A program made the position numbers and the translations under genes. Under the pieces are notes generated by a model. That model was not told where the DNA came from. It did not search any database and was given only the letters and a program-made list of their open reading frames with translations. This document shows, in pieces, positions 1 to 64,000 of a DNA stretch of 64,000 nt. Origin of the DNA: Thalassomonas actiniarum. Its GTDB lineage: Bacteria > Pseudomonadota > Gammaproteobacteria > Enterobacterales > Alteromonadaceae. Numbering within the stretch: position 1 is the stretch's first letter; each line of letters begins with the position of its first letter. Where the stretch lies: NCBI RefSeq assembly GCF_000948975.2, contig NZ_CP059735.1:3100001-3164000 (forward strand). Direction: 5' to 3'.

Positions 1-447
1 CATACGCTGAAAAGATATATTAAAAATGCCGAAAGTGAAAATTGGGATAACTTTTCGAAGAAACGCGCTTTTAACAGTTATAACCGGGTCAGGTTGAAGC
101 CTGAGAACAGCTGGCAGGCAAGTCCTACCGTTTATTGGTTTATCCGTTTAAGCGAAGCCTTAGTTACCTTGCTGCGGGACGTGCGTGCCGGTTTACTTAA
201 TTCTATACAAAACGGTATTGCCAACGGGTTGAACCTGTATGATCAAATTGCCATGGTGCTGGCACAAGTGAGCTTTGCTACGCCGAGTTTTAATGGCCAG
301 CTGGCCGGGCTGCTGTCGCATATGCTGGTATTTTCGGGGTTAAAAGCGGTGGAAATTGGCGAACTCAGTTATGAATTTATCCGTTGGGTATTTGAGAAAA
401 CCCTGGCGGTACTGAATCGGGTAGCCAGACAAGCCCTGTCGCTTTAA
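1..447 (+). CDS. hypothetical protein, 5' end outside window
   Basis: The reading frame is open from base 1 to the TAA at 445-447, giving at least 148 residues, so the gene very likely starts upstream of the window; the TTG at base 94 is only an internal candidate start. The visible part starts with a basic polar stretch and continues as amphipathic and hydrophobic helices. I recognise no family, and no catalytic motif is visible. It ends tail-to-tail with the next gene, overlapping it by four bases, so the two share a very tight convergent junction. Confidence 0.55.
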   Translation, partial: HTLKRYIKNAESENWDNFSKKRAFNSYNRVRLKPENSWQASPTVYWFIRLSEALVTLLRDVRAGLLNSIQNGIANGLNLYDQIAMVLAQVSFATPSFNGQLAGLLSHMLVFSGLKAVEIGELSYEFIRWVFEKTLAVLNRVARQALSL

Positions 448-1313
448 CCCTCGGTATTGCTCGTGAGCTGCAACCACCACTGGCTGTCAGGGTTTGCAGT
501 ACCATGAGGCAGCTGATTATTTTCCAGCATCAATATTTTACGCTTGTGTAACTGGCTGCGTTTAATGTCTTTTGAGTGATATTTCAAAAAAAGTGCTCTT
601 AACGAACCATCTTCTATGGTATGCCTTAACCCCAGTTCAATGCGTTTTGCCAGGCGGCGATTGTCCTTAGCGACAAAATAATAAACCGGGTAGGGGTAAT
701 ATAATGCCAGTGTTTCTTCGATAACGATATTGTTATAACGTTGGCCTGACTCTGCGCTTTCATGCCAGATCTCATTAATGCCGCGGGGAAAATAATCAAA
801 GCGCTTGGCATCTAGCATGGCAAACAGGTTTTGATATAAAGGGTTGGTGATGATCTTAAGGTAGTTATCTTTAAGAATGGTTGTGTCGCCCCAATGTGTA
901 CCGAAACCGCCGATAAAATCACTGGTAAGTTGTCCGAGATTTTCAATTCCGGCAAAATCCGCCTGCCTGTCTTTATGTACCAGTAATATCCGGTAGCCGA
1001 GAATACCTTGTAAAATGGGATATTTAATAGCCCGAAACTTTTGCTCCCGGGCCAGGTTGGTGGCCAAAAAAGCGACATCTATCCGGCCGTTTTCCAGCGA
1101 TAACTCGCCGCGGCCATGGCTCATTGTCGTAGCTACCGCTTGTAAAATGGCAGGGCCAAACTCTTCCCGGGTGACGTGCAGCACCCGTTCAAGCAGTTCT
1201 ATGCGGTAGTCATACCTGGCATCGCTTTGGAAATAGCGCAACACCTGAGGCGACTCGGCCCATGCGGCGTATGAGCTTAAAACAAACAATAGAATTCCGG
1301 CAAAGACTTTCAT
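444..1313 (-). CDS. periplasmic solute-binding-like protein (SBP_bac_3 type)
   Basis: A secreted protein of about 289 residues with a cleavable signal peptide (hydrophobic core, then an AWAES-like cleavage site near residue 20). The body has the bilobal amino-acid-binding-protein layout seen in orphan SBP_bac_3 proteins of marine gammaproteobacteria, including a lobe-two GYRILLV segment and a later IGGFGTHWGD segment. No ABC permease or ATPase is adjacent, so it may be a stand-alone periplasmic sensor or binding protein rather than a transporter part. I place the start at the ATG at 1313, preceded by an AAGGTGA Shine-Dalgarno; a TTG two codons upstream is also possible. Family assignment is fairly sure, ligand unknown. 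Confidence 0.75.
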   Translation of the reverse strand: MKVFAGILLFVLSSYAAWAESPQVLRYFQSDARYDYRIELLERVLHVTREEFGPAILQAVATTMSHGRGELSLENGRIDVAFLATNLAREQKFRAIKYPILQGILGYRILLVHKDRQADFAGIENLGQLTSDFIGGFGTHWGDTTILKDNYLKIITNPLYQNLFAMLDAKRFDYFPRGINEIWHESAESGQRYNNIVIEETLALYYPYPVYYFVAKDNRRLAKRIELGLRHTIEDGSLRALFLKYHSKDIKRSQLHKRKILMLENNQLPHGTANPDSQWWLQLTSNTEG

Positions 1314-1887
1314 AAACAAGTCACCTTTGCAGGATACAACACTTTAACAACCTGTTTCCTCATTCTGGTGTATTTTCCGCCAGACCCGGTTAAATCAATA
1401 ACTTAACCTTTGTCGCATATTGGCAGGCGAATAGCAACAAAGCATTTATTACTTTTTGTAACTTGCGGGGATATATAACAAGGGTAGCTGCAAGCATAGA
1501 GGATATCTGGTGTAAATCCAGCAATTGCTCGGACAAAAAAGCCTGCGCAATAGCTGGAGTTGAAGCGGTTTTATCGCGGATTATTTCGCCGATACTGGCC
1601 CTTGGTTGTTCAGGTAAATTAAGTATCGTATTGACGGCTGGTTGATGTTGCTTCAGCCCTCGCTTTGGGCAGGCTGCCGGCAATAGTATAGTGACGGCAC
1701 TTTTTATGTTTATTGGCTCTGCTTGTGCTGAGTAGCTGGTGCTGATTTTTCAGCACGTAAAGATGGCTATATGATGTATGAAAGGTTCAACATGCGGGAG
1801 ATTACGCATTATATCGGACGGGTCATGGCATAGTTGAAGCTGTTATTACCGTTAACCCGTCCGCTGCTTGCTCTGTTTAAGCCTTAA
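1314..1887. other. intergenic stretch without a convincing gene
   Basis: About 570 bases. Open frames exist on both strands (1390-1683 minus, TTG start; 1463-1645 plus), but neither has a good ribosome site or a recognisable family. The minus frame has an amphipathic composition and could be a small gene or a remnant. I see no repeat, tRNA or clear terminator here. Confidence 0.4.
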
Positions 1888-2175
1888 TTAAGGTCGTTGC
1901 TTGCGGTTAAGCGCCCGCCAGCTGTCCTGCAGCTCCTCTATTTTTTCCCGGTAACCGATGACCTGATATTTGAGCCAATAGCACAGGTGCCTGATACCTT
2001 CACTGGTGTGCTCGGTGATGCACTCGGGTTCGCGGCTTACTGCAGCCAGAGCATCGAACAAAAAGGCGCATTCTTCACTGAATTTGCTATAGTCTTCACG
2101 CAGGTTGGCAAAACCGTCCGACAGCTGCTCCCTTTTGACGGCATCCTCCGTCAGGGGTAACTTTGATTCAGACAT
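1888..2175 (-). CDS. small hypothetical protein, 95 aa
   Basis: A soluble, acidic, mostly helical protein of unrecognised family. The middle holds a TSEGIRHLCYWLKYQ segment, and the C-terminal helix is charged. The start is well supported: a strong GGAGG Shine-Dalgarno lies 6-10 bases before the ATG. That Shine-Dalgarno is inside the 3' end of the preceding 49-residue gene, whose stop overlaps this start (ATGTCTGA), so the two are probably translationally coupled. Function unknown; I assign none. Confidence 0.65.
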   Translation of the reverse strand: MSESKLPLTEDAVKREQLSDGFANLREDYSKFSEECAFLFDALAAVSREPECITEHTSEGIRHLCYWLKYQVIGYREKIEELQDSWRALNRKQRP

Positions 2176-2317
2176 GACCGCATCCTCCCTTGTGCCTTAA
2201 CGGCACATCATTGCAGGCATAAGCTGGCGGGGGCAGCCGGGTGATGGCGGCAGGTATATTTTTGGTTAAAGAAACTTTAACCGAATGAAACTCTGGCATA
2301 TCATTAGGGTTAGCCAT
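2168..2317 (-). CDS. very small hypothetical protein, 49 aa, coupled to the next gene
   Basis: ATG at 2317, TGA at 2168-2170, preceded by an AGAGGT Shine-Dalgarno 7-8 bases upstream. The product is 49 residues with a polar N-terminus, an ITRLPPPAYACND segment, and a tail with two glycine-cysteine-glycine elements (HKGGCGHV). The stop codon overlaps the start of the 95-residue gene. Two cysteines and a Gly-rich tail on such a short protein recall peptide precursors, but no modifying enzyme is adjacent, so this is only a resemblance. Confidence 0.55.
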   Translation of the reverse strand: MANPNDMPEFHSVKVSLTKNIPAAITRLPPPAYACNDVPLRHKGGCGHV

Positions 2318-2685
2318 GATAGATACCTCTAGTTATCTGTTGTGGTTAGCTGTCTCTGAGTGTGTCTGCACTTAGGGGCAGCGCCTGGTTTATCTGCTTA
2401 TTCTCTTTTACGTTTTTATGTACACCTCCGCTGATAACTTATTTACCCTCTAGTGATAGTACAAAATAGCCAAGAAATCAGGCTGGGGTTGCATTTAATA
2501 TTTGTGCAAATTGTAAGTACTGTATAGATTACTGTGCAAATCGTATAATTGCATGAAAAGCAATGAATAAAAGCAACTGAAAAAACATGCGTTATTGTTC
2601 AGGTGACACTGGTAGGGGGCTTGCCCTTTCTTTACGGGAATGTTTTTGATTTAACGCTTGCTGATAGCCATACGAAGTCGTAACC
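2318..2685. other. AT-rich intergenic region with a direct repeat
   Basis: About 370 bases without a gene, lying between the start of the small-gene pair (minus strand) and the mrr remnant (plus strand). It holds a near-perfect 13-bp direct repeat (2503-2515 and 2533-2545) spaced by 30 bp, described separately. Promoters for both flanking transcription units probably lie here. Confidence 0.5.
2503..2545. repeat. 13-bp direct repeat, 30-bp spacing, operator-like
   Basis: TGTGCAAATTGTA at 2503-2515 and TGTGCAAATCGTA at 2533-2545 match at 12 of 13 positions. The 30-bp spacing is close to three helical turns, which suits a protein binding the same DNA face. It lies in a region that should hold promoters. 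The binding protein is unknown. Confidence 0.45.
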
Positions 2686-2957
2686 ATGCAAATATCCAAC
2701 TACCAAACCTAAATGCGCTTGGGTCTTAAACATATCGCCGACGGCAAAGAATACCAGTTAAGCAAATTGATTAATGCCATTTGTGACGATTTAGGCCTGA
2801 CCCAGGAACAACGGCACCAAAAAATGCCCAGCGGCAAGCAAACCGTGGTTTATGGCCGTATTGGCTGGGCCAAAACCTACTTGGCACAAGCGGAATTAGT
2901 GACTTTACCTAAACGAGGTTATTGCGTTATTACTGCTCGCGGGCTAGAAGCACTAAA
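2686..2957 (+). pseudogene. mrr: Mrr restriction endonuclease remnant (N-terminal winged-helix only)
   Basis: From the ATG at 2686 the frame reads eight codons, hits a TAA at 2710-2712, then continues in the same frame from ATG 2713. About 80 codons match the Mrr N-terminal winged-helix domain: an ADGKEYQLSKLI segment, an LTQEQR/MPSGKQ segment, a GWAKTYL segment and the closing RGYCVITARGLEAL. Full-length Mrr continues into a PD-(D/E)XK nuclease domain, which is absent; after about 2957 the sequence is antisense to the convergent hydrolase-like gene. A nonsense codon plus loss of the catalytic domain means no working nuclease. A short DNA-binding protein could still be made from ATG 2713. Confidence 0.75.
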
Positions 2958-3976
2958 CTGCAGGGGGATAAGTCATTACTACCGGCAATATTCGGTACGA
3001 TATCAAAAGGATTATTTTTGGGCTGATGTACTTTTACTCCCAGGCTTTTGGCGATTCGGGTTAACCTTTCGATATTGGCGCCACTACCGTGTACCGCCAG
3101 CTGTTGACCCTTTAATTCATCACCGTAATGAAGACGATAATGCTCTAATGCCGCACAAAACACAATAACTCCCTGGCTATGAGCCACCCATTTGGTTGCT
3201 TTACCTTGATGATGACGCTGGGCAAGTACTGCGGCTAAATGTTGGGCATTGTGTGATTTACTGCCTTGGCGTTTATCAAAGGCACATTCTATTATATCCA
3301 GTCCGGTATTGTCTGAGGGGTTATGAAACAAGGTATAGGCTTTGATGGTATCGGTTTGATAAGCCGCATCGGCATGGGTCCCCATCAACCAGGCGGCTTT
3401 ATCCAAATCGTTTTTCATGCCATTGACTGCGGCATGTGCGGTGCTAATTTGTGTTGTAGGTGTTGGGGTTTGCCAAGCACCAGCTAGTTCTTCAATCTCT
3501 TCTCCTGGCTTTGCTTTATCATAGGAAGGACCATTAGGGACCCTGTCTAGGTGGTACATCATGGTACGTTCAGCGGCGCTATTTGGTTGTTTCCCTATTA
3601 ACTGGTAATCAAAGAGAATATCCTCAATGATCACTTTGTCATCTGTGCTCAATTTGTACCTGATGAGGTAGTGATATTGCTTAAAAGGATATCTTGTCCT
3701 ATATATGCGGTTAAATGGATTTAAGCTGTGTTTGACTGATGATGGGGTACTAGGATGGGAACTAATAAAGACAATCTCCCTGAGTACCTGATACTGATCG
3801 TAGTCGTTTAAGCTGGACAGCATGGAAAGAGCCTGCTGGGAAAATTGTGTTTTGTGGTACGGATAGTCGTTGGGCAGTCTTAATCCGTAATCTATAGCAC
3901 TTTGGCGGTCGAGTGCGAGGGTGTTAAAGGCGTCTTTTTCTGAAATACTTCCTGTATTAAGCCAAGTCATGGTCAC
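2930..3976 (-). CDS. RelE-like plus alpha/beta-hydrolase-like protein, 3' end altered
   Basis: 348 residues. Residues about 42-125 look like a RelE/ParE fold: two helices with DQYQVLREI, then an IYRTRYPFKQYHYLIRYKL strand region and a closing VIIEDILFDYQ strand. Residues about 200-335 resemble a lipase-like domain with a nucleophile elbow AHSQG (Ser267) and a following helix, but no clear catalytic His follows. The last dozen codons (from about 2957 down to the stop at 2930) are antisense mrr sequence, so the native C-terminus was probably lost in the same rearrangement that truncated mrr. It may be an effector or toxin-like protein; no immunity gene is evident. Start ATG 3976. Domain reading is by eye and tentative. 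Confidence 0.5.
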   Translation of the reverse strand: MTMTWLNTGSISEKDAFNTLALDRQSAIDYGLRLPNDYPYHKTQFSQQALSMLSSLNDYDQYQVLREIVFISSHPSTPSSVKHSLNPFNRIYRTRYPFKQYHYLIRYKLSTDDKVIIEDILFDYQLIGKQPNSAAERTMMYHLDRVPNGPSYDKAKPGEEIEELAGAWQTPTPTTQISTAHAAVNGMKNDLDKAAWLMGTHADAAYQTDTIKAYTLFHNPSDNTGLDIIECAFDKRQGSKSHNAQHLAAVLAQRHHQGKATKWVAHSQGVIVFCAALEHYRLHYGDELKGQQLAVHGSGANIERLTRIAKSLGVKVHQPKNNPFDIVPNIAGSNDLSPCSLVLLAREQ

Positions 3977-4125
3977 CCGTCCCTGATTGCTGTTTTATTG
4001 AACAAGAAAATTCTAGACTATGCTCGGTATTATGCATACATGTAAGATAAAACCCGGTAAGTTACATTGCCGAGCAGCTACTTTGACTGTTGTTTTTTAC
4101 CTTGTTTATCAAAGAAGTATTATTC

Positions 4126-4260
4126 ATGGATGAAAATGCAATTAACCTACTTTTTAAGCTTGTCAGCCAGGTAACTGAGCAGGAAAGCATAGCAAAAGAT
4201 CTGGCTATTGTTATGTGCGTGCAGGGTATACAACTGCTCTGTTGTTTCATGATGACATAG
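4126..4260 (+). CDS. possible tiny ORF, 44 aa
   Basis: ATG 4126 to TAG 4258-4260 encodes a helical N-terminus followed by a hydrophobic, Cys-containing C-terminus. The Shine-Dalgarno is weak. An antisense frame of 74 codons covers the same bases and is no better supported. It may be a fragment of a lost gene. Confidence 0.2.
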   Translation: MDENAINLLFKLVSQVTEQESIAKDLAIVMCVQGIQLLCCFMMT

Positions 4261-4457
4261 CTCTCCGTAACTTTGGGTTTGTCCATTCATCTTCGCAGGA
4301 GCAAGGTTTATGAAGGGAAAATTGCACTAATTGCAAACCTCAACTGCATAGTACTTTGATAAGAAAAGATTTATGTGGTGAAGATGTTATTGCCCAACAA
4401 AAAAATGTTAAGCTCCCCGCATTAAATATTAAAGCTCTCGCCCAAAATAAGAAAATT

Positions 4458-5384
4458 ATGTTTTACCAGAATGAATTACAACACAGCGGTATCATCTGGT
4501 TAAGCCTGGCGATTGCCGTCATTAGTGCTTTTTATAGCAAGCGTTTATGGTTAGTGCCTTTAGCTCTTACTCTGGTGCTGGCATTGTTTTACAAACACCT
4601 AACGTTTGTCGGCGCAGCTATTCTTTTATTTGGCTTTGCTCTGGCCAAGGGGCAGCAGTTTTTAGCGGGAAAATTAAAAGCCTTAGTGCAGGGTTTAGTG
4701 GTGATTTGGTGTTTGGCCCTCGCAGCCCATTTATTACCGGGTTTTAATAATCTGCATGTTTTAGATCAGGTCTACACCGGGCCACAAAGTTTGCCTTTTA
4801 CCCTGTATTTGAATTTAGATAAACCTATGCTGTTTTTTGCTTTGTTGCTGATGTTACCGGGCTTATCGAAACCGCAGGCTATACCGGCTGGCGTATTTCA
4901 GTCAGCAGGAGAGCAGCATTTTTCATTCAGCAACCCCATAAAGCCCCTTGTAATGGCAATGCTTGTCATAGGGTTGATTTTTATCGCGGCATTCTTACTT
5001 GAGTTGATTCTGTTTGAAATGAGCCTGCCCGAGTGGTGGTGGTTGTTTGTCATTAACAACCTGTTGTTTACCTGTGTTGCCGAAGAGGCGTTTTTCAGGG
5101 GCTTTGTTCAGCAAAAAATAATGGAAAAATTTAGCCTGAGGTTTTCACCTAAGCAGGCAGCAACAGGAGCTGTCATTATTGCCAGTGTATTATTTGGCCT
5201 GGCTCATTTTGCCGGTGGTGCATCTTATGTGCTGGTGGCTACCCTGGCCGGGGTGTTATATGGCTTTACTTATTTATATACCGGTCGGTTGACTATGGCT
5301 ATTGCGGTGCATTTCTTAGTAAATATGCTGCACTTGCTATTTTTTACCTATCCTATGGCAAAGCCGGAGATGATGCTCATTTAG
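4458..5384 (+). CDS. CPBP-family intramembrane metalloprotease (CAAX/Abi type)
   Basis: An integral membrane protein with about eight hydrophobic segments. The CPBP motifs are all present near the C-terminus: EEAFFRG (motif 1, paired Glu and Arg), FGLAH (motif 2 His) and HFLVN (motif 3 His and Asn). This family includes CAAX prenyl endopeptidases and bacteriocin self-immunity proteins; in gammaproteobacteria most members have no known substrate. I prefer the ATG at 4458 because the first hydrophobic helix follows it directly; a TTG at 4356 would add 34 polar residues and has no ribosome site. The gene stands alone. Confidence 0.8.
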   Translation: MFYQNELQHSGIIWLSLAIAVISAFYSKRLWLVPLALTLVLALFYKHLTFVGAAILLFGFALAKGQQFLAGKLKALVQGLVVIWCLALAAHLLPGFNNLHVLDQVYTGPQSLPFTLYLNLDKPMLFFALLLMLPGLSKPQAIPAGVFQSAGEQHFSFSNPIKPLVMAMLVIGLIFIAAFLLELILFEMSLPEWWWLFVINNLLFTCVAEEAFFRGFVQQKIMEKFSLRFSPKQAATGAVIIASVLFGLAHFAGGASYVLVATLAGVLYGFTYLYTGRLTMAIAVHFLVNMLHLLFFTYPMAKPEMMLI

Positions 5385-5687
5385 TGTGATTTTTACAGCA
5401 GGCGATATTAATAAGGGGAAGTGGCGGTTATCAAAAATGTTCACTAAGCTAACTTGGTTAAACGAAATACAGGTATATCTGATGGTCTGGAAACATGCCT
5501 GAGGGGCATAGTTATTCGGACATGGCGCTTTATTGAAGAAACTGCAGAGAAATAATGTTTATTGTTAACCTTTGATATCGCAGTTAAAAATTAAAGTTTG
5601 TAAATGGTTTCTACCGGGTAAATATTACTACTAGCAGCCGTTTCGTTTACGCTTATCACCCAAATTGTTAAACAAAGGAATGTTAAC
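5385..5687. other. intergenic region, nothing recognised
   Basis: About 300 bases between two co-oriented genes. It is AT-rich near 5550-5680 and probably holds the promoter of the DKNYY gene. A minus-strand frame here (5591-5806) runs into the real plus-strand gene and is taken as a shadow. Confidence 0.4.
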
Positions 5688-6839
5688 ATGACGTCACCCC
5701 ATTGGTTGATCATTGTTTTTACCCTGGCCTTGCTGCCAATATGGGCTGGTTTCGCCCTGATGTCGCCTATGCTGTTTGCGGCTCCGGGCTCAGATACCCG
5801 CACCAATATTTTATCTGTCGTTTTGTTTAGTTATTTCCCCCTGGGGGTCTGGGCCTGGTACTGGCATATGAACTGGCATTTTCTCTCCTTAGATCCGCAA
5901 ACTATTTTTTATATCAATTTAGGCTTTATCAGCTATTTTTTGTGGAGTTTTGGTTATTTTAAGTCGCTCTACCGCGCCTTTTCCCCCATAAACTATCAGG
6001 GGTATTGTGTTTATGATGGCCAGGTGTATTTTAACGGTGAGAAAATGTTGATTGCAGATGAAGCGTCCTTCTCCTTGTTAAAGCATGCCGGTGATCGCAG
6101 GCAGCGCCAGACTTTATATGCCAAAGATGCGACGCATGTTTATTTTAAAGGGCAGATCCTCAAGGGGGCAGACAGTAAAAGCTTTTGTAGTGCCGATCTG
6201 GGCTTTGAAGATTATTTCGTCGATAGCAAGGCGGTTTTTTTTGACGGAAAAGCGATCCCCGATTCAGTGCCGGGGAGTTTTTTGCCCTTTGGCGATTATT
6301 ATTACAAAGACAGCCGCCAGGTGTATTATCGCGGCAAAGTGCTTGCCGGTGTTGACCCCGGGGCTGCGGTGATTAGCTGCAATATTTACTTAAAGTGCGG
6401 GGAAGCCTTATTTCGTTACGGCAGCTTGATTCCCGGGGTGAACGCCCGGTTGTGCCGGATATTGAATTACCATGTGGTGGCGGATGAAAAAAACATCTAC
6501 TTTGACGGTAAAGCTGTGCTCGAAGGGGCTGATGCGAAAAACTTCAAGCTGATAACCCCTAATAACAGGTTTTATACCGATGACAAGCATGTTTTTTATT
6601 TAGCTGAAGATGTTGAACTGCAATTGGCGCAGTTAACCCCGCAATCGTTGGAATTACTGGACTTTGATTATCTTCGCGCGCAGGGTGAGATCTATTTTCT
6701 CTCGCATAGGCAGCGTCTACCTGAGTTGATAAAACTTATGGCAGATGCACAAAGTTTTTCAGTGGCTCAGGCCCTGCCGGAGTTTGATGCCGAAGATAAA
6801 AATCATAAGTTTCTTCGCGGCAATATCGTTGCGTCTTGA
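5688..6839 (+). CDS. DKNYY-repeat membrane protein
   Basis: 383 residues. Two or three hydrophobic helices occupy about residues 5-95, followed by a large non-membrane domain. That domain has repeated units of the DKNYY type: a Lys/Asp-containing turn, two aromatic residues, then a small beta element and 'G-K-x-L-x-G-A/V-D' (for example YYKDSRQVYYRGKVLAGVD and the unit around ADEKNIYFDGKAVLEGAD). Such proteins are common, secreted or membrane-bound, and of unknown function. Start is the ATG at 5688. It has no obvious operon partner. Confidence 0.75.
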   Translation: MTSPHWLIIVFTLALLPIWAGFALMSPMLFAAPGSDTRTNILSVVLFSYFPLGVWAWYWHMNWHFLSLDPQTIFYINLGFISYFLWSFGYFKSLYRAFSPINYQGYCVYDGQVYFNGEKMLIADEASFSLLKHAGDRRQRQTLYAKDATHVYFKGQILKGADSKSFCSADLGFEDYFVDSKAVFFDGKAIPDSVPGSFLPFGDYYYKDSRQVYYRGKVLAGVDPGAAVISCNIYLKCGEALFRYGSLIPGVNARLCRILNYHVVADEKNIYFDGKAVLEGADAKNFKLITPNNRFYTDDKHVFYLAEDVELQLAQLTPQSLELLDFDYLRAQGEIYFLSHRQRLPELIKLMADAQSFSVAQALPEFDAEDKNHKFLRGNIVAS

Positions 6840-7052
6840 TATCATCTGGTTGAGGGTAATTTGAAGGGGAACGGGAACGTCTGTTTGCTGGTGGCAAATG
6901 CATAATCGCTTGAAGTCGGGCGAGGCTGCCGGCGCCTGACAGGCGATATTATCTTTGTCCCGGCGACATAGCGGTAAAAACTACGGCTAAGCAGGCCTGA
7001 TACATTATACTGGTGTACATGTCGGGTATATGATGAAGTTAACCTATCAGAT

Positions 7053-10000
7053 ATGCCAAATACTACCGTCCACAATTTAGTGCTAATTCCTCTGTTAGCC
7101 ATCATCTATTTTTTTACCGCCTGGCTCGGTTTGCAACTGGCTTTTGACGAGGTCAATATTACGCCGTTATGGCCGCCTACCGGTATTGCCCTTGCCGCGC
7201 TGCTTTATTACGGCAACCGGGTATGGCCGGGGATTTTTCTCGGGGTGGTGCTGATTAATATTTACCTGAAAACTCATGTGATGGCGGGTTTGGCCATTGC
7301 AACCGGCAATACCCTGGAAGTGGTTGTGGCGGGGTATTTGATCAGCCGTTTTGCCAGCCGCTGGCCTTTTGCCAAATTACAACATACGGTGTTTTTTATT
7401 CTGAGTTTATGTGTTGCGACTATGATCAGTGCCAGCGGCGGCGTTGTCAGTTTATATCTGGCCGGTGCCCTGGCTAAAGAAGCTGTCGGTATGTTGTGGC
7501 ATACCTGGTGGCTGGGGGATCTGGCGGGAGGGCTTATTTTAACGCCATTTTTGCTGGCCTGGAGCAGGGCACCGAAAGAGCGCTATAGCGCTGCACAAAT
7601 GGTTGAGGCGACAGGGCTGATCCTACTTACTTCAGGGCTAATGTATCTGTTGTTTTTTACGCAATTGTCCTCCTATGCCAATCAGTATCTGCTGATTTTT
7701 GCTTTATTGCCTATTTTGTTCTGGATGTCTTTTCGTTTTCATCATCACGGCGCAACCCTGATGATCTTGATCATGTCGGTGTTGGCCATTGTCGGTACCC
7801 TAAACGGCTTGGGTCCTTTTGTGCTGGCAACGGAGCATGATTCCTTGCTGGTGTTGCAGGCCGCGGTCGGCAGCGTGATGATCACGGTATTATTGTTGAT
7901 CGCGAGCCAGGAAGAGCGCCTATTCGCCATTGCCGGTCTCAGGCTGAGCCGGGAAAGCCTTGAAAGTCAGGTTAGCCAAAGAACGCTGGAATTAAAGAGC
8001 GCCAATGTCTTGCTGGAAAAAGAAATTTATCATCAAACCCATTTAACGGAAGCGATAAAGGGGTTGCTGCATATTGTTGACGGCTCGGCAAAGCAGGAGT
8101 TTTTTATCCGCTGCGCCCGCGGCCTGGCACAGACGTTTGAAACCCGTTTCGCCCTGATTGGCGTGTTTGCCGATCAAACCAAATGCAGCATTGCAACACT
8201 TGCGGTTTGGCACGGCAACCAGGTTGGAGACAATTTTATTTATGCGCTTAAAGGTACCCCTTGTGAAGATGTGATGAACCATGCCATGGAACTGGTGCCG
8301 AAAAAGGCGGCCGAACGTTATCCTGAGGATAAATTGTTGGCGCAGCTGGAGATCGAAAGCTATTTTGGCGCACCTATTATCACCCCTGAGAATGAGGTGG
8401 TCGGTATTATGGCGGTCATGGACATCAGGCCGATGTTTATTGCCAGCTGGCAAAAACCTTTGCTGGGGCTCTTTTCCAACCGGGTGGCGCTGGAGCTGCA
8501 GCGCCGGCTGGTGATGGATAAGCTGGAGCTGGCCGAGCAGGTTTTTAATGAAAGCAGTGAGGCTATTATTATTTGCGACGTTGAAAAACAGATCATCCGG
8601 GTTAATCCAGCCTTTACTGAACTCACCGGTTATTCCCTGGCGGAAGTTCTCGGTAGAAAACCTTGTCGTTACCTGTCATCAGAAGAAAACAGTGACTGTT
8701 ATCATAAGTTGTGGTCAACCATTGAAGCACAGGGGGCCTGGCACGGGGAAATGACTAACCGGCGAAAAAATGGCGAAGAATATGTCAGCTGGCAAATGAT
8801 CAAGTCTGCAGTTGATGACAATAATAAGGTGCAGCAATATATTTTTATCATCAATGATATTACCGAGAAAAAACGCGCCGAAGAAAAGATCTTTCAACTG
8901 GCTCACCATGATGCCATTACCCAGCTGCCCAACCGGGTTTCTTTCCATCAGCAACTGGAAATCTCTATGGCCGAAGCCATTAAAAGCGGTGCGCGCCTGG
9001 CGGTGATGTTTATCGACCTGGATAATTTTAAGCTGATTAACGATACCTCGGGTCACCCGGTGGGGGATGAATTATTGCAGCAGGTGGCCCGCCGCTTTGA
9101 GCAGGTGGTGGGGGAAAATGCCATGGTTTCCCGCTTTGGCGGCGATGAGTTTACCGTAATGCTGCCGGCCATTGCCGGCATTGAACAGGTGGCCAAAGTT
9201 GCCCAGGGCTTGCTTGATGCTTTGAAACCTCCTTTTTGTCTGACCTGCTGCGAGGTGACCATCAGCGCGAGTATCGGCATAGGTATTTATCCGGATAACA
9301 GCGATGAGATCTCAACTTTGCTCAGCTGCGCCGACAATGCCATGTACCGCGCCAAAGAAAGTGGCCGCAGCGGTTATCAGTTTTATACCGAACAGATGCA
9401 TGTTGACGCCCAGCAGCTGGTGGAGTTAGAGCAAGACTTACGACATGCCCTGAAAAATGATGAGTTTACTTTGGTGTATCAGCCGCAGGTAGAACTCGAT
9501 ACCATGCAGATCACCGGGGTGGAGGCACTACTGCGCTGGTATCATCCGCATAAAGGGTTAATTTCTCCGGATAAATTCATTCCGGTGGCGGAATCTTCCG
9601 GCTTGATTGTTGCCATAGGTGCCTGGGTGATCAACCAGGCCTGTTACCAGCTCAGGCTTTGGCATGACCTGGGTTTTGAGCAGCTGAGTATGGCTATTAA
9701 CCTGTCAGCACGGCAGTTTTTCCAAAGAGATTTGCTCGCCACCATAAAGAAGTCGATAGCCGATAACGGTATTCCGCCCGCTAAGGTGGAATTTGAAATC
9801 ACCGAAAGCATGATGATGCGTAATATCGAGGAAACTATAGCGATTCTCCATCAAATCAAAACTTTGGGGGTTCAGCTTTCGGTGGATGACTTTGGTACCG
9901 GTTATTCTTCGCTGTCGTACTTAAAACGTTTTCCCCTGAATAAAATCAAGATAGACAGAACTTTTGTCAGCGGTTTGCCCGATGACAGCGATGACGGCGC

Positions 10001-10220
10001 CATTGTTGAGGCGATTATCGCCATCGCCCATTCCCTGGGGTTTACCGTGATCGCCGAAGGGGTCGAAACGGTAGAGCAGCTCAGGTTGCTGGCGATAAAG
10101 CGCTGTGGTGAATTCCAGGGGTATTACTTTAGCAGGCCCTGTCCGGTATCCGAACTGAGTACTTTGTTGCTGGAGCATCTACCCAAAGGGCAGAAAGTGT
10201 GCAGCCTTAGCAGGAGGTAG
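7053..10220 (+). CDS. MASE1-GAF-PAS-GGDEF-EAL c-di-GMP turnover protein
   Basis: 1055 residues. Residues about 1-290 form an eight-helix MASE1 membrane sensor. A coiled coil leads into a GAF-like domain (about 340-480), then a PAS/PAC pair (about 490-610, with FTELTGYSLAEVLGR). The GGDEF domain keeps its RFGGDEF active site near residue 695, and the EAL domain keeps EALLRW near residue 824 and the DDFGTGYSSL loop. Both catalytic sites appear intact, so it could act as a diguanylate cyclase, a phosphodiesterase or both. The input is probably an aromatic or small ligand sensed by MASE1, which is inference. It is a single gene immediately upstream of the defence island. Confidence 0.92.
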   Translation: MPNTTVHNLVLIPLLAIIYFFTAWLGLQLAFDEVNITPLWPPTGIALAALLYYGNRVWPGIFLGVVLINIYLKTHVMAGLAIATGNTLEVVVAGYLISRFASRWPFAKLQHTVFFILSLCVATMISASGGVVSLYLAGALAKEAVGMLWHTWWLGDLAGGLILTPFLLAWSRAPKERYSAAQMVEATGLILLTSGLMYLLFFTQLSSYANQYLLIFALLPILFWMSFRFHHHGATLMILIMSVLAIVGTLNGLGPFVLATEHDSLLVLQAAVGSVMITVLLLIASQEERLFAIAGLRLSRESLESQVSQRTLELKSANVLLEKEIYHQTHLTEAIKGLLHIVDGSAKQEFFIRCARGLAQTFETRFALIGVFADQTKCSIATLAVWHGNQVGDNFIYALKGTPCEDVMNHAMELVPKKAAERYPEDKLLAQLEIESYFGAPIITPENEVVGIMAVMDIRPMFIASWQKPLLGLFSNRVALELQRRLVMDKLELAEQVFNESSEAIIICDVEKQIIRVNPAFTELTGYSLAEVLGRKPCRYLSSEENSDCYHKLWSTIEAQGAWHGEMTNRRKNGEEYVSWQMIKSAVDDNNKVQQYIFIINDITEKKRAEEKIFQLAHHDAITQLPNRVSFHQQLEISMAEAIKSGARLAVMFIDLDNFKLINDTSGHPVGDELLQQVARRFEQVVGENAMVSRFGGDEFTVMLPAIAGIEQVAKVAQGLLDALKPPFCLTCCEVTISASIGIGIYPDNSDEISTLLSCADNAMYRAKESGRSGYQFYTEQMHVDAQQLVELEQDLRHALKNDEFTLVYQPQVELDTMQITGVEALLRWYHPHKGLISPDKFIPVAESSGLIVAIGAWVINQACYQLRLWHDLGFEQLSMAINLSARQFFQRDLLATIKKSIADNGIPPAKVEFEITESMMMRNIEETIAILHQIKTLGVQLSVDDFGTGYSSLSYLKRFPLNKIKIDRTFVSGLPDDSDDGAIVEAIIAIAHSLGFTVIAEGVETVEQLRLLAIKRCGEFQGYYFSRPCPVSELSTLLLEHLPKGQKVCSLSRR

Positions 10221-10273
10221 CAGGCCGGCACAAAATGCTGTGTTATTTTCACCGCCAAGGACAGCTCGGCGAA

Positions 10274-10401
10274 TTAATAGGCAAATTTTCTGATATGCCA
10301 TTCAAGAGGTTGTTTTAAATCCAGTTTCCTTCTGATTTGTTTGACAAATGAAGCGAACTCCTGCACTTTGTTGACGGCTGCCTCTTTTGTCTGGCGTATG
10401 G
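10274..10401 (-). pseudogene. possible C-terminal gene remnant
   Basis: On the minus strand 42 codons with a protein-like composition (VNKVQEFASFVKQI, then LKQPLEWHIRKFAY) run to a TAA at 10274-10276, with a stop immediately upstream and no start codon. It looks like the tail of a lost gene at the edge of the RADAR island. I cannot name the family. Confidence 0.25.
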
Positions 10402-10505
10402 CTTAAGGGATATTGAGTTATTTTATTTATCAAGCCAAAGCGCTTTTGAATAAGAGCCAGTGTTCGACAGTGTTTACAATAAGAAATTATAAAATCGGAA
10501 GTTAG

Positions 10506-11267
10506 ATGGAATCGATAATCAAAGAGAAAATACTCAGTTTTGAAAAGCCTAAAGTAGATAATTATATTAAGCATTTAATAACAAGAAGGGTCGGAACTTT
10601 CAGCTTAATTATCGGTGTTGTCAGCTTGTTTTTGGTTGTGGCTCAAAAACTGGCCTGGGCAGATTGGGATATTTTAACCGCCTATTCCTATGAAGGATTG
10701 AAAACAGGTTTATTGATATCGTGGTTTTTTCTTTTTTTCATTAGTTTGTTGTTAAGAGTTGTCAGCATTTCAACACTGAACAGTTACCGTGATTGTGATA
10801 AGAAAAACAGGGCTGGTTTGGATGAGGCATTAACATCTGCCGCTAAGCAATATCAGGCGCTCAGGAACAAGCTTGCTGCTGAGCTTAACGCTTTAATCGC
10901 CATTAGCTTTGGGCTTATCCTCATTTTGTTGCTGATCACCAGCAGCGAAAATGCCTGTCCGGTTATCGCCGCTATCGCCTTGGCGGCTTTTATCATTAGC
11001 TATTTTATCAATAAGCAACAGGGTTATACCCGGGGCTGGTCACGTTATGAAAAAACACAGCAGTTATTACACTTGCTGTTGTGGGAATTTGAGCAAGTGC
11101 CCGGCTTATATTCCGGACTTAACAAAGACAAAAGAATGGCAGAGCTTCATGAGAAATATGTGCGGATCATTGAAAATCAAATTCATGCACGCCAGCGGGA
11201 TATTATCGGCGATTATCTTTCGACGAATGATGCCGCTTTTAGCTGGGTTAAGAGCCTGAAGAAGTAG
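10506..11267 (+). CDS. rdrC: SLATT/DUF4231-like membrane protein, RdrC candidate of RADAR
   Basis: 253 residues with four predicted membrane helices at about 32-48, 66-87, 126-144 and 151-168. The two pairs flank a charged, helical loop, and a C-terminal helical region carries the SLATT/DUF4231-like pattern of a Trp-rich helix followed by a pore-associated helix: GWSRYEKTQQLL, then EFEQVPGLYSGL, then KYVRIIENQI. SLATT proteins are membrane effectors paired with nucleotide or nucleic-acid signalling. Published RADAR loci sometimes carry a SLATT protein called RdrC; its position 164 bp upstream of rdrA on the same strand fits that role. Naming it rdrC is inference from context, since the sequence was not compared with known RdrC proteins. 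Confidence 0.6.
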   Translation: MESIIKEKILSFEKPKVDNYIKHLITRRVGTFSLIIGVVSLFLVVAQKLAWADWDILTAYSYEGLKTGLLISWFFLFFISLLLRVVSISTLNSYRDCDKKNRAGLDEALTSAAKQYQALRNKLAAELNALIAISFGLILILLLITSSENACPVIAAIALAAFIISYFINKQQGYTRGWSRYEKTQQLLHLLLWEFEQVPGLYSGLNKDKRMAELHEKYVRIIENQIHARQRDIIGDYLSTNDAAFSWVKSLKK

Positions 11268-11281
11268 GCGTTTTCCCGTAC

Positions 11282-11344
11282 AAGCCGATGCCGTGACTGA
11301 TGCCTGAGATAGCATTTATAATGAGGTTGAAACGGCATCGGCTT
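11282..11344. repeat. 13-bp perfect inverted repeat between rdrC candidate and rdrA
   Basis: AAGCCGATGCCGT (11282-11294) is mirrored exactly by ACGGCATCGGCTT (11332-11344), with a 37-base loop. It sits in the only sizeable gap of the defence operon. The transcript could form a long GC-rich stem. There is no T-run directly after it, so it is not a simple terminator; an attenuator, processing site, protein operator or structured RNA are alternatives. Confidence 0.6.
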
Positions 11345-11431
11345 CCTGAAATGATATTGTCAGTTTTTTATTACTTAGGGCGATTGCCCGATTAAGTAGT
11401 GATTAAATAAAAAGAATAAGGAACAACAAGG

Positions 11432-14092
11432 ATGGCGCAACAACCCAACCTGATTTTAGATGTAAGTTCGGCGGAATATTCCGGGGAATATAAAGATAAA
11501 AACCAGCGCTGGCAGCGCCGTGCCTATGAGCTGGCTGTTGATAATATCAATGCCCTGGTGGAGGAAAGCCGCAGTATTATCGCCCAGACCCAGGGCAAAC
11601 TTGATAAAACCTTACCGCGTATTCACGACGCCATTTTTATCTCCGGCAGCCGCGGCACGGGGAAAACCGTGTTTTTGTATAACCTGGAGCAGGAATGGCA
11701 ACATACCGGCGGGCTGAATAATAAAGATAGGGTCACTTTTCTCAACATTATCGACCCGACCTTGTTGGTGAGCCACGACAACTTTGTCAATGTGGTGATT
11801 GCCCATATCCATAACTATGTACACCAGAAAATAACTAAACTTGAAGACAAGCAAACTTACCAGAAGCTCTTGGGACGGTTGGCGGAATCGCTGGGGCAGA
11901 CCGAATATAATAACCGTGAGGTCAGCGGTTTAGACCGTATTATCAGTTATCAGTCGTCGATGGATTTAGAGAAAAACTTTCATCTCTATCTTGAGCATTG
12001 CTGTGCCTGTTTGAACATAGATGTCTTTGTGCTGCCGGTGGATGATGTTGATATGGCGTTGGGCAAGGCCCATGACGTGTTGGAAACCATACGTCGCCTC
12101 TTGTCCTGCCCGCGGCTTATTCCCATTGTTTGCGGCGACGAGAATATCTACCATCAGGTACTTAGGGATTATTTTGCCTACTCGGGCAATGAAGGGTACG
12201 AGCACCGTAAACCTTTGGCCGGCAGTACCTATGCCGAGCATTTGTCAATGCAATACTGGCGTAAAGTGTTTCCCGAACATCTGCGGGTCGGTCTGGTCGA
12301 TGTCGAATTTTTGATCCCGGATATTGAGATCACCGGCATCGGCGAGCAAAAGCTCACGCCGGGGGCATTTTTTAAAGCAGTCAACAGCCTGACCAGTCCG
12401 CTGGTTAATGGCCTGGAAAACAGCCATCCCCTAAAAGAGCCCGATACCTCAAGGAAACTGGTGCAGTTTGCCAAGAACTTTGCCGTTTATGTTAACCCGG
12501 ATAAAAAATCGGCGGCGATAGCAAACTTCTGGTCGGACTATGTCCGCTATGCGGAAAGTTCACGTTTTGCCCAGGGCTATTTGCTGGCGGATGCGGAGAT
12601 AAAAGTTAAAGCGGGTATCGAGCGCTTAAGCGAACTGGCGCTGTTTAATGTCGAGCTGCAAAGCAAGCTCGGCCGCCATAAGCAGGGCTTTAAAAAACTG
12701 GACTATTTTGGCCAGCTGCAAAAAGAATTTAAGCTGTTGCTCAATTATGACGATTACCAGGCAGGCAGGGAAGTGGCCAAATGGCAGGAAGGGCAACTCG
12801 ATGCTTTGAGCTCTCGCCAGGACAGTCTTGCCAATACCCTGATTGCCATGCCGGCTATCGAAGTGTTCCGTGAAAGCTATATTATTTCTCAGGCATCTAT
12901 TGATGATATGGAACGCAACCTGGAAGAGCAACAGGCCAAGCGAAATGCCTACCTGTTGCTGGATTTATTCACCCATAGCGATTTTTACGGTACTTCCGCT
13001 TATAAGGCCAAGCAGATCTTTTTCGGTAAGGCATTTGAAGTTTTTGCTTTAAGCCTGCTCAGTGACTCTACCGGGCAAACGGTTTCCGGCAGCTGGATAA
13101 AAAAAGTGCTTAACGGTAAACCGCTTAACTCAATACACTTTGTTGCGCCGACAAAAACCTTTGATTTCCCCGATGAGGATACCGCTACATCGGGTGAAGA
13201 GGGAGCTGATGAGGTGACAAACGATGAAATGGCGCTGTCATACAGCAGCGATCATCAAGGGTTTGCCGAGGCGATATCAGCCTGGCAGCAACAATATCAA
13301 AGCGAATTGGCCAGTGCCCGAAACGCCGGTTTATGCCACTTGTTGTCGTTTGTTTTTAACAAGGTTTTTAATCAGCTGGTACAGATGCGAGTAAACAATG
13401 TTTTTCGCAAAAAAGCCGGCAAGCCAGATAATCTGTTTCATATTGCCAAACGGTTTGAGTTTGTGCTGTTAACTTCCATTGGCGCGTTTTTAAAGGACAA
13501 GGGCGATGTGGCGCTGCAAAATACTGCAACCACTTCAAACAATGAGTTTTTGATGACGCCCCAGGGCAAGGCCAGTGACCGGGCCTATAAACTTAATGTC
13601 ACCGATTTTATCCATGATACCAGCAATAGCTATGGCGATTTAATGATGGCGATTTGTGAGCATCCGCTGTTTAAATTAACCGATGTTTATCTGCCTGATA
13701 TGAAAGAAACCTTAACGGTAGGGGGCAAGCTTGATGACAGCACTAAACCGCCCAGGAGAAGGGGCAGGAGAAAAACGTTTGTATCATCAGAGAATATCGA
13801 TGATAACAAGCAACCTCTTTCGTCGTCTAATATCCGGGATTTTATCCGGGGTATCACAACATCAAGAGAACTGGTTGCAGCGCTGAATAGTTACCCTAAA
13901 GGTTTACTGATGCATCTAACCAAAGGACAGCTGGCCGGGAGCTTTGATAATGATTATCGGGAGATGGCGGATTATTTACGGAATTTGATCAAGATTATCA
14001 GCAAAGAAGAAAACCTGAAAAAAAGCGAACGCGATCGTTTTGAAAGACTGCAGGATTGGTTTATAGACTTTGGAAGAAAAGCCGGTAGCTGA
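11432..14092 (+). CDS. rdrA: RADAR system ATPase RdrA
   Basis: 886 residues. Walker A is GSRGTGKT at residues 72-79. A Walker B-like strand ends in PVDDVD with the acidic pair at 204-205. The rest is helical with no membrane segments, as in the KAP/STAND-like AAA ATPase that forms RADAR RdrA oligomers. In studied systems RdrA and RdrB form a large complex that deaminates adenosine or ATP after phage infection, leading to growth arrest or death. Identification rests on the P-loop, the size and the adjoining adenosine deaminase rdrB, whose start is two bases after this stop. Start is the ATG at 11432 with an AAGGA-like site (GGAACAACAAGG) upstream. Confidence 0.88.
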   Translation: MAQQPNLILDVSSAEYSGEYKDKNQRWQRRAYELAVDNINALVEESRSIIAQTQGKLDKTLPRIHDAIFISGSRGTGKTVFLYNLEQEWQHTGGLNNKDRVTFLNIIDPTLLVSHDNFVNVVIAHIHNYVHQKITKLEDKQTYQKLLGRLAESLGQTEYNNREVSGLDRIISYQSSMDLEKNFHLYLEHCCACLNIDVFVLPVDDVDMALGKAHDVLETIRRLLSCPRLIPIVCGDENIYHQVLRDYFAYSGNEGYEHRKPLAGSTYAEHLSMQYWRKVFPEHLRVGLVDVEFLIPDIEITGIGEQKLTPGAFFKAVNSLTSPLVNGLENSHPLKEPDTSRKLVQFAKNFAVYVNPDKKSAAIANFWSDYVRYAESSRFAQGYLLADAEIKVKAGIERLSELALFNVELQSKLGRHKQGFKKLDYFGQLQKEFKLLLNYDDYQAGREVAKWQEGQLDALSSRQDSLANTLIAMPAIEVFRESYIISQASIDDMERNLEEQQAKRNAYLLLDLFTHSDFYGTSAYKAKQIFFGKAFEVFALSLLSDSTGQTVSGSWIKKVLNGKPLNSIHFVAPTKTFDFPDEDTATSGEEGADEVTNDEMALSYSSDHQGFAEAISAWQQQYQSELASARNAGLCHLLSFVFNKVFNQLVQMRVNNVFRKKAGKPDNLFHIAKRFEFVLLTSIGAFLKDKGDVALQNTATTSNNEFLMTPQGKASDRAYKLNVTDFIHDTSNSYGDLMMAICEHPLFKLTDVYLPDMKETLTVGGKLDDSTKPPRRRGRRKTFVSSENIDDNKQPLSSSNIRDFIRGITTSRELVAALNSYPKGLLMHLTKGQLAGSFDNDYREMADYLRNLIKIISKEENLKKSERDRFERLQDWFIDFGRKAGS

Positions 14093-14094
14093 TT

Positions 14095-16578
14095 ATGTTA
14101 AACAATTCACTGGAAAATACCGCCAGGGCCAGTTTGTTAAATTCCGATCGCTGGCTTTACCACCTGCTGACAGACGATATGCCCTTTAGCGATGCGCAAC
14201 AAGTCGCCCATAACGGTTTAACGGATAAATTGCTGGCAGCACATCGCCGTGATGATATCGAAAAAGTGATGGCGGGACTGGCAACTTCCTGGCATAAAAA
14301 CTATTCGCTGACGTATCTTAATCAGTGGCAGGAAAGGTTTTTGTTGTGGCAGGGGAACCGCTTTGAAGTGGCCAAACCCTATCTGGATGAATGGCTGGCG
14401 CTGTGCTCGATTATTGATCCTACCCTGGTATTGGGCTGGGGTTATGCGCAAAAGCTGTGGCATGATAACTTAAGTCCGCACCAGTTGGCCGGGCTTGAGC
14501 AATGTATGCAGGGGCTGAGCGGGCAAAGGCACCTTGCTTTTGCCGATAACCATGCCCATATCGGCGGCCACGGCAGCCAGCGGCAGGCCTTTGTCGATTT
14601 TTCCTTTGAGGCCTTTGATACTTCAAAACAGCATTTTAACTGGCCGAGCCTGCACGAATACCGCTTTATCAGCGCCGGGCAAGTTAATGTCGCCGACTTG
14701 CCGAGGATGCAGCATGCCTTGTTCTGTTTTCTGGTAGAGGCGCTGATCTGGGGGGATGACAGTGAAAGGCAAGCACTAAACCTGCATGATCAGATGCAAA
14801 TGCGCTATACCAATGCCAGTTTGTCTGCTTTGCTCAAACAGTCCGGCGAACAGAATGTGCCGCTGTCTCTGCTGGCGCGCGCGGTAAATTGCGATACCGA
14901 TAAGTCGGCGCTGTTGATCTGGTCGGCGTTGTTTTATGCCGAGCGCTACCTGGAAGTGTCCGGCAATTGGCGTACCAGCTTTCGTGCCTATATTCATGTC
15001 AGCCAGATCCTCAGAACCGGTATGATACATAAAGGGCTGGGGCTGAGTTACTTCACCGAATTTTTCCGTTTTAATGCCAGAAAAGGCCGCAGCGGCACAA
15101 AATATGGCCGTTACGCCCTGACCACAGATTTAAACAGCAAAGTCTACCGGGAATTTAAGGTGGCGCCGTCTTTTATCAACCAAAGAAGGTTATCCCGGCT
15201 GCATGAGAAACTTGCCAAATCGGGATTTGAGCACAATATCCAGTTTTGTATCCACTTTACCCGCAGCGGCCGGGGCGGGGATAAATTGCAGCGGGAAAAG
15301 CGCCTGTCTTTAAAACAGGAATGCCAGCAGCTGGTGACGCTATTTTCCTCCTACGGCGCACAAAATTTTGCCGTAGATAACAAGTTGTTTGCTGCGGATG
15401 ACGGCAAAACGGTGAACCTGTTGAACCTGGTGCGCGGCCTGGATGTCGCCGGTAATGAAAACCAGGTGAAAATTGAAGTGTTTGCACCGTCGTTAAGGTA
15501 TTTGCGCGCCAGTCCCTGGAAAAACCCTTATCCGCTTTATCGCCCGCAGCGCAGGTTACACTTGAGTATCCATTGCGGGGAAGACTTTGATCACTTGCTA
15601 TCCGGCTTACGCCATATCGATGAAACCGTCTCTTTTTGCGAGTTCGGCGAAGGGGACAGGTTAGGACATGCCCTGGCGCTTGGCATAGCGCCGCAGGCGT
15701 GGGCCAAACGGCATGACAGCGTGAGGATCAAAGCCGGTGAACACCTGGATAACCTGGTGTGGTTATATCATCAGGTGGTCACGTTATCCCTTAGGCTGCC
15801 TCAGATCCTGCCTTTTGCCAACACCTTGGAGGTCAGGGCGCGTAAGTGGTGTCGGCATATTTACGGTGAAAGTTATGATCTCACCACTTTATATACCGCC
15901 TGGCAGTTAAGGCGCAATTGCCCGTTAAGCTTTATGGAGTCGATGCACAGCCCGCTCAATCCGGGGTATTTACCGGACTTTGTTGACGGCAAAGAAAGAG
16001 ATCAAACGGCGATCAAGCTCTGGCGGCACTATTTTACCAGCGCCCATTTAGTGAAAAAGGGGGAAACTAACCCCTTTGAGCAAACAGTGCTGCTGCGCCA
16101 TGTCGAGCAGCATCATCCCGATGCCCAAACCCAAGTCTTGCAGGGACAGGATTATTTTACCCCGGATGAGCTGGACTGGCTCGGCGCCATTCAGGATCAG
16201 CTGATGCATCAATATGATGATCAAGGCATTACCATAGAAGCCTGTCCGAGCTCAAATATTTATATCGGCCATTTTGATTGTTTCAGCCAGCACCCGTTAT
16301 TTCGCTGGGCGCCGCCGCTTGAGGCCTTGCTTGACAAAGACAGGGAATTTAACCGTTTCGGTTTACGCAAGGGACCGGTACGTTTTTGTGTTAATACCGA
16401 TGATGCCGGTTTGTTTCCCACCACCATAGCCAATGAGCACAGGATTTTAAAGGAAGTGGCTATCCGTCATTTTGATGCCTCTACCCAGGTGGCAGATGCC
16501 TGGATAGCGCGTATTCGCAACATAGGGCTGGAAGAATTCCGGCGCAACCAGGAGGCGGTAAAGGTGGCCGAAACTTAA
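14095..16578 (+). CDS. rdrB: RADAR adenosine deaminase RdrB
   Basis: 827 residues. All metal and catalytic motifs of the adenosine deaminase superfamily are present: HAH (His153, His155, zinc), HCGE (His493 to Glu496, catalytic Glu), a GH motif (His525), a CPSSN segment, and NTDD (Asp769, Asp770) near the C-terminus. Size and insertions match the large RADAR deaminase RdrB rather than a 330-residue metabolic Add protein. It starts two bases after the rdrA stop, so the two are almost certainly co-translated. No frameshift is seen, so the deaminase should be active. It is the strongest single piece of evidence that this is a RADAR locus. Confidence 0.92.
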   Translation: MLNNSLENTARASLLNSDRWLYHLLTDDMPFSDAQQVAHNGLTDKLLAAHRRDDIEKVMAGLATSWHKNYSLTYLNQWQERFLLWQGNRFEVAKPYLDEWLALCSIIDPTLVLGWGYAQKLWHDNLSPHQLAGLEQCMQGLSGQRHLAFADNHAHIGGHGSQRQAFVDFSFEAFDTSKQHFNWPSLHEYRFISAGQVNVADLPRMQHALFCFLVEALIWGDDSERQALNLHDQMQMRYTNASLSALLKQSGEQNVPLSLLARAVNCDTDKSALLIWSALFYAERYLEVSGNWRTSFRAYIHVSQILRTGMIHKGLGLSYFTEFFRFNARKGRSGTKYGRYALTTDLNSKVYREFKVAPSFINQRRLSRLHEKLAKSGFEHNIQFCIHFTRSGRGGDKLQREKRLSLKQECQQLVTLFSSYGAQNFAVDNKLFAADDGKTVNLLNLVRGLDVAGNENQVKIEVFAPSLRYLRASPWKNPYPLYRPQRRLHLSIHCGEDFDHLLSGLRHIDETVSFCEFGEGDRLGHALALGIAPQAWAKRHDSVRIKAGEHLDNLVWLYHQVVTLSLRLPQILPFANTLEVRARKWCRHIYGESYDLTTLYTAWQLRRNCPLSFMESMHSPLNPGYLPDFVDGKERDQTAIKLWRHYFTSAHLVKKGETNPFEQTVLLRHVEQHHPDAQTQVLQGQDYFTPDELDWLGAIQDQLMHQYDDQGITIEACPSSNIYIGHFDCFSQHPLFRWAPPLEALLDKDREFNRFGLRKGPVRFCVNTDDAGLFPTTIANEHRILKEVAIRHFDASTQVADAWIARIRNIGLEEFRRNQEAVKVAET

Positions 16579-16602
16579 GTCGGCACAGCATGCTAACTGG
16601 GC

Positions 16603-16707
16603 TTAGAGGTAATGGAGCAGCCAGGGACCGGCTTTTACCTGTCCGTAAATAACCGAGCTGAGTACTAAAGTGACTAATAAAAAAAGTTTGCGGTAATGGC
16701 TTTTCAT
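16603..16707 (-). CDS. possible 34-aa small membrane or secreted peptide
   Basis: ATG at 16707 with a GGGGA Shine-Dalgarno six bases upstream encodes MKSHYRK followed by a single hydrophobic helix and a short tail ending at 16603. It is in frame with the upstream lysR remnant, so it may be an independent tiny gene or merely the read-through end of that decayed frame. It ends 25 bases from rdrB, convergent to it. Confidence 0.3.
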   Translation of the reverse strand: MKSHYRKLFLLVTLVLSSVIYGQVKAGPWLLHYL

Positions 16708-16818
16708 TTTATTCCCCGTATTGTTGTTATCTGCCTTCGATAACGGCTGTCGGCTGCTTTGGTTGACACAGCGGCAGAAAATAGCGGCATGATAGCCGAT
16801 GCATGTCTTGAGCCATGT

Positions 16819-17103
16819 GAGTTTAGCCGCCAGCTCAGCTATTTGATTGCGAAACCATAGATGGCCGGGATCATGATGTTTAAGCGGTCCCCATATCATG
16901 CTGATATCAAAAGGCGCCAGTGTCAGCGGCGGCGGGGGAGATTTAACTTTTTTATGGTCGGTACAGCTCAACGCCAGGCGTTTGGTCATGGTGGTTATCA
17001 TTTGGCTGGATTCGACTAATGTTACCGGGGTGGTAAACAAATGGCTGGCCAGCATGATTTCCCGGGTATGGCCTAATGCTGTCAGTGCTTTATCTGCTAC
17101 CGA
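16819..17103 (-). pseudogene. LysR-family regulator remnant (C-terminal half only)
   Basis: About 95 codons match the C-terminal effector domain of LysR regulators: a DKALTALG..R segment, a LVESSQMITTMTKRLA segment, then LAPFDISMIWGPLKHHDPGHLWFRN, equivalent to the typical 'W-x-x-R-x-x-D-P-A-x-x-W-L-R' end. The N-terminal helix-turn-helix half is absent; upstream of about 17103 the frame loses similarity. It lies head-to-head with a VOC remnant, as in many divergent lysR/target-gene pairs. No functional protein is expected. Confidence 0.7.
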
Positions 17104-17126
17104 TCGACCGCTGTCATGGGGCGGGC

Positions 17127-17318
17127 ATGAAGCATATCGGTTTTTCCGCGCCATCTACAGACTTTGTCTACCGGCTACAAAAGCAAATACAGGTGGCGGG
17201 CTTTGAGGTGCCCGAAGTGCAGGACTTTAATGGCGCCTAGGCGCTATTTATGAAAGACGATGATGGCATACGTTTTGAGATCACTTATTATTCCCCCGGT
17301 GTTGCCGTAGTAGATTGA
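17127..17318 (+). pseudogene. VOC/glyoxalase-family remnant with in-frame stop
   Basis: From ATG 17127 the frame reads a VOC-like segment (MKHIGFSAPSTDFVYRL), then meets TAG at 17238-17240, then continues in frame through FMKDDDGIRFEITYYSPG to TGA at 17316-17318. 'D-x-D-G-x-x-x-E' is the C-terminal metal-binding motif of glyoxalase/VOC proteins. Only the second half of the domain is present. Together with the adjacent lysR remnant it indicates a deletion that removed the 5' halves and the shared promoter. Confidence 0.65.
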
Positions 17319-17476
17319 TAGCCTGAGCCACAAGCTGTCAGCAGCAAGTTCTTGCACCAGGAAGCGGGTCTATTGGCAAATGTAACGGTTTTCGTTACAA
17401 AGCTGTACCTATTGGTGCTATTGTCATTTTTGGGGAAAATTCATAATGGCGTCAATTATTCGTTTAGGAAGTCATT

Positions 17477-18481
17477 ATGAAAAAATTAATCCCTTTGGTC
17501 GTTATCACGACTATGATGCTGCAGGCGTGCGGCGGCTCTGGTTCAAAGTCCGGGACGGTTGTTGGTGAAAATAAAGCTGTCGAGGTACATCATATCCAGG
17601 TGCAGGATATACCGGCCTATGTCGAAACATTTAAACAACAGCAGGCACAGCTACAGCTGCAATTTGACGGCCGGCAATCTGCTCTCAGTTTTATTGATAT
17701 GTCTGTTGAGAACAAGTTTATTTTGGCAAAGTATTCGGCAGGTCTCGTGAGAATAGGCTTTGATCTTAATGAAGAAAAGCCGGTAAGCGAGCTGATTTTT
17801 ATGGAAGGGGATACCAGCGATCTGGAGAACTTTGAGACCACCCGGCTGTTGCAGGGGACGGCCATTGAAGTAGCAGCAGACGATGATAATTATATTTACA
17901 CCGGCTTGGCTGTGGATACGCAAACACAAAACAGTTACCCGGTTCGGCTTGTTTTTAATGAATCCCTGATTTCCGGCGGCAGCAGCACTTTAGTGCTTGA
18001 AGGTGATCGGATGACAATCTCAGGTACTTTAGGCACGCAAACTTATATCGATATGCAGGAGATGCTGAATAGCCATACGGTAAGCACCCTGGTTTTTGAC
18101 AGTGTTGACGGTTCGGTCAATGACGCTATCAATATGCACACCGGCCGTTTGATTCGTCAAGCGGGGTTAACCACCTTGATGCCTGCCGACGGCGAGGCAT
18201 ATTCCGGCGGTGTTGATTTATTTGCTGCCGGTGTTGAAAGAAAATATCAGACCGGCGGTAAGCTGGGCGTACATTCATGGTGCTGCAGCGCAGGCAAACC
18301 TGCTAACGAGCTGGGCGAGGATCATGAAGCACATGGCGCACAATTGACCTATTTCAGGGAAATGATGGGAGCAGAAAAAGGACCGAAGTTTTACTTTTAT
18401 ACCATTAATGCTGCGCCCTTTAACGGTGTGCATATCATGAGTGAAGCAGAGCTGAGCCAATATGATTTAGTTACAGATTAA
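17477..18481 (+). CDS. periplasmic lipoprotein with ClpP/crotonase-like C-terminal domain
   Basis: 334 residues with a lipoprotein signal peptide (lipobox LQAC, Cys18) followed by GGSGSKSG. Residues about 35-190 are beta-rich and unrecognised. Residues about 195-330 resemble the COG3904-type ClpP-like fold: a GSVNDAINMHTGRLIRQAG segment, then GEAYSGGVDLFAAGVERKY (Ser in the expected nucleophile region), then GVHSWC (possible His). This suggests a membrane-tethered periplasmic hydrolase-like protein. The catalytic assignment is inference. It precedes a two-component system by 66 bp and could share its regulation. Confidence 0.65.
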   Translation: MKKLIPLVVITTMMLQACGGSGSKSGTVVGENKAVEVHHIQVQDIPAYVETFKQQQAQLQLQFDGRQSALSFIDMSVENKFILAKYSAGLVRIGFDLNEEKPVSELIFMEGDTSDLENFETTRLLQGTAIEVAADDDNYIYTGLAVDTQTQNSYPVRLVFNESLISGGSSTLVLEGDRMTISGTLGTQTYIDMQEMLNSHTVSTLVFDSVDGSVNDAINMHTGRLIRQAGLTTLMPADGEAYSGGVDLFAAGVERKYQTGGKLGVHSWCCSAGKPANELGEDHEAHGAQLTYFREMMGAEKGPKFYFYTINAAPFNGVHIMSEAELSQYDLVTD

Positions 18482-18547
18482 CCGCTGTAGATACTTGATT
18501 ATGTTATATAATAGAGTTCACTCCTGTTAGAGCGGACTCTGTTATTT

Positions 18548-19261
18548 GTGAAAGAAAGTGTTACCCTGGTTGAAGATGACGAGAAAATGGCGTCATTGCT
18601 GCAAAGTTATTTTCAAGGTTTTGGTTTTAGCGTTAATGTTATCACCAGTGGCTGTGAGGCTGCGGGACAAATTCTGGCAGATCCGCCGTCGATTGTGATC
18701 TTGGATCTGATGTTGCCGGGACAGGACGGTTTGTCGATTTGCCGTAATATCCGGGAAAAATACAGCGGCAAGATTTTGATCTTAACGGCTACCGGCGATG
18801 ATATGGATCAGGTGGCGGCCCTGGAAATGGGCGCCGATGACTTTGTCCATAAGCCCATTCAACCCCGGGTGTTGCTGGCGCGGGTTCGCATGCTGTTAAG
18901 GCGTCAGGATAACCTTCAACAGGCAAGCAGCGGCGAGCTGGCAGCAAGTGACAAGGTGCTGGCATTTGGCCGATTGTGGATTAATGCTTCCCTGCAAAGG
19001 TGCAAGCTTGGTGAAGACGTTGTGCCGTTAACCCCTTCGGAGTTCTTAATTCTTTGGGCCCTGGCTAGTCAGGCGGAAACTGTGCTCTCGCGCGAGCAAT
19101 TGCTGCAAGTGTTATCCGGACTTGAATATGACGGCCTTAACCGGACCATAGATAATAAAATTGCCCAACTGAGAAAAAAGCTTAATGACGATGCCAGCCG
19201 CCCCAAAGGTATTATTACCGTACGCGGCAAAGGCTATCTTTTTGTCCCCGACTACTGGTAA
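18548..19261 (+). CDS. OmpR-family response regulator (RstA-like)
   Basis: 237 residues from a GTG start with GAGCGGA upstream. The receiver domain (1-115) has the acidic pocket VEDDE at 8-12, phospho-acceptor Asp53 in ILDLMLPGQDG, and Lys102 in HKP. The C-terminal half is a winged-helix DNA-binding domain (LTPSEFLIL, LNRTIDNKIAQLRKKL, RGKGYLF). It is followed 30 bases later by its cognate sensor kinase, so the two form one operon. The architecture is like E. coli RstA, but the signal and regulon are unknown. Confidence 0.92.
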   Translation: MKESVTLVEDDEKMASLLQSYFQGFGFSVNVITSGCEAAGQILADPPSIVILDLMLPGQDGLSICRNIREKYSGKILILTATGDDMDQVAALEMGADDFVHKPIQPRVLLARVRMLLRRQDNLQQASSGELAASDKVLAFGRLWINASLQRCKLGEDVVPLTPSEFLILWALASQAETVLSREQLLQVLSGLEYDGLNRTIDNKIAQLRKKLNDDASRPKGIITVRGKGYLFVPDYW

Positions 19262-19291
19262 CAACAAGCATAAGGTTAACCGGATAAGCAG

Positions 19292-20614
19292 ATGACCCGA
19301 TTATTTATCTCCCTGTATATGGGGATTTTGGCGACGTTTATGGTGTTTATTCTGGTCGCTCACCTGATCAATACCTTTTTGATCATAGATATTGAGAATA
19401 TTATCGATGCCGAGCAGTTTAGTGCCGAAGTTGCTTTACTGGAACGCCTTGATGCCCATATCAGCAGACAGGAGCGTGAACAACTGATAGCGCAGATCGC
19501 TGAAAAAAATCAGCTGGTGATAGAACAAGTGGCGCAAAAGGAGATCCCGGAAACGATCCTCGCGCAACTTAACCAACACCCGGTTTGGTTTGACGATGAC
19601 GAATATAATTATTTTAAGGCCTTTACCCCGGTGCTATATTATCGTCTCGGGGAAGATGAAAACCATGAGTTGCTGCTTATCGATGACGACGTTGGTATGG
19701 CTATTTTTATTGCTTTTATTGTCTTTATTGCCCTCAATTGCTTTATTTGGCTATACGGTTTGCACAGGAAGCTGCGCTACCTGGAAAATACTGCCGATAA
19801 AATCAGCCGGGGCCAGCTGGATCAGCGGGCACCGACCAAAAAAAGCCTTACTGTCGGGCGACTTAATCTCAGGTTTAATGAAATGGCCGAGCGTATCGAA
19901 CAATTGCTGCTCGGACATAAACGTTTGACTCAGGCGGTTGCCCACGAGTTGCGCTCGCCGCTGTTCAGGCTGCAACTGCAAATTGATTTGCTCGAGCATG
20001 CCAGTGAAGAAGACAGGCAAGCACATTTGCGCAGTCTGGAAGAAGATGTTTTTCAGCTGGATGAACTGGTGGATGAATTCCTCGAATACGGAAAAATGCA
20101 GCGCTCGGAGCTGGTGTTAAAAAATGAGCCGGTTTTAATCACCCCGTTTGTTGAAGCTTTGTGTGAGAATCTGGCCATTGAAGCCCGGAGCAGAGAAAGC
20201 CAGGAGGATGAAAAACCGGGCAAAGATAATGCCCCGCCGATAATGCTGGAGATCACCACAGGGTCCGATACCCGGCTCCTGGCCGATAAGGGAAAATTAA
20301 GCCGCGCCCTGAATAACCTGATCCGCAACGCGATAAAATACGGCAAAAAGCAGATAAAGCTTAAAGTTTACTGCCAGCAAGATTCCCTGGTCTTTAGCGT
20401 TGAAGACGACGGTGAGGGCATACCCGAGCAATACCGGGAGAAAATTTTTCAGCCTTACTTCAGACTCAGTGGTAAAAACCATCACCGGGTGTCAGGTTAT
20501 GGCCTGGGGCTGACCATTTGCCGGGAAATTGCTGCGCTGCATAAGGGGGATTTGCGGGTGGAACAAAGTGATGTTGGCGGAGCTGCTTTTAAGCTGGCCA
20601 TCCCTTTGGATTAA
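19292..20614 (+). CDS. sensor histidine kinase (RstB-like)
   Basis: 440 residues. Two membrane helices (about 5-31 and 136-156) flank a short periplasmic sensor domain. A HAMP linker (about 160-212) leads to the dimerisation helix with the phospho-acceptor His218 in AVAHELRSP, then an N box (NNLIRNAIKYG), a G1 box (DDGEGIP) and a G2 box (GYGLGL). All functional boxes are intact. It partners the response regulator just upstream. The small sensor domain suggests a physical or ionic cue, but the ligand is unknown. Its 3' end overlaps the decayed minus-strand gene at 20589. Confidence 0.92.
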   Translation: MTRLFISLYMGILATFMVFILVAHLINTFLIIDIENIIDAEQFSAEVALLERLDAHISRQEREQLIAQIAEKNQLVIEQVAQKEIPETILAQLNQHPVWFDDDEYNYFKAFTPVLYYRLGEDENHELLLIDDDVGMAIFIAFIVFIALNCFIWLYGLHRKLRYLENTADKISRGQLDQRAPTKKSLTVGRLNLRFNEMAERIEQLLLGHKRLTQAVAHELRSPLFRLQLQIDLLEHASEEDRQAHLRSLEEDVFQLDELVDEFLEYGKMQRSELVLKNEPVLITPFVEALCENLAIEARSRESQEDEKPGKDNAPPIMLEITTGSDTRLLADKGKLSRALNNLIRNAIKYGKKQIKLKVYCQQDSLVFSVEDDGEGIPEQYREKIFQPYFRLSGKNHHRVSGYGLGLTICREIAALHKGDLRVEQSDVGGAAFKLAIPLD

Positions 20615-21057
20615 TGTCCCAATCCGGGGCATTAGTCATGGCCGGGGGGAGCGCCTGAAAATCCCTGAGCATGGCTTCGGCAACGGTTTTATTGAGTATG
20701 ATCAAATCCGGCCTGCCGCCAAGCAATATTTTGATCAGCTGGAAATCGGTTTTCGCTTCGTGTGTCTTAAAATGGTATTGCCTGGCGGCGTGGTGGAAAG
20801 CCTGCCCGTAATAAAAACCTGATGATAACCCCAGAATATGGTTTTTTAGATCTTGCCAGTTGTGCCATTCAAATGCAGTTGCTGACCTGGCCGGTGAATA
20901 AATATAAAAAGGCTCGGACAAAAATGCGTTGCTGCACAGGGCATATTGCTGCCTATGGCCAGGGTTATTTTTCCGTTTGCTCCGGTTTACCGGCAATGAC
21001 CTGACAGCAAAGCCCGGTAATGAGCATTGAAAGAATCATTAACGGCTTTTGCGTCAT
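20589..21057 (-). pseudogene. periplasmic binding-like protein gene, broken by frameshifts and deletion
   Basis: An ATG at 21057 begins a clear signal peptide (MTQKPLMILSMLITGLCC), but that frame stops after 30 codons. One base away, a second frame reads GKITLAIGSNMP, the expected mature N-terminus of an SBP_bac_3 protein. A third frame (from about 20935 down to the stop at 20589) holds the second lobe: a LSEPFYIYSP segment, a DLKNHILGLSSGFYYGQAF segment, and LIKILLGGRPDLIILNK. Most of lobe one, roughly 60-100 residues, is missing between them. Two frame changes and an internal deletion make a functional product very unlikely. Confidence 0.7.
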
Positions 21058-21275
21058 GCACCTGCTCTTTATTGTTGCCATCCCGTTTCCCCATCTTATG
21101 TTAAACAGACGTTACAGAACATAATTTGTAATCCGGCAGGTAAAAATGATTTGTCGATAACGGCGGTGCTTTATATTTGTTGAGCTCAGGCACAGGGCTT
21201 ACCGGAAAGAAGCCAGGAAAAAAGCTGGCTGTTACTCCATACTAGATGGGAAATGTTCTTGATGCGGGGGGAGCA

Positions 21276-21971
21276 ATGAGCAAATCCAGGTTAATACTGT
21301 TGTTTTTTTTGATGATGCCGGTGTTAACTTTACCGGCACAGGAAACCTGGAAGATAACTTCTTTGAACTGGCAGCCATATTCCGGCGCCGAACTTGCCAA
21401 TCAAGGGCATTCTATTGAAAAGTTAAAGCAGATACTGCAACAGGCCGGTATCATGCTGGAGGTTGAATTTTATCCCTGGAACCGTGCTAAATTATTGGCG
21501 CAAAAGAATAAAGAATATGTTGGCGCCTTTCCCGTGTGGCCTGAAGATATTTTTGACAAGGCGCTCATTTCACTTGCGGTTGACTGGTCGGAAATCGCCG
21601 TGCTTAAACGTGCCGGTACCCGGATAAGTTTTAACAGTGTTGATGAGTTGTTTAGAAAATATTCCGTAGGTGTAGTCAGCACCTATATTTATCCCAAGGT
21701 TGTGATGGAGGCGATGAAAAAATACCCGCATCACAGCGATGGTTCATCGAATGAAATGACCTTGCTGAAAAAGCTCGAAACTGGCCGTGACGAGGTGGCC
21801 ATTACCGACCCTAAAGTGATGTTGTATCTGGCGACCGAGCAGGGGATTGATAATATTGAATATGTAAAAAAAATTATGGATAAAGAGCTGGTTGTCGCGT
21901 TTCGGGATGACGAAGAAAACAGGAAACGTTTACAAGTATTGAATAACTTGCTGCGGCAGCAGAAAAATTAG
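21276..21971 (+). CDS. periplasmic solute-binding-like protein (SBP_bac_3 type)
   Basis: 231 residues from the ATG at 21276, which has a GGGGGAG Shine-Dalgarno 4-10 bases upstream; a start at 21246 would put 10 residues before the signal peptide. The signal peptide ends near LTLPAQ. The mature protein begins WKITSLNWQPYSG and continues with the lobe-one GHSIEKLKQIL and EFYPWNRAKLLA segments, typical of orphan SBP_bac_3 proteins. No transporter gene is adjacent. It is the intact counterpart of the broken gene next door. Ligand unknown. Confidence 0.78.
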   Translation: MSKSRLILLFFLMMPVLTLPAQETWKITSLNWQPYSGAELANQGHSIEKLKQILQQAGIMLEVEFYPWNRAKLLAQKNKEYVGAFPVWPEDIFDKALISLAVDWSEIAVLKRAGTRISFNSVDELFRKYSVGVVSTYIYPKVVMEAMKKYPHHSDGSSNEMTLLKKLETGRDEVAITDPKVMLYLATEQGIDNIEYVKKIMDKELVVAFRDDEENRKRLQVLNNLLRQQKN

Positions 21972-22008
21972 CTATTGCCGTATCAATCGGGCAATAGCCA
22001 ATTTTTTC
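21971..22008 (+). terminator. rho-independent terminator after the binding-like gene
   Basis: GCTATTGCC and GGCAATAGC form a nine-base-pair stem with a ten-base loop, followed by CAATTTTTTC. It begins right at the stop codon of the plus-strand gene and faces the minus-strand ansA end, so it may serve both directions. Confidence 0.75.
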
Positions 22009-22020
22009 TGGTTTTCAGGG

Positions 22021-23031
22021 TTATTCGTTAACCAGTTCGCCGCGCAGGTCTTGCTGCATCAAATGACAAACCTGGTGGTAATCATGTCCCTGGCTCAGCA
22101 GGTAATGTAATTTGGTTAATGCCGCTTCTAAGGTCATATCATAACCTGAGATCACACTGCACTGGCTTAATGCAGAGCCTGTGGCATAGCCGCCCATATT
22201 TACTGTGCCTTTAGTACACTGGCTGATATTGACGATCACTATGCCTTGCTCGCTGGCTTTTTTCAGACAGGCCAGCAGCTCGGGATCTTGCGGGGCATTC
22301 CCGACACCGTAACTCCTTAAGATCAGCGCCTTGACCGGTTGCTTGATGACATTGGCCACCAGCTCTGCACTGATCCCCGGATATAAATGGATCACACCTA
22401 CCGGCTGTGGTGTGATCGCGCTTAATTTCAGCGGCTGGTGCGGCTTATGCTCAACCTTGCCGGCAATCACCCGGATATTGATGCCTGCTTCAAGCAGCGG
22501 CGGCATGTTAGGAGAGTCGAAGGCATTAAAGCCGTCGGCATAGGCCTTGATACTGCGGTTGCCGCGAAACAGCTTGTTGTTGAAGAACAAGCCAACTTCA
22601 CTGATCGGATAATTGGCGGCGATATACAAAGCATTAAGCAAATTGACCTGGCCGTCGGATCTTAACTGGCTTAACGGGATCTGCGAGCCGGTCACAATTA
22701 CCGGCTTGGTCAGGTTCTCAAACATAAACGACAGCGCCGAGCTGGTATAGGCCATGGTATCTGTGCCGTGCAGAACGACGAAGCCATCATAGTCATCGTA
22801 GTGGTCGCGGATATCTTCGGCGATACGTTGCCAGTCGCCGGGCGCCATATTGGAAGAGTCGATCAGCGGCTGGTATTCGTGAATAACAAAATCGGGCATT
22901 TCATCCCGCTGAAATTCCGGGGTTTGCTTAATAAACTCGGTTAAATGGCCTTTAACCGGGACATAACCCTGGCTGCTTTCTTTCATTCCTATGGTACCGC
23001 CGGTGTAGGCGACATAAATACGTTTTTTCAT
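22021..23031 (-). CDS. ansA: cytoplasmic L-asparaginase I
   Basis: 336 residues. Hydrolyses L-asparagine to aspartate and ammonia in the cytoplasm. The two threonine sites of type I asparaginases are visible: YTGGTIGM near the N-terminus and LHGTDTMAYT near residue 90. Length agrees with E. coli AnsA (338). There is no signal peptide, which separates it from secreted AnsB. I choose the ATG at 23031 (MKKRIYVAYTGG); an upstream TTG at 23055 would add eight residues. It lies downstream of sppA on the same strand, the same order as in E. coli, with a hairpin between them. Confidence 0.92.
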   Translation of the reverse strand: MKKRIYVAYTGGTIGMKESSQGYVPVKGHLTEFIKQTPEFQRDEMPDFVIHEYQPLIDSSNMAPGDWQRIAEDIRDHYDDYDGFVVLHGTDTMAYTSSALSFMFENLTKPVIVTGSQIPLSQLRSDGQVNLLNALYIAANYPISEVGLFFNNKLFRGNRSIKAYADGFNAFDSPNMPPLLEAGINIRVIAGKVEHKPHQPLKLSAITPQPVGVIHLYPGISAELVANVIKQPVKALILRSYGVGNAPQDPELLACLKKASEQGIVIVNISQCTKGTVNMGGYATGSALSQCSVISGYDMTLEAALTKLHYLLSQGHDYHQVCHLMQQDLRGELVNE

Positions 23032-23073
23032 ATGGCTTGGCTGTTTATATGTCAATAAAGGAAAGGGTAAAAA

Positions 23074-23090
23074 GCCCCGCTAAGCGGGGC
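23074..23090 (-). terminator. hairpin terminator between sppA and ansA
   Basis: GCCCCGC and GCGGGGC form a seven-bp stem around a three-base loop; read on the minus strand it is followed by CTTTTTA. It should stop or attenuate transcription coming from sppA, leaving ansA on partial read-through or its own promoter. Confidence 0.7.
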
Positions 23091-23127
23091 AGTAGTGTAA
23101 TGTCTGACTGCGGCTTGGCCGGGCGGG

Positions 23128-24987
23128 CTAATAAGCCTCGCAGGTTAAACAGAAAGAATAAATGCCCTGGGGATCATTAAACTGGTTTAACCGGGTGAGT
23201 TCACCGCGCATTTTACCGATAAATTGCGCCACCGGACCTGAATTTGCTGCCGGCTCAGTGCCGATCAGCGTAAGGGCATTGCCCAGCAGGTTTTGCATGA
23301 AAATTTCCTGCGGCGTCAGCTCTTTTTCTATCAACAGGGTATCGTAATTGTCTAATCCGGCAATGCCTGCTGCGGCAGTAACGGCATCATCCAGATCACC
23401 CAGTTCATCCACCAGGCCCAGCTCTTTGGCCCTTGCGCCTGACCAGACACGGCCCTGGGCGATTTCATCGATTTGCTCCACCGTCATGTTGCGACTGTCG
23501 GCGACCAGGGAAATAAAGTCCTTGTAGCCGCGGTCGATATTGAGCTGGAAGATTTGCGCCATGCCGTCGGTTAATGGCCGGGTCAGGCCGTAACCGGCGA
23601 TGTCTGTGGTGCCGACGCCGTCGGTGTGGATGCCTAACTTGTCTAATGATTTTTCAAAGGTCATCATCAAACCGAAGATCCCGATTGAACCTGTGATGGT
23701 GGTGGGGGCAGCCATGATCTTATTGGCGGAAGCGGAAATCCAGTAACCTCCTGAGGCGGCATAGGTACCCATAGAAGCCACCACAGGTTTACCGGCGGCT
23801 TTTAACAGTTCGATTTCACGGCGGATAATTTCTGAGGCATAAGCACTGCCGCCCGGGCTGTCGACCCGTAAGACCACGGCTTTAACCTTGTCATTTTGAC
23901 GGGCTTTGCGCAGCAACTTGGCGGTACTGTCGCCGCCGATAGTGCCCGGCGACTGGGTACCGTTTAATATGGTGCCTTTGGCAACCACAACAGCAATTTT
24001 GTCACTGCCCGGATTGGTGACAGGGAAAGGAGATTTAATGGCCGATAAATATTCCTTGAAGGTTACATGGCTATAGCTGTCGCCTGTGCTGTTTTCACCG
24101 GCAAGTTTGATCAGCTCATCACGCATTTGCTCGCGGGTTTTTAAGGCATCTACCCAGTGATTACTTAAGGCATATTCGGCAAAGTTGCCGTTGGCGGCTT
24201 TAAATTTAGTGACTAAGTCATCGATGCTTTCGTCAAAATTATCGACGCCGAATTTTCTTTGTTTGGCAACATCTTCTTTATAGCGACTCCAAAGATCGGT
24301 TAGCCATACCCGGTTGGCTTCTTTGGCGGCGGGAGACATGTCGTCGCGCATATAAGGTTCAACTGCGGATTTGTAGGTGCCGACGCGGAAGATATGTTGG
24401 CTGATGGACAACTTGTCCAGCGCCGATTTGAAGTACATCTGGTAGCGGCCATAACCGTCTAAAATCATCCAGCCTTTGGGATCGAGCCAGATATTGTTGG
24501 CGTGGCTGGCAAGGTAGTATTGGTCCTGGGTGTATTGATCCCCTAAGGCAATCACTTGCTTGCCCGAAGTTTTAAAATCGTCGATGGCTTTGGCGATATC
24601 GCTAAGCTTGGTTAAACCGGCGCGGTTCATATTTTGTAACTGTAAAACCAATACCGATACCCGGTCATCATTTTTTGCCTGGCTGATCACTTCCAGGATG
24701 TCGCTTAATAATACTTCGGGGTTTTCTTCCGGCTGGTTCATGGCTTCTGCCATAAAAGCGCTCATGGGATCGATTTCGCGTTTTTGCTCGACGATATCAC
24801 CCTTGAGGTTTAATACCAGGGCGGTTTGCTTGGGGATCACAACTTTATCGCCGTCCTGGGAAATGGCGACGAAAAACAGCAACAGCAGGGTGAAGAACAC
24901 AAGGTTAACGATAACCTTGCGCGAAATGTTGAGTACCCGCCATAGCGATAAACCCAAACGTTTGATTGTACCTGGACTTTGATTCAT
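23128..24987 (-). CDS. sppA: signal peptide peptidase SppA, 67 kDa type
   Basis: 619 residues with one N-terminal membrane anchor (about 23-45) and two tandem ClpP-like repeats, the long gammaproteobacterial form. The catalytic Lys lies in the VGTYKSAVEP segment of the first repeat and the Ser nucleophile in DSPGGSAYASE of the second, matching the Lys209/Ser409 dyad of the E. coli enzyme. It degrades cleaved signal peptides in the inner membrane from the periplasmic side. Start is the ATG at 24987. ansA follows downstream and ydjA-type and DoxX genes diverge upstream, a conserved neighbourhood. Confidence 0.95.
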   Translation of the reverse strand: MNQSPGTIKRLGLSLWRVLNISRKVIVNLVFFTLLLLFFVAISQDGDKVVIPKQTALVLNLKGDIVEQKREIDPMSAFMAEAMNQPEENPEVLLSDILEVISQAKNDDRVSVLVLQLQNMNRAGLTKLSDIAKAIDDFKTSGKQVIALGDQYTQDQYYLASHANNIWLDPKGWMILDGYGRYQMYFKSALDKLSISQHIFRVGTYKSAVEPYMRDDMSPAAKEANRVWLTDLWSRYKEDVAKQRKFGVDNFDESIDDLVTKFKAANGNFAEYALSNHWVDALKTREQMRDELIKLAGENSTGDSYSHVTFKEYLSAIKSPFPVTNPGSDKIAVVVAKGTILNGTQSPGTIGGDSTAKLLRKARQNDKVKAVVLRVDSPGGSAYASEIIRREIELLKAAGKPVVASMGTYAASGGYWISASANKIMAAPTTITGSIGIFGLMMTFEKSLDKLGIHTDGVGTTDIAGYGLTRPLTDGMAQIFQLNIDRGYKDFISLVADSRNMTVEQIDEIAQGRVWSGARAKELGLVDELGDLDDAVTAAAGIAGLDNYDTLLIEKELTPQEIFMQNLLGNALTLIGTEPAANSGPVAQFIGKMRGELTRLNQFNDPQGIYSFCLTCEAY

Positions 24988-25221
24988 AAAATTCTAATCG
25001 GTTAAATTTCTAGTATAGTGCGTATGCTACTTAATCTTTTGACAGTTAAGTAGTCTATTTTGTAAATATTTTTAACGTTTTTTTATGAGAGCGGCTATCT
25101 TTGCTTAAGCAGGGATAAAAAGTTGATTAACTAGCTAAAAATAGCAGGGATGAAAGTATTTAGATTAATGCGGGTCTTATAAGCATCATTTATTAGAATT
25201 GTTACCGATAAAATTGCAATT

Positions 25222-25926
25222 ATGAACCTATTTACCCTGTATCAAGATTTGCTAAAGAAACTGCCTGTTTTTGATGGTGTGCCGGCACTGTTAATTCGTT
25301 TGTACCTGGCCCCGGTGTTTATTATTGCCGGTTACAGTAAAACCCAGCTGGGTAATCCGGATGTGACCGGCCTGGCCAGTTTGGCCGCAGATCCCAATAT
25401 TGTTGCCTGGTTCGGCAATGCCGACTGGGGCCTGGGCCTGCCATTTCCTGCCTTATTGGCAAACCTTGCCACCTGGACCGAGTTTTTCGGCGGCTGGTTG
25501 TTATTATTCGGTTTGTTGACCCGGTTAGTCTCCATTCCTTTGATGTTTACTATGATAGTGGCCGCTACCAGCGTGCATTTAGATAACGGCTGGTTTGCCA
25601 TTACCCCCACCAACCCGGATACCAGCCCGGCAAAAGTACTTTCCTGGGTAGGGATTGAAGGTTCGCAGCAAAGCCTGGAGAACAGCCTTGAGGCGAAAAA
25701 ACGCTTGGATCGCATGCGCGAGATTATTGACGACAACGGCAACCCTGACTGGTTATATGAAAAAGGCAATATCGTGGTGCTTAATAACGGCATTGAATTT
25801 GCGACGACCTACTTTATTATGCTGCTGGCCTTGTTCTTTATCGGGGCGGGGCGCTTTACCAGTATCGATTATTTCCTTAACCGCTCCCTGGCAGCAAAAT
25901 ATCGCCACCGGGAGTTATTAACTTAA
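25222..25926 (+). CDS. DoxX-family membrane protein (HvfX-like)
   Basis: 234 residues with four to five membrane helices. The first segment (LIRLYLAPVFIIAGYSKTQ) and the central FFGGWLLLFGLLTRL helix are typical DoxX signatures. A polar insert of about 60 residues between helices three and four (about 125-185) is longer than in many DoxX proteins. Relatives occur in oxidative-stress or bufferin-like loci; here no such partners are adjacent. It is divergent from sppA and upstream of the nitroreductase. Confidence 0.8.
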   Translation: MNLFTLYQDLLKKLPVFDGVPALLIRLYLAPVFIIAGYSKTQLGNPDVTGLASLAADPNIVAWFGNADWGLGLPFPALLANLATWTEFFGGWLLLFGLLTRLVSIPLMFTMIVAATSVHLDNGWFAITPTNPDTSPAKVLSWVGIEGSQQSLENSLEAKKRLDRMREIIDDNGNPDWLYEKGNIVVLNNGIEFATTYFIMLLALFFIGAGRFTSIDYFLNRSLAAKYRHRELLT

Positions 25927-26057
25927 CGACACCAGGCAACATCACTTACTTTTATTGTAATGAGTGGCAGTAAATACCCCTGATATTTGCGGGTATTTTA
26001 TTGCTATTTAATGGGGTACACTAGCGCCATAATATTAATGAGAATTATTACTAAGCT

Positions 26058-26621
26058 ATGAATCAAGTACCCCAAGATGCTATTGAGTTATTGTTGCAGC
26101 GCCAGTCTAATCCTTTTCTTGAACAGCCGGCCCCGAATCAGGAGGATTTAGATAAAATTCTAACTGCCGCCATGCGCGTACCGGATCACGGCGGACTGGC
26201 ACCCTGGCATTTTACCGTGATAGAAAACCAAGGCCTGGATAAGTTAAGTGATGTTTTAGTCAGCGCTGCCGTGGCGAAGAATGCCGAAGAGACAAAAGTA
26301 GCCAAGGCGAAAAAAATGCCGTACCGGGCGCCGATGATTATCGTTGTCAGCACAAAGTTTATTGAGCATAAGGTACCCGAGCAGGAGCAGTTGATTGCGG
26401 CAGGTTGTGCGGCCCATGCGATGCAGATGGCGGCCTTTGCCTTAGGTTATGGCGCTATGTGGCGTACCGGTGAATTCAGTTATAATGCCCAGGTTAAACA
26501 GGGGTTAAATATCAAATTAATAGATCAAATCGTTGGTTTCTTATATTTGGGCACAGAAAGTAAAACTTTACCGGCTAAGCCGGTGAAACCTTACCAGGAC
26601 TTTGTCAGTTACTTGAAATAA
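26058..26621 (+). CDS. ydjA: YdjA-type nitroreductase family protein
   Basis: 187 residues, close to E. coli YdjA (183). The N-terminal LLQRQS segment and the RVPDHGGLAPWHF motif match the FMN-binding pattern of this small nitroreductase subgroup, and AAGCAAHAMQMAAFALGYGAMWRTG matches its dimer/FMN helix. It likely reduces quinones or nitro compounds with NAD(P)H. The substrate is unproven. In E. coli ydjA is also next to sppA, supporting the name. Confidence 0.9.
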   Translation: MNQVPQDAIELLLQRQSNPFLEQPAPNQEDLDKILTAAMRVPDHGGLAPWHFTVIENQGLDKLSDVLVSAAVAKNAEETKVAKAKKMPYRAPMIIVVSTKFIEHKVPEQEQLIAAGCAAHAMQMAAFALGYGAMWRTGEFSYNAQVKQGLNIKLIDQIVGFLYLGTESKTLPAKPVKPYQDFVSYLK

Positions 26622-26963
26622 GCGATATGCCCGAAGGGAATGGCGGACTGAGACTGTTAACATCCTCACAGTCCGCAACAATTATGCATAATTAAATAAA
26701 CCTGTTTCTTTTACTTAGTTGCCGACTGTTGTTTTGATAAATGCTGTTTGTTTACAGGATATTGTTTTAACTTGATTTTTCTATAAATAGTCAGTAATCG
26801 TTGATGTTTTTTAGCAAGTATGAACTCAGTCATGCTCTTGCAACTTTAATAGCCTTCCTGCCCTGAAAAGCTAGGTTTGCTGCGTTAGCCCTCTCATTTT
26901 CAAAAGGAAATTATTTAAAATCAGCTAAACTTGATGGTAAGTTTATGTTGTAGGCCGTTGTTT
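26622..26963. other. intergenic region before chemoreceptor
   Basis: About 340 bases, AT-rich. A weak stem (GCGGACTG / CAGTCCGC, about 26644-26677) follows the nitroreductase, with no clear T-run after it. The remainder probably holds the chemoreceptor promoter. No gene is evident. Confidence 0.4.
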
Positions 26964-29282
26964 ATGAAGGTTTCCTCTAAGATAATTTTAGCGTCGGTAT
27001 TATTATCAGGGATGGGAATATTAATAGCAGGAGCGTTAGTCAGTTGGCAGGCATCATCGGTGGCGGCAAAAGCCATGGAAAAAAGTGCTTTTGACCAGTT
27101 AGTTGCCGTCAGAGAATTGCAGAAAACCCAAATAGAAAATTATTTTCTGACCATCTCCCGCCAGATTAAGACCTTGTCAAATAATACCATGGTGATCGAT
27201 GCCATGCGTGACTTGCCCGAGTTGTTTTTTAAATTCGATCAGCAAAGTTCACTCAGGGACAATGATGCCCTGGCACGCTACTATACCGGGGGGTTTGATC
27301 CTGAATACCAGCGTAAGAACCCCGGTACAGATGTCAGTTCTATCGGTAAATTCAGGCAGCTGGATCAAAATAGCAAGTCGCTGCAGCACGCCTATATCAG
27401 TGCGAACTCCCATGCCTTAGGCAATAAAAATGCACTGGAAATGGCCGATGACGGCAGTGAGTACAGCTTGCTTCATGGCAAATACCATAAGCATTTTAAT
27501 CATTTTCTCGATGAATTTGGCTACTACGATATTTTTCTGGTGGAGCCGGAAAATGGTTATATAGTTTATTCTGTGTTTAAAGAGCTGGATTTTGCCACTT
27601 CACTTACCTATGGCCCCTATAAAGATACCGGCATTGCACAAGCTTATGCCCTGGCAAATAAAAGCACCGCCAAAACCAGTGGGGTATTGGTGGATTTCAA
27701 GCCCTACTTTCCCTCTTATGATGCGGCCGCCGCCTTTATCGGCGCTGCCATTTTTGCCCCCGACGGTAAAAAGTTAGGGGTGTTGATTTTTCAAATGCCG
27801 ATTGACAGGATCAACGATCTGATGACCTATCAGCAAGGATGGCACGATGTTGGCCTTGGCGACAGTGGTGAAACCTACCTGGTGGGGGATGATCGTTTAT
27901 TGCGCAGCCAGAGCCGCTTTTTGATGGAAGATAAAGTTAATTATCTGGCAGCACTTAAAAAGGCCGGTTTTGATGAGACGGTATTGAAAAAAATTAATGC
28001 CAGTGATTCGGCGATAGGCCTGCAGGCGGTTGATACCGAAGGTGCCAGTGCTGCCATTGCCGGGAAAACCGGCATTAAATCCATCAAAGATTACCGGGGG
28101 GTCGAGGTGTTGTCGGCCTTTGCCCCGTTAGATATTCCCGGGGTAAAATGGGGCATTCTCAGCGAAATTGATGTTGCAGAAGCCATGGCGGATAAGGATA
28201 AGTTGACCGCGTTGATCTGGTGGCTGATGATGATGATTATGCTGTTGTTGCTGCCTGTGATTTCAGCCGCGGCCTATATGGTCGGGCGCGGGATCTCGAA
28301 TCCTATCCAGAGTTTTATTGCCCAGGTCAATTCCGTGACCGCAGAAAAGGATCTCACCACCCGGGTCAGTTATCGCGGCAAGGATGAACTTTCTTCATTG
28401 GCGGACTCTTTTAATCATCTATTAACCGGGATCCAGGAAATTCTCCATTGCGTAGAAAATTTGGCCAAAACCTTGTATCAGTCCACCAACAAAATGCTAA
28501 AGGGCATGGATGAAACCACGGGACAAACCGGGCATCAATGCCAAAATGCCGACAGTGTTGCCGTGGCCACCAATGAGCTGCTTTCCACCATACAGGAAGT
28601 GGCCAGGAGTGCGACCGCGGCGGCAGAAACCGTCAGGGAAACCGACGGTAAGTGCCAGGATACCAGTCATGCCGCCGGTTTGCTAACCGGTTATATGGAT
28701 GATTTAAATCAACAGATGGTGTCGGCCTCAACATCGATTGAAAAGCTGGCTCAGGAAAGCCAGTCAATAGGCTCGGTACTGGACGTTATCCAGTCGATTG
28801 CTGAACAAACTAACTTACTGGCATTAAATGCCGCCATTGAAGCCGCCAGGGCGGGTGAGCAGGGACGGGGTTTTGCGGTGGTTGCCGATGAAGTGAGAAC
28901 CTTAGCCAGCAGAACTCAGCAATCGACAGAAGATATTCGCAATAAAATCAATGCCCTGCAAAGTGAAACATCGACGGCGGTTAAAATGGTGGCAGCATCG
29001 GGTAAAATGGCCAATGCCAGTATCAGCGCCTGCAATGATAACCGGGAGACTTTGGGTCAAGTGGTGGAGTTAGTGGCCCGGTTAAATGATATGAATGCGC
29101 AGATCGCTACTGCAGCCGAGCAGCAAACGACAGTGGTGAACGATATCAACCAGAATATTACCGAAATTGCCGGTACCTCACAGCAGATTTCCGAAAAGGC
29201 GGATGCCAATAAGGGAGATGTGAAAAAGATCAGCATTTTAGTCACCAATCTTGAAGATAAAATGCGCGAGTTCAAGCTTTGA
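26964..29282 (+). CDS. methyl-accepting chemotaxis protein
   Basis: 772 residues from the ATG at 26964, which immediately precedes the first membrane helix; a start at 26931 adds 11 residues. A large periplasmic sensing region (about 35-405, probably dCache-like, with [12 protein letters not shown] and [19 protein letters not shown]) is followed by the second membrane helix (about 415-440), a HAMP domain ([23 protein letters not shown]) and the cytoplasmic signalling helices. The hairpin tip reads [21 protein letters not shown]. No CheR-binding pentapeptide is seen at the C-terminus (ends REFKL). It feeds the chemotaxis kinase CheA. Ligand unknown. Confidence 0.92.
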
Positions 29283-29343
29283 TTTTTGCTGATTAAATGG
29301 ATTGAAGCTGTTACAGAGACAATTGATATAAAATGCAGGCAAT

Positions 29344-29372
29344 AAAAAACCCTCAAGTGAGGGTTTTTTATT
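29344..29372. terminator. bidirectional terminator between chemoreceptor and asnS
   Basis: AAAAAACCCTCA and TGAGGGTTTTTT form a stem around a two-to-four-base loop with A/T runs on both sides, so it can terminate both the plus-strand chemoreceptor and the minus-strand asnS. Confidence 0.85.
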
Positions 29373-29389
29373 GAAGAACTTAAGCCAGC

Positions 29390-30790
29390 TTAAAAGGCTG
29401 CATTGTTCGGCGTACGCGGGAAAGGAATGACGTCACGTACGTTCTGGATGCCGGTGGCGTAAGCGACCAGGCGCTCAAAACCTAAACCAAAACCTGAATG
29501 AGGCACAGTGCCGTAACGGCGCAGGTCGCGGTACCAGCTGTAATCTACCGGATCTAAGCCCATCTCTGCCAGGCGCTCATCAAGCACGTCCAGACGCTCT
29601 TCACGCTGGCTGCCGCCGATAAGTTCACCTATACCCGGTGCCAGGATATCCATGGCGGCAACGGTTTTCTTATCGTCGTTCAACCGCATGTAGAAAGACT
29701 TAATGTCTTTCGGGTAGTTTTGCAGGATCACAGGTCCGCCGACATGTTCTTCTGCCAGGTAACGCTCGTGCTCTGAGTTAAGGTCTACGCCCCAGAAAAC
29801 TTCGTTTTCAAATTTCTTGCCGCAGTTTTGCAGGATGTCGATGGCATCGGTATAGTCCATGCGTACGAAGTCTTTTTCAATCACTGTGTTTAAACGGTCA
29901 ATAACGGTTTTATCCACACGTTGCTGGAAGAAGGCCATATCGTCGGCGCGCTCTTCTAACAGGGCTTTAAACACATAACGTAACATTTCTTCGGCTAAAT
30001 CACCGGCAATAGCCAGATCGGCAAAAGCAATTTCAGGCTCAACCATCCAGAATTCCGCCAGGTGACGGCTGGTGTTGGAGTTTTCTGCGCGGAAAGTCGG
30101 GCCAAAGGTATACACCTTGGACATGGCACAACAGTAGGTTTCTACGTTTAACTGACCGGATACCGTTAAGAAAGCTTCTTTACCGAAGAAGTCTTCGCTG
30201 TAATCGACATCGCCTTTGTCGGTGCGCGGCAGGTTTTCCATGTCTAAGGTGCTGACACGGAACATTTCACCGGCGCCTTCACAGTCACTGGCGGTGATCA
30301 ACGGCGTGCTGATCCAGAAATAACCTTTGCTGTGCAAGAATCTGTGGATCGCCTGTGCCAGGGTATTACGTACCCGGGTCACCGCGCCGCCGATATTGGT
30401 ACGGGCGCGCAAGTGGGCGTGCTCACGTAAATATTCGATGCTGTGGCGTTTGGCTGCCATAGGGTAGGTATCGGGGTCTTCTACCAGGCCTAATACTTCA
30501 ACTTCGGTTGCCTGGATCTCAAAAGATTGTCCCTGGCCCGGAGATTCCACCAAGGTGCCGGTAACTTTTACCGCGCCGCCTGTGGTCAGTTTAAGTACAT
30601 CAGTTTGATAATTGTCTAACTCATTCGGCACTATGGCCTGAATGGCATCAAAACATGAACCATCGTGAATGGCTAAAAATGAAATACCGGCTTTGGAATC
30701 GCGACGTGTGCGGATCCAGCCATGTACCGTGATGGTTTCGTTAACGGGGTATTTTCCTGCTAATACATCCGTAATCGATATAACAGACAT
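29390..30790 (-). CDS. asnS: asparaginyl-tRNA synthetase
   Basis: 466 residues, the same length as E. coli AsnRS. N-terminal OB-fold ([24 protein letters not shown]) binds the anticodon. Class II motif 2 is visible around [26 protein letters not shown] and motif 3 in [17 protein letters not shown]. Essential aminoacylation enzyme charging tRNA-Asn. Start ATG at 30790. It stands alone between the chemoreceptor and a small membrane protein. No sign of damage. Confidence 0.98.
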
Positions 30791-30947
30791 TTATCGACCT
30801 CTTATTCTTTAATAATTATCCTAATTGTAGGGTTTGGTATGTTACCGCGACTATTGCTTTTCTCAAGTAAAACTTGCTAAATAGTACGATAATTAATGAA
30901 AATAAAGCTATTAATTTTAATAAGGGAATAAAAAGGGAGTTGTGGTC

Positions 30948-31310
30948 ATGATTTGGCGGGGTAAAAATCGGCGCAAAGCCCCGGACAGCTGGATATATTT
31001 TGCCCGGCTTTTAGCTATCGGCGGCTGGCTCTGTTTTATTGTCGCGTTAATTGTCTCCTTTTATGCTGCCCCGGAAAAAAACTATGGCCTGGTACGTTAT
31101 TACCAGTTGCCGATCAGAAGCCATTGGCTGATGCCGTTAACCAACTATTTGTACCTGATCTTATGGTTCAGCGCCTTTAGCAGTATCGCTTGTTTTATTA
31201 TTGACAGGTTCCGCAACCGCCGCAGCGCCGATAACCTGCATTTCAACCTGGTGTTGCTGTTTCTGGTATCGGTTTCCTGGATAACTTATATCATTATCCA
31301 GGCCTTTTGA
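30948..31310 (+). CDS. small membrane protein, three helices
   Basis: 121 residues with hydrophobic segments at about 21-42, 61-82 and 98-118, each followed by basic residues. A start at the ATG at 30948 is favoured by AGGGAG eight bases upstream; a GTG at 30942 is two codons earlier. I do not recognise a function. It lies between asnS (divergent) and bioA (convergent). Confidence 0.75.
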   Translation: MIWRGKNRRKAPDSWIYFARLLAIGGWLCFIVALIVSFYAAPEKNYGLVRYYQLPIRSHWLMPLTNYLYLILWFSAFSSIACFIIDRFRNRRSADNLHFNLVLLFLVSVSWITYIIIQAF

Positions 31311-31334
31311 ACTGCGGCGTTAACACTTGCGCCG

Positions 31335-32639
31335 TTAATCAAGCGTAAAACATTGCTCTTCATCCAATACCGTGGCGATCGCCCGGACCAGCTTGAGTAC
31401 GTTCGCCTCGGTGGATATATAAGGCGGCATAATATAAATCAGCCTGCCAAAGGGACGGATCCAGACGCCAAGTTCAACAAATCTTTTCTGTATCCGGGCC
31501 ATATTGACATTCTGGCGTGCTTCCACCACACCTATGGCCCCAAGTACCCGGGTATCTTTCACACGCTCATGTTTGGCCAAAGGCAACAGGTGCTGTTTTA
31601 GGTGGGCTTCCAGGGTGGCCACCTGTTGTTGCCAGTTGTTCTCTTTTAGCAAGTCTATGCTGGCGCTGGCAACGGCGCAGGCCAGCGGGTTGCCCATAAA
31701 GGTCGGGCCGTGCATAAAGCAGCCTGCTTCGCCGTCACTGATGGTGGTGGCGACCTCTTTTGAACATAAGGTGGCTGCCAGGCTCAGGTAACCGCCGGTC
31801 AGGGTTTTACCCAGGCATAAGATATCCGGTGAAACATCCGCCCATTCGCAGGCAAACAGCTTACCGGTGCGGCCAAAGCCGGTGGCAATTTCATCGGCTA
31901 TCAGCAACACCTTATATTTTTTACATAACGCGGCGCAGGCTTTTAAATATTCGGGGTGATAGAAACGCATGCCGCCCGTGCCCTGGACGATAGGTTCAAT
32001 GATAAAGGCAGCCAAGTGCTGGTGGTTTTCGGCAAATAAGGTTTCAAGTTCTGCGGTGTCTTGTGCTTGCCACTGTTCGTCTATGGCAATGTTTGGTGCC
32101 GGGGCGAACAGGTTTTTCATTAATACCTGGTCAAACAACTGGTGCATGCCGGTGACGGGATCGCAAACCGACATGGCGGCAAAAGTATCGCCGTGATAGC
32201 CGTTACGTACCGTCAACAGCTTATGTTTGTTTTTCTCGCCCTTGCTGTGCCAGTATTGCAGCGCCATTTTAATGGCCACTTCAACCGCAACCGAGCCGCT
32301 GTCGGCTAAAAATACCCGCTCTAAAGATTTCGGTGTCAGCGTAATCAGTTTTTGACATAATTCAACCGCCGGCTGGTGGGTTAAGCCGCCAAACATGACA
32401 TGGGCCATTTTTTCTGTCTGCTCGATAATGGCCCGGTTCAGTTTAGGATGGTTATAGCCGTGCAGCACAGCCCACCAGGATGCCATGCCGTCGGTGAGAA
32501 TTTCGCCGGATGCCAGGGTTATTTCCACCCCTTTTGCGGACTCTACCAGGTAAGAAGGCAGGGGAGACGACATGGAAGTATAGGGGTGCCAGATGTTTTC
32601 CCGGTCAAATGCAAGTAATTCTGTGTTTTTTTTGTTCAT
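31335..32639 (-). CDS. bioA: adenosylmethionine-8-amino-7-oxononanoate aminotransferase
   Basis: 434 residues, a class III PLP aminotransferase. It converts KAPA to DAPA using S-adenosylmethionine, the antepenultimate step of biotin synthesis. Visible features: HPYTSM near the N-terminus, a DGMASWWAVLHGYNHP segment, LIADEIATGFGRTG (PLP-binding Asp), and LGKTLTGGYLSLA with the PLP Lys. Start ATG 32639 has no clear Shine-Dalgarno because a candidate BirA operator starts immediately upstream. It is divergent from bioBFCD, the classical arrangement. Confidence 0.97.
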   Translation of the reverse strand: MNKKNTELLAFDRENIWHPYTSMSSPLPSYLVESAKGVEITLASGEILTDGMASWWAVLHGYNHPKLNRAIIEQTEKMAHVMFGGLTHQPAVELCQKLITLTPKSLERVFLADSGSVAVEVAIKMALQYWHSKGEKNKHKLLTVRNGYHGDTFAAMSVCDPVTGMHQLFDQVLMKNLFAPAPNIAIDEQWQAQDTAELETLFAENHQHLAAFIIEPIVQGTGGMRFYHPEYLKACAALCKKYKVLLIADEIATGFGRTGKLFACEWADVSPDILCLGKTLTGGYLSLAATLCSKEVATTISDGEAGCFMHGPTFMGNPLACAVASASIDLLKENNWQQQVATLEAHLKQHLLPLAKHERVKDTRVLGAIGVVEARQNVNMARIQKRFVELGVWIRPFGRLIYIMPPYISTEANVLKLVRAIATVLDEEQCFTLD

Positions 32640-32672
32640 TTGTTAACTAATTTGTTTGGCTGACGTTGACAT
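32640..32672. promoter_or_regulatory. candidate BirA operator between bioA and bioB
   Basis: TTGTTAAC (32640-32647) and GTTGACAT (32665-32672) are near-mirror half-sites with a 17-bp spacer, resembling the BirA palindrome (TTGTAAAC/GTTTACAA). Biotin-loaded BirA would repress both divergent transcripts from here. Half-sites differ from consensus at one or two bases, so this is a candidate only. Confidence 0.45.
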
Positions 32673-32728
32673 CATTATTAGGCTGGCTAGACTACCCGTT
32701 AACTTATAAAGATGCAATTGAGAGTTCT

Positions 32729-33832
32729 ATGTCAGCAAATCCGGGTGTAACCCAGCCAATGAATAATAATGAAACAAACCAGGCCGGGGACACAGCTGTC
32801 CGTCACAACTGGACGCTGGCCGAAGTGCAGGCTTTGTTTGACCTGCCGTTTAATGATTTGATGTTTCAGGCGCAAACCGTACACCGTCAGCATTTTAACC
32901 CCAATGAAGTCCAGGTCAGCACCTTATTATCGATTAAAACCGGTGCCTGTCCGGAAGACTGTAAATATTGCTCGCAAAGCGCCCGTTATAAAACCGATAT
33001 CGACAAAGAGCGCTTGATGGAAGTGGAAAAGGTGCTTGAAGCGGCGAAAAAGGCCAAGGCCCAGGGCTCGACCCGTTTTTGTATGGGGGCTGCCTGGCGT
33101 AACCCGAAAGCGCGGGATATGCCTTATGTGGTAGATATGGTTAAAGGGGTGAAAGCCATGGGGCTGGAAACCTGTATGACCTTAGGTATGCTTTCTGAAG
33201 ATCAGGCCAATGAGCTGCAATCTGCCGGTCTGGATTATTACAATCACAACCTGGATACCTCACCCGAGCATTATAACCAGATCATCACCACACGTACCTA
33301 CCAGGACAGGTTAGATACTTTGGATAATGTCCGCAGCGCCGGAATGAAAGTGTGCAGCGGCGGTATTGTCGGTTTGGGAGAGCAGGCGAAAGACCGTGCC
33401 TCCTTGCTGGTACAATTGGCGAATTTGGAGCAGCAACCGGAAAGTGTGCCGATCAATATGCTGGTAAAAGTGGAAGGTACGCCGTTATCGGAAGTACAGG
33501 ATCTCGATCATTTTGAGTTTATCCGCTGTATTGCCGTGGCCCGTATTCTGATGCCAAAAAGCCATGTCCGCTTAAGTGCCGGGCGTGAAGCCATGAATGA
33601 ACAAATGCAGGCGATGTGTTTCCTGGCCGGCGCCAATTCAATTTTTTACGGCTGTAAATTATTGACCGCCGCCAATCCGGAAACCAATCAGGATATGATG
33701 TTGTTTAAAAAGCTCGGTATTAACACCGAAACCGTCAGCAACCATGAGTTGGATGAAGGCGATGAAGCACAAAGGTTGCGTACCGCGGTTGTTAATCAGG
33801 AAAACAGCGATTTGTTCTACAACGCAGAATAG
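32729..33832 (+). CDS. bioB: biotin synthase
   Basis: 367 residues from the ATG at 32729 (GAGAG upstream); the frame is open further but only with a TTG start inside the operator. A radical-SAM enzyme inserting sulfur into dethiobiotin. The 4Fe-4S motif CPEDCKYC is present, followed by conserved GAAWRNPK and the [10 protein letters not shown] segment; the 2Fe-2S Arg and Cys positions fall in GGIVGLGEQ and RLSAGRE regions. About 20 residues longer at the N-terminus than E. coli BioB. First gene of bioB-bioF-bioC-bioD. Confidence 0.97.
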
Positions 33833-33877
33833 AGCGCATAATACTGCCGTTACCGGCATTTAAGGTTTGTCGCTAGG

Positions 33878-33903
33878 CTTGGGAAAACTCCGCTTTTCCC
33901 AAG
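33878..33903. repeat. perfect 10-bp hairpin between bioB and bioF
   Basis: CTTGGGAAAA and TTTTCCCAAG pair perfectly around a six-base loop in the 105-bp gap. No T-run follows, so full termination is unlikely. It may protect the bioB transcript end or tune downstream expression, or be a small dispersed repeat. Confidence 0.6.
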
Positions 33904-33937
33904 TCCCATTGTTTTTAAAGCTTTTATAAGAAGTACC

Positions 33938-35104
33938 ATGGCGTTTGAATTTATCGATCAGCAGTTGGCCCAAAGGCAAAGCCAGTCCAGGTATCGCCAA
34001 AGGGTATCTATTGCCGCTGCGGCCGGACGTGAAGTGGTTATCGCGGGTAAAAGCTACCTTAATTTTTCCTCCAATGATTATCTGGGGTTAAATAATCATC
34101 CCGAGATTAACCGGGCGATGCAAGAGGGCATCGACCGCTTTGGCCTGTGTGCTAGCGGCTCAAGTTTGATCACCGGCTTTAGCTATGCCCATCAGGTGCT
34201 GGAGCAGCAGATATGCCAGTGGCTTAATAAACCCCGCTGCCTGTTATTTTCCAGTGGCTTTGCCGCCAATACCGGGGTCTTGCAGGCCCTGGGCCAGCAT
34301 AAATGTCATTTTTTGCTGGATAAACTTTGCCATGCCTCCTTAATTGACGGCGCACTTGGTGCTTGTGATGGTGGAAAAACTAGTGGCGGCAAAGCCAGTA
34401 TGAAGCGTTTTCGCCACAATGATATTGAACAGCTGGAAGGTTTTTTGAAGTGCTCGCCTGGTGATGATAACCTTATTGTCTCGGAAGGGGTGTTTAGCAT
34501 GGACGGCGACCAGGCTGAAATAAAAAAATTGTCAGCGCTGGCAAAAAATGCCAAAGCTTGGCTATATTTAGATGATGCCCATAGCATAGGGGTGATTGGC
34601 CGGCAGGGCCAGGGAAGTGTCAGCCAGGGTGATGTTGATATTGTCATGGCCACCTTTGGCAAGGCAATTGCCAGTAGCGGTGCTTTTATTGCCTGCGATG
34701 AAAACCTGTTTGAATATCTGGTCAACTTTTCCCGACACTATATTTATTCCACGGCAATATCACCGGCCGTGGCCTGGGCAACGGTTAAAAGTATTGAGCT
34801 AATACAAAAAGAACAATGGCGAAGAGATAAAATAGCACAGCTGAGTTTTTCTTTATCACAGGCACTTGATCCCAGGATAACCTTAGCCCCGACCGAGTCA
34901 TCGATACATGCGTTAATTATCGGTGATGAAGCCTCGGCGCTGGCTGTCAGTGAAAAATTGAAAAAGAAGGGCATCTGGCTCACCGCGATCAGACCTCCGA
35001 CGGTTCCTGTTAACAGCTCCCGGTTACGCGTTACTATTTGCGCAAACCACAATAACAACGATATCAAGTATTTAGCAGCTTGTTTGAATGAGGCTCTTGG
35101 TTAA
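33938..35104 (+). CDS. bioF: 8-amino-7-oxononanoate synthase
   Basis: 388 residues. PLP enzyme condensing pimeloyl-ACP (or CoA) with alanine to KAPA. The NFSSNDYLGL segment, the DDAHSIGVIGRQGQG motif (PLP Asp and His) and the MATFGKAIASSGAF motif with the PLP Lys are all present. Its last base is shared with the start of bioC (TAATG), so the two are translationally coupled. Start ATG at 33938. Confidence 0.97.
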   Translation: MAFEFIDQQLAQRQSQSRYRQRVSIAAAAGREVVIAGKSYLNFSSNDYLGLNNHPEINRAMQEGIDRFGLCASGSSLITGFSYAHQVLEQQICQWLNKPRCLLFSSGFAANTGVLQALGQHKCHFLLDKLCHASLIDGALGACDGGKTSGGKASMKRFRHNDIEQLEGFLKCSPGDDNLIVSEGVFSMDGDQAEIKKLSALAKNAKAWLYLDDAHSIGVIGRQGQGSVSQGDVDIVMATFGKAIASSGAFIACDENLFEYLVNFSRHYIYSTAISPAVAWATVKSIELIQKEQWRRDKIAQLSFSLSQALDPRITLAPTESSIHALIIGDEASALAVSEKLKKKGIWLTAIRPPTVPVNSSRLRVTICANHNNNDIKYLAACLNEALG

Positions 35105-35889
35105 TGCCAGAAACAAAAAACAGAATAAAAATTGCGCGCTCTTTTGGCTCCGCCAGTAACTCTTACGATGTTTCCGCCCGTTTGCAGCGCTTTAGCGGCA
35201 AACACTTAATGCCCTGGTTGCCCAACCGCAATGATTTAACCGTGCTGGATTTAGGCGCGGGCACCGGCTTTTTTACCGATATTTTGGCGGGCTCTTACCA
35301 CCGGGTAATAGGTCTGGATTTCTCGAAAAAAATGCTGCATTTTGCGCAAAAAAGCCGGAATAACAATATTCATTGGTTGGAAGCGGATGCTCATCACATA
35401 CCCCTTCAGGACCAAAGCATAGATTTAATCTATTCCAATTTGATGATCCAGTGGTGCAACCCGTTAGAAGATGTGGTGCAGGAAATCCTGCGGGTATTAA
35501 AACCCGGCGGTCTGTTTATTTTTACCACCTTAACCGACGGTACCTTGTATGAGCTGAAATCTTCTTGGGCCCAGGTGGATGATGATCGCCATGTGATTAA
35601 CTTTAAACGCGAGCAGGAATTGCTGGCGATGTTTGACAGTCCGCGCTCGAAATTATTACAACACCAGTGCCAGGATATTGTGCTTGAATATGAAAACGTC
35701 CTGCACCTGGCCCATGAACTTAAAGGCTTAGGCGCCAACCAGGTGCCCGCCAAGGGGAATAAAGGGCTGGCAGGTAAAGATAAATGGCAGAAAATGACTG
35801 CTTCCTATCAGGATTTCCAGGAGCCGGGCGGCGTTTATCCGGCCACTTATAAGGTATTTTCCGGCTTGATGGTAAAACTCAGCGATTGA
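35104..35889 (+). CDS. bioC: malonyl-ACP O-methyltransferase
   Basis: 261 residues. SAM-dependent methyltransferase that caps malonyl-ACP to disguise it as a fatty-acid primer for pimelate synthesis. The N-terminal RSFGSASNSYD motif and the SAM-binding VLDLGAGTGFF loop are clear, as is the SNLMIQWCN segment typical of BioC. It overlaps bioF by one base and is 35 bp from bioD. No bioH is seen nearby, so the partner esterase lies elsewhere. Confidence 0.95.
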   Translation: MPETKNRIKIARSFGSASNSYDVSARLQRFSGKHLMPWLPNRNDLTVLDLGAGTGFFTDILAGSYHRVIGLDFSKKMLHFAQKSRNNNIHWLEADAHHIPLQDQSIDLIYSNLMIQWCNPLEDVVQEILRVLKPGGLFIFTTLTDGTLYELKSSWAQVDDDRHVINFKREQELLAMFDSPRSKLLQHQCQDIVLEYENVLHLAHELKGLGANQVPAKGNKGLAGKDKWQKMTASYQDFQEPGGVYPATYKVFSGLMVKLSD

Positions 35890-35924
35890 GTTTGGCGTGA
35901 GCGCAAAAAGAAGTAACGATATCA

Positions 35925-36593
35925 ATGAATGAATTATTTATTACGGCAACGGATACCGATGCCGGTAAAACTTATGTTGCCCGGGCACTGGTGACGGCAT
36001 TAGTCAACCAGGGGCAAAAAGTCGCTGTTTATAAGCCGGTTTCCGCCGGGTGTGAATTAATCGACGGGCAGCTGATCAATGAAGACGCAAGTTTATTGCA
36101 GTCATGCGCTAATTGTCAGCAAAGTATCTCCCAGATCAATCCTATTGCCTTTGCCGAGCCGATAGCTCCGCATATTGCTGCGGAAAAATCAGGGCAGCAG
36201 ATCACTTTGTCTCAAATCATAACGGGCTACCGGCAGCTTAGCGACCTTAATGCGGATACTATTGTCACCGAAGGGGCCGGAGGCTGGCGCTTGCCGTTGG
36301 GACAGGGACATTATTTATCTGATTTTGCCAAACAGGGCGCTTTTCAGGTGGTCTTAGTGGTTAATATGAAACTAGGTTGTCTCAACCATGCCATGCTGAG
36401 CTATGAAGCCATAAAGGCCGACGGCTTGCAGTGTGTTGGCTGGGTGGCCAATTGCCAGCAGCAGATGCCTTATCTTGATGAAAACATTGCACAGCTCAGC
36501 CAGTTATTGCCGATGCCGCTTATTGCCCGCCTGGGGAATTGCCCGGATATTGATAAAGCAGCCGCTTTTATTGATACCGCCGCGCTACTTTAG
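35925..36593 (+). CDS. bioD: dethiobiotin synthetase
   Basis: 222 residues. ATP-dependent carboxylation of DAPA to dethiobiotin. The P-loop TATDTDAGKTYVARAL near the N-terminus, the KPVSAGCE segment and TEGAGGWRLPL are family signatures. Last gene of the bioBFCD operon; the following gene is convergent. Start ATG 35925. Confidence 0.96.
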   Translation: MNELFITATDTDAGKTYVARALVTALVNQGQKVAVYKPVSAGCELIDGQLINEDASLLQSCANCQQSISQINPIAFAEPIAPHIAAEKSGQQITLSQIITGYRQLSDLNADTIVTEGAGGWRLPLGQGHYLSDFAKQGAFQVVLVVNMKLGCLNHAMLSYEAIKADGLQCVGWVANCQQQMPYLDENIAQLSQLLPMPLIARLGNCPDIDKAAAFIDTAALL

Positions 36594-36639
36594 CGTTTGA
36601 ACACTTATGCCTGGCTTAGGGGAAGCTGGCCGGGCATGT

Positions 36640-37344
36640 TCAGTCTTGCTGCTGCCTTTGCCGATGTTTTGCCCGGGAAATCTCCAAGGCCAGCGCCGGT
36701 AATAAATGCCGGTGGCGTTTATGAATATAATGATAGAGCTTATGCTGAAACAGAGGTGGCAGGTGAATAACAAAGTCATCCCGGGCACGAGTTTGCTGTA
36801 TTTTTCTGACAGCACCCAGGGATAAAATGGCGTAATCTACCAGGCCGTTATCGAGTAACTTTATCACTTGATTTATATTGTTTTCATATAAGACATTATG
36901 CTCTTGAAAATAATTTTCCGCGGCTTTCATGCCCCTTTGCGAGCCTAAGCTATAGCCGGTTAAATCTGCCTTGGTTTTAATCTCGGGCAAGGGGGCAATG
37001 CTCAGGGCGATGATGCTTAATTCAACCAGCGGCGGTTCCACCTTGATTAAATTAGGATACTGGCGGGAGATATTGTCTATCCGGCATAACTCGGCGTCCG
37101 TTTTTCCGGAATTGGCGGCAAATAATGCCCGCCTGCCGGGAAATTCGACGATTGCCGGGGTGATGCCTAATCCCTGGTATGCCTGCACCAGAATATCTTC
37201 ACATATTTGTATCGATGCGACATTTTCATGCCTGCTGATCAAAAAATCTCCGCCCCGGGCTGAGGTAACCACAACTGTTGCAGTTAAAAGCGCAAGAGAG
37301 ACCGAGCGGACACAGGCAAATAAAAATGATGTCAATTGCAACAA
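36640..37344 (-). CDS. periplasmic solute-binding-like protein, intact tandem copy
   Basis: About 234 residues with a signal peptide ending near TSARGGDF. The VEFPGRRALFAANSGKTDAELCRI segment, GSQRGMKAAENYF and a conserved C-terminal PLFQHKLYHYIHKRH region mark it as an orphan SBP_bac_3-type protein. No ATG is available near the N-terminus, so a TTG at 37344 (or four codons later) must serve. The next gene upstream is a damaged duplicate. Ligand unknown. Confidence 0.65.
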   Translation of the reverse strand: MLQLTSFLFACVRSVSLALLTATVVVTSARGGDFLISRHENVASIQICEDILVQAYQGLGITPAIVEFPGRRALFAANSGKTDAELCRIDNISRQYPNLIKVEPPLVELSIIALSIAPLPEIKTKADLTGYSLGSQRGMKAAENYFQEHNVLYENNINQVIKLLDNGLVDYAILSLGAVRKIQQTRARDDFVIHLPPLFQHKLYHYIHKRHRHLLPALALEISRAKHRQRQQQD

Positions 37345-37394
37345 GGCCGTTGTCTCAATTTTAACGGGCAGAGGTGATTATAAGTATAACGGTA

Positions 37395-38008
37395 TTATTC
37401 CTGTTGTTGCCGGTATTGTATCCGGGAGATCTCAAAGGCTAATGCTGCAAGCAAATGCTGATGGCGCTTGTGAATATAATGATAGAGTTTAGGTTGAAAG
37501 AGCGGTGGCCGGTGAATGAAAAAGTCTTTGCGGTAATTTGCCCGCTGGTGACATAGTGGTTAAAACCTTGCCGAAAATAATTTTCCGCCGCCTTCATGCC
37601 TTTTTGCGATCCCCGTTTATATGCTTTCAGATCGGCCATTGTTTTGATCGGCGGTAACGCCGTGATGCTCAGTGCTACTATGGTTAATTGCTGCAGGGCG
37701 GGTTCTACTTTGATTAAGTTGGGATATTGCTGTGAAATATTATCAACCCGGCATAATTCGGCATCAGTCTTACCTGCATTAGAGGCAAGCAGCGCCCGCC
37801 TGCCGGGAAACTCTACCATCACAGCATTTATTCTCAGTGCCAGGCAGGCGGGTATGATTATTTTCGCGCATAATTCTACGGTCCGGGCATTTGTCGGTTT
37901 GCTGATTAAGAAGTCTCCGCCCCATGCGTTAACCGGCATTAGTGTGATCAACAGCGCACTAAAGTAAGATCGGGCAGATGAAAGTAGACGTGATTCAGGT
38001 CGCTGCAA
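37395..38008 (-). pseudogene. second tandem binding-like gene, internal deletion and frameshift
   Basis: The first 150 codons closely follow the intact neighbour at 36640-37344 (GGDFLIS, VEFPGRRALLASNAGKTDAELCRVDNI, SQKGMKAAENYF). About 40 codons present in the neighbour are then missing and the frame shifts: the original frame runs on to a stop at 37439, while the true C-terminus (RPPLFQPKLYHYIHKRHQHLLAA) continues in another frame to TAA at 37395-37397. The product would lack part of lobe two, so it is probably non-functional. A clear case of tandem duplication followed by decay. Confidence 0.8.
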
Positions 38009-38276
38009 AACAGGCTGCTCGATTTTACATCTGCGGATTTGCCTTTAAGTATAAGGTTATTTCTGCTCTGTCCGAGGGAGTTAAGCTTTACTGCTAGCCT
38101 GATTTAGTGATGCCAGCCTGCACTAAAATCATCTTGCCGGTTTTTTTCTGTAAAAGTGTTCAATATTCTACGGCTTTTTTCGTACTTTAAACTATCCTAA
38201 CTAGTTACTTAAAAATACTTTAGGGTTTGAACAATTTTTCCTTACTTTTTTATTCGCCAGTGCAGAGGGTAACTCT

Positions 38277-39710
38277 ATGCATAATATAGAAAGGATAAGA
38301 GCGGTATTCATTTATGCCAGGATATGCGTGATCGCTTTTATACTGATCGGCTGCAAAGCCGGCGATGGCACTGGATTGGACGCCAATGGCCAGCCACTTG
38401 TCGAAGATGATCCAGAGCCGGTGATAGGCTTGTTTGTACAAATCCAGGACGATATTTTTACCGCACGTTGTATTGCCTGCCATATCGGCGCCCAGGCTCC
38501 CCAGGGGCTGGATCTTTCTGAAGGTAATGCCTATGGCAATATCGTCGGCGTTGCCAGCAATCAACAGCCGACGCTGAATTTGATCGAACCGGGGGAGCCC
38601 GAGTTCAGTTACCTGGTGAAAAAAATTCGTGGCGATGAAGACATTTCCGGCGGGCAAATGCCCCTTAGCGGTCCGCCATTTCTCGACGACAGTCAAATCC
38701 AGCTGGTGATTGACTGGGTGAATGACGGTGCTCCGCCGCCACAAACGGCAACGCCGGCTGAATTTGTTGCCGAGCTCAGTGATTTTAGTGCTTATGGCAG
38801 CTGGTCGGCGATAGATTACTCCATAGGCGCCACCAATAGTGCCCTTGGCGGCGCCCATCAGGCACAAGATGATAATTACTCGCGCCGGGTATATGCCAAT
38901 GCGCTGGCGCTGACGGCAACCGACAGCTATCCCAACGGGGCTATTTTTGTTAAGGAAGTCACCAGCTGGCAAAACGGGGAGAGAGAATTCTCCGCTGCCG
39001 GCGGCCTGCTGGCCATGGTAAAGCGGGGAAGTGATTTTAATCCCGGCAATGGTGGTTGGGAATGGTTTGAACTTAATCCTGATCTGTCTGAAATTGTTGG
39101 CAGGGGAGCCAATTTGATGGATGACGGTTGTAATACCTGCCATTCGCTGGCTGACTCGCAAAGCGGCGGCGGGGATTACGTCTTTGAGCACCCGAGTGAA
39201 TATCAGGCGGATAACAGCGACTTTGCCGATTTTCGCAGCTGGAGCCAGATTGAAGAGCGCTCGGATCAAAACCCCTTACTCGGAGGCATGGCCCACGGCG
39301 GCGACAACCCCGACTCGACCCGGCGGATCTTCAAGAAACAGCTATATGCCAACCCAGATACTCAGGAACAGGGTTACCCGATAGGCACCATCTTGGTTAA
39401 AGAGGTCGAGCAGGAGGGCAGTATTGTTGAGATCACTGCCATGGTGAAGCGGGGCGGCGATTTCAGTCCGGATCATCAGGACTGGGAGTGGTTTATGTTA
39501 GATCCGGACTCGCTGGAGATCATGGTTGACGATAATGGCGATGAAACCCGTGGCGCCAATCTAATGGACGGTATGTGTGCCAGCTGTCACAGCCAGGCCA
39601 ATCCCGACAGTGGCTATGGCACGGATTACGTTTTCCACCATGAAAATGATCCTTTCAACTTTGCAGATATGGCGATTTTCACCCAGATCAGAGCGATGAT
39701 AAAAAATTAG
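38277..39710 (+). CDS. three-heme lipoprotein with cytochrome P460-like repeats
   Basis: 477 residues. A lipobox-like Cys26 follows a hydrophobic segment. Three heme c motifs are present: CIACH (65-69) in an N-terminal cytochrome-c-like domain, CNTCH (285-289) and CASCH (434-438). The two later motifs each end a repeat of about 130 residues, with shared blocks 'R-x-Y-A-N', 'Y-P-x-G-x-x-x-V-K-E-V', 'A-M-V-K-R-G-x-D-F' and 'W-E-W-F', the pattern of cytochrome P460-like domains. It is probably an outer-membrane- or periplasm-anchored electron carrier or heme enzyme. The porin-like gene downstream suggests joint function. Substrate unknown. Confidence 0.75.
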   Translation: MHNIERIRAVFIYARICVIAFILIGCKAGDGTGLDANGQPLVEDDPEPVIGLFVQIQDDIFTARCIACHIGAQAPQGLDLSEGNAYGNIVGVASNQQPTLNLIEPGEPEFSYLVKKIRGDEDISGGQMPLSGPPFLDDSQIQLVIDWVNDGAPPPQTATPAEFVAELSDFSAYGSWSAIDYSIGATNSALGGAHQAQDDNYSRRVYANALALTATDSYPNGAIFVKEVTSWQNGEREFSAAGGLLAMVKRGSDFNPGNGGWEWFELNPDLSEIVGRGANLMDDGCNTCHSLADSQSGGGDYVFEHPSEYQADNSDFADFRSWSQIEERSDQNPLLGGMAHGGDNPDSTRRIFKKQLYANPDTQEQGYPIGTILVKEVEQEGSIVEITAMVKRGGDFSPDHQDWEWFMLDPDSLEIMVDDNGDETRGANLMDGMCASCHSQANPDSGYGTDYVFHHENDPFNFADMAIFTQIRAMIKN

Positions 39711-39801
39711 CATCCCGGGAGGCGGGCTAAGCAGCCTGCCTGATGCCTTTATCATATCATTGCTATTAAAAATGCGATTAATTTGAGCACTAGGATTTTT
39801 T

Positions 39802-40932
39802 ATGAACATTCACATTACAGTGTTAGCACTTCGCCCTAAGGTGGCGATCTGGCTGATTTTTGCCTGCCTGTTATCTTTACAGCTGGCAGCAGAGCCCTAT
39901 TTTGCGGTCAGAGAAGGATTAAAATGCTCGGCCTGCCATACCAATATCACCGGCGGAGGGCAGAGAACGGACTTTGGCTTTGTTTATCCGCAAACCCTGT
40001 TGCCTGGGGGCAAGAGTACTTTCTCCCCTAAACTCAATGAGCATTTGCTGATCGGCGGTAATATCCGCAGCCGCTACGGCTATACCCGTTTTGATGAAGC
40101 CGATGCGGTTGAAGGGGCAAGCACTGAGCCGGTTGATTTTGACAATACCAGCAGCTTTGAGGTTACCAACGGCACCTTGTATATCGGGGCGCAATTTACG
40201 CCGGATCTGTTGTTTTATCTGGATCAGCAGGTGGCGCCTGAAGGCGGCAGGACCCGGGAAGCGGCGGTGATCTGGAAAAACCTCAGTGGCGGCAGTTATA
40301 TCAAGGCGGGGAAATTTTTCCTGCCTTATGGCCTCAGGCTTGAAGATGACGGCGCTTTTATCCGTGAAGTCACCGGCTTTAATTTTGATAATTCCGATAT
40401 CGGCCTGGAAGTGGGTATAGAGCCGGGGGATTTCTCTTTTAGCCTCGGCGTGACCAACGGCACCCAGGGTAGCGGGGAGAATAATAAGGATAAGCAGCTT
40501 TCCTTTGTCGGTTCCTATATACAGCGAAGTTACCGGCTTGGTGTCTCATATTCTACGAATGAAGCGCCGAACCGTCAGAAGAGTACCTCTTATAATATTT
40601 TTGCCGGCGTTAACTGGCAGGATTTTACCTTGCTGGGGGAAGTGGACTGGATTGAAAATGAAAACGGCGATCAGCAAACCGATATGATAGCAACCTTGTT
40701 TGAAGTCAATTATCTGCTGAACAAGAAAACGAATTTGAAGTTTACTTATGAGTACCTGGATCCCGATGATGATATCGATGAGAATGAGCGGGTGCGCGGC
40801 TCTGTGGTGGGGGAGTATTTCCTGAACCGTTTTTCCCAGTTACGCACCGGAATTCGGATTTACGATGCCATTCCGCAAAACTCCTTGTGGAATCAGGACA
40901 GGTTTTTCCTGGAGCTGCATCTGTTTTATTGA
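39802..40932 (+). CDS. outer-membrane beta-barrel protein with N-terminal heme motif
   Basis: 376 residues with a signal peptide ending near LQLAA. Immediately after it, a CSACH motif (42-46) lies in EPYFAVREGLKCSACHTNITGGG, then alternating beta strands run to a terminal aromatic residue (LHLFY), as expected for a porin-like barrel. A heme c site at the barrel entrance resembles porin-cytochrome conduits, though it could also be a cysteine pair without heme. It lies 91 bp downstream of the three-heme lipoprotein and is probably co-expressed. Function is inference. Confidence 0.7.
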   Translation: MNIHITVLALRPKVAIWLIFACLLSLQLAAEPYFAVREGLKCSACHTNITGGGQRTDFGFVYPQTLLPGGKSTFSPKLNEHLLIGGNIRSRYGYTRFDEADAVEGASTEPVDFDNTSSFEVTNGTLYIGAQFTPDLLFYLDQQVAPEGGRTREAAVIWKNLSGGSYIKAGKFFLPYGLRLEDDGAFIREVTGFNFDNSDIGLEVGIEPGDFSFSLGVTNGTQGSGENNKDKQLSFVGSYIQRSYRLGVSYSTNEAPNRQKSTSYNIFAGVNWQDFTLLGEVDWIENENGDQQTDMIATLFEVNYLLNKKTNLKFTYEYLDPDDDIDENERVRGSVVGEYFLNRFSQLRTGIRIYDAIPQNSLWNQDRFFLELHLFY

Positions 40933-40972
40933 TGTTTACTTAAAGGCGAGCAGCTTATTTATCTGATAAATA

Positions 40973-40998
40973 ATGCCCCAAAGAGTGCTTTGGGGCAT
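40973..40998. terminator. hairpin between porin-like gene and methyltransferase-like gene
   Basis: ATGCCCCAAAG and CTTTGGGGCAT form a perfect 11-bp stem with a four-base loop between two convergent genes. T-runs are short, but position and stability fit a shared terminator. Confidence 0.65.
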
Positions 40999-41017
40999 CT
41001 GCTTAGTTCAAACGCGA

Positions 41018-41767
41018 TTACTCAGGTTTTTTAAATAAGAAAGTAAAGCGGTCGGTATTACCGGTCACGGATTTGCGGCCAACTTCATAGCGTAATTCAT
41101 CATCCGGGCGATAGTGCAGTGTGGAATAGTCGACAAATTCAAACCCTGCAGCCTGTATTTCTTTGATTGCCAATACCGGATCAAAGCGGCGGCCATTTTC
41201 ATTGTCGTTACTCTGCATATGGCGGCGGGTATGGTCAACAACTCCATAGATGCCACCGGGTTTTAATGATTCAAAAACAGACTCATTGAGCTGAGTACGG
41301 GTTTTAAGCGTCAGGTTATGGTAGTTCCTGAAGGTTAATACCGCATCGAGATCTTTAACATTAAGCTCTGTACTGGTGAGATCATAAAGCTCTTCGCTTT
41401 CGTTATATTTAAACTCGCTGCTTTTGGCGAGTAATTTCACTTTATTCAGTGCTTCTTCGCTCTCTAACGATTTTTCGATGCGGCTTGTGCCCAGCGCGAG
41501 ATAAAGCTGGCCGTTATCACGTAAAGCGGGGGCCAGTAACTTGGTATACCAGCCGCGGCCCGGGATCAGTTCCAGTACCTTCATATCGTCCTGGATACCA
41601 AAGAACTCCAGGGTTTGAACCGGTTTACGGTTTCTGTCGCGCTCTTTTTCTTTTTCGCTGCGCAGTTCAGACTTTAATGCCTGTTTGATCTTATCGGAAA
41701 AATCATCCGCCATGGCCGGGGTTGTTAAGGTAGCGGCGAGTAACAGGGCGGAAATCGGTTTGAGCAT
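41018..41767 (-). CDS. exported methyltransferase-like protein (COG4798 type)
   Basis: 249 residues with a clear signal peptide (cleavage near AMADD). The rest resembles a class I SAM methyltransferase: VLELIPGRGWYTKLLAP in place of the SAM-binding loop, then a LDAVLTFRNYHNL segment and a LKPGGIYGVVDH strand. A secreted methyltransferase fold is odd because SAM is cytoplasmic, but this exported family is widespread in proteobacteria and its function is unknown. Start ATG at 41767. Confidence 0.8.
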   Translation of the reverse strand: MLKPISALLLAATLTTPAMADDFSDKIKQALKSELRSEKEKERDRNRKPVQTLEFFGIQDDMKVLELIPGRGWYTKLLAPALRDNGQLYLALGTSRIEKSLESEEALNKVKLLAKSSEFKYNESEELYDLTSTELNVKDLDAVLTFRNYHNLTLKTRTQLNESVFESLKPGGIYGVVDHTRRHMQSNDNENGRRFDPVLAIKEIQAAGFEFVDYSTLHYRPDDELRYEVGRKSVTGNTDRFTFLFKKPE

Positions 41768-42220
41768 ATTTATTCTCCAAATTGTTGTTATTGGCTTTTA
41801 TGGAACCAGATCATTATTCATGGTTGCTAACAAAAAGACATCATCAAGGGGGCGATATTTTCAAATTAAGGGTTACAAAATATGTCGCATAAGCTGATTT
41901 GCTGCTGTGTCTTTTTAATGGCCTCATCTTCCTCAAAGGCAGGACCGGGCTTAAAGGCTTTTCATTTCCACCTGATATTAGTTCGGGCTTTTATTGGCCG
42001 TTACAGCTCAGGGCATAAGACTTGTGACCGCAGCGCAGGCCCGATATTGCTTGCTTTACAAGCTAGCGTACTCGACAGGGTTGTGCTATTGCCACCATGG
42101 TGTGCTGCCGGGTTTCAGATGAGAAAGAAGGGCAAAATGATCGCCATGTTATTAATACTTGGAAGTGTCCACTCTGTGCCGGCAACAGAGAAAAATATTT
42201 TTCACGGCCGATAAAAAAAG
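41768..42220. other. intergenic region, no supported gene
   Basis: About 450 bases. A plus-strand frame at 41882-42214 (110 codons) exists, but it lacks a ribosome site and recognisable features, so I do not call it. No repeat or RNA gene is seen until the terminator at 42213. Confidence 0.4.
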
Positions 42221-42238
42221 CGCCTTAAGCGCTTTTGA
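42213..42238 (-). terminator. terminator of the small secreted-protein gene
   Basis: On the minus strand AAAAGCGCTTAAGGCGCTTTTTTT: a near-palindromic stem followed by a T-run, about 24 bases after the stop of the 75-residue gene. Confidence 0.8.
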
Positions 42239-42261
42239 TATGAAGGGAAAAATCCAGAAGA

Positions 42262-42489
42262 TTAACCTTTTGAAATTAATACCGGGTAGCGGCAGCCATC
42301 TGCGCCGACACGCCACTCATAGACATAACCTGGAATTAAAAAGTAATTCGGGCAATTTTTTATTGCGGCCAATTGAACAGGTACATCTACAGTGTTGTTT
42401 GCGGCGGCAACAGGGGCTTCAATAGCATTTGCTGAAGAGACAAATAAACCTGCGGATAAAACGGACAAAATTGCTTTTTTAATAATCAT
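42262..42489 (-). CDS. small secreted protein, 75 aa
   Basis: A signal peptide (MIIKKAILSVLSAGLFVSSANA) is followed by about 52 residues with two cysteines (KNCPNYF and ADGCRYPV), which could form a disulfide. The start is supported by AAGGAAG seven bases upstream and the gene ends in a good terminator, so it is a complete unit. I recognise no function. Confidence 0.75.
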   Translation of the reverse strand: MIIKKAILSVLSAGLFVSSANAIEAPVAAANNTVDVPVQLAAIKNCPNYFLIPGYVYEWRVGADGCRYPVLISKG

Positions 42490-42821
42490 TTAAATCTTCC
42501 TTTATAATTTAAAATGTAAAACTATTTTTACGACTTTTCATGATGTTGCGGCAAAAACATGTCGCCATCTGAAAGTGCCGTTAACATACAGGATGTTAAA
42601 TGATTTAACAATGATGTTTACAAAATGTAACAAGTTTGTTTCTTTGTGTGTCTTCGCTAATAAACGTTTCCAGCTTGCTTTGCTAATGCCGGCATTTATA
42701 GATTGGTCCGGTAATCCGCCTCATTTGCCTTTGAATTGAAAAAGCACTGTTTAGCCTTGTATTTTTCCACTGAGATCCCAAAGTTAACCCCGAAGGGATT
42801 TAAAAACATAAGGGAGCTATT
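42490..42821. promoter_or_regulatory. divergent promoter region with a small palindrome
   Basis: About 330 bases between the small secreted-protein gene (minus) and the GST gene (plus). It is AT-rich and holds TTAACAT-N5-ATGTTAA (42581-42599), an operator-like palindrome. No gene is seen. Confidence 0.4.
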
Positions 42822-43433
42822 ATGAATAAAATGACATTAACCTATTTTGACATTGACGGCGGACGGGCCGAGCCGATAAGACTCGCGATGCACACTGGTG
42901 GTATTGAATTTGTCGATGAACGCTTTGGTTTCAGTGAATTTCCCAGCGTACGAGAAAAAACACCGCTACGCCAGGTGCCGGTGCTGATGTTAAATGAGCG
43001 GCAAGTAACCCAGTCCAACAGTATTCTCCGTTATGTTGGCAAACAAGCGGATTTATACCCACAAGATGATTTTCAGGCGTTGTTGTGCGATGAAGTTTTA
43101 GATGCTATCGAAGATGCCACCCATAAACTGGTTGCAACCTTCGGCTTATCGGGGGAAGAATTAAAAACTGCGCGTCAGAGCCTGGTTGCCGGGCCATTAA
43201 AACAGTATCTGCAATGGGCACAAGCAAAACTCGAACAAGGCGGGGGAGATTATTTTATTGAAAACCGCCTGAGCATAGCCGATTTAAAAGTGTTTGTCTG
43301 GACCCGGGCATTAAGTGCCGGTCATTTAGATTTTATCCCTACGGATCTGGTGGAAAGCTGTGCGCCGAAATTACACCGGCACATGAAGTTTATTGCCGCC
43401 CTGGCGCCTGTTAGCCAATATTATCAAAAATAG
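42822..43433 (+). CDS. glutathione S-transferase family protein (Sigma-like)
   Basis: 203 residues. The thioredoxin-like N-domain has the Tyr-containing start LTYFDIDGGRAEPIRLA, the RQVPVLMLNERQVTQSNSILRYVG segment (cis-Pro and the Gln-Ser glutathione-binding pair), followed by an all-helical C-domain with the LSIADLKVF core motif. This pattern is that of Sigma/prostaglandin-D-synthase-like GSTs. It conjugates glutathione to electrophiles; the substrate is unknown. AGGGAGCT lies upstream of the ATG at 42822. Confidence 0.9.
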   Translation: MNKMTLTYFDIDGGRAEPIRLAMHTGGIEFVDERFGFSEFPSVREKTPLRQVPVLMLNERQVTQSNSILRYVGKQADLYPQDDFQALLCDEVLDAIEDATHKLVATFGLSGEELKTARQSLVAGPLKQYLQWAQAKLEQGGGDYFIENRLSIADLKVFVWTRALSAGHLDFIPTDLVESCAPKLHRHMKFIAALAPVSQYYQK

Positions 43434-43444
43434 CACGCTTGATG

Positions 43445-43480
43445 TGGCGCTATCATCATTAACTTGGTGACAGCGCCTGA
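43445..43480 (+). terminator. hairpin terminator after the GST gene
   Basis: GGCGCT and AGCGCC form the closing stem of a longer imperfect hairpin, followed by TGATTTTTCTC. It lies between convergent GST and pepE genes. Confidence 0.6.
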
Positions 43481-43507
43481 TTTTTCTCACTAAAGTGAGA
43501 TGAGGAT

Positions 43508-44218
43508 TTAACCAAGCAGATGGGTTAAATCTGTGTCCGGGTTTATGTCTGACTTTTCTCCCCCCTGAAAAATAAAGCCGGGCTCAGGACCGATCAGGCT
43601 GAGTTTGCCTTGGCTGAACTTAAGCGCGGTACCTTCAACGATGGCAACAATCGGGGTTTGCTTGTCTACCACCATAAATTCTGCCAGGCGTTGTGAGCGG
43701 GTTTCACCGTTATGGCCCGGAGGATTGTAATCGGTAAAGTGCGGGTTTAACTGGAAGTTAACCAGGTTAAGGGCATTAAAACTCGGCGGTTCAATGATCG
43801 GCATATCATTGGTGGTGCGTATGCTTAACCCGGCAACATTAGAGCCGGCGCTCCAGCCGATATAAGGCATGCCAGAGCTGACTTTTTCGCGGATCACCTC
43901 CAGCAATTCATGCTGGTATAACTGATGCAGTAAATGAAAGGTATTGCCGCCGCCGACGGCTATTGCTTGTGCTGATTTTACCGCATCGGCAGCATTGTCA
44001 TAGCTATGTATGCCGGTCACTTTAATATCCAGGTCGGCGAGGGCGGTTTGCACCATCTCGGTATATTCATCGTAATTGATGGTGATGCCGGCATAAGGGA
44101 TGAACAATAATTCTTTTATATCGCCAAGATGTTCTTTGATCATCTCTTTGGCATGGCTCAGATAATCGGTTTGTTTTGCTCTTGAACTGCTCAGCAGTAA
44201 TAAATGGGCATTTGTCAT
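43508..44218 (-). CDS. pepE: dipeptidase E (alpha-aspartyl dipeptidase)
   Basis: 236 residues from the ATG at 44218 (MTNAHLLLLSSSR); the E. coli enzyme has 229. A cytoplasmic serine peptidase of family S51 that cleaves Asp-Xaa dipeptides. The nucleophile Ser is in GWSAGSN, and the preceding AVGGGNTFHLLHQL segment is characteristic. The last part (FNALNLVNFQLNPHF) also matches the family. An upstream in-frame start at 44251 would add 11 residues without benefit. Confidence 0.93.
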   Translation of the reverse strand: MTNAHLLLLSSSRAKQTDYLSHAKEMIKEHLGDIKELLFIPYAGITINYDEYTEMVQTALADLDIKVTGIHSYDNAADAVKSAQAIAVGGGNTFHLLHQLYQHELLEVIREKVSSGMPYIGWSAGSNVAGLSIRTTNDMPIIEPPSFNALNLVNFQLNPHFTDYNPPGHNGETRSQRLAEFMVVDKQTPIVAIVEGTALKFSQGKLSLIGPEPGFIFQGGEKSDINPDTDLTHLLG

Positions 44219-44362
44219 GTGTGGCTGTTGTCCTTGGCTTACTTTAAACAAAAAGTTTAAATAAAAGGTTTTTCGGCAAAAAACCGGGAGCAGGTATTTT
44301 GCCGCTACGATAAATAAAAGGATTTTAACAAAATATTGCGGTTAAACTCACCCGTTGTTTTA

Positions 44363-44779
44363 TTATTTTTGCAATTCACTCAGGCAGGCGGTGGCAATAA
44401 ACCCCGATCGTGTCTTGTAAGCCGGAGATTGGGCTACCTGGTGATCAATTTTTTTGATCAATAACTCCGGCAGGGTGACGTTAATTTTATGGCTTTTGCC
44501 CAGGTAAGGGGAGATGTCGATTTCTATGATGGCCCAAACAGCACCATTGCTTTGTGCCAACTGACCCGCCTGATTAACGTAGTAATCTATCGAACGGGGG
44601 GTTGGGATCGCTTCACCGTATTCTGCCAATATACTCATATGGCTTGCGATTGCCTGATCTATTTTTGTTAATCCTTCATCTATGGTTCTGGCTTTTGCCA
44701 GGCAACCGGGCAAATCGGGTACCGTGATCTGGTAGTGATCGGCGGTTAATTCTTTTTCTAACTTCACCGGATATTTCAT
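44363..44779 (-). CDS. HicB-family antitoxin-like regulator, orphan
   Basis: 138 residues from the ATG at 44779, which has AAGGGA upstream. The N-terminal half is the HicB partial RNase H fold (YQITVPDLPGCLAKARTIDEGLTKIDQAIASHM). The C-terminus has a ribbon-helix-helix (INVTLPELLIKKIDHQV, then RSGFIATACLSEL), so it can bind DNA. HicB normally neutralises the HicA mRNA-cleaving toxin, but no hicA is present on either side. The frame is open upstream through a 33-bp tandem repeat array to 44893, but that extension is not needed. Regulation by the array is likely (see repeat entry). Confidence 0.85.
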   Translation of the reverse strand: MKYPVKLEKELTADHYQITVPDLPGCLAKARTIDEGLTKIDQAIASHMSILAEYGEAIPTPRSIDYYVNQAGQLAQSNGAVWAIIEIDISPYLGKSHKINVTLPELLIKKIDHQVAQSPAYKTRSGFIATACLSELQK

Positions 44780-44833
44780 AAACACTTCCCTTAATGACAA
44801 TGAACATTGGCCTAAAAATGAACAGATTTCATT

Positions 44834-44966
44834 GTAACTCTTATAACTCCAATAGCAAGAGCTAAGATAACCCTGATAACTCTTGATTTTCACTTGCTGA
44901 TAACCCTGGTAACTCCCCGGTGCTTTCCCTCTGTAACTCCGGTAACTCTATTTTGGACCTTTGCTT
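44834..44966. repeat. four-copy 33-bp tandem repeat array upstream of hicB
   Basis: TAAC(T/C)C occurs as pairs nine bases apart at 44835/44844, 44868/44877, 44901/44910 and 44934/44943. Successive pairs are spaced exactly 33 bp, about three helical turns. The rest of each 33-bp unit is not conserved, so the eight half-sites are what is kept. On the minus strand, the direction of hicB, each half-site reads GRGTTA. The array ends about 55 bp before the hicB ATG. It is well suited to cooperative binding of a ribbon-helix-helix protein such as HicB itself. Confidence 0.85.
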
Positions 44967-45340
44967 TTGTTGGTGTGCACTTATTCACTTACTTGTTAGC
45001 TCAGACAAAAAAGAAGGATCTGTTTTTGATCCTTGCTTGAGATCACTGCAGGCGTGTGTCGATTGTTTTTCTAAAAACGCCGAATCTATTGGGGGGTTAC
45101 CGGAGTCTGTTTAAGTTGGTTTTTATCATTAAGCTTGCTTTTAGAGTCGAAGGATCCTTTGCCTGATTGAATGAAAGATCCCTTCTATCGATGTGGCGAT
45201 CCCGGGATTGATACGTTTTAACACCGGCTTCTTTTTTCGTTTCCCAGCTGTTATATTTTGTTTGTTTTTTATCGTCCGGGCTGTAACTTTTAATTCAACA
45301 GATATCGGGAAAGACGGCAAAATTTATTAAGGCAGGCTGA
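44950..45340. other. intergenic region between hicB array and NAT gene
   Basis: About 380 bases with no supported gene. A plus-strand frame (44920-45114) overlaps the repeat array and looks spurious. No hicA-like frame is found on either strand. Promoters for the divergent hicB and NAT genes probably lie here. Confidence 0.45.
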
Positions 45341-46228
45341 ATGATAAATCATGGATTAGTTGAAAAGGTGCTAACCGCAAAGCAAGTTCGGCAGTATCTG
45401 GAGCGTTTAAATTATCACGGGCAGTGTCGGGCCGATATTCAGACCTTGACCTGTTTGCATCAGGCACATATGGAAAATGTGCCGTTTGAGAACCTGGATA
45501 TTGTCTTGGGGCGTAAAATAAACCTCTCGCCAGATGCATTGTTTACTAAAGTGGTTACCGGAAAACGCGGCGGTTTCTGTTATGAAGTTAACTCCCTTTT
45601 TGCTTCCCTGTTAGCGGCACTGGGTTTTGAGGTATACCTGCATGCAGCCCGTGTTCACGGTGATAAAGGATTTGGCCGGCCATTTGATCATATGCTGTTA
45701 TCGGTTTGCCTTGATAAGGCTTTATATCTTGCCGATGTCGGTTTTGGCGATTCGTTTATCCAGCCGTTACGCCTGATGCAGGGGGATGACGTGTACGCGG
45801 CTGAGCAGCCCGATGCTGTTTCACTTGCCTGCCTTAATTTGGGGGCTGTAAGCCAGCGGGAGGTCAATTATAAAGTTGTCAACACTGCGGACGGCCTGGT
45901 GCTGATGCAACAAAAGCCATCGCAGACATGGCAGGCGCAATATCTTTTTTCATTGCAAGCGTTTGAGATAAGTGCTTTTTATGACATGTGCCAATATCAT
46001 CAAACCTCACCACAATCGAGTTTCACCCAAAAGTCGCTATGCTCTGTTGCCACACCGGCCGGGCGTAAGACGATGTCTAACGGGCGCTTTATTGAAACTG
46101 TCAATCACCTGCGCCAGGAGTCTGCATGCACGGAGCAGGACCGATATCGCGAGATGTTAAAACAACACTTTCGCCTGACATTACCGCAAGAAATTTCAGT
46201 CCAAAGCTGGCAAAAGCTGCTTGCTTAG
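45341..46228 (+). CDS. arylamine N-acetyltransferase
   Basis: 295 residues. Transfers an acetyl group from acetyl-CoA to arylamines, arylhydroxylamines or hydrazines. The catalytic triad is visible: Cys in KRGGFCYEVN, His in RPFDHMLL and Asp in LADVGFGDSF, plus the N-terminal VPFENLDIVLG motif. Length is near the bacterial NAT norm (about 280). Start ATG 45341. A DinB-like gene follows 44 bases downstream. Confidence 0.93.
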   Translation: MINHGLVEKVLTAKQVRQYLERLNYHGQCRADIQTLTCLHQAHMENVPFENLDIVLGRKINLSPDALFTKVVTGKRGGFCYEVNSLFASLLAALGFEVYLHAARVHGDKGFGRPFDHMLLSVCLDKALYLADVGFGDSFIQPLRLMQGDDVYAAEQPDAVSLACLNLGAVSQREVNYKVVNTADGLVLMQQKPSQTWQAQYLFSLQAFEISAFYDMCQYHQTSPQSSFTQKSLCSVATPAGRKTMSNGRFIETVNHLRQESACTEQDRYREMLKQHFRLTLPQEISVQSWQKLLA

Positions 46229-46272
46229 ACAAACAGCCATTAACATTTAATCCACTGAAAAGGAGTTTCCCC

Positions 46273-46815
46273 TTGAGTTTAGTTAAAAATTTCCGGATGT
46301 TGTCACGTTATAATATCAGGATAAACAGGCAACTGCTCGGTTGCTGCGAGCAGTTAAGCACACAAGCATTAACCAAAGAAAGCCACTCTTTTTTCCCTAA
46401 TGTGATCAGCTACTGGAATCATCTTCTATTTGGCGATTTGATTTTATTAAAACGCCTGGCAGCAAATAACCTGGCCGGCTTTACCCTTAATGACTTTGAC
46501 ACTTTTCCTGAGCCGGTGTCACCGCAAGATATTTATCACCAAGAGTTAACGGACATTCGTACTTTACGAGAGCAGGTGGACCAAGTGATTGTTGAGTTTT
46601 TTGCAAACCTGACCGATGATGAATGCGCACAGCTGATGTCCTATACCAGCACCGAAGGGGAGCTGATCACTAAATGCGTGGCCGATGTCTGCCAGCACCT
46701 GTTTAACCATCAGAGCCATCACAGGGGACAGTTGACCTGCGTTTTGAGTCAGCTGGGTATTGATTACGGCTGTATGGACTTACCGGTACTGGTGCCTGAA
46801 GGAAGCGGGCTGTAA
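46273..46815 (+). CDS. DinB-family protein
   Basis: 180 residues. I favour the TTG at 46273, since AAAAGGAG lies eight bases upstream; an ATG at 46297 is eight codons later and the open frame extends further back only within the NAT gene. The four-helix DinB fold carries metal-site histidines in SYWNHLLFGD and in HLFNHQSHHRGQL. DinB/YfiT-like proteins are probable thiol- or metal-dependent enzymes, mostly uncharacterised. Probably co-transcribed with the NAT gene. Confidence 0.85.
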   Translation: MSLVKNFRMLSRYNIRINRQLLGCCEQLSTQALTKESHSFFPNVISYWNHLLFGDLILLKRLAANNLAGFTLNDFDTFPEPVSPQDIYHQELTDIRTLREQVDQVIVEFFANLTDDECAQLMSYTSTEGELITKCVADVCQHLFNHQSHHRGQLTCVLSQLGIDYGCMDLPVLVPEGSGL

Positions 46816-46825
46816 GCAAGGCAAA

Positions 46826-46862
46826 AAAAAAGCTTAACCGACAATATCAGTTAAGCTTTTTA
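46826..46862. terminator. bidirectional terminator between dinB-like gene and tRNA-Pro
   Basis: AAAAAGCTTAAC and GTTAAGCTTTTT form a 12-bp stem with an 11-base loop, with A and T runs on opposite sides, so it can end transcription from both the dinB-like gene and the minus-strand tRNA. Confidence 0.8.
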
Positions 46863-46887
46863 AGCTGCCGTTTAAGACAGAAGAATA

Positions 46888-46964
46888 TGGTCGGAGTGGC
46901 AAGATTCGAACTTGCGACCTCACGTCCCCCAGACGCACGCGCTACCAAGCTGCGCTACACCCCG
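46888..46964 (-). tRNA. tRNA-Pro (anticodon GGG)
   Basis: On the minus strand it begins CGGGGTGTAGCGCAGC and ends GCCACTCCG plus ACCA. Acceptor arm CGGGGTG/CACTCCG, a D arm with TTGGTAGC, anticodon loop CTGGGGG (GGG at 34-36) and a T arm GTTCGAAT fold as a standard cloverleaf of 77 bases including encoded CCA. The plus-strand frame over it is a shadow. Confidence 0.95.
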
Positions 46965-47078
46965 ACTGGCAAACCGTTAATGTGTTTCCTTGTTTGCGAG
47001 ACGTATAATAATGATTTATTAAATGAATGCAATGAAAAAAACTTAATTATTAACTGTTTGCTGATTTATTGCCCTAAA

Positions 47079-48758
47079 TTACTGTGTTTGTTTATTTAAT
47101 TGGCTGAATTGTTTTATAAAATGAACACCGTCTATCATCAGCGGGAAATCGGAGCTTACCGTGATCGGCGCCTGCAATTGCCTTGAATAACTCTGGAAGT
47201 TACCATTCTGGTCGATAAACACAGATTTATCCTTGTTAAACACCATAATACCGTCGTCTGTGGTATTGGCGATCACCCGGTTTTTCTTCAGGGTCAAAAG
47301 GTCGCTGCCGTTACTGTATAGGCCGGTATCCATGTCGCAGCCGAGCCAGTTTTTAAACAAGGTCGGCTGCAGGTCCATCTGGCTGGTAAGGCTGCTGATA
47401 TTGCTTGCCTTGGCGTCTGGCCAGAGTAAAAGCGCAGGTTTAATCGACAGCCCGGTATCCTTGCCGGTATTGCCGATAGAGCTGACCCAGATGATATCCT
47501 GCTGCTGTTTTTGGCGTTGTGCGAGCAGCAGGGCATCCATAAAGAGTTCAAACTGGTACTGATCCTGGTCCGAGAAATAAATCAGGTGCAGGCCTGGTTG
47601 TAAATTATTGAGCTTTTTGGCAAAAATCAAACTGGAGATATCGTTTAATTTTTTGTGTTCGTTAAACAGCTTGGCCAGCCACAGGGCATCTTCTTGCTCC
47701 GCCTTATTGTCGCCGATCCGGGTATAACTGCTCGCCAGTTTCAATTGCTCAAGCTTTTGAAACAGGACCGGCTCCAGGCCTTGTTTGATGATTTCCTGCT
47801 GGTAGATACTCGGCAGGCTGTACAAGAGATTAAACCAGGCATCGCCGCCTATGGCGTTATCAATATGATGCTGCAGTTTAATCGCCGGGGATGAAGCACG
47901 CTGGGCAAATTGCCGGCTTTGCTTATCCGATAACATATCCCGGGTTAAGACAATAAAGGCCGAACGCGTCGGGGCCTGTTGGCTGGCGCATTGTCCGGTT
48001 AATGCCGGGTATTGAGGCACCGCCGAAGAAAAAGATAACGGGCTGGTCTTCCTGGCAACATAGTCTTGCTGGTCAAACATACCATATTTGGTCAGCAGGG
48101 TTTTTGCGGTGGTCGGGTAGGAGAGCGGCAGTACCGTGTCCTGGCGCAAAATATCATAATTGAGCTCGGTATCCGCCCAGATATGGGTGATGTGGCTGAA
48201 AAAGAAAGACGCCACCAGGCCCTGTACAATAGGGCGGGCGAACACGGTCTTTTGCAACTGCTTTAAATGTTTCCAGGCATAATTGCTGATCACAAGTTCT
48301 GCCGCGAGAATAACCAGGCATAACACTATCGAGATAAACCAGAAAGACCTGGGATCATGTTGTATTTGATTGTTAATCAACGCCAGGATCTGATCGCTCG
48401 AAGAGGCATTTAAATGATAACCCAAGCGGGTATAGATAAAGGCATCAAGAATGAGCAACAGTAATCCCAGGGTAAAGATCAGTGAAGCGCTGGTGCGGAT
48501 AAACCGGGTATACGGAAACAGCAGGGTTAACGGAAACACGATCAGCACAAAACTGATAAAGGTCAGAAACGCCATATGGCTGAACCAGGTGGTCACTAAA
48601 TAGATCTGACCCAGCAGGGATTCCGGACTCGACTCGCTAAACAAATAAAACGAAGACAGGGCGATGGCAATGGCAATATTAAAAAACGTGAACCAGTGGC
48701 TCCAGCTGATTAACTGCAATAATCGCTTGCTGTAGGTTTTTCGGTCAAATGACAGCAT
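47079..48758 (-). CDS. yejM: YejM/PbgA-like inner membrane protein (LapC family)
   Basis: 559 residues; E. coli YejM has 586. Five membrane helices in the first 190 residues (DUF3413 region) precede a periplasmic sulfatase-like domain that lacks the usual catalytic cysteine/serine motif, as in YejM. The E. coli protein senses lipopolysaccharide and controls LpxC degradation by binding LapB. Its neighbours yejL and yejK on the other side confirm the identification. Start ATG 48758. Confidence 0.88.
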   Translation of the reverse strand: MLSFDRKTYSKRLLQLISWSHWFTFFNIAIAIALSSFYLFSESSPESLLGQIYLVTTWFSHMAFLTFISFVLIVFPLTLLFPYTRFIRTSASLIFTLGLLLLILDAFIYTRLGYHLNASSSDQILALINNQIQHDPRSFWFISIVLCLVILAAELVISNYAWKHLKQLQKTVFARPIVQGLVASFFFSHITHIWADTELNYDILRQDTVLPLSYPTTAKTLLTKYGMFDQQDYVARKTSPLSFSSAVPQYPALTGQCASQQAPTRSAFIVLTRDMLSDKQSRQFAQRASSPAIKLQHHIDNAIGGDAWFNLLYSLPSIYQQEIIKQGLEPVLFQKLEQLKLASSYTRIGDNKAEQEDALWLAKLFNEHKKLNDISSLIFAKKLNNLQPGLHLIYFSDQDQYQFELFMDALLLAQRQKQQQDIIWVSSIGNTGKDTGLSIKPALLLWPDAKASNISSLTSQMDLQPTLFKNWLGCDMDTGLYSNGSDLLTLKKNRVIANTTDDGIMVFNKDKSVFIDQNGNFQSYSRQLQAPITVSSDFPLMIDGVHFIKQFSQLNKQTQ

Positions 48759-48830
48759 GGATGTTGATTATTCTCTGGTAAATGGAAAATACTATTAACT
48801 AAGAAAAGACGTCTAGCTAAATAGTGGTTT

Positions 48831-49052
48831 TTAATGTGATTTTTGTACAGACTTTTTCAAAGCACTGGTAAAATTGTTTACTATTGCTTCTCTTTGCTGC
48901 TCGGGAACCTGATTATTTAAAATTTCTGTGATGGTATTTCCAAGGCACATCAAAGCTAAATCGGGGGTTGCGCCTTCGTCAACTAAAACATTTAATAAAT
49001 CTTGGATAATTTTTTCTACACGTTCATTGGAATACTTGGATACAATGGGCAT
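48831..49052 (-). CDS. yejL: YejL-like UPF0352 protein
   Basis: 73 residues, all-helical, matching the small YejL family in size and sequence style ([33 protein letters not shown]). Function unknown. It lies 72 bp upstream of yejM on the same strand and divergent from yejK, the standard gammaproteobacterial arrangement. Confidence 0.88.
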
Positions 49053-49130
49053 CTTTTACACTTAATTGCTGATGATAAACTGGCGCGTAGTTTATCAAAT
49101 GCCTGAACAATATAATACTGACCTTTACCT

Positions 49131-50186
49131 ATGAGCTTAATAATTTCCAATATAGCCCTGCATTTTTTATCGAAAAAAGAAGAAACTGGCGAAGTTTTAC
49201 TGCAATTTGGCCCAGAATCCATAGAAATCGGCCAGAAGATCCAGAACTTTGTTGATGCGCTGCACAGCATTTATAACGCCAAGGGCAGCAAAGCCTACGG
49301 AAATTTTGCCACCAATTCCGGCGCCGGTGACAGCGCCAGTTTTGTCGATATTATGGAAAGTTATCTTTCTGAGGTGCAAAATTTTTATAATTTCAGCGTG
49401 CAGGGCGCCAATATGCTGAAAAACGAATTGGGTAAATATGATCTGGCGGAAACCGGCTATTTGGTGATTTGCCATTACGAACATATGGGCGGCCGCTACC
49501 TGTTGGCGGCGGTGATTCCGGTTTCCGAACACTACAGCGTTGACGGCGAGCTGAATATTTCTGCCGATCAGCACTTGGACACGGAAAAATTGCAGCTGGC
49601 GGCGCGCATTGATTTATTCGACTATCAGCAAAACCCCCAGGGCAACCGCTATATCTCTTTTATCAAGGGACGTGCCGGGCGTAAGGTTTCGGATTTCTTT
49701 TTAGACTTCCTCGGCTGCGAAGAAGGCGTCGATGCCAAAGAGCAAAGCCAGACCCTGGTGCAGGCGGTGGAAGATTATGTCAACGTCAACCAGCTTGACC
49801 CGGATGAAAAACAGCAAACCCGCAAAGAGCTGCTTAGCTACTGTAAAGAGCAGAAAGAAACCGGACAGGATGTTTCCTTAAAAGAAGTGTCCCAGGTAAT
49901 GGGCAGCGAAGAAAAAGAGCAGGACTTTTATCAGTTTTGCCAGGAGCAGTCTTATCCGATCGAAGAATCCTTCCCTCACGACCAGGCAGTGATCAACAAG
50001 GTCACCAAGTATTCCGGTTACGGTAACGGCATCAGCGTCAGTTTCGACCGGGGCCACTTTGGCCGGGATGTGGTCTATAATCCGGTGCAGGAAACGTTAA
50101 CCATACATAAAGTACCGCCTAACTTAAAAGATCAGCTGCTTAATTTATTAAAAACTGAAGCCGGTGCACAAGAAGAAAGCGAATAA
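49131..50186 (+). CDS. yejK: nucleoid-associated protein YejK (NdpA)
   Basis: 351 residues; E. coli YejK has 335. The N-terminal SLIISNIALHFL and later VICHYEHMGGRYLLAAVIPV segments match the family, which binds DNA with the nucleoid. The segment SFIKGRAGRKVSDFFLDFLGC is also typical. Start ATG 49131, divergent from yejL with 78 bp between. Confidence 0.92.
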   Translation: MSLIISNIALHFLSKKEETGEVLLQFGPESIEIGQKIQNFVDALHSIYNAKGSKAYGNFATNSGAGDSASFVDIMESYLSEVQNFYNFSVQGANMLKNELGKYDLAETGYLVICHYEHMGGRYLLAAVIPVSEHYSVDGELNISADQHLDTEKLQLAARIDLFDYQQNPQGNRYISFIKGRAGRKVSDFFLDFLGCEEGVDAKEQSQTLVQAVEDYVNVNQLDPDEKQQTRKELLSYCKEQKETGQDVSLKEVSQVMGSEEKEQDFYQFCQEQSYPIEESFPHDQAVINKVTKYSGYGNGISVSFDRGHFGRDVVYNPVQETLTIHKVPPNLKDQLLNLLKTEAGAQEESE

Positions 50187-50255
50187 TGCTGGCCGGTTAT
50201 GTTAAAATCGCGATATAACGCAGCAGATATTTAGTTAGCGAGTAAAAGAACTAGC

Positions 50256-50310
50256 CCGTATGTCCAGGCATACGGTTCATTTTTGCATAGCGGAAGTTGT
50301 TTTCCGCTAT
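50256..50310 (+). promoter_or_regulatory. two perfect hairpins in the pyrC leader
   Basis: Hairpin one: CCGTATG/CATACGG (50256-50262, 50269-50275) followed by TTCATTTTTG, which is terminator-like. Hairpin two: ATAGCGGAA/TTCCGCTAT (50287-50295, 50302-50310) with a six-base loop, about 28 bases before the pyrC ATG. The first may terminate yejK; the pair could instead be an attenuation-like leader controlling pyrC. This is inference from structure. Confidence 0.6.
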
Positions 50311-50337
50311 TGCCGTATTAAACAATAGGTAAGATCC

Positions 50338-51369
50338 ATGACAACATTAACCATTACCCGTCCCGATGACTGGCACGTACATTTGCGCGACGGCGCGGTT
50401 TTAACCAACACGGTAGCCGATATCAGTCGTTATTTTGGCCGGGCGATTGTTATGCCAAACCTGGTCCCCCCGGTAACCGACGCTAAATCCGCCAAAGCTT
50501 ATTATGACCGGATCATGGCGCAAAAGCCGGAAGCTCACTTTACCCCTTTGATGGTGTTGTATCTTACCGATGAAACCACACCAGAAGATATTATTGAAGC
50601 CAAAGCGCAGGGACTGGTGGTTGCCGCAAAACTTTATCCTGCCGGCGCTACTACCAACTCTTCTTCCGGTGTCACCGATATCAGCAAGCTGGGCCCGGTC
50701 TTTGCCGCCATGGAGCAAACCGGCATGTTGCTGCTTGTTCACGGTGAAGTGACCGACAATGATATCGATATTTTCGACCGCGAAGGGGTTTTTATCGAAA
50801 GAACCCTGAGACCTTTGGTGGCCCAGTACCCTGATCTAAAGGTAGTGCTTGAGCATATCACCACCCAAAATGCCGTGGAATTTGTTAATGAAGCCGGCAG
50901 TAATGTTGCCGCCACCATTACCGCCCATCATTTATTGTTTAACCGCAACCATATGTTGGTTGGCGGTATACGTCCCCATTATTTCTGCTTGCCTATCCTG
51001 AAACGTAATATCCACCAGCAGGCCTTGATTGAAGCCGCGACCAGTGGCAGTGAGAAATTTTTCCTGGGTACGGATTCAGCCCCGCATACCCAGCAGGCGA
51101 AAGAGGCGGCTTGTGGTTGTGCCGGCGCCTATACTGCCCATGCCGCGATTGAACTTTATGCCGAAGCGTTTGAAGAAGCCGATGCCCTGGATAAACTTGA
51201 AGCTTTTGCCAGCCTTAACGGTCCACGTTTTTACGGCTTACCGGTCAATGGTGATAAAATCATCTTAGAGAAGAAAAGCTGGCAGGTACCGACCAGTTTA
51301 CCTTTTGGCGAAGACAGGGTTATCCCGATCCGCGCAGACGATACCATCGCCTGGCAAGTGAAAGGGTAA
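50338..51369 (+). CDS. pyrC: dihydroorotase, class II
   Basis: 343 residues, near the 348 of E. coli PyrC. Interconverts carbamoyl aspartate and dihydroorotate in pyrimidine synthesis. Zinc ligands HVH in [10 protein letters not shown], the carboxylated Lys in [14 protein letters not shown], His residues in LVHGEV and LEHIT, and the catalytic Asp in LGTDSAPH are all present. Start ATG 50338. A T-fold gene follows 10 bp later. Confidence 0.97.
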
Positions 51370-51379
51370 GGGAGTAAAA

Positions 51380-52291
51380 ATGCAATTATTTGTAAACGAC
51401 TTAACGGTGATCGACTTTTCCTATTTGTGCAAGCACAGGGGCATAGTCGGTGAAAGCTGGATAGTGGATGTCTTGCTCGACGGCGACTTAAACGAGCAAA
51501 GCATGGTGCTGGACTTTGCCATTGTCAAAAAACAGATCAAAGCCATCATTGATGATGCAGTAGATCATAAGTTATTGTTACCTAATAAAGAATCAAGGTT
51601 ACGCGTTACTAATTCTGTTGATAATGACCAGCATGAATACGTGGATTTTGACTCGGATGTCGGCAGTTATTACCTGCAGTCGCCTAAATGCGCCTTTGCC
51701 AAAATTGACAGTGAGGCGGTGACGATAGCAGCGGTGACCGCCCATTTGCAAACCATTATTAAGCAGCAATTGCCCGGTAATATCCAGGGATTGACCTTGA
51801 ACCTGCGTCCGGAAAAAATTGACGGATTTTATTATCACTACACCCATGGCCTGAAAAAACATGACGGCAACTGTCAGCGTATTGCCCATGGCCACAGATC
51901 TAAAATCCAGCTTTATAAAAATGACATGCGCTCTATCTCGTTAGAGAAAAACTGGTGTCAGCGCTGGCAGGATATTTACTTGGCCAGTGAGGAAGACAGA
52001 AGCAGTTTCGAGCAGATCCAGCTATCGCCTCAGGCGAAAGCAGCGCTGGATAAAGAAACTTCTGCTCAGGATGAAAAGGCGCCCGGTCATCAATATTTTG
52101 CCTATCATGCGCCCCAGGGACGTTTTGATATTGCCGTGCCTTCAGGCATTCTTGAAGTGGTTGACTGTGATTCCACCGTGGAATTGCTGGCGGATTATAT
52201 TGCCCGTCAGCTGAAAAAAAACTCGCCGCAAGATAACTTTAAAGTGGTTGCTTTTGAAGGAGTAGCCAAGGGAGCGATAGCGAATGTCTAA
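51380..52291 (+). CDS. 6-pyruvoyl-tetrahydropterin-synthase-like protein, double T-fold
   Basis: 303 residues. The N-half has the QueD/PTPS pattern: a VIDFSYLCKHRGIVGESW segment, MVLDFAIVKKQIK and VDHKLLLP. The C-half repeats the theme with HYTHGLKKHDGNCQRIAHGHRSKI, including a Cys followed by HGH as in the PTPS catalytic and zinc region. It is about twice the length of QueD (120-140), so it may be a fused tandem T-fold protein forming a tunnel by itself. The substrate is unknown and the catalytic residues are split unusually. It overlaps the M23 peptidase start by eight bases. Confidence 0.7.
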   Translation: MQLFVNDLTVIDFSYLCKHRGIVGESWIVDVLLDGDLNEQSMVLDFAIVKKQIKAIIDDAVDHKLLLPNKESRLRVTNSVDNDQHEYVDFDSDVGSYYLQSPKCAFAKIDSEAVTIAAVTAHLQTIIKQQLPGNIQGLTLNLRPEKIDGFYYHYTHGLKKHDGNCQRIAHGHRSKIQLYKNDMRSISLEKNWCQRWQDIYLASEEDRSSFEQIQLSPQAKAALDKETSAQDEKAPGHQYFAYHAPQGRFDIAVPSGILEVVDCDSTVELLADYIARQLKKNSPQDNFKVVAFEGVAKGAIANV

Positions 52292-53165
52292 AACACTGCT
52301 TTCTTATGTCTGTTTGGGGCTGCTTTTTACCGCGGCTCCTGCAACCGTCGGTGCCCATGGTGAAGGCGATAAAGGTCATAGCAAGGGACATAGCACAGCC
52401 CAGAGCGAAGCCCGGCTGGAACTTTTTGGTGAAATTCAACAAGGGGGCCTGGTTGTCGGGAAAACTTCGGCGGCTAATACCGTCAAGCTTGATGATCAAG
52501 AGCTGCAACTTTCGCCTGGAGGAGAGTTTGTGTTTGGCTTTGGCCGGGACGACAGTAAAAAATATCGCCTGCAGGTGATTTCACCAAACGGCTCTACCCG
52601 GGAGCAATACCTGACCCCCGCCAAACGTGAATATAACATTCAGCGGATTGAAGGTATTAAGAAAAGCATTATGCAGCCAGATCCCAAAGCGGTTGCCCGC
52701 TCGAAAAAAGACAATGCGCAAATTGCCCGGGCAAGAAAAACCGCCAGCAGTCTTACCAGCTTTGCCGGCGGTTTTATCCCGCCGATAAAGGGGACGATTA
52801 CCGGTGTTTACGGTAGTCAGCGGGTTTTTAACGGCGAACCTAAACGTCCGCATTTCGGCCTGGATTATGCCGGAGATGTCGGCGATCCGGTCAAGGCCCC
52901 GGCATCGGGCAAAGTGCTGTTATATGTGCCGGATATGTTTTATTCCGGCGGCACTATGATCATAGATCACGGTCAGGGGATCACTTCGACCTTTTTGCAT
53001 TTAAGCGATGCCTATGTTAAAGCCGGGGATGAGGTCAAGCAGGGCCAGGTAGTGGCGGCCGTCGGTAAAAGCGGGCGGGCAACCGGCCCTCATCTGGACT
53101 GGCGCATTAACTGGTTTAATGTTCGTCTGGATCCCGCGTTGGCGTTAAAGGTTCATCCGCTATAA
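52284..53165 (+). CDS. M23-family (LytM) peptidase with variant zinc motif
   Basis: 293 residues with a signal peptide ending near VGAHG. The LytM domain (about 175-285) has the first zinc motif HFGLD. The second reads GPHLDWRINWF, where most M23 enzymes have HxH; here the second His is Asp. Asp can ligate zinc, and this 'HLDW' form is seen in marine relatives as far as I recall, so activity remains possible. Likely acts on peptidoglycan cross-links or as an envelope regulator. Overlaps the preceding gene by eight bases, suggesting an operon. Confidence 0.85.
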   Translation: MSKTLLSYVCLGLLFTAAPATVGAHGEGDKGHSKGHSTAQSEARLELFGEIQQGGLVVGKTSAANTVKLDDQELQLSPGGEFVFGFGRDDSKKYRLQVISPNGSTREQYLTPAKREYNIQRIEGIKKSIMQPDPKAVARSKKDNAQIARARKTASSLTSFAGGFIPPIKGTITGVYGSQRVFNGEPKRPHFGLDYAGDVGDPVKAPASGKVLLYVPDMFYSGGTMIIDHGQGITSTFLHLSDAYVKAGDEVKQGQVVAAVGKSGRATGPHLDWRINWFNVRLDPALALKVHPL

Positions 53166-53189
53166 TAACGGTAGGGCAGCCGGCAGAGA

Positions 53190-53963
53190 ATGTTTATTGT
53201 CATGATAAAATCGTTTTTATTGGTTGCCTTAGTTTTTGTTCCTTTCTATAGCCAGGCCCGGACCTTATCGGCAGGCTGGGAAATCTGGTACCCCTACCAG
53301 TATCGTAATAAAACCCAGCAATTACTGGGTGTTGATTTTGATATTTTAAATGCCGTGGCAGAGCGCGCTGGGCTTAGTATCCGTTACAGTGAGATCCCCT
53401 GGCGGCGTCTGCTGCAATTTGTCAAAAGCGGTGAAATGGATATTGCCATGGGGGTCTCCTATAACGAGGAGCGGGCACAAAGCGCTTATTATTCTGTGCC
53501 GTACCGTCTTGAAGTGATCCGCTTATTTCTGAAAAAGGAACAATCAGCGAAGTTTACCCTTAATTCTCTGACGGATATTACCTTGAGTAATTATATGATA
53601 GGTATTGAGGGAGGGTATTATTACGGTGAAGTTTTTGCCGGGCTTATGCAAGATCCTAAGTTCAGTGCCCACTTCAGGGAAGCCGTTGATATCGAAGGCA
53701 ATGTGCTGATGCTGGTAAAAGGGCAAATTGATGGCTTTCTGGTGGATCCCAATACTATGAAGGCTTTTGGTAAAAGGTATGCCATGGAAGAAGAGTTTGA
53801 AGTGCATCCTATGGTTGTCTATCAGAGTGATATTCATTTTATGCTCAGCAAGGCATCGGTATCTGCCGATGAGTTTGCCCGTTTTAATCAGGCATTGATC
53901 GAAATGCGTGATAGCGGCCAACTGGCACAGATCCTCAACGCTTGGTCAATTAATACTGATTAA
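53190..53963 (+). CDS. periplasmic solute-binding-like protein (SBP_bac_3 type)
   Basis: 257 residues. A signal peptide ends near SQARTLSAG. The mature part reads EIWYPYQYRNKTQQLLGVDFDILNAVAERAG, then EIPWRRLLQFVKSGEMDIAMGVSYNEERAQSAYYSVPYR, a clear periplasmic binding-protein fold. No ABC transporter gene is adjacent. It is another member of the orphan family seen at five other places in the window. Ligand unknown. Confidence 0.82.
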   Translation: MFIVMIKSFLLVALVFVPFYSQARTLSAGWEIWYPYQYRNKTQQLLGVDFDILNAVAERAGLSIRYSEIPWRRLLQFVKSGEMDIAMGVSYNEERAQSAYYSVPYRLEVIRLFLKKEQSAKFTLNSLTDITLSNYMIGIEGGYYYGEVFAGLMQDPKFSAHFREAVDIEGNVLMLVKGQIDGFLVDPNTMKAFGKRYAMEEEFEVHPMVVYQSDIHFMLSKASVSADEFARFNQALIEMRDSGQLAQILNAWSINTD

Positions 53964-54029
53964 TCAACTGTTTATTACCCCGTATTTTTCTCATATAAAA
54001 TATTATTTTAAATAAAGTAAGGAAAAGTT

Positions 54030-54851
54030 TTGTCGTATCCTAATTCCGAAAGTGTTCTGGCAAATCATCAGTTTGTTGCTTTTGCCAACGGCGATTTCAT
54101 CAGTTATCAGTTAATTCCTGTGGCTGCTGCTGATAACAAGCCATATCTGGTGTTTTTACACGAAGGTCTGGGGTGCCAGGCGATGTGGAAAGGGTTTCCC
54201 GAGCTGTTGTGCCGGGCCACGGGATGTCCCGGCCTGGTATATGATCGTTTGGGTTACGGCCAGTCATCGCCGTTAACGCAAACACGTACTATCGATTATA
54301 TGCATGATTATGCCCGCCAAGAACTGCCCCGGGTGTTAGAGGCAGTGATCCCGGGCAAGACCTTTATCTTAATCGGCCATTCCGACGGCGGCAGTATCAG
54401 CCTTATCTATGGGGCTGGTCACAAAAACAGGCAAGCACCTTTACTTAAGGGGATTATCACCGAAGCCGCCCATGTGTTTGTCGAGCCGGAAACGATTGCC
54501 GGGATAGAAGCCGCCGACCTTGCCTGGCAGGCGGGCAAACTTAAAGGTTTGGCTAAATATCACGGCGATAAGACCGAAAGCCTTTTTAAGGCCTGGGCGG
54601 ACACCTGGCTGACCAGCTGGTTTAAACACTGGAATATTGAAGCGTTATTGCCTGAAATTACCGTGCCTTTGCTGGCAATCCAGGGAGAAGATGATCAATA
54701 CGGCTCAACAGCCCAGGTTGATGCCATAGTACAACAGTCGTCCGGCCCGGCAGAGGGCAAAATGATTAAGGATTGTCAGCATACGCCGCATCTGGAAGCA
54801 CAAGAAGCGGTGTTAAGGCAGATGACAGGTTTTATTAACCGCTTAAGTTAA
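54030..54851 (+). CDS. alpha/beta hydrolase
   Basis: 273 residues. The nucleophile elbow is GHSDGG (Ser near residue 119), preceded by an oxyanion HEGLG and a YDRLGYGQSSP segment, and the catalytic His is probably in CQHTPHLE near the C-terminus, with an Asp in QGEDDQYG. No signal peptide, so cytoplasmic. Resembles proline-iminopeptidase/esterase relatives. Substrate unknown. Start may be TTG or ATG; the TTG at 54030 has AAGGAAAAG upstream. Confidence 0.85.
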   Translation: MSYPNSESVLANHQFVAFANGDFISYQLIPVAAADNKPYLVFLHEGLGCQAMWKGFPELLCRATGCPGLVYDRLGYGQSSPLTQTRTIDYMHDYARQELPRVLEAVIPGKTFILIGHSDGGSISLIYGAGHKNRQAPLLKGIITEAAHVFVEPETIAGIEAADLAWQAGKLKGLAKYHGDKTESLFKAWADTWLTSWFKHWNIEALLPEITVPLLAIQGEDDQYGSTAQVDAIVQQSSGPAEGKMIKDCQHTPHLEAQEAVLRQMTGFINRLS

Positions 54852-54898
54852 AAATATAAGCCGGGTGGTTTTAACTCCGGCGTTACATTCAGGCTTTA

Positions 54899-56119
54899 TC
54901 AGGAGATAATACCGGCCTCAAACAGCTGATCTATTTGGCTTTGGCTATAACCCAGCTCTTGCGAGAGTAATTGCCGGGTATGCTGGCCCAAATTCGGTGA
55001 GGCGCTTTTATACTTTAACGGTGTTTGCGATAGGTTTATCGGTGAGGCGACGGTTTTGATCAAGTCACCGTTTTCATCCGGCACCTGTTTGATCATTTTC
55101 CTGTGTTTGATCTGCGGATGATTAACGACCTGTGCCAGGGTATTCACGGCGCCGCAGGGCACCGCGATTTGTTCCAGCTCGTTAACCCACCAGGCGGTAG
55201 TGTGCCTGGCAAGTTTTTGCGCAATGATGGGGATAAGTTGCTTACGGTTTAACACCCGGACAGCATTGGTGCTGAACCGGCCAGAATCAGCCAGCTCGGC
55301 GCAACCGGCCAGGCGGCAAAATTTCTCAAATTGCTGGTCATTGCCTATTGCCAGGATCAGGTTGCCGTCTTGGGTGGCAAATGTCTGGTAGGGCACGATA
55401 TTGGGATGGCCGTTGCCCAGTCTTTGCGGGTTTTCACCGGTGGCAAGATAATTCATGCCCTGGTTGGCTAAAATGGCCAGCTGGACATCGAGCAGGGAAA
55501 TATCTATGTATTGGCCGTGTCCTTTGTTGGTTGAATACCTGGCGAGCAGGGCCGCGAGAATGGCGTTGCAGCTATATAAACCGGTGGCGATATCCACCAG
55601 GGCGACCCCTACTTTCATCGGCGCACCGTCCGGCTCTCCGGTCAGGCTCATCAGGCCGCCTTCACCCTGGATCATGGCATCATAACCGGCTTTATGGGCG
55701 CTGGGGCCATCCTGGCCAAAGCCCGTGATGGAGCAATAAACCAATTTGGGATTAAGCGCCTTGAGGCTGGCATAATCCAGGCCGTATTGTTTCAAACCGC
55801 CGACTTTATAGTTTTCGATCACAACATCCGCCTGCAGGATCAGTGCTTTAAGGAGCTGCTGGCCCTGTGTTGTGGTGATATCGACGGCTATCGATTGCTT
55901 ATTGCGGTTGGCGCAATGAAAATAAGCGGCATTTGCTGAAGTTTTATTGGCGGCAGGGGTGATAAACGGCGGGCCCCATAAGCGGGTATCATCGCCTTTG
56001 CCCGGACGTTCCACCTTGATCACCTGGGCTCCCATATCCGCCAGCATCTGCGAGGCCCAGGGACCGGCTAAAATACGGCTTAAATCGATAACTTTGATGT
56101 TATCCAGCGCTCCCGTCAT
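54899..56119 (-). CDS. class III CoA transferase (CaiB/BaiF family)
   Basis: 406 residues from the ATG at 56119 with GAGAGG upstream; an upstream frame to 56215 adds 32 residues of unlikely sequence. The start MTGALDNIKVIDLSRILAGPWASQMLADMGAQVIKVE and the catalytic Asp in KAGYDAMIQGEGGLMSLTGEPDG are typical. Enzymes of this family move CoA between carboxylic acids. The actual acids cannot be read from the sequence; glutarate or succinate-type partners are common guesses. Confidence 0.9.
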   Translation of the reverse strand: MTGALDNIKVIDLSRILAGPWASQMLADMGAQVIKVERPGKGDDTRLWGPPFITPAANKTSANAAYFHCANRNKQSIAVDITTTQGQQLLKALILQADVVIENYKVGGLKQYGLDYASLKALNPKLVYCSITGFGQDGPSAHKAGYDAMIQGEGGLMSLTGEPDGAPMKVGVALVDIATGLYSCNAILAALLARYSTNKGHGQYIDISLLDVQLAILANQGMNYLATGENPQRLGNGHPNIVPYQTFATQDGNLILAIGNDQQFEKFCRLAGCAELADSGRFSTNAVRVLNRKQLIPIIAQKLARHTTAWWVNELEQIAVPCGAVNTLAQVVNHPQIKHRKMIKQVPDENGDLIKTVASPINLSQTPLKYKSASPNLGQHTRQLLSQELGYSQSQIDQLFEAGIIS

Positions 56120-56568
56120 GGGTAAAACCTCTCGTTCATCTTGTTGTACCATAAAGTGATAAATGGATATGGTAATGCAGCTATCAGTAAAGTGGAAATA
56201 TAATAACCTGATCATCCCGGGAATCTGTGAAAAACCTTATACTGACCATTACTTGCCTGGTTTGATGCGGCCGTACCGATGAACGTAGGTTCTATACATG
56301 GGCCATGGGAAATAAAGAGATGGCAAAACAACCGCACAGGAGTGAAAAAAGCTTGAACATGCCGCTGAACGACAAGACGTATCTGAAGGAACCCTGGTTT
56401 TGCCGGCCTACCAGGCCCATTGGCACCTGTTGGCTCGTAACTTTTTGACTTTCAGCCGCTCTGAAGAACGGGAAGCATTGTGATAAAATTGTGATACTTT
56501 CTGTGATTTTTCGTGACTTCATTTAACCATACTTTGTTTTCATCTTTAGCTTAATGTAGAGAGCCGAT
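56120..56568. other. intergenic region between divergent genes
   Basis: About 450 bases. A minus-strand frame (56292-56522) is not convincing. Promoters of the CoA transferase and of the small secreted protein are expected. No repeat is seen. Confidence 0.4.
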
Positions 56569-56919
56569 ATGAAAACATCACTAATTTTATCCACATGTTT
56601 AGCGGTTGTTGTCATAGGAATGTCAATACCCACCTCTGTTGCCGGAGAAAACCAGAAAGGAAGGGGCAACGGTCCCGTTATCTTTGTTGAGTCCCAACAA
56701 TTGTATTTTGATTCCATCGTACTGGCCGATTTGCCGCCGAAAGGGCGTTTCCAGCAATTAATACCGGGTGAAAACGGCTTAAGCACGGAATTTGGTCCCG
56801 GAGATGTCGGCCACCTGGGAGGACGCTGGTGGCTTGATTTAAATGATAATGGCGTGATGGACGGGGCTGACAAGTACTTTCTATGTCCTTTGCTTGGCCC
56901 GGGAAGAATCACCCCTTAA
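56569..56919 (+). CDS. small secreted protein, 116 aa
   Basis: A signal peptide ends near TSVAGENQK, followed by about 90 residues rich in Gly, Pro and aromatic residues. DLNDNGVMDGADKYF looks like a calcium-binding dockerin-like or EF-hand-like loop (D-x-N-x-N/D-G-x-x-D), an inference from spacing. No enzyme motif. It ends just before a strong hairpin terminator. Confidence 0.7.
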   Translation: MKTSLILSTCLAVVVIGMSIPTSVAGENQKGRGNGPVIFVESQQLYFDSIVLADLPPKGRFQQLIPGENGLSTEFGPGDVGHLGGRWWLDLNDNGVMDGADKYFLCPLLGPGRITP

Positions 56920-56932
56920 GGGAAATAAGGTA

Positions 56933-56966
56933 TAAAATTGGCGGTTTGATGACCGCCAATTTTATG
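56933..56966 (+). terminator. terminator after the small secreted protein
   Basis: AAAATTGGCGGT and ACCGCCAATTTT form a perfect 12-bp stem with a six-base loop, the A/T runs allowing termination in both directions. Confidence 0.85.
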
Positions 56967-57302
56967 AGTTTAAATAACCACGACCGCTAATGTGTGACAT
57001 TTTGACAAGCTGAGGACGTCAAGGGCTGTATCACAAAGTGTTACGACCAAAAAGAAAACGCAGGCATGACTTTTGATGAAAGCAGGCTTATTGAAAGAAA
57101 TGCTGTTCATTGGCAGGAGCGCTGCAGCGGTTTAAAGCATGATTTATGTGAGCGACGTTTCTTACCGGAAATATCCCGCTTTGTCCGCCGCCTGTGGTGA
57201 AGGAAGAACCTACCCAGCCAGCCGGATAGTTCATTTGAATTCTTGACTGACACCGAAATGGAAGAACAGTATAAACCGCACCCTTGGCTAAAATACGGTT
57301 TT
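56967..57302. other. intergenic region with an interrupted open frame
   Basis: About 335 bases. From ATG 57066 a plus-strand frame reads 45 codons of protein-like sequence, hits TGA at 57201-57203, then continues open for about 40 more. It may be a decayed gene; see findings. A minus-strand frame at 57088-57306 is unsupported. Confidence 0.35.
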
Positions 57303-57695
57303 TCAATTATCCAGGTGCAGGTTTTTTAAAATCTGGCATTCGCCGACAATATTATTGGGACAGGATGTCGATAAGGCATGCAGCGTCTGTTCAAGCTGGT
57401 TCAGCTCTGAGATGGTGCGCCGGACCTTTTCCAGCTGCTGTTCGATCAGCGAGTCCACTTCGCGGCAGGAGGACGTTTTATCCGATTGCACCTGTATCAG
57501 GGTTTTAATGTCTTCAAGCGGAATTTTCAGTTCGCGGCAGCGCCTGATAAAGATCAAACGTTCAACATCTGCCTGTTGATATTCCCGGTAGCCGTTGGCA
57601 TTGCGACAGGCCAGGGGCAACAGGGCGATATCTTCGTAATAACGTATGGTTTTACTGGCTACCTGGGTTAATTTAGCGAGCTGGCTGATTTTCAA
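57303..57695 (-). CDS. MerR-family divalent-metal-responsive regulator
   Basis: 130 residues from the TTG at 57695 (with AAGGT upstream), which aligns the helix-turn-helix KISQLAKLTQVASKTIRYYE with MerR starts; ATG 57755 would add 20 residues and cross the promoter. A dimer helix follows, with Cys77 (SSCREVDSL), then Cys112 and Cys120 (CPNNIVGEC). A Cys at position 77 is the ZntR/CadR/PbrR pattern for divalent metals, whereas CueR has Ser for copper(I). So it should sense Zn, Cd, Pb or similar. It diverges from the efflux operon and a 19-bp-spacer promoter lies between. Confidence 0.9.
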   Translation of the reverse strand: MKISQLAKLTQVASKTIRYYEDIALLPLACRNANGYREYQQADVERLIFIRRCRELKIPLEDIKTLIQVQSDKTSSCREVDSLIEQQLEKVRRTISELNQLEQTLHALSTSCPNNIVGECQILKNLHLDN

Positions 57696-57700
57696 AAGTC

Positions 57701-57731
57701 TTGACCTTACTGTAACTGGAAGGTTTATGAT
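57701..57731 (+). promoter_or_regulatory. MerR-type promoter with 19-bp spacer
   Basis: -35 TTGACC (57701-57706) and -10 TATGAT (57726-57731) are 19 bp apart, longer than the usual 17, and the dyad ACCTT-N11-AAGGT (57704-57708, 57720-57724) sits between them. This is the hallmark of promoters untwisted by MerR-family activators. It reads toward the efflux genes. Confidence 0.88.
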
Positions 57732-57791
57732 GCAGGGATTAGCAGATGAATTCAAACATTAACGGGTTTTACCTCTTATTTTTTACAACAC

Positions 57792-58148
57792 ATGAGTCGC
57801 TTAGCCTACCTTTTCCAGCCGTTGATCAAATTTATGCCTTGTATTTGGGGTTATTTGCTGGTGGCTGTTCTTAGCCTACAGTCGGCTTTTGCTGTGATAG
57901 ACTTCTGCGATTTTGCTGAGAATGTCAGTCAGGTGAAGGCTGAACCGCTGGATATCCCGGGGCAGGAAGCTGCCCATGAAGATTGTGCCGAATGCAATTG
58001 CCAGTCTTGTCCTTGCTGTTCAAATGTGACCTTTGCTCTGGTGGCATTGTTTCCGCTATTTGATAGTTTTGAACCCTTTATCTCTGCTTTTGAACCGACA
58101 CGGTTTGATAGTCCCTATTATTTGTTGCTGCGCCCCCCGAAAATCTGA
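57792..58148 (+). CDS. small Cys-rich membrane-associated protein of the efflux operon
   Basis: 118 residues. A hydrophobic segment (about 16-34) acts as signal or anchor; then a short acidic stretch leads to a cluster CAECNCQSCPCC (about 66-77), six cysteines, and a second hydrophobic segment follows. It is the first gene after the MerR promoter and precedes czcC. Small Cys-rich proteins of similar position occur in metal-efflux operons and may bind or hand over metal. The family name is unknown to me. Confidence 0.7.
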   Translation: MSRLAYLFQPLIKFMPCIWGYLLVAVLSLQSAFAVIDFCDFAENVSQVKAEPLDIPGQEAAHEDCAECNCQSCPCCSNVTFALVALFPLFDSFEPFISAFEPTRFDSPYYLLLRPPKI

Positions 58149-58234
58149 TCCCAGCGGTTTATTTGTTATTTGATATCGAGTGGTTTATTGAAAGAAACCA
58201 CTATTTTCATTGGATTACGCAGGATAAAACACAG

Positions 58235-59613
58235 ATGTTTTATAGTTTTTATGTGCCTGTTAAAGGTGCAGATTTGCTACGCCCGGCAGCAAAATGTTTA
58301 GCGGCTTTTAGTCTATTGCTGCTAAGCGTCTGGGCAAATGCCGAAAACAAGTCACAGGACTTGTCTCAGGGTGAGGTTAAAGAGAGCAGCTTAACCTTGG
58401 CCTCGGCCATTAAACGCACACTCAAAGAACACCCGTCCTTAAAGGTGTTTAACTACCGGAAAATCGCCCTGGAAGGGCAGCAACAAACGCAAGCCTTAAC
58501 GCCGGGTTATGAACTGGGGGTTGAGCTGGAAGACTTTGCCGGAACCGGAAATTTAAGTGGTATTGGCGCTGCCGGTCTCACGGTTTCCTTATCTTCGGTG
58601 CTTGAAATGGGAGACAAGCGCTCTGCACGTCTTGGGGTCGTGAATAACCGTACCTTGGTTAATGAAGCCGAGCGACAGCTTGCCTCGTTAAATTTGCTGG
58701 GGGAGGTTACCCGCAGGTATATAGCTGTGCTTGGTGCACAGGCGCGCGTGCTTTTGGCCAAAGAAGCCAGAGCGCTGGCACAAGAGGCGCAGGGGGAAGT
58801 CGAAAAACGTTTTAACGCCGGTGCAGCCCCCGGGGCAGAAGTTAAACGGGCGAGGGCGGCTGTCGGCAATGCAACCCTGACCGTCTCAGGCGAGCAACAA
58901 AAATTTGAGCAGGCCAAACGTGCCTTAGCCATGATGTGGCAGGAAACCGAGCCATCATTTTCCCGGGTACAGGGGCAGCTCTTCAACTTTTCTGCCGATA
59001 TCGCATTTAGCCGGTTATTCGCCAAAGTGAAACAAAACCCGGCGATTTTGCTATTGGCCGGTGAAGAGCGCTTAAAAGACGCCGAAATACGCTTGGCCCG
59101 CACGCAGGCAAAGGCCGATATCAAATGGTCCGTGGGGGTAAAACAAAACCAAGAACTTAATGATACCGCACTTACTGCAGGTTTTAGCCTGCCGTTATTT
59201 GCCCCTGAGCGTAACCACGGAGCCTTGGTGTCGGCCCGGGCCGGACGCGAACAGGTGCTTGCCCGAAAAGAAACGGCGCTGCTCAAGCTGCACAATCAAC
59301 TCTTTCTGGCCTATTCAAGCAGAAAACAGGCGATTGTTACCGCCAAGAGTTTGCAAAACACCATAATACCCACGCTTAAACAAGCACTTGATGAAACCCA
59401 AGTCGCCTATCAAAGCGGACGCTACAGCTATCTGGATTATATCACGGCAAGACAAGAATTACTGTTTGCCCGCAGGTCTCTGATTGAAGCCGGTATTGCC
59501 GCTTTATCCTATGGTGCGGAGATAGAGCAACTTATCGCTGAGCCGCTGTCTGCCTCTGTAAGCCCGGCCGTATCCGGGCATAGTTTTAAAAACGAATTTC
59601 AAGGATTAACACA

Positions 59614-59617
<4 letters not shown>
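58235..59617 (+). CDS. czcC: outer-membrane channel of RND efflux pump (CzcC-like, TolC family)
   Basis: 460 residues from the ATG at 58235; the TTG at 58163 adds 24 unlikely residues. A signal peptide ends near VWANAEN. Two repeats of long alpha-helices with TolC features, for example RRYIAVLGAQARVLLAKEA and the C-terminal LDETQVAYQSGRYSYLDYITARQELL, form the periplasmic tunnel and barrel. It exports metal with the CzcB-CzcA complex. Its stop overlaps the czcB start (ATGA). Confidence 0.9.
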
Positions 59618-63785
<4,168 letters not shown>

Positions 63786-63800
63786 TCCCGGTTTGGCTAT

Positions 63801-63831
63801 AAAAGCCGCTTAAAATCTTGAGCGGCTTTTC
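63801..63831 (+). terminator. terminator of the efflux operon
   Basis: AAAAGCCGCT and AGCGGCTTTT form a perfect 10-bp stem with a ten-base loop, followed by CCCGG. The A/T ends suit bidirectional termination. No gene start is supported between here and the end of the window. Confidence 0.75.
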
Positions 63832-64000
63832 CCGGCAGAGTATATTTTCGCTTGGCTGAATCGAGTTTTTCATTTTGGCTTCTAAAGGGGAGCAAGGCAT
63901 GGTTTAATCCCATGCTGCCTTAGCGATATGAAGGTAGCAACTTGGGGAAAATGCCCGATGAGTGTAACAGCAAATAAAGATAGTACCGATTGAGAGCTTA

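Follow-up and report, generated by a model that had tools for sequence, protein, structure and literature searches.

RADAR is a known phage-defence system that presumably poisons the ATP pool of the cell. Its Csx27-associated and SLATT-associated subtypes are already described in the available parts of PMC7699616 and PMC11676413, the first of which writes them rdrABC and rdrABCD. In other RADAR systems, according to the accessible text of PMC9994260, RdrB converts ATP to ITP and dATP to dITP, this activity is enhanced by RdrA, and overexpressed RdrB is toxic without phage. SLATT proteins are predicted to be pore-forming effectors that respond to nucleotide signals (PMC7159879, in part), and predicted toxic pores are also discussed for the SLATT proteins that accompany DRT9 (PMC12483538, in part). 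Neither the way RADAR senses infection nor the task of its membrane accessory is settled in the portions of the sources covered. Here, we describe a RADAR locus of the marine bacterium Thalassomonas actiniarum, with intact rdrA and rdrB and a membrane-protein gene in front of them. The group with this leading accessory, near-exceptionless beside rdrAB in our family sample, also has a longer stretch in RdrA.

The RADAR core genes are intact

The stretch of DNA analysed, hereafter the window, is 64,000 nucleotides long. By gene content and intact motifs, its locus is a RADAR anti-phage cassette made of the following genes and motifs.

10506..11267, + strand: rdrD-like gene, 253-aa four-helix membrane protein with a SLATT-type C-terminal half (sub-threshold SLATT_1, RdrD and DUF4231 matches; group profile match)
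11432..14092, + strand: rdrA, AAA+ ATPase, 886 aa (PADLOC, NCBIfam, PDB chains, motif columns)
14095..16578, + strand: rdrB, adenosine-deaminase-type protein, 827 aa (NCBIfam, catalytic columns, PDB 8fnw)
14551-14559, 15571-15585, 15667-15669 and 16396-16404, + strand: RdrB motifs HxH, HCGED, H525 and TDD

The adjacent rdrA and rdrB are separated by 2 bases. PADLOC matched both products (RdrA, E=1.2e-106; RdrB, E=7.7e-160). With NCBIfam, RdrB reached the equivalog cut-off (804.5 bits, cut-off 800) and RdrA missed the naming cut-off (452.2 bits, cut-off 600). RdrA carries the P-loop (Walker A) GSRGTGKT at residues 72-79 (positions 11645-11668) and DDVD at residues 204-207 (positions 12041-12052). 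In RdrB, the deaminase catalytic residues (HxH, the H and E of HxGED, a further H, and DD) are present at all seven positions checked, namely H153, H155, H493, E496, H525, D769 and D770; they are conserved in 61 or 62 of the 62 aligned RdrB proteins. The original prediction had described two undamaged genes, two bases apart, with this P-loop and the deaminase motifs. Its coordinates are exact and the motif positions are all present. Sequence search of the PDB linked RdrA to 8hr7 and 8fnt (E=4e-16) and RdrB to 8fnw (E=3e-23). The search named these entries only as ATPase and deaminase; we take them to be E. coli RADAR proteins.

Gene order across RADAR loci

A scan for RdrA in 369 genomes of the class returned the window itself as the only match, and family-wide scans were therefore used. 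An RdrB alignment run over genome contigs recovered 59 loci. Adding the window, the congener G001 and two loci from plasmids brought the total to 63 distinct loci, once the second copies of two loci (L008, L009) were removed. Accessory genes were searched for in ORFs of at least 80 aa, at a threshold of E<0.1, with a profile (A3) of 14 proteins encoded before rdrA. L034 belongs to the first alignment (A2) and was excluded from the profile because it does not align with the rest. Eight of the 63 loci lie near a contig end and were left unjudged.

An RdrD-like gene directly before rdrA (order D-A-B) was found in 15 of the 55 judged loci, and related marine bacteria share this arrangement. In 13 loci a SLATT-type gene comes after rdrB; one of these (L057) lacks its upstream side. 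No accessory was detected by HMM, upstream or downstream, in the remaining 27, so that RADAR can work without an RdrD-like gene. This last count includes L034, where an unmatched three-helix gene overlaps rdrA, and plasmid locus L011, where an annotated SLATT gene lies next to a nucleotidyltransferase, some 5.5 kb ahead of rdrA. The membrane gene lies 63-164 bp from rdrA in Thalassomonas and 0-13 bp away in the other 12 upstream loci. RdrB matches were found in 7 plasmid records, two of which cover at least 80% of the protein. No relative of RdrB was found in phages by tblastn; a single-protein search of viral contigs, which reaches close relatives only, was likewise negative.

Of the 13 downstream proteins, ten were scanned. 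The RdrD cut-off is exceeded by L070, L043 and L054 (286.8, 280.3 and 309.9 bits); L058 and L056 give RdrD matches under the cut-off, and the five others match SLATT_2. The window gene precedes rdrA, whereas these three above-cut-off RdrD genes follow rdrB; the position after rdrB is our reading of these three cases and not a curated rule. In a tree of the 15 upstream and 6 downstream RdrD-type proteins, one branch separates the two sets (96/98; 94% of 200 bootstraps), with long-branch warnings. The D-A-B order and the sequence divergence are the unusual features of the locus, and the original prediction had overlooked the significance of the first.

Profile comparisons relate the membrane protein to RdrD

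Taken alone, the 253-residue protein stays below every curated cut-off. It scores 28.7 bits with SLATT_1 (cut-off 41; E=1.1e-6), 22.1 bits with DUF4231 (PF14015; cut-off 24.7; E=2e-4) and 17.8 bits with RdrD (NF041745; equivalog cut-off 230; E=0.0023). The SLATT_1 and DUF4231 matches fall in its C-terminal half. Curated scores thus assign it neither to SLATT (NF033634) or DUF4231 nor to RdrD. Its alignment with the RdrD-type profile (40.3%, E=2.9e-4, 98 columns) is also too weak singly.

The group to which it belongs gives a clearer picture. The upstream-group profile matches the profile of rdrAB-adjacent RdrD-type proteins over nearly full length (hhalign E=8e-15, 229 of 251 columns). With the seven two-helix SLATT_2-type downstream proteins, only 40 columns align. 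In A2, whose 16 members are the 15 upstream proteins and L034, six match RdrD at E<=0.01, the best being L022 (E 1.2e-11, 44.9 bits), which is also the best score among the 15 upstream proteins, none of which reaches the cut-off. Six more upstream or downstream proteins from the family scan also stay below it. On these profile comparisons, the membrane protein is related to, though divergent from, RdrD, which is the accessory found in SLATT-associated RADAR. The kinship with SLATT/RdrC-type proteins expected from the first inspection is thus borne out, on the RdrD side and by group profile.

PADLOC 2.0.0 at E<=0.01 returned no match for the two proteins tried, L022 (upstream) and L070 (canonical RdrD). 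There is therefore an annotation gap, the upstream RdrD-like proteins being missed by the models tried (NCBIfam RdrD and PADLOC 2.0.0). Search for structural similarities of the predicted model using Foldseek gave no PDB match at E<=0.001, and a sequence-profile search of the PDB gave no solved relative (best E 0.11).

Predicted topology and conservation

Hydrophobicity and an AlphaFold2 model of moderate quality (pLDDT 75.7, pTM 0.64) delineate the following segments.

10590..10646, + strand: predicted TM1, residues 29-47 (Kyte-Doolittle; AF2 helix 2-50)
10713..10769, + strand: predicted TM2, residues 70-88 (Kyte-Doolittle; AF2 helix 65-100)
10884..10940, + strand: predicted TM3, residues 127-145 (Kyte-Doolittle; AF2 helix 105-144)
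10953..11009, + strand: predicted TM4, residues 150-168 (Kyte-Doolittle; AF2 helix 150-172)
11010..11264, + strand: C-terminal helices, residues 169-253, predicted cytosolic (AF2 helices 174-201 and 205-252)

The charge pattern fits cytosolic termini. The model of canonical RdrD L070 is weak (pLDDT 67.5, pTM 0.50), which limits the comparison to helix order; this order is similar in the two proteins. The original prediction had regarded the four-helix form as a variant. It is not new, because canonical RdrD proteins above the NCBIfam cut-off also have four hydrophobic segments (L070, L043), L054 having three. Among the other downstream RdrD-type proteins, L040 and L056 have four segments and L058 three. 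The 15 upstream proteins show four (5 proteins), three (8) or two (2), in counts that vary with the threshold.

Identity among three congeners is 84.7-88.2% in the C-terminal tail (169-253) and only 25.0-37.5% in the cytosolic linker (89-126). TM2 (26.3-57.9%) and TM3 (45.0-63.2%) are among the less conserved parts. The conserved tail, predicted to be cytosolic, points to an intracellular partner. Conservation also extends to the short outer loop (48-69; 68.2-86.4%), so it is not unique to the tail and there is room for a second site. Relative to two congeners, dN/dS values are 0.14 and 0.19. No positive selection was seen, NG86 dN/dS being below 0.2 in all ten comparisons, several of which have dS above 1 and hence unreliable.

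Co-occurrence with rdrAB in the family

RdrB was found in 14 of 395 genomes of the family, at E<1e-40 in 11 of them; the weaker matches are in G714 (4.5e-20), G455 (3.5e-4) and G778 (7.2e-4). The RdrD profile matched 12 of the 395 genomes, ten at E<=1e-14; the two weaker matches are full of stop codons. These ten strong matches all lie beside rdrAB and in strong-RdrB genomes (10 of 11), compared with none in the 384 remaining genomes. The gene stands before rdrA in nine and after rdrB in one (G769). Fisher's test gives p 4.8e-19, which is no true probability since the genomes are related. Four of the ten (G000, G002, G020, G687) supplied rows to the profile and six did not. In the remaining strong-RdrB genome, G565, rdrB spans two frames. 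In G714, an unmatched three-helix gene follows rdrB. The membrane gene is thus conserved beside rdrAB, as the original prediction had anticipated. The single TAG reported within the window's RdrD match is the codon immediately before the ATG.

The genus shows the cassette as a presence/absence block.

10190..16600, no strand: block absent from congener G003, between an EAL gene and a 334-aa ORF; 93 bp of other sequence lie there

In G003, the flanking genes are about 0.4 kb apart and all three RADAR genes are missing. The left flank ends at 10189 and window positions 16601-16769 align at the site. G001 and G002 carry the three genes at the same site as the window. Between the window and G002, dS is 0.48 and 0.37 for the flanking genes and 1.45, 4.51 and 1.58 for the RdrD-like gene, rdrA and rdrB (4.51 is saturated, and no value above 1 is reliable). 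With G001, flanks (1.07, 0.96) and cassette (1.46, 1.05, 0.94) are alike. The cassette seems, from these distances, to have been exchanged in one lineage.

The gap between the membrane gene and rdrA was the other candidate for a variant feature.

11268..11431, + strand: intergenic gap, 164 bp, with a 13-bp inverted repeat (11282-11294 / 11332-11344), not conserved in two congeners

In the window, the gap folds better than all but one of 200 shuffles (z -4.2). The gaps of G001 (63 bp) and G002 (151 bp) show no folding excess (z -0.03 and +1.27). A conserved regulatory RNA is rejected, neither the repeat nor the folding excess being shared by the two congeners, and the idea of a structured gap as a feature of the variant is given up. 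Beyond the site itself, a DNA search of four Thalassomonas genomes turned up nothing but short matches to the gap. The one inspected, L079, resembles coding sequence by eye.

A longer RdrA stretch in D-A-B loci

Alignment of 58 RdrA proteins revealed a stretch that differs in length between loci.

12878..12970, + strand: RdrA stretch, residues 483-513, longer in 15 upstream loci than in 11 related loci that lack the gene

It counts 30-52 residues in all 15 upstream loci (31 in the window) and 16-23 in ten related loci without RdrD and in L067. Lengths are 24-30 and 18-31 in downstream loci (six RdrD-type and six SLATT_2-type, respectively), 19-36 in the 16 others that lack RdrD and 22-28 in the four unjudged loci. 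Lengths thus overlap here, and the window's 31 falls within the 19-36 of the unrelated loci lacking RdrD. In an RdrB tree built by a quick method from 62 of the 63 loci (L067 left out), the upstream loci split in two. One group is Thalassomonas, joined by L013 (its upstream side truncated), and the other is a clade of Pseudoalteromonas, Shewanella and Photobacterium that also holds the unjudged L027. The correlation therefore amounts to one or two evolutionary events. Moreover, the difference was found by searching for such differences, which makes it a lead rather than a result. The longer stretch is a possible docking site for the RdrD-like protein. The D-A-B group thus offers a testable contact site between the membrane protein and the RADAR complex.

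Possible roles of the RdrD-like protein

Judged from sequence, docking of the RdrA-RdrB complex at the membrane is the most likely role of the RdrD-like protein, and pore formation is the main rival. We tentatively read the locus as a RADAR cassette led by a SLATT protein that would dock the complex. RdrA, an AAA+ ring, would sense infection and RdrB would then convert ATP and dATP to ITP and dITP, by analogy with published work on other RADAR systems. The RdrD-like protein would form an inner-membrane oligomer with both termini cytosolic. Its C-terminal helices may bind the RdrA-RdrB assembly, possibly via the enlarged RdrA stretch. The complex would then act at the membrane, either as the place of sensing or through a second, membrane-opening effect. 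We infer the oligomer, the docking and the membrane gating. A stronger version seems doubtful: D-A-B would be a distinct RADAR subtype in which RdrD docks the enlarged RdrA stretch, the complex being assembled at the membrane and switched on by membrane events such as phage DNA entry.

As a pore-forming effector, the RdrD-like protein would stay inert until triggered by RdrA or inosine nucleotides, and would then permeabilise the membrane as a second killing arm beside ATP deamination. The predictions of nucleotide-responsive and toxic pores cited above (PMC7159879 and PMC12483538, both in part) favour this role. They are predictions only, made for two-helix SLATT proteins, and the lower conservation of TM2 and TM3 speaks against a pore, which we find possible but on the unlikely side. 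The protein might otherwise be a regulator only, a brake holding RdrA and RdrB inactive at the membrane until phage entry. The leading position of the gene, and its close spacing in the 12 D-A-B loci from other genera, is what is expected if the brake must be made before RdrB, whose toxicity on overexpression without phage is reported in the available text of PMC9994260. However, RdrAB can evidently stay safe without a brake in the 27 of 55 judged loci where no such gene was detected, and this role is quite improbable. The wide Thalassomonas spacing, the largely unconserved gap and the missed curated cut-offs could also be taken to mean that the membrane gene is an unrelated neighbour, lying beside rdrAB by chance. 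This is contradicted by the co-occurrence (10/11 versus 0/384), by the absence of all three genes as a block in G003 and by the homology of the upstream group to RdrD, which make chance scarcely credible. Docking at the membrane remains our preferred, if tentative, reading.

Comparison with known RADAR types

Our literature search found no paper on an RdrD placed before rdrA; the founding RADAR paper lies outside its coverage, so an earlier description is possible. Stand-alone RADAR (rdrAB; 8fnt, 8fnw, 8hr7) has homologous RdrA and RdrB with conserved motifs, the phmmer alignments being partial (RdrB 442-807, RdrA 66-296), but the window locus has an extra membrane gene. RADAR loci with a two-helix SLATT gene after rdrB (L046, L048, L049, L057, L068, L069, L071) share with it a SLATT-type membrane partner beside rdrAB. 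In contrast to the window's, their partner is of the SLATT_2 type (in the five of seven scanned), occupies the other position and is alignable over 40 columns only. The closest system is SLATT-associated RADAR, which also combines RdrA and RdrB with a SLATT-type accessory of four predicted helices. The near full-length group profile match and the helix order, as far as the weak L070 model allows, point to the same relation. The differences are that the window accessory lies before rdrA, whereas the three above-cut-off RdrD follow rdrB, and that it scores 17.8 bits for a cut-off of 230. The locus is thus ordinary in kind and unusual in order and divergence. Within this limited claim of novelty, it is a new variant of SLATT-associated RADAR.

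RADAR genes and their neighbours in the window and in other genomes

Features found around the RADAR genes, in coordinates local to each locus unless stated otherwise:
L113 (genome G574) 1999-5994, rdrA split in two, with an IS3-family transposase gene between the pieces
L116 (genome G565) 2439-4915, minus strand, rdrB spread over two frames that overlap
G001:C1:5772114-5772911 (L099), distant RdrB-like match, the second of this congener (E=1.5e-28 in the RdrB search of family genomes)
window 16603-16707, minus strand, small ORF of 34 residues with a hydrophobic stretch
L011 1317-1859, gene annotated SLATT domain-containing, Aliivibrio plasmid, ca 5.5 kb before rdrA
L034 (Campylobacterales) 4802-5506 and L120 (G714) 1216-1941, genes for three-helix membrane proteins, both adjacent to divergent RADAR genes

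In G574 the reading frames of the rdrD-like gene and rdrB are open. The RdrD-like profile search of the 395 family genomes found no match at L116, and the family scan showed G565 to be the sole strong RdrB genome without an rdrD-like gene (1 of 11). The 34-residue ORF lies just beyond the RADAR block. Congener comparison showed its conservation in G001, G002 and also in the RADAR-free G003.

Accessory genes of RADAR loci

The SLATT-annotated gene of L011 adjoins a nucleotidyltransferase gene and was missed by the upstream-RdrD profile in the search of RADAR loci. Neither three-helix gene matched NCBIfam or PADLOC models at the limits used; these genes possibly represent further RADAR accessory types. 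In the RdrB tree, L024 clusters with L031 and L042, whereas its RdrD-like protein clusters, without strong support, with those of L018, L022 and L053. These differing groupings suggest that the RADAR accessory may have been swapped between cassettes.
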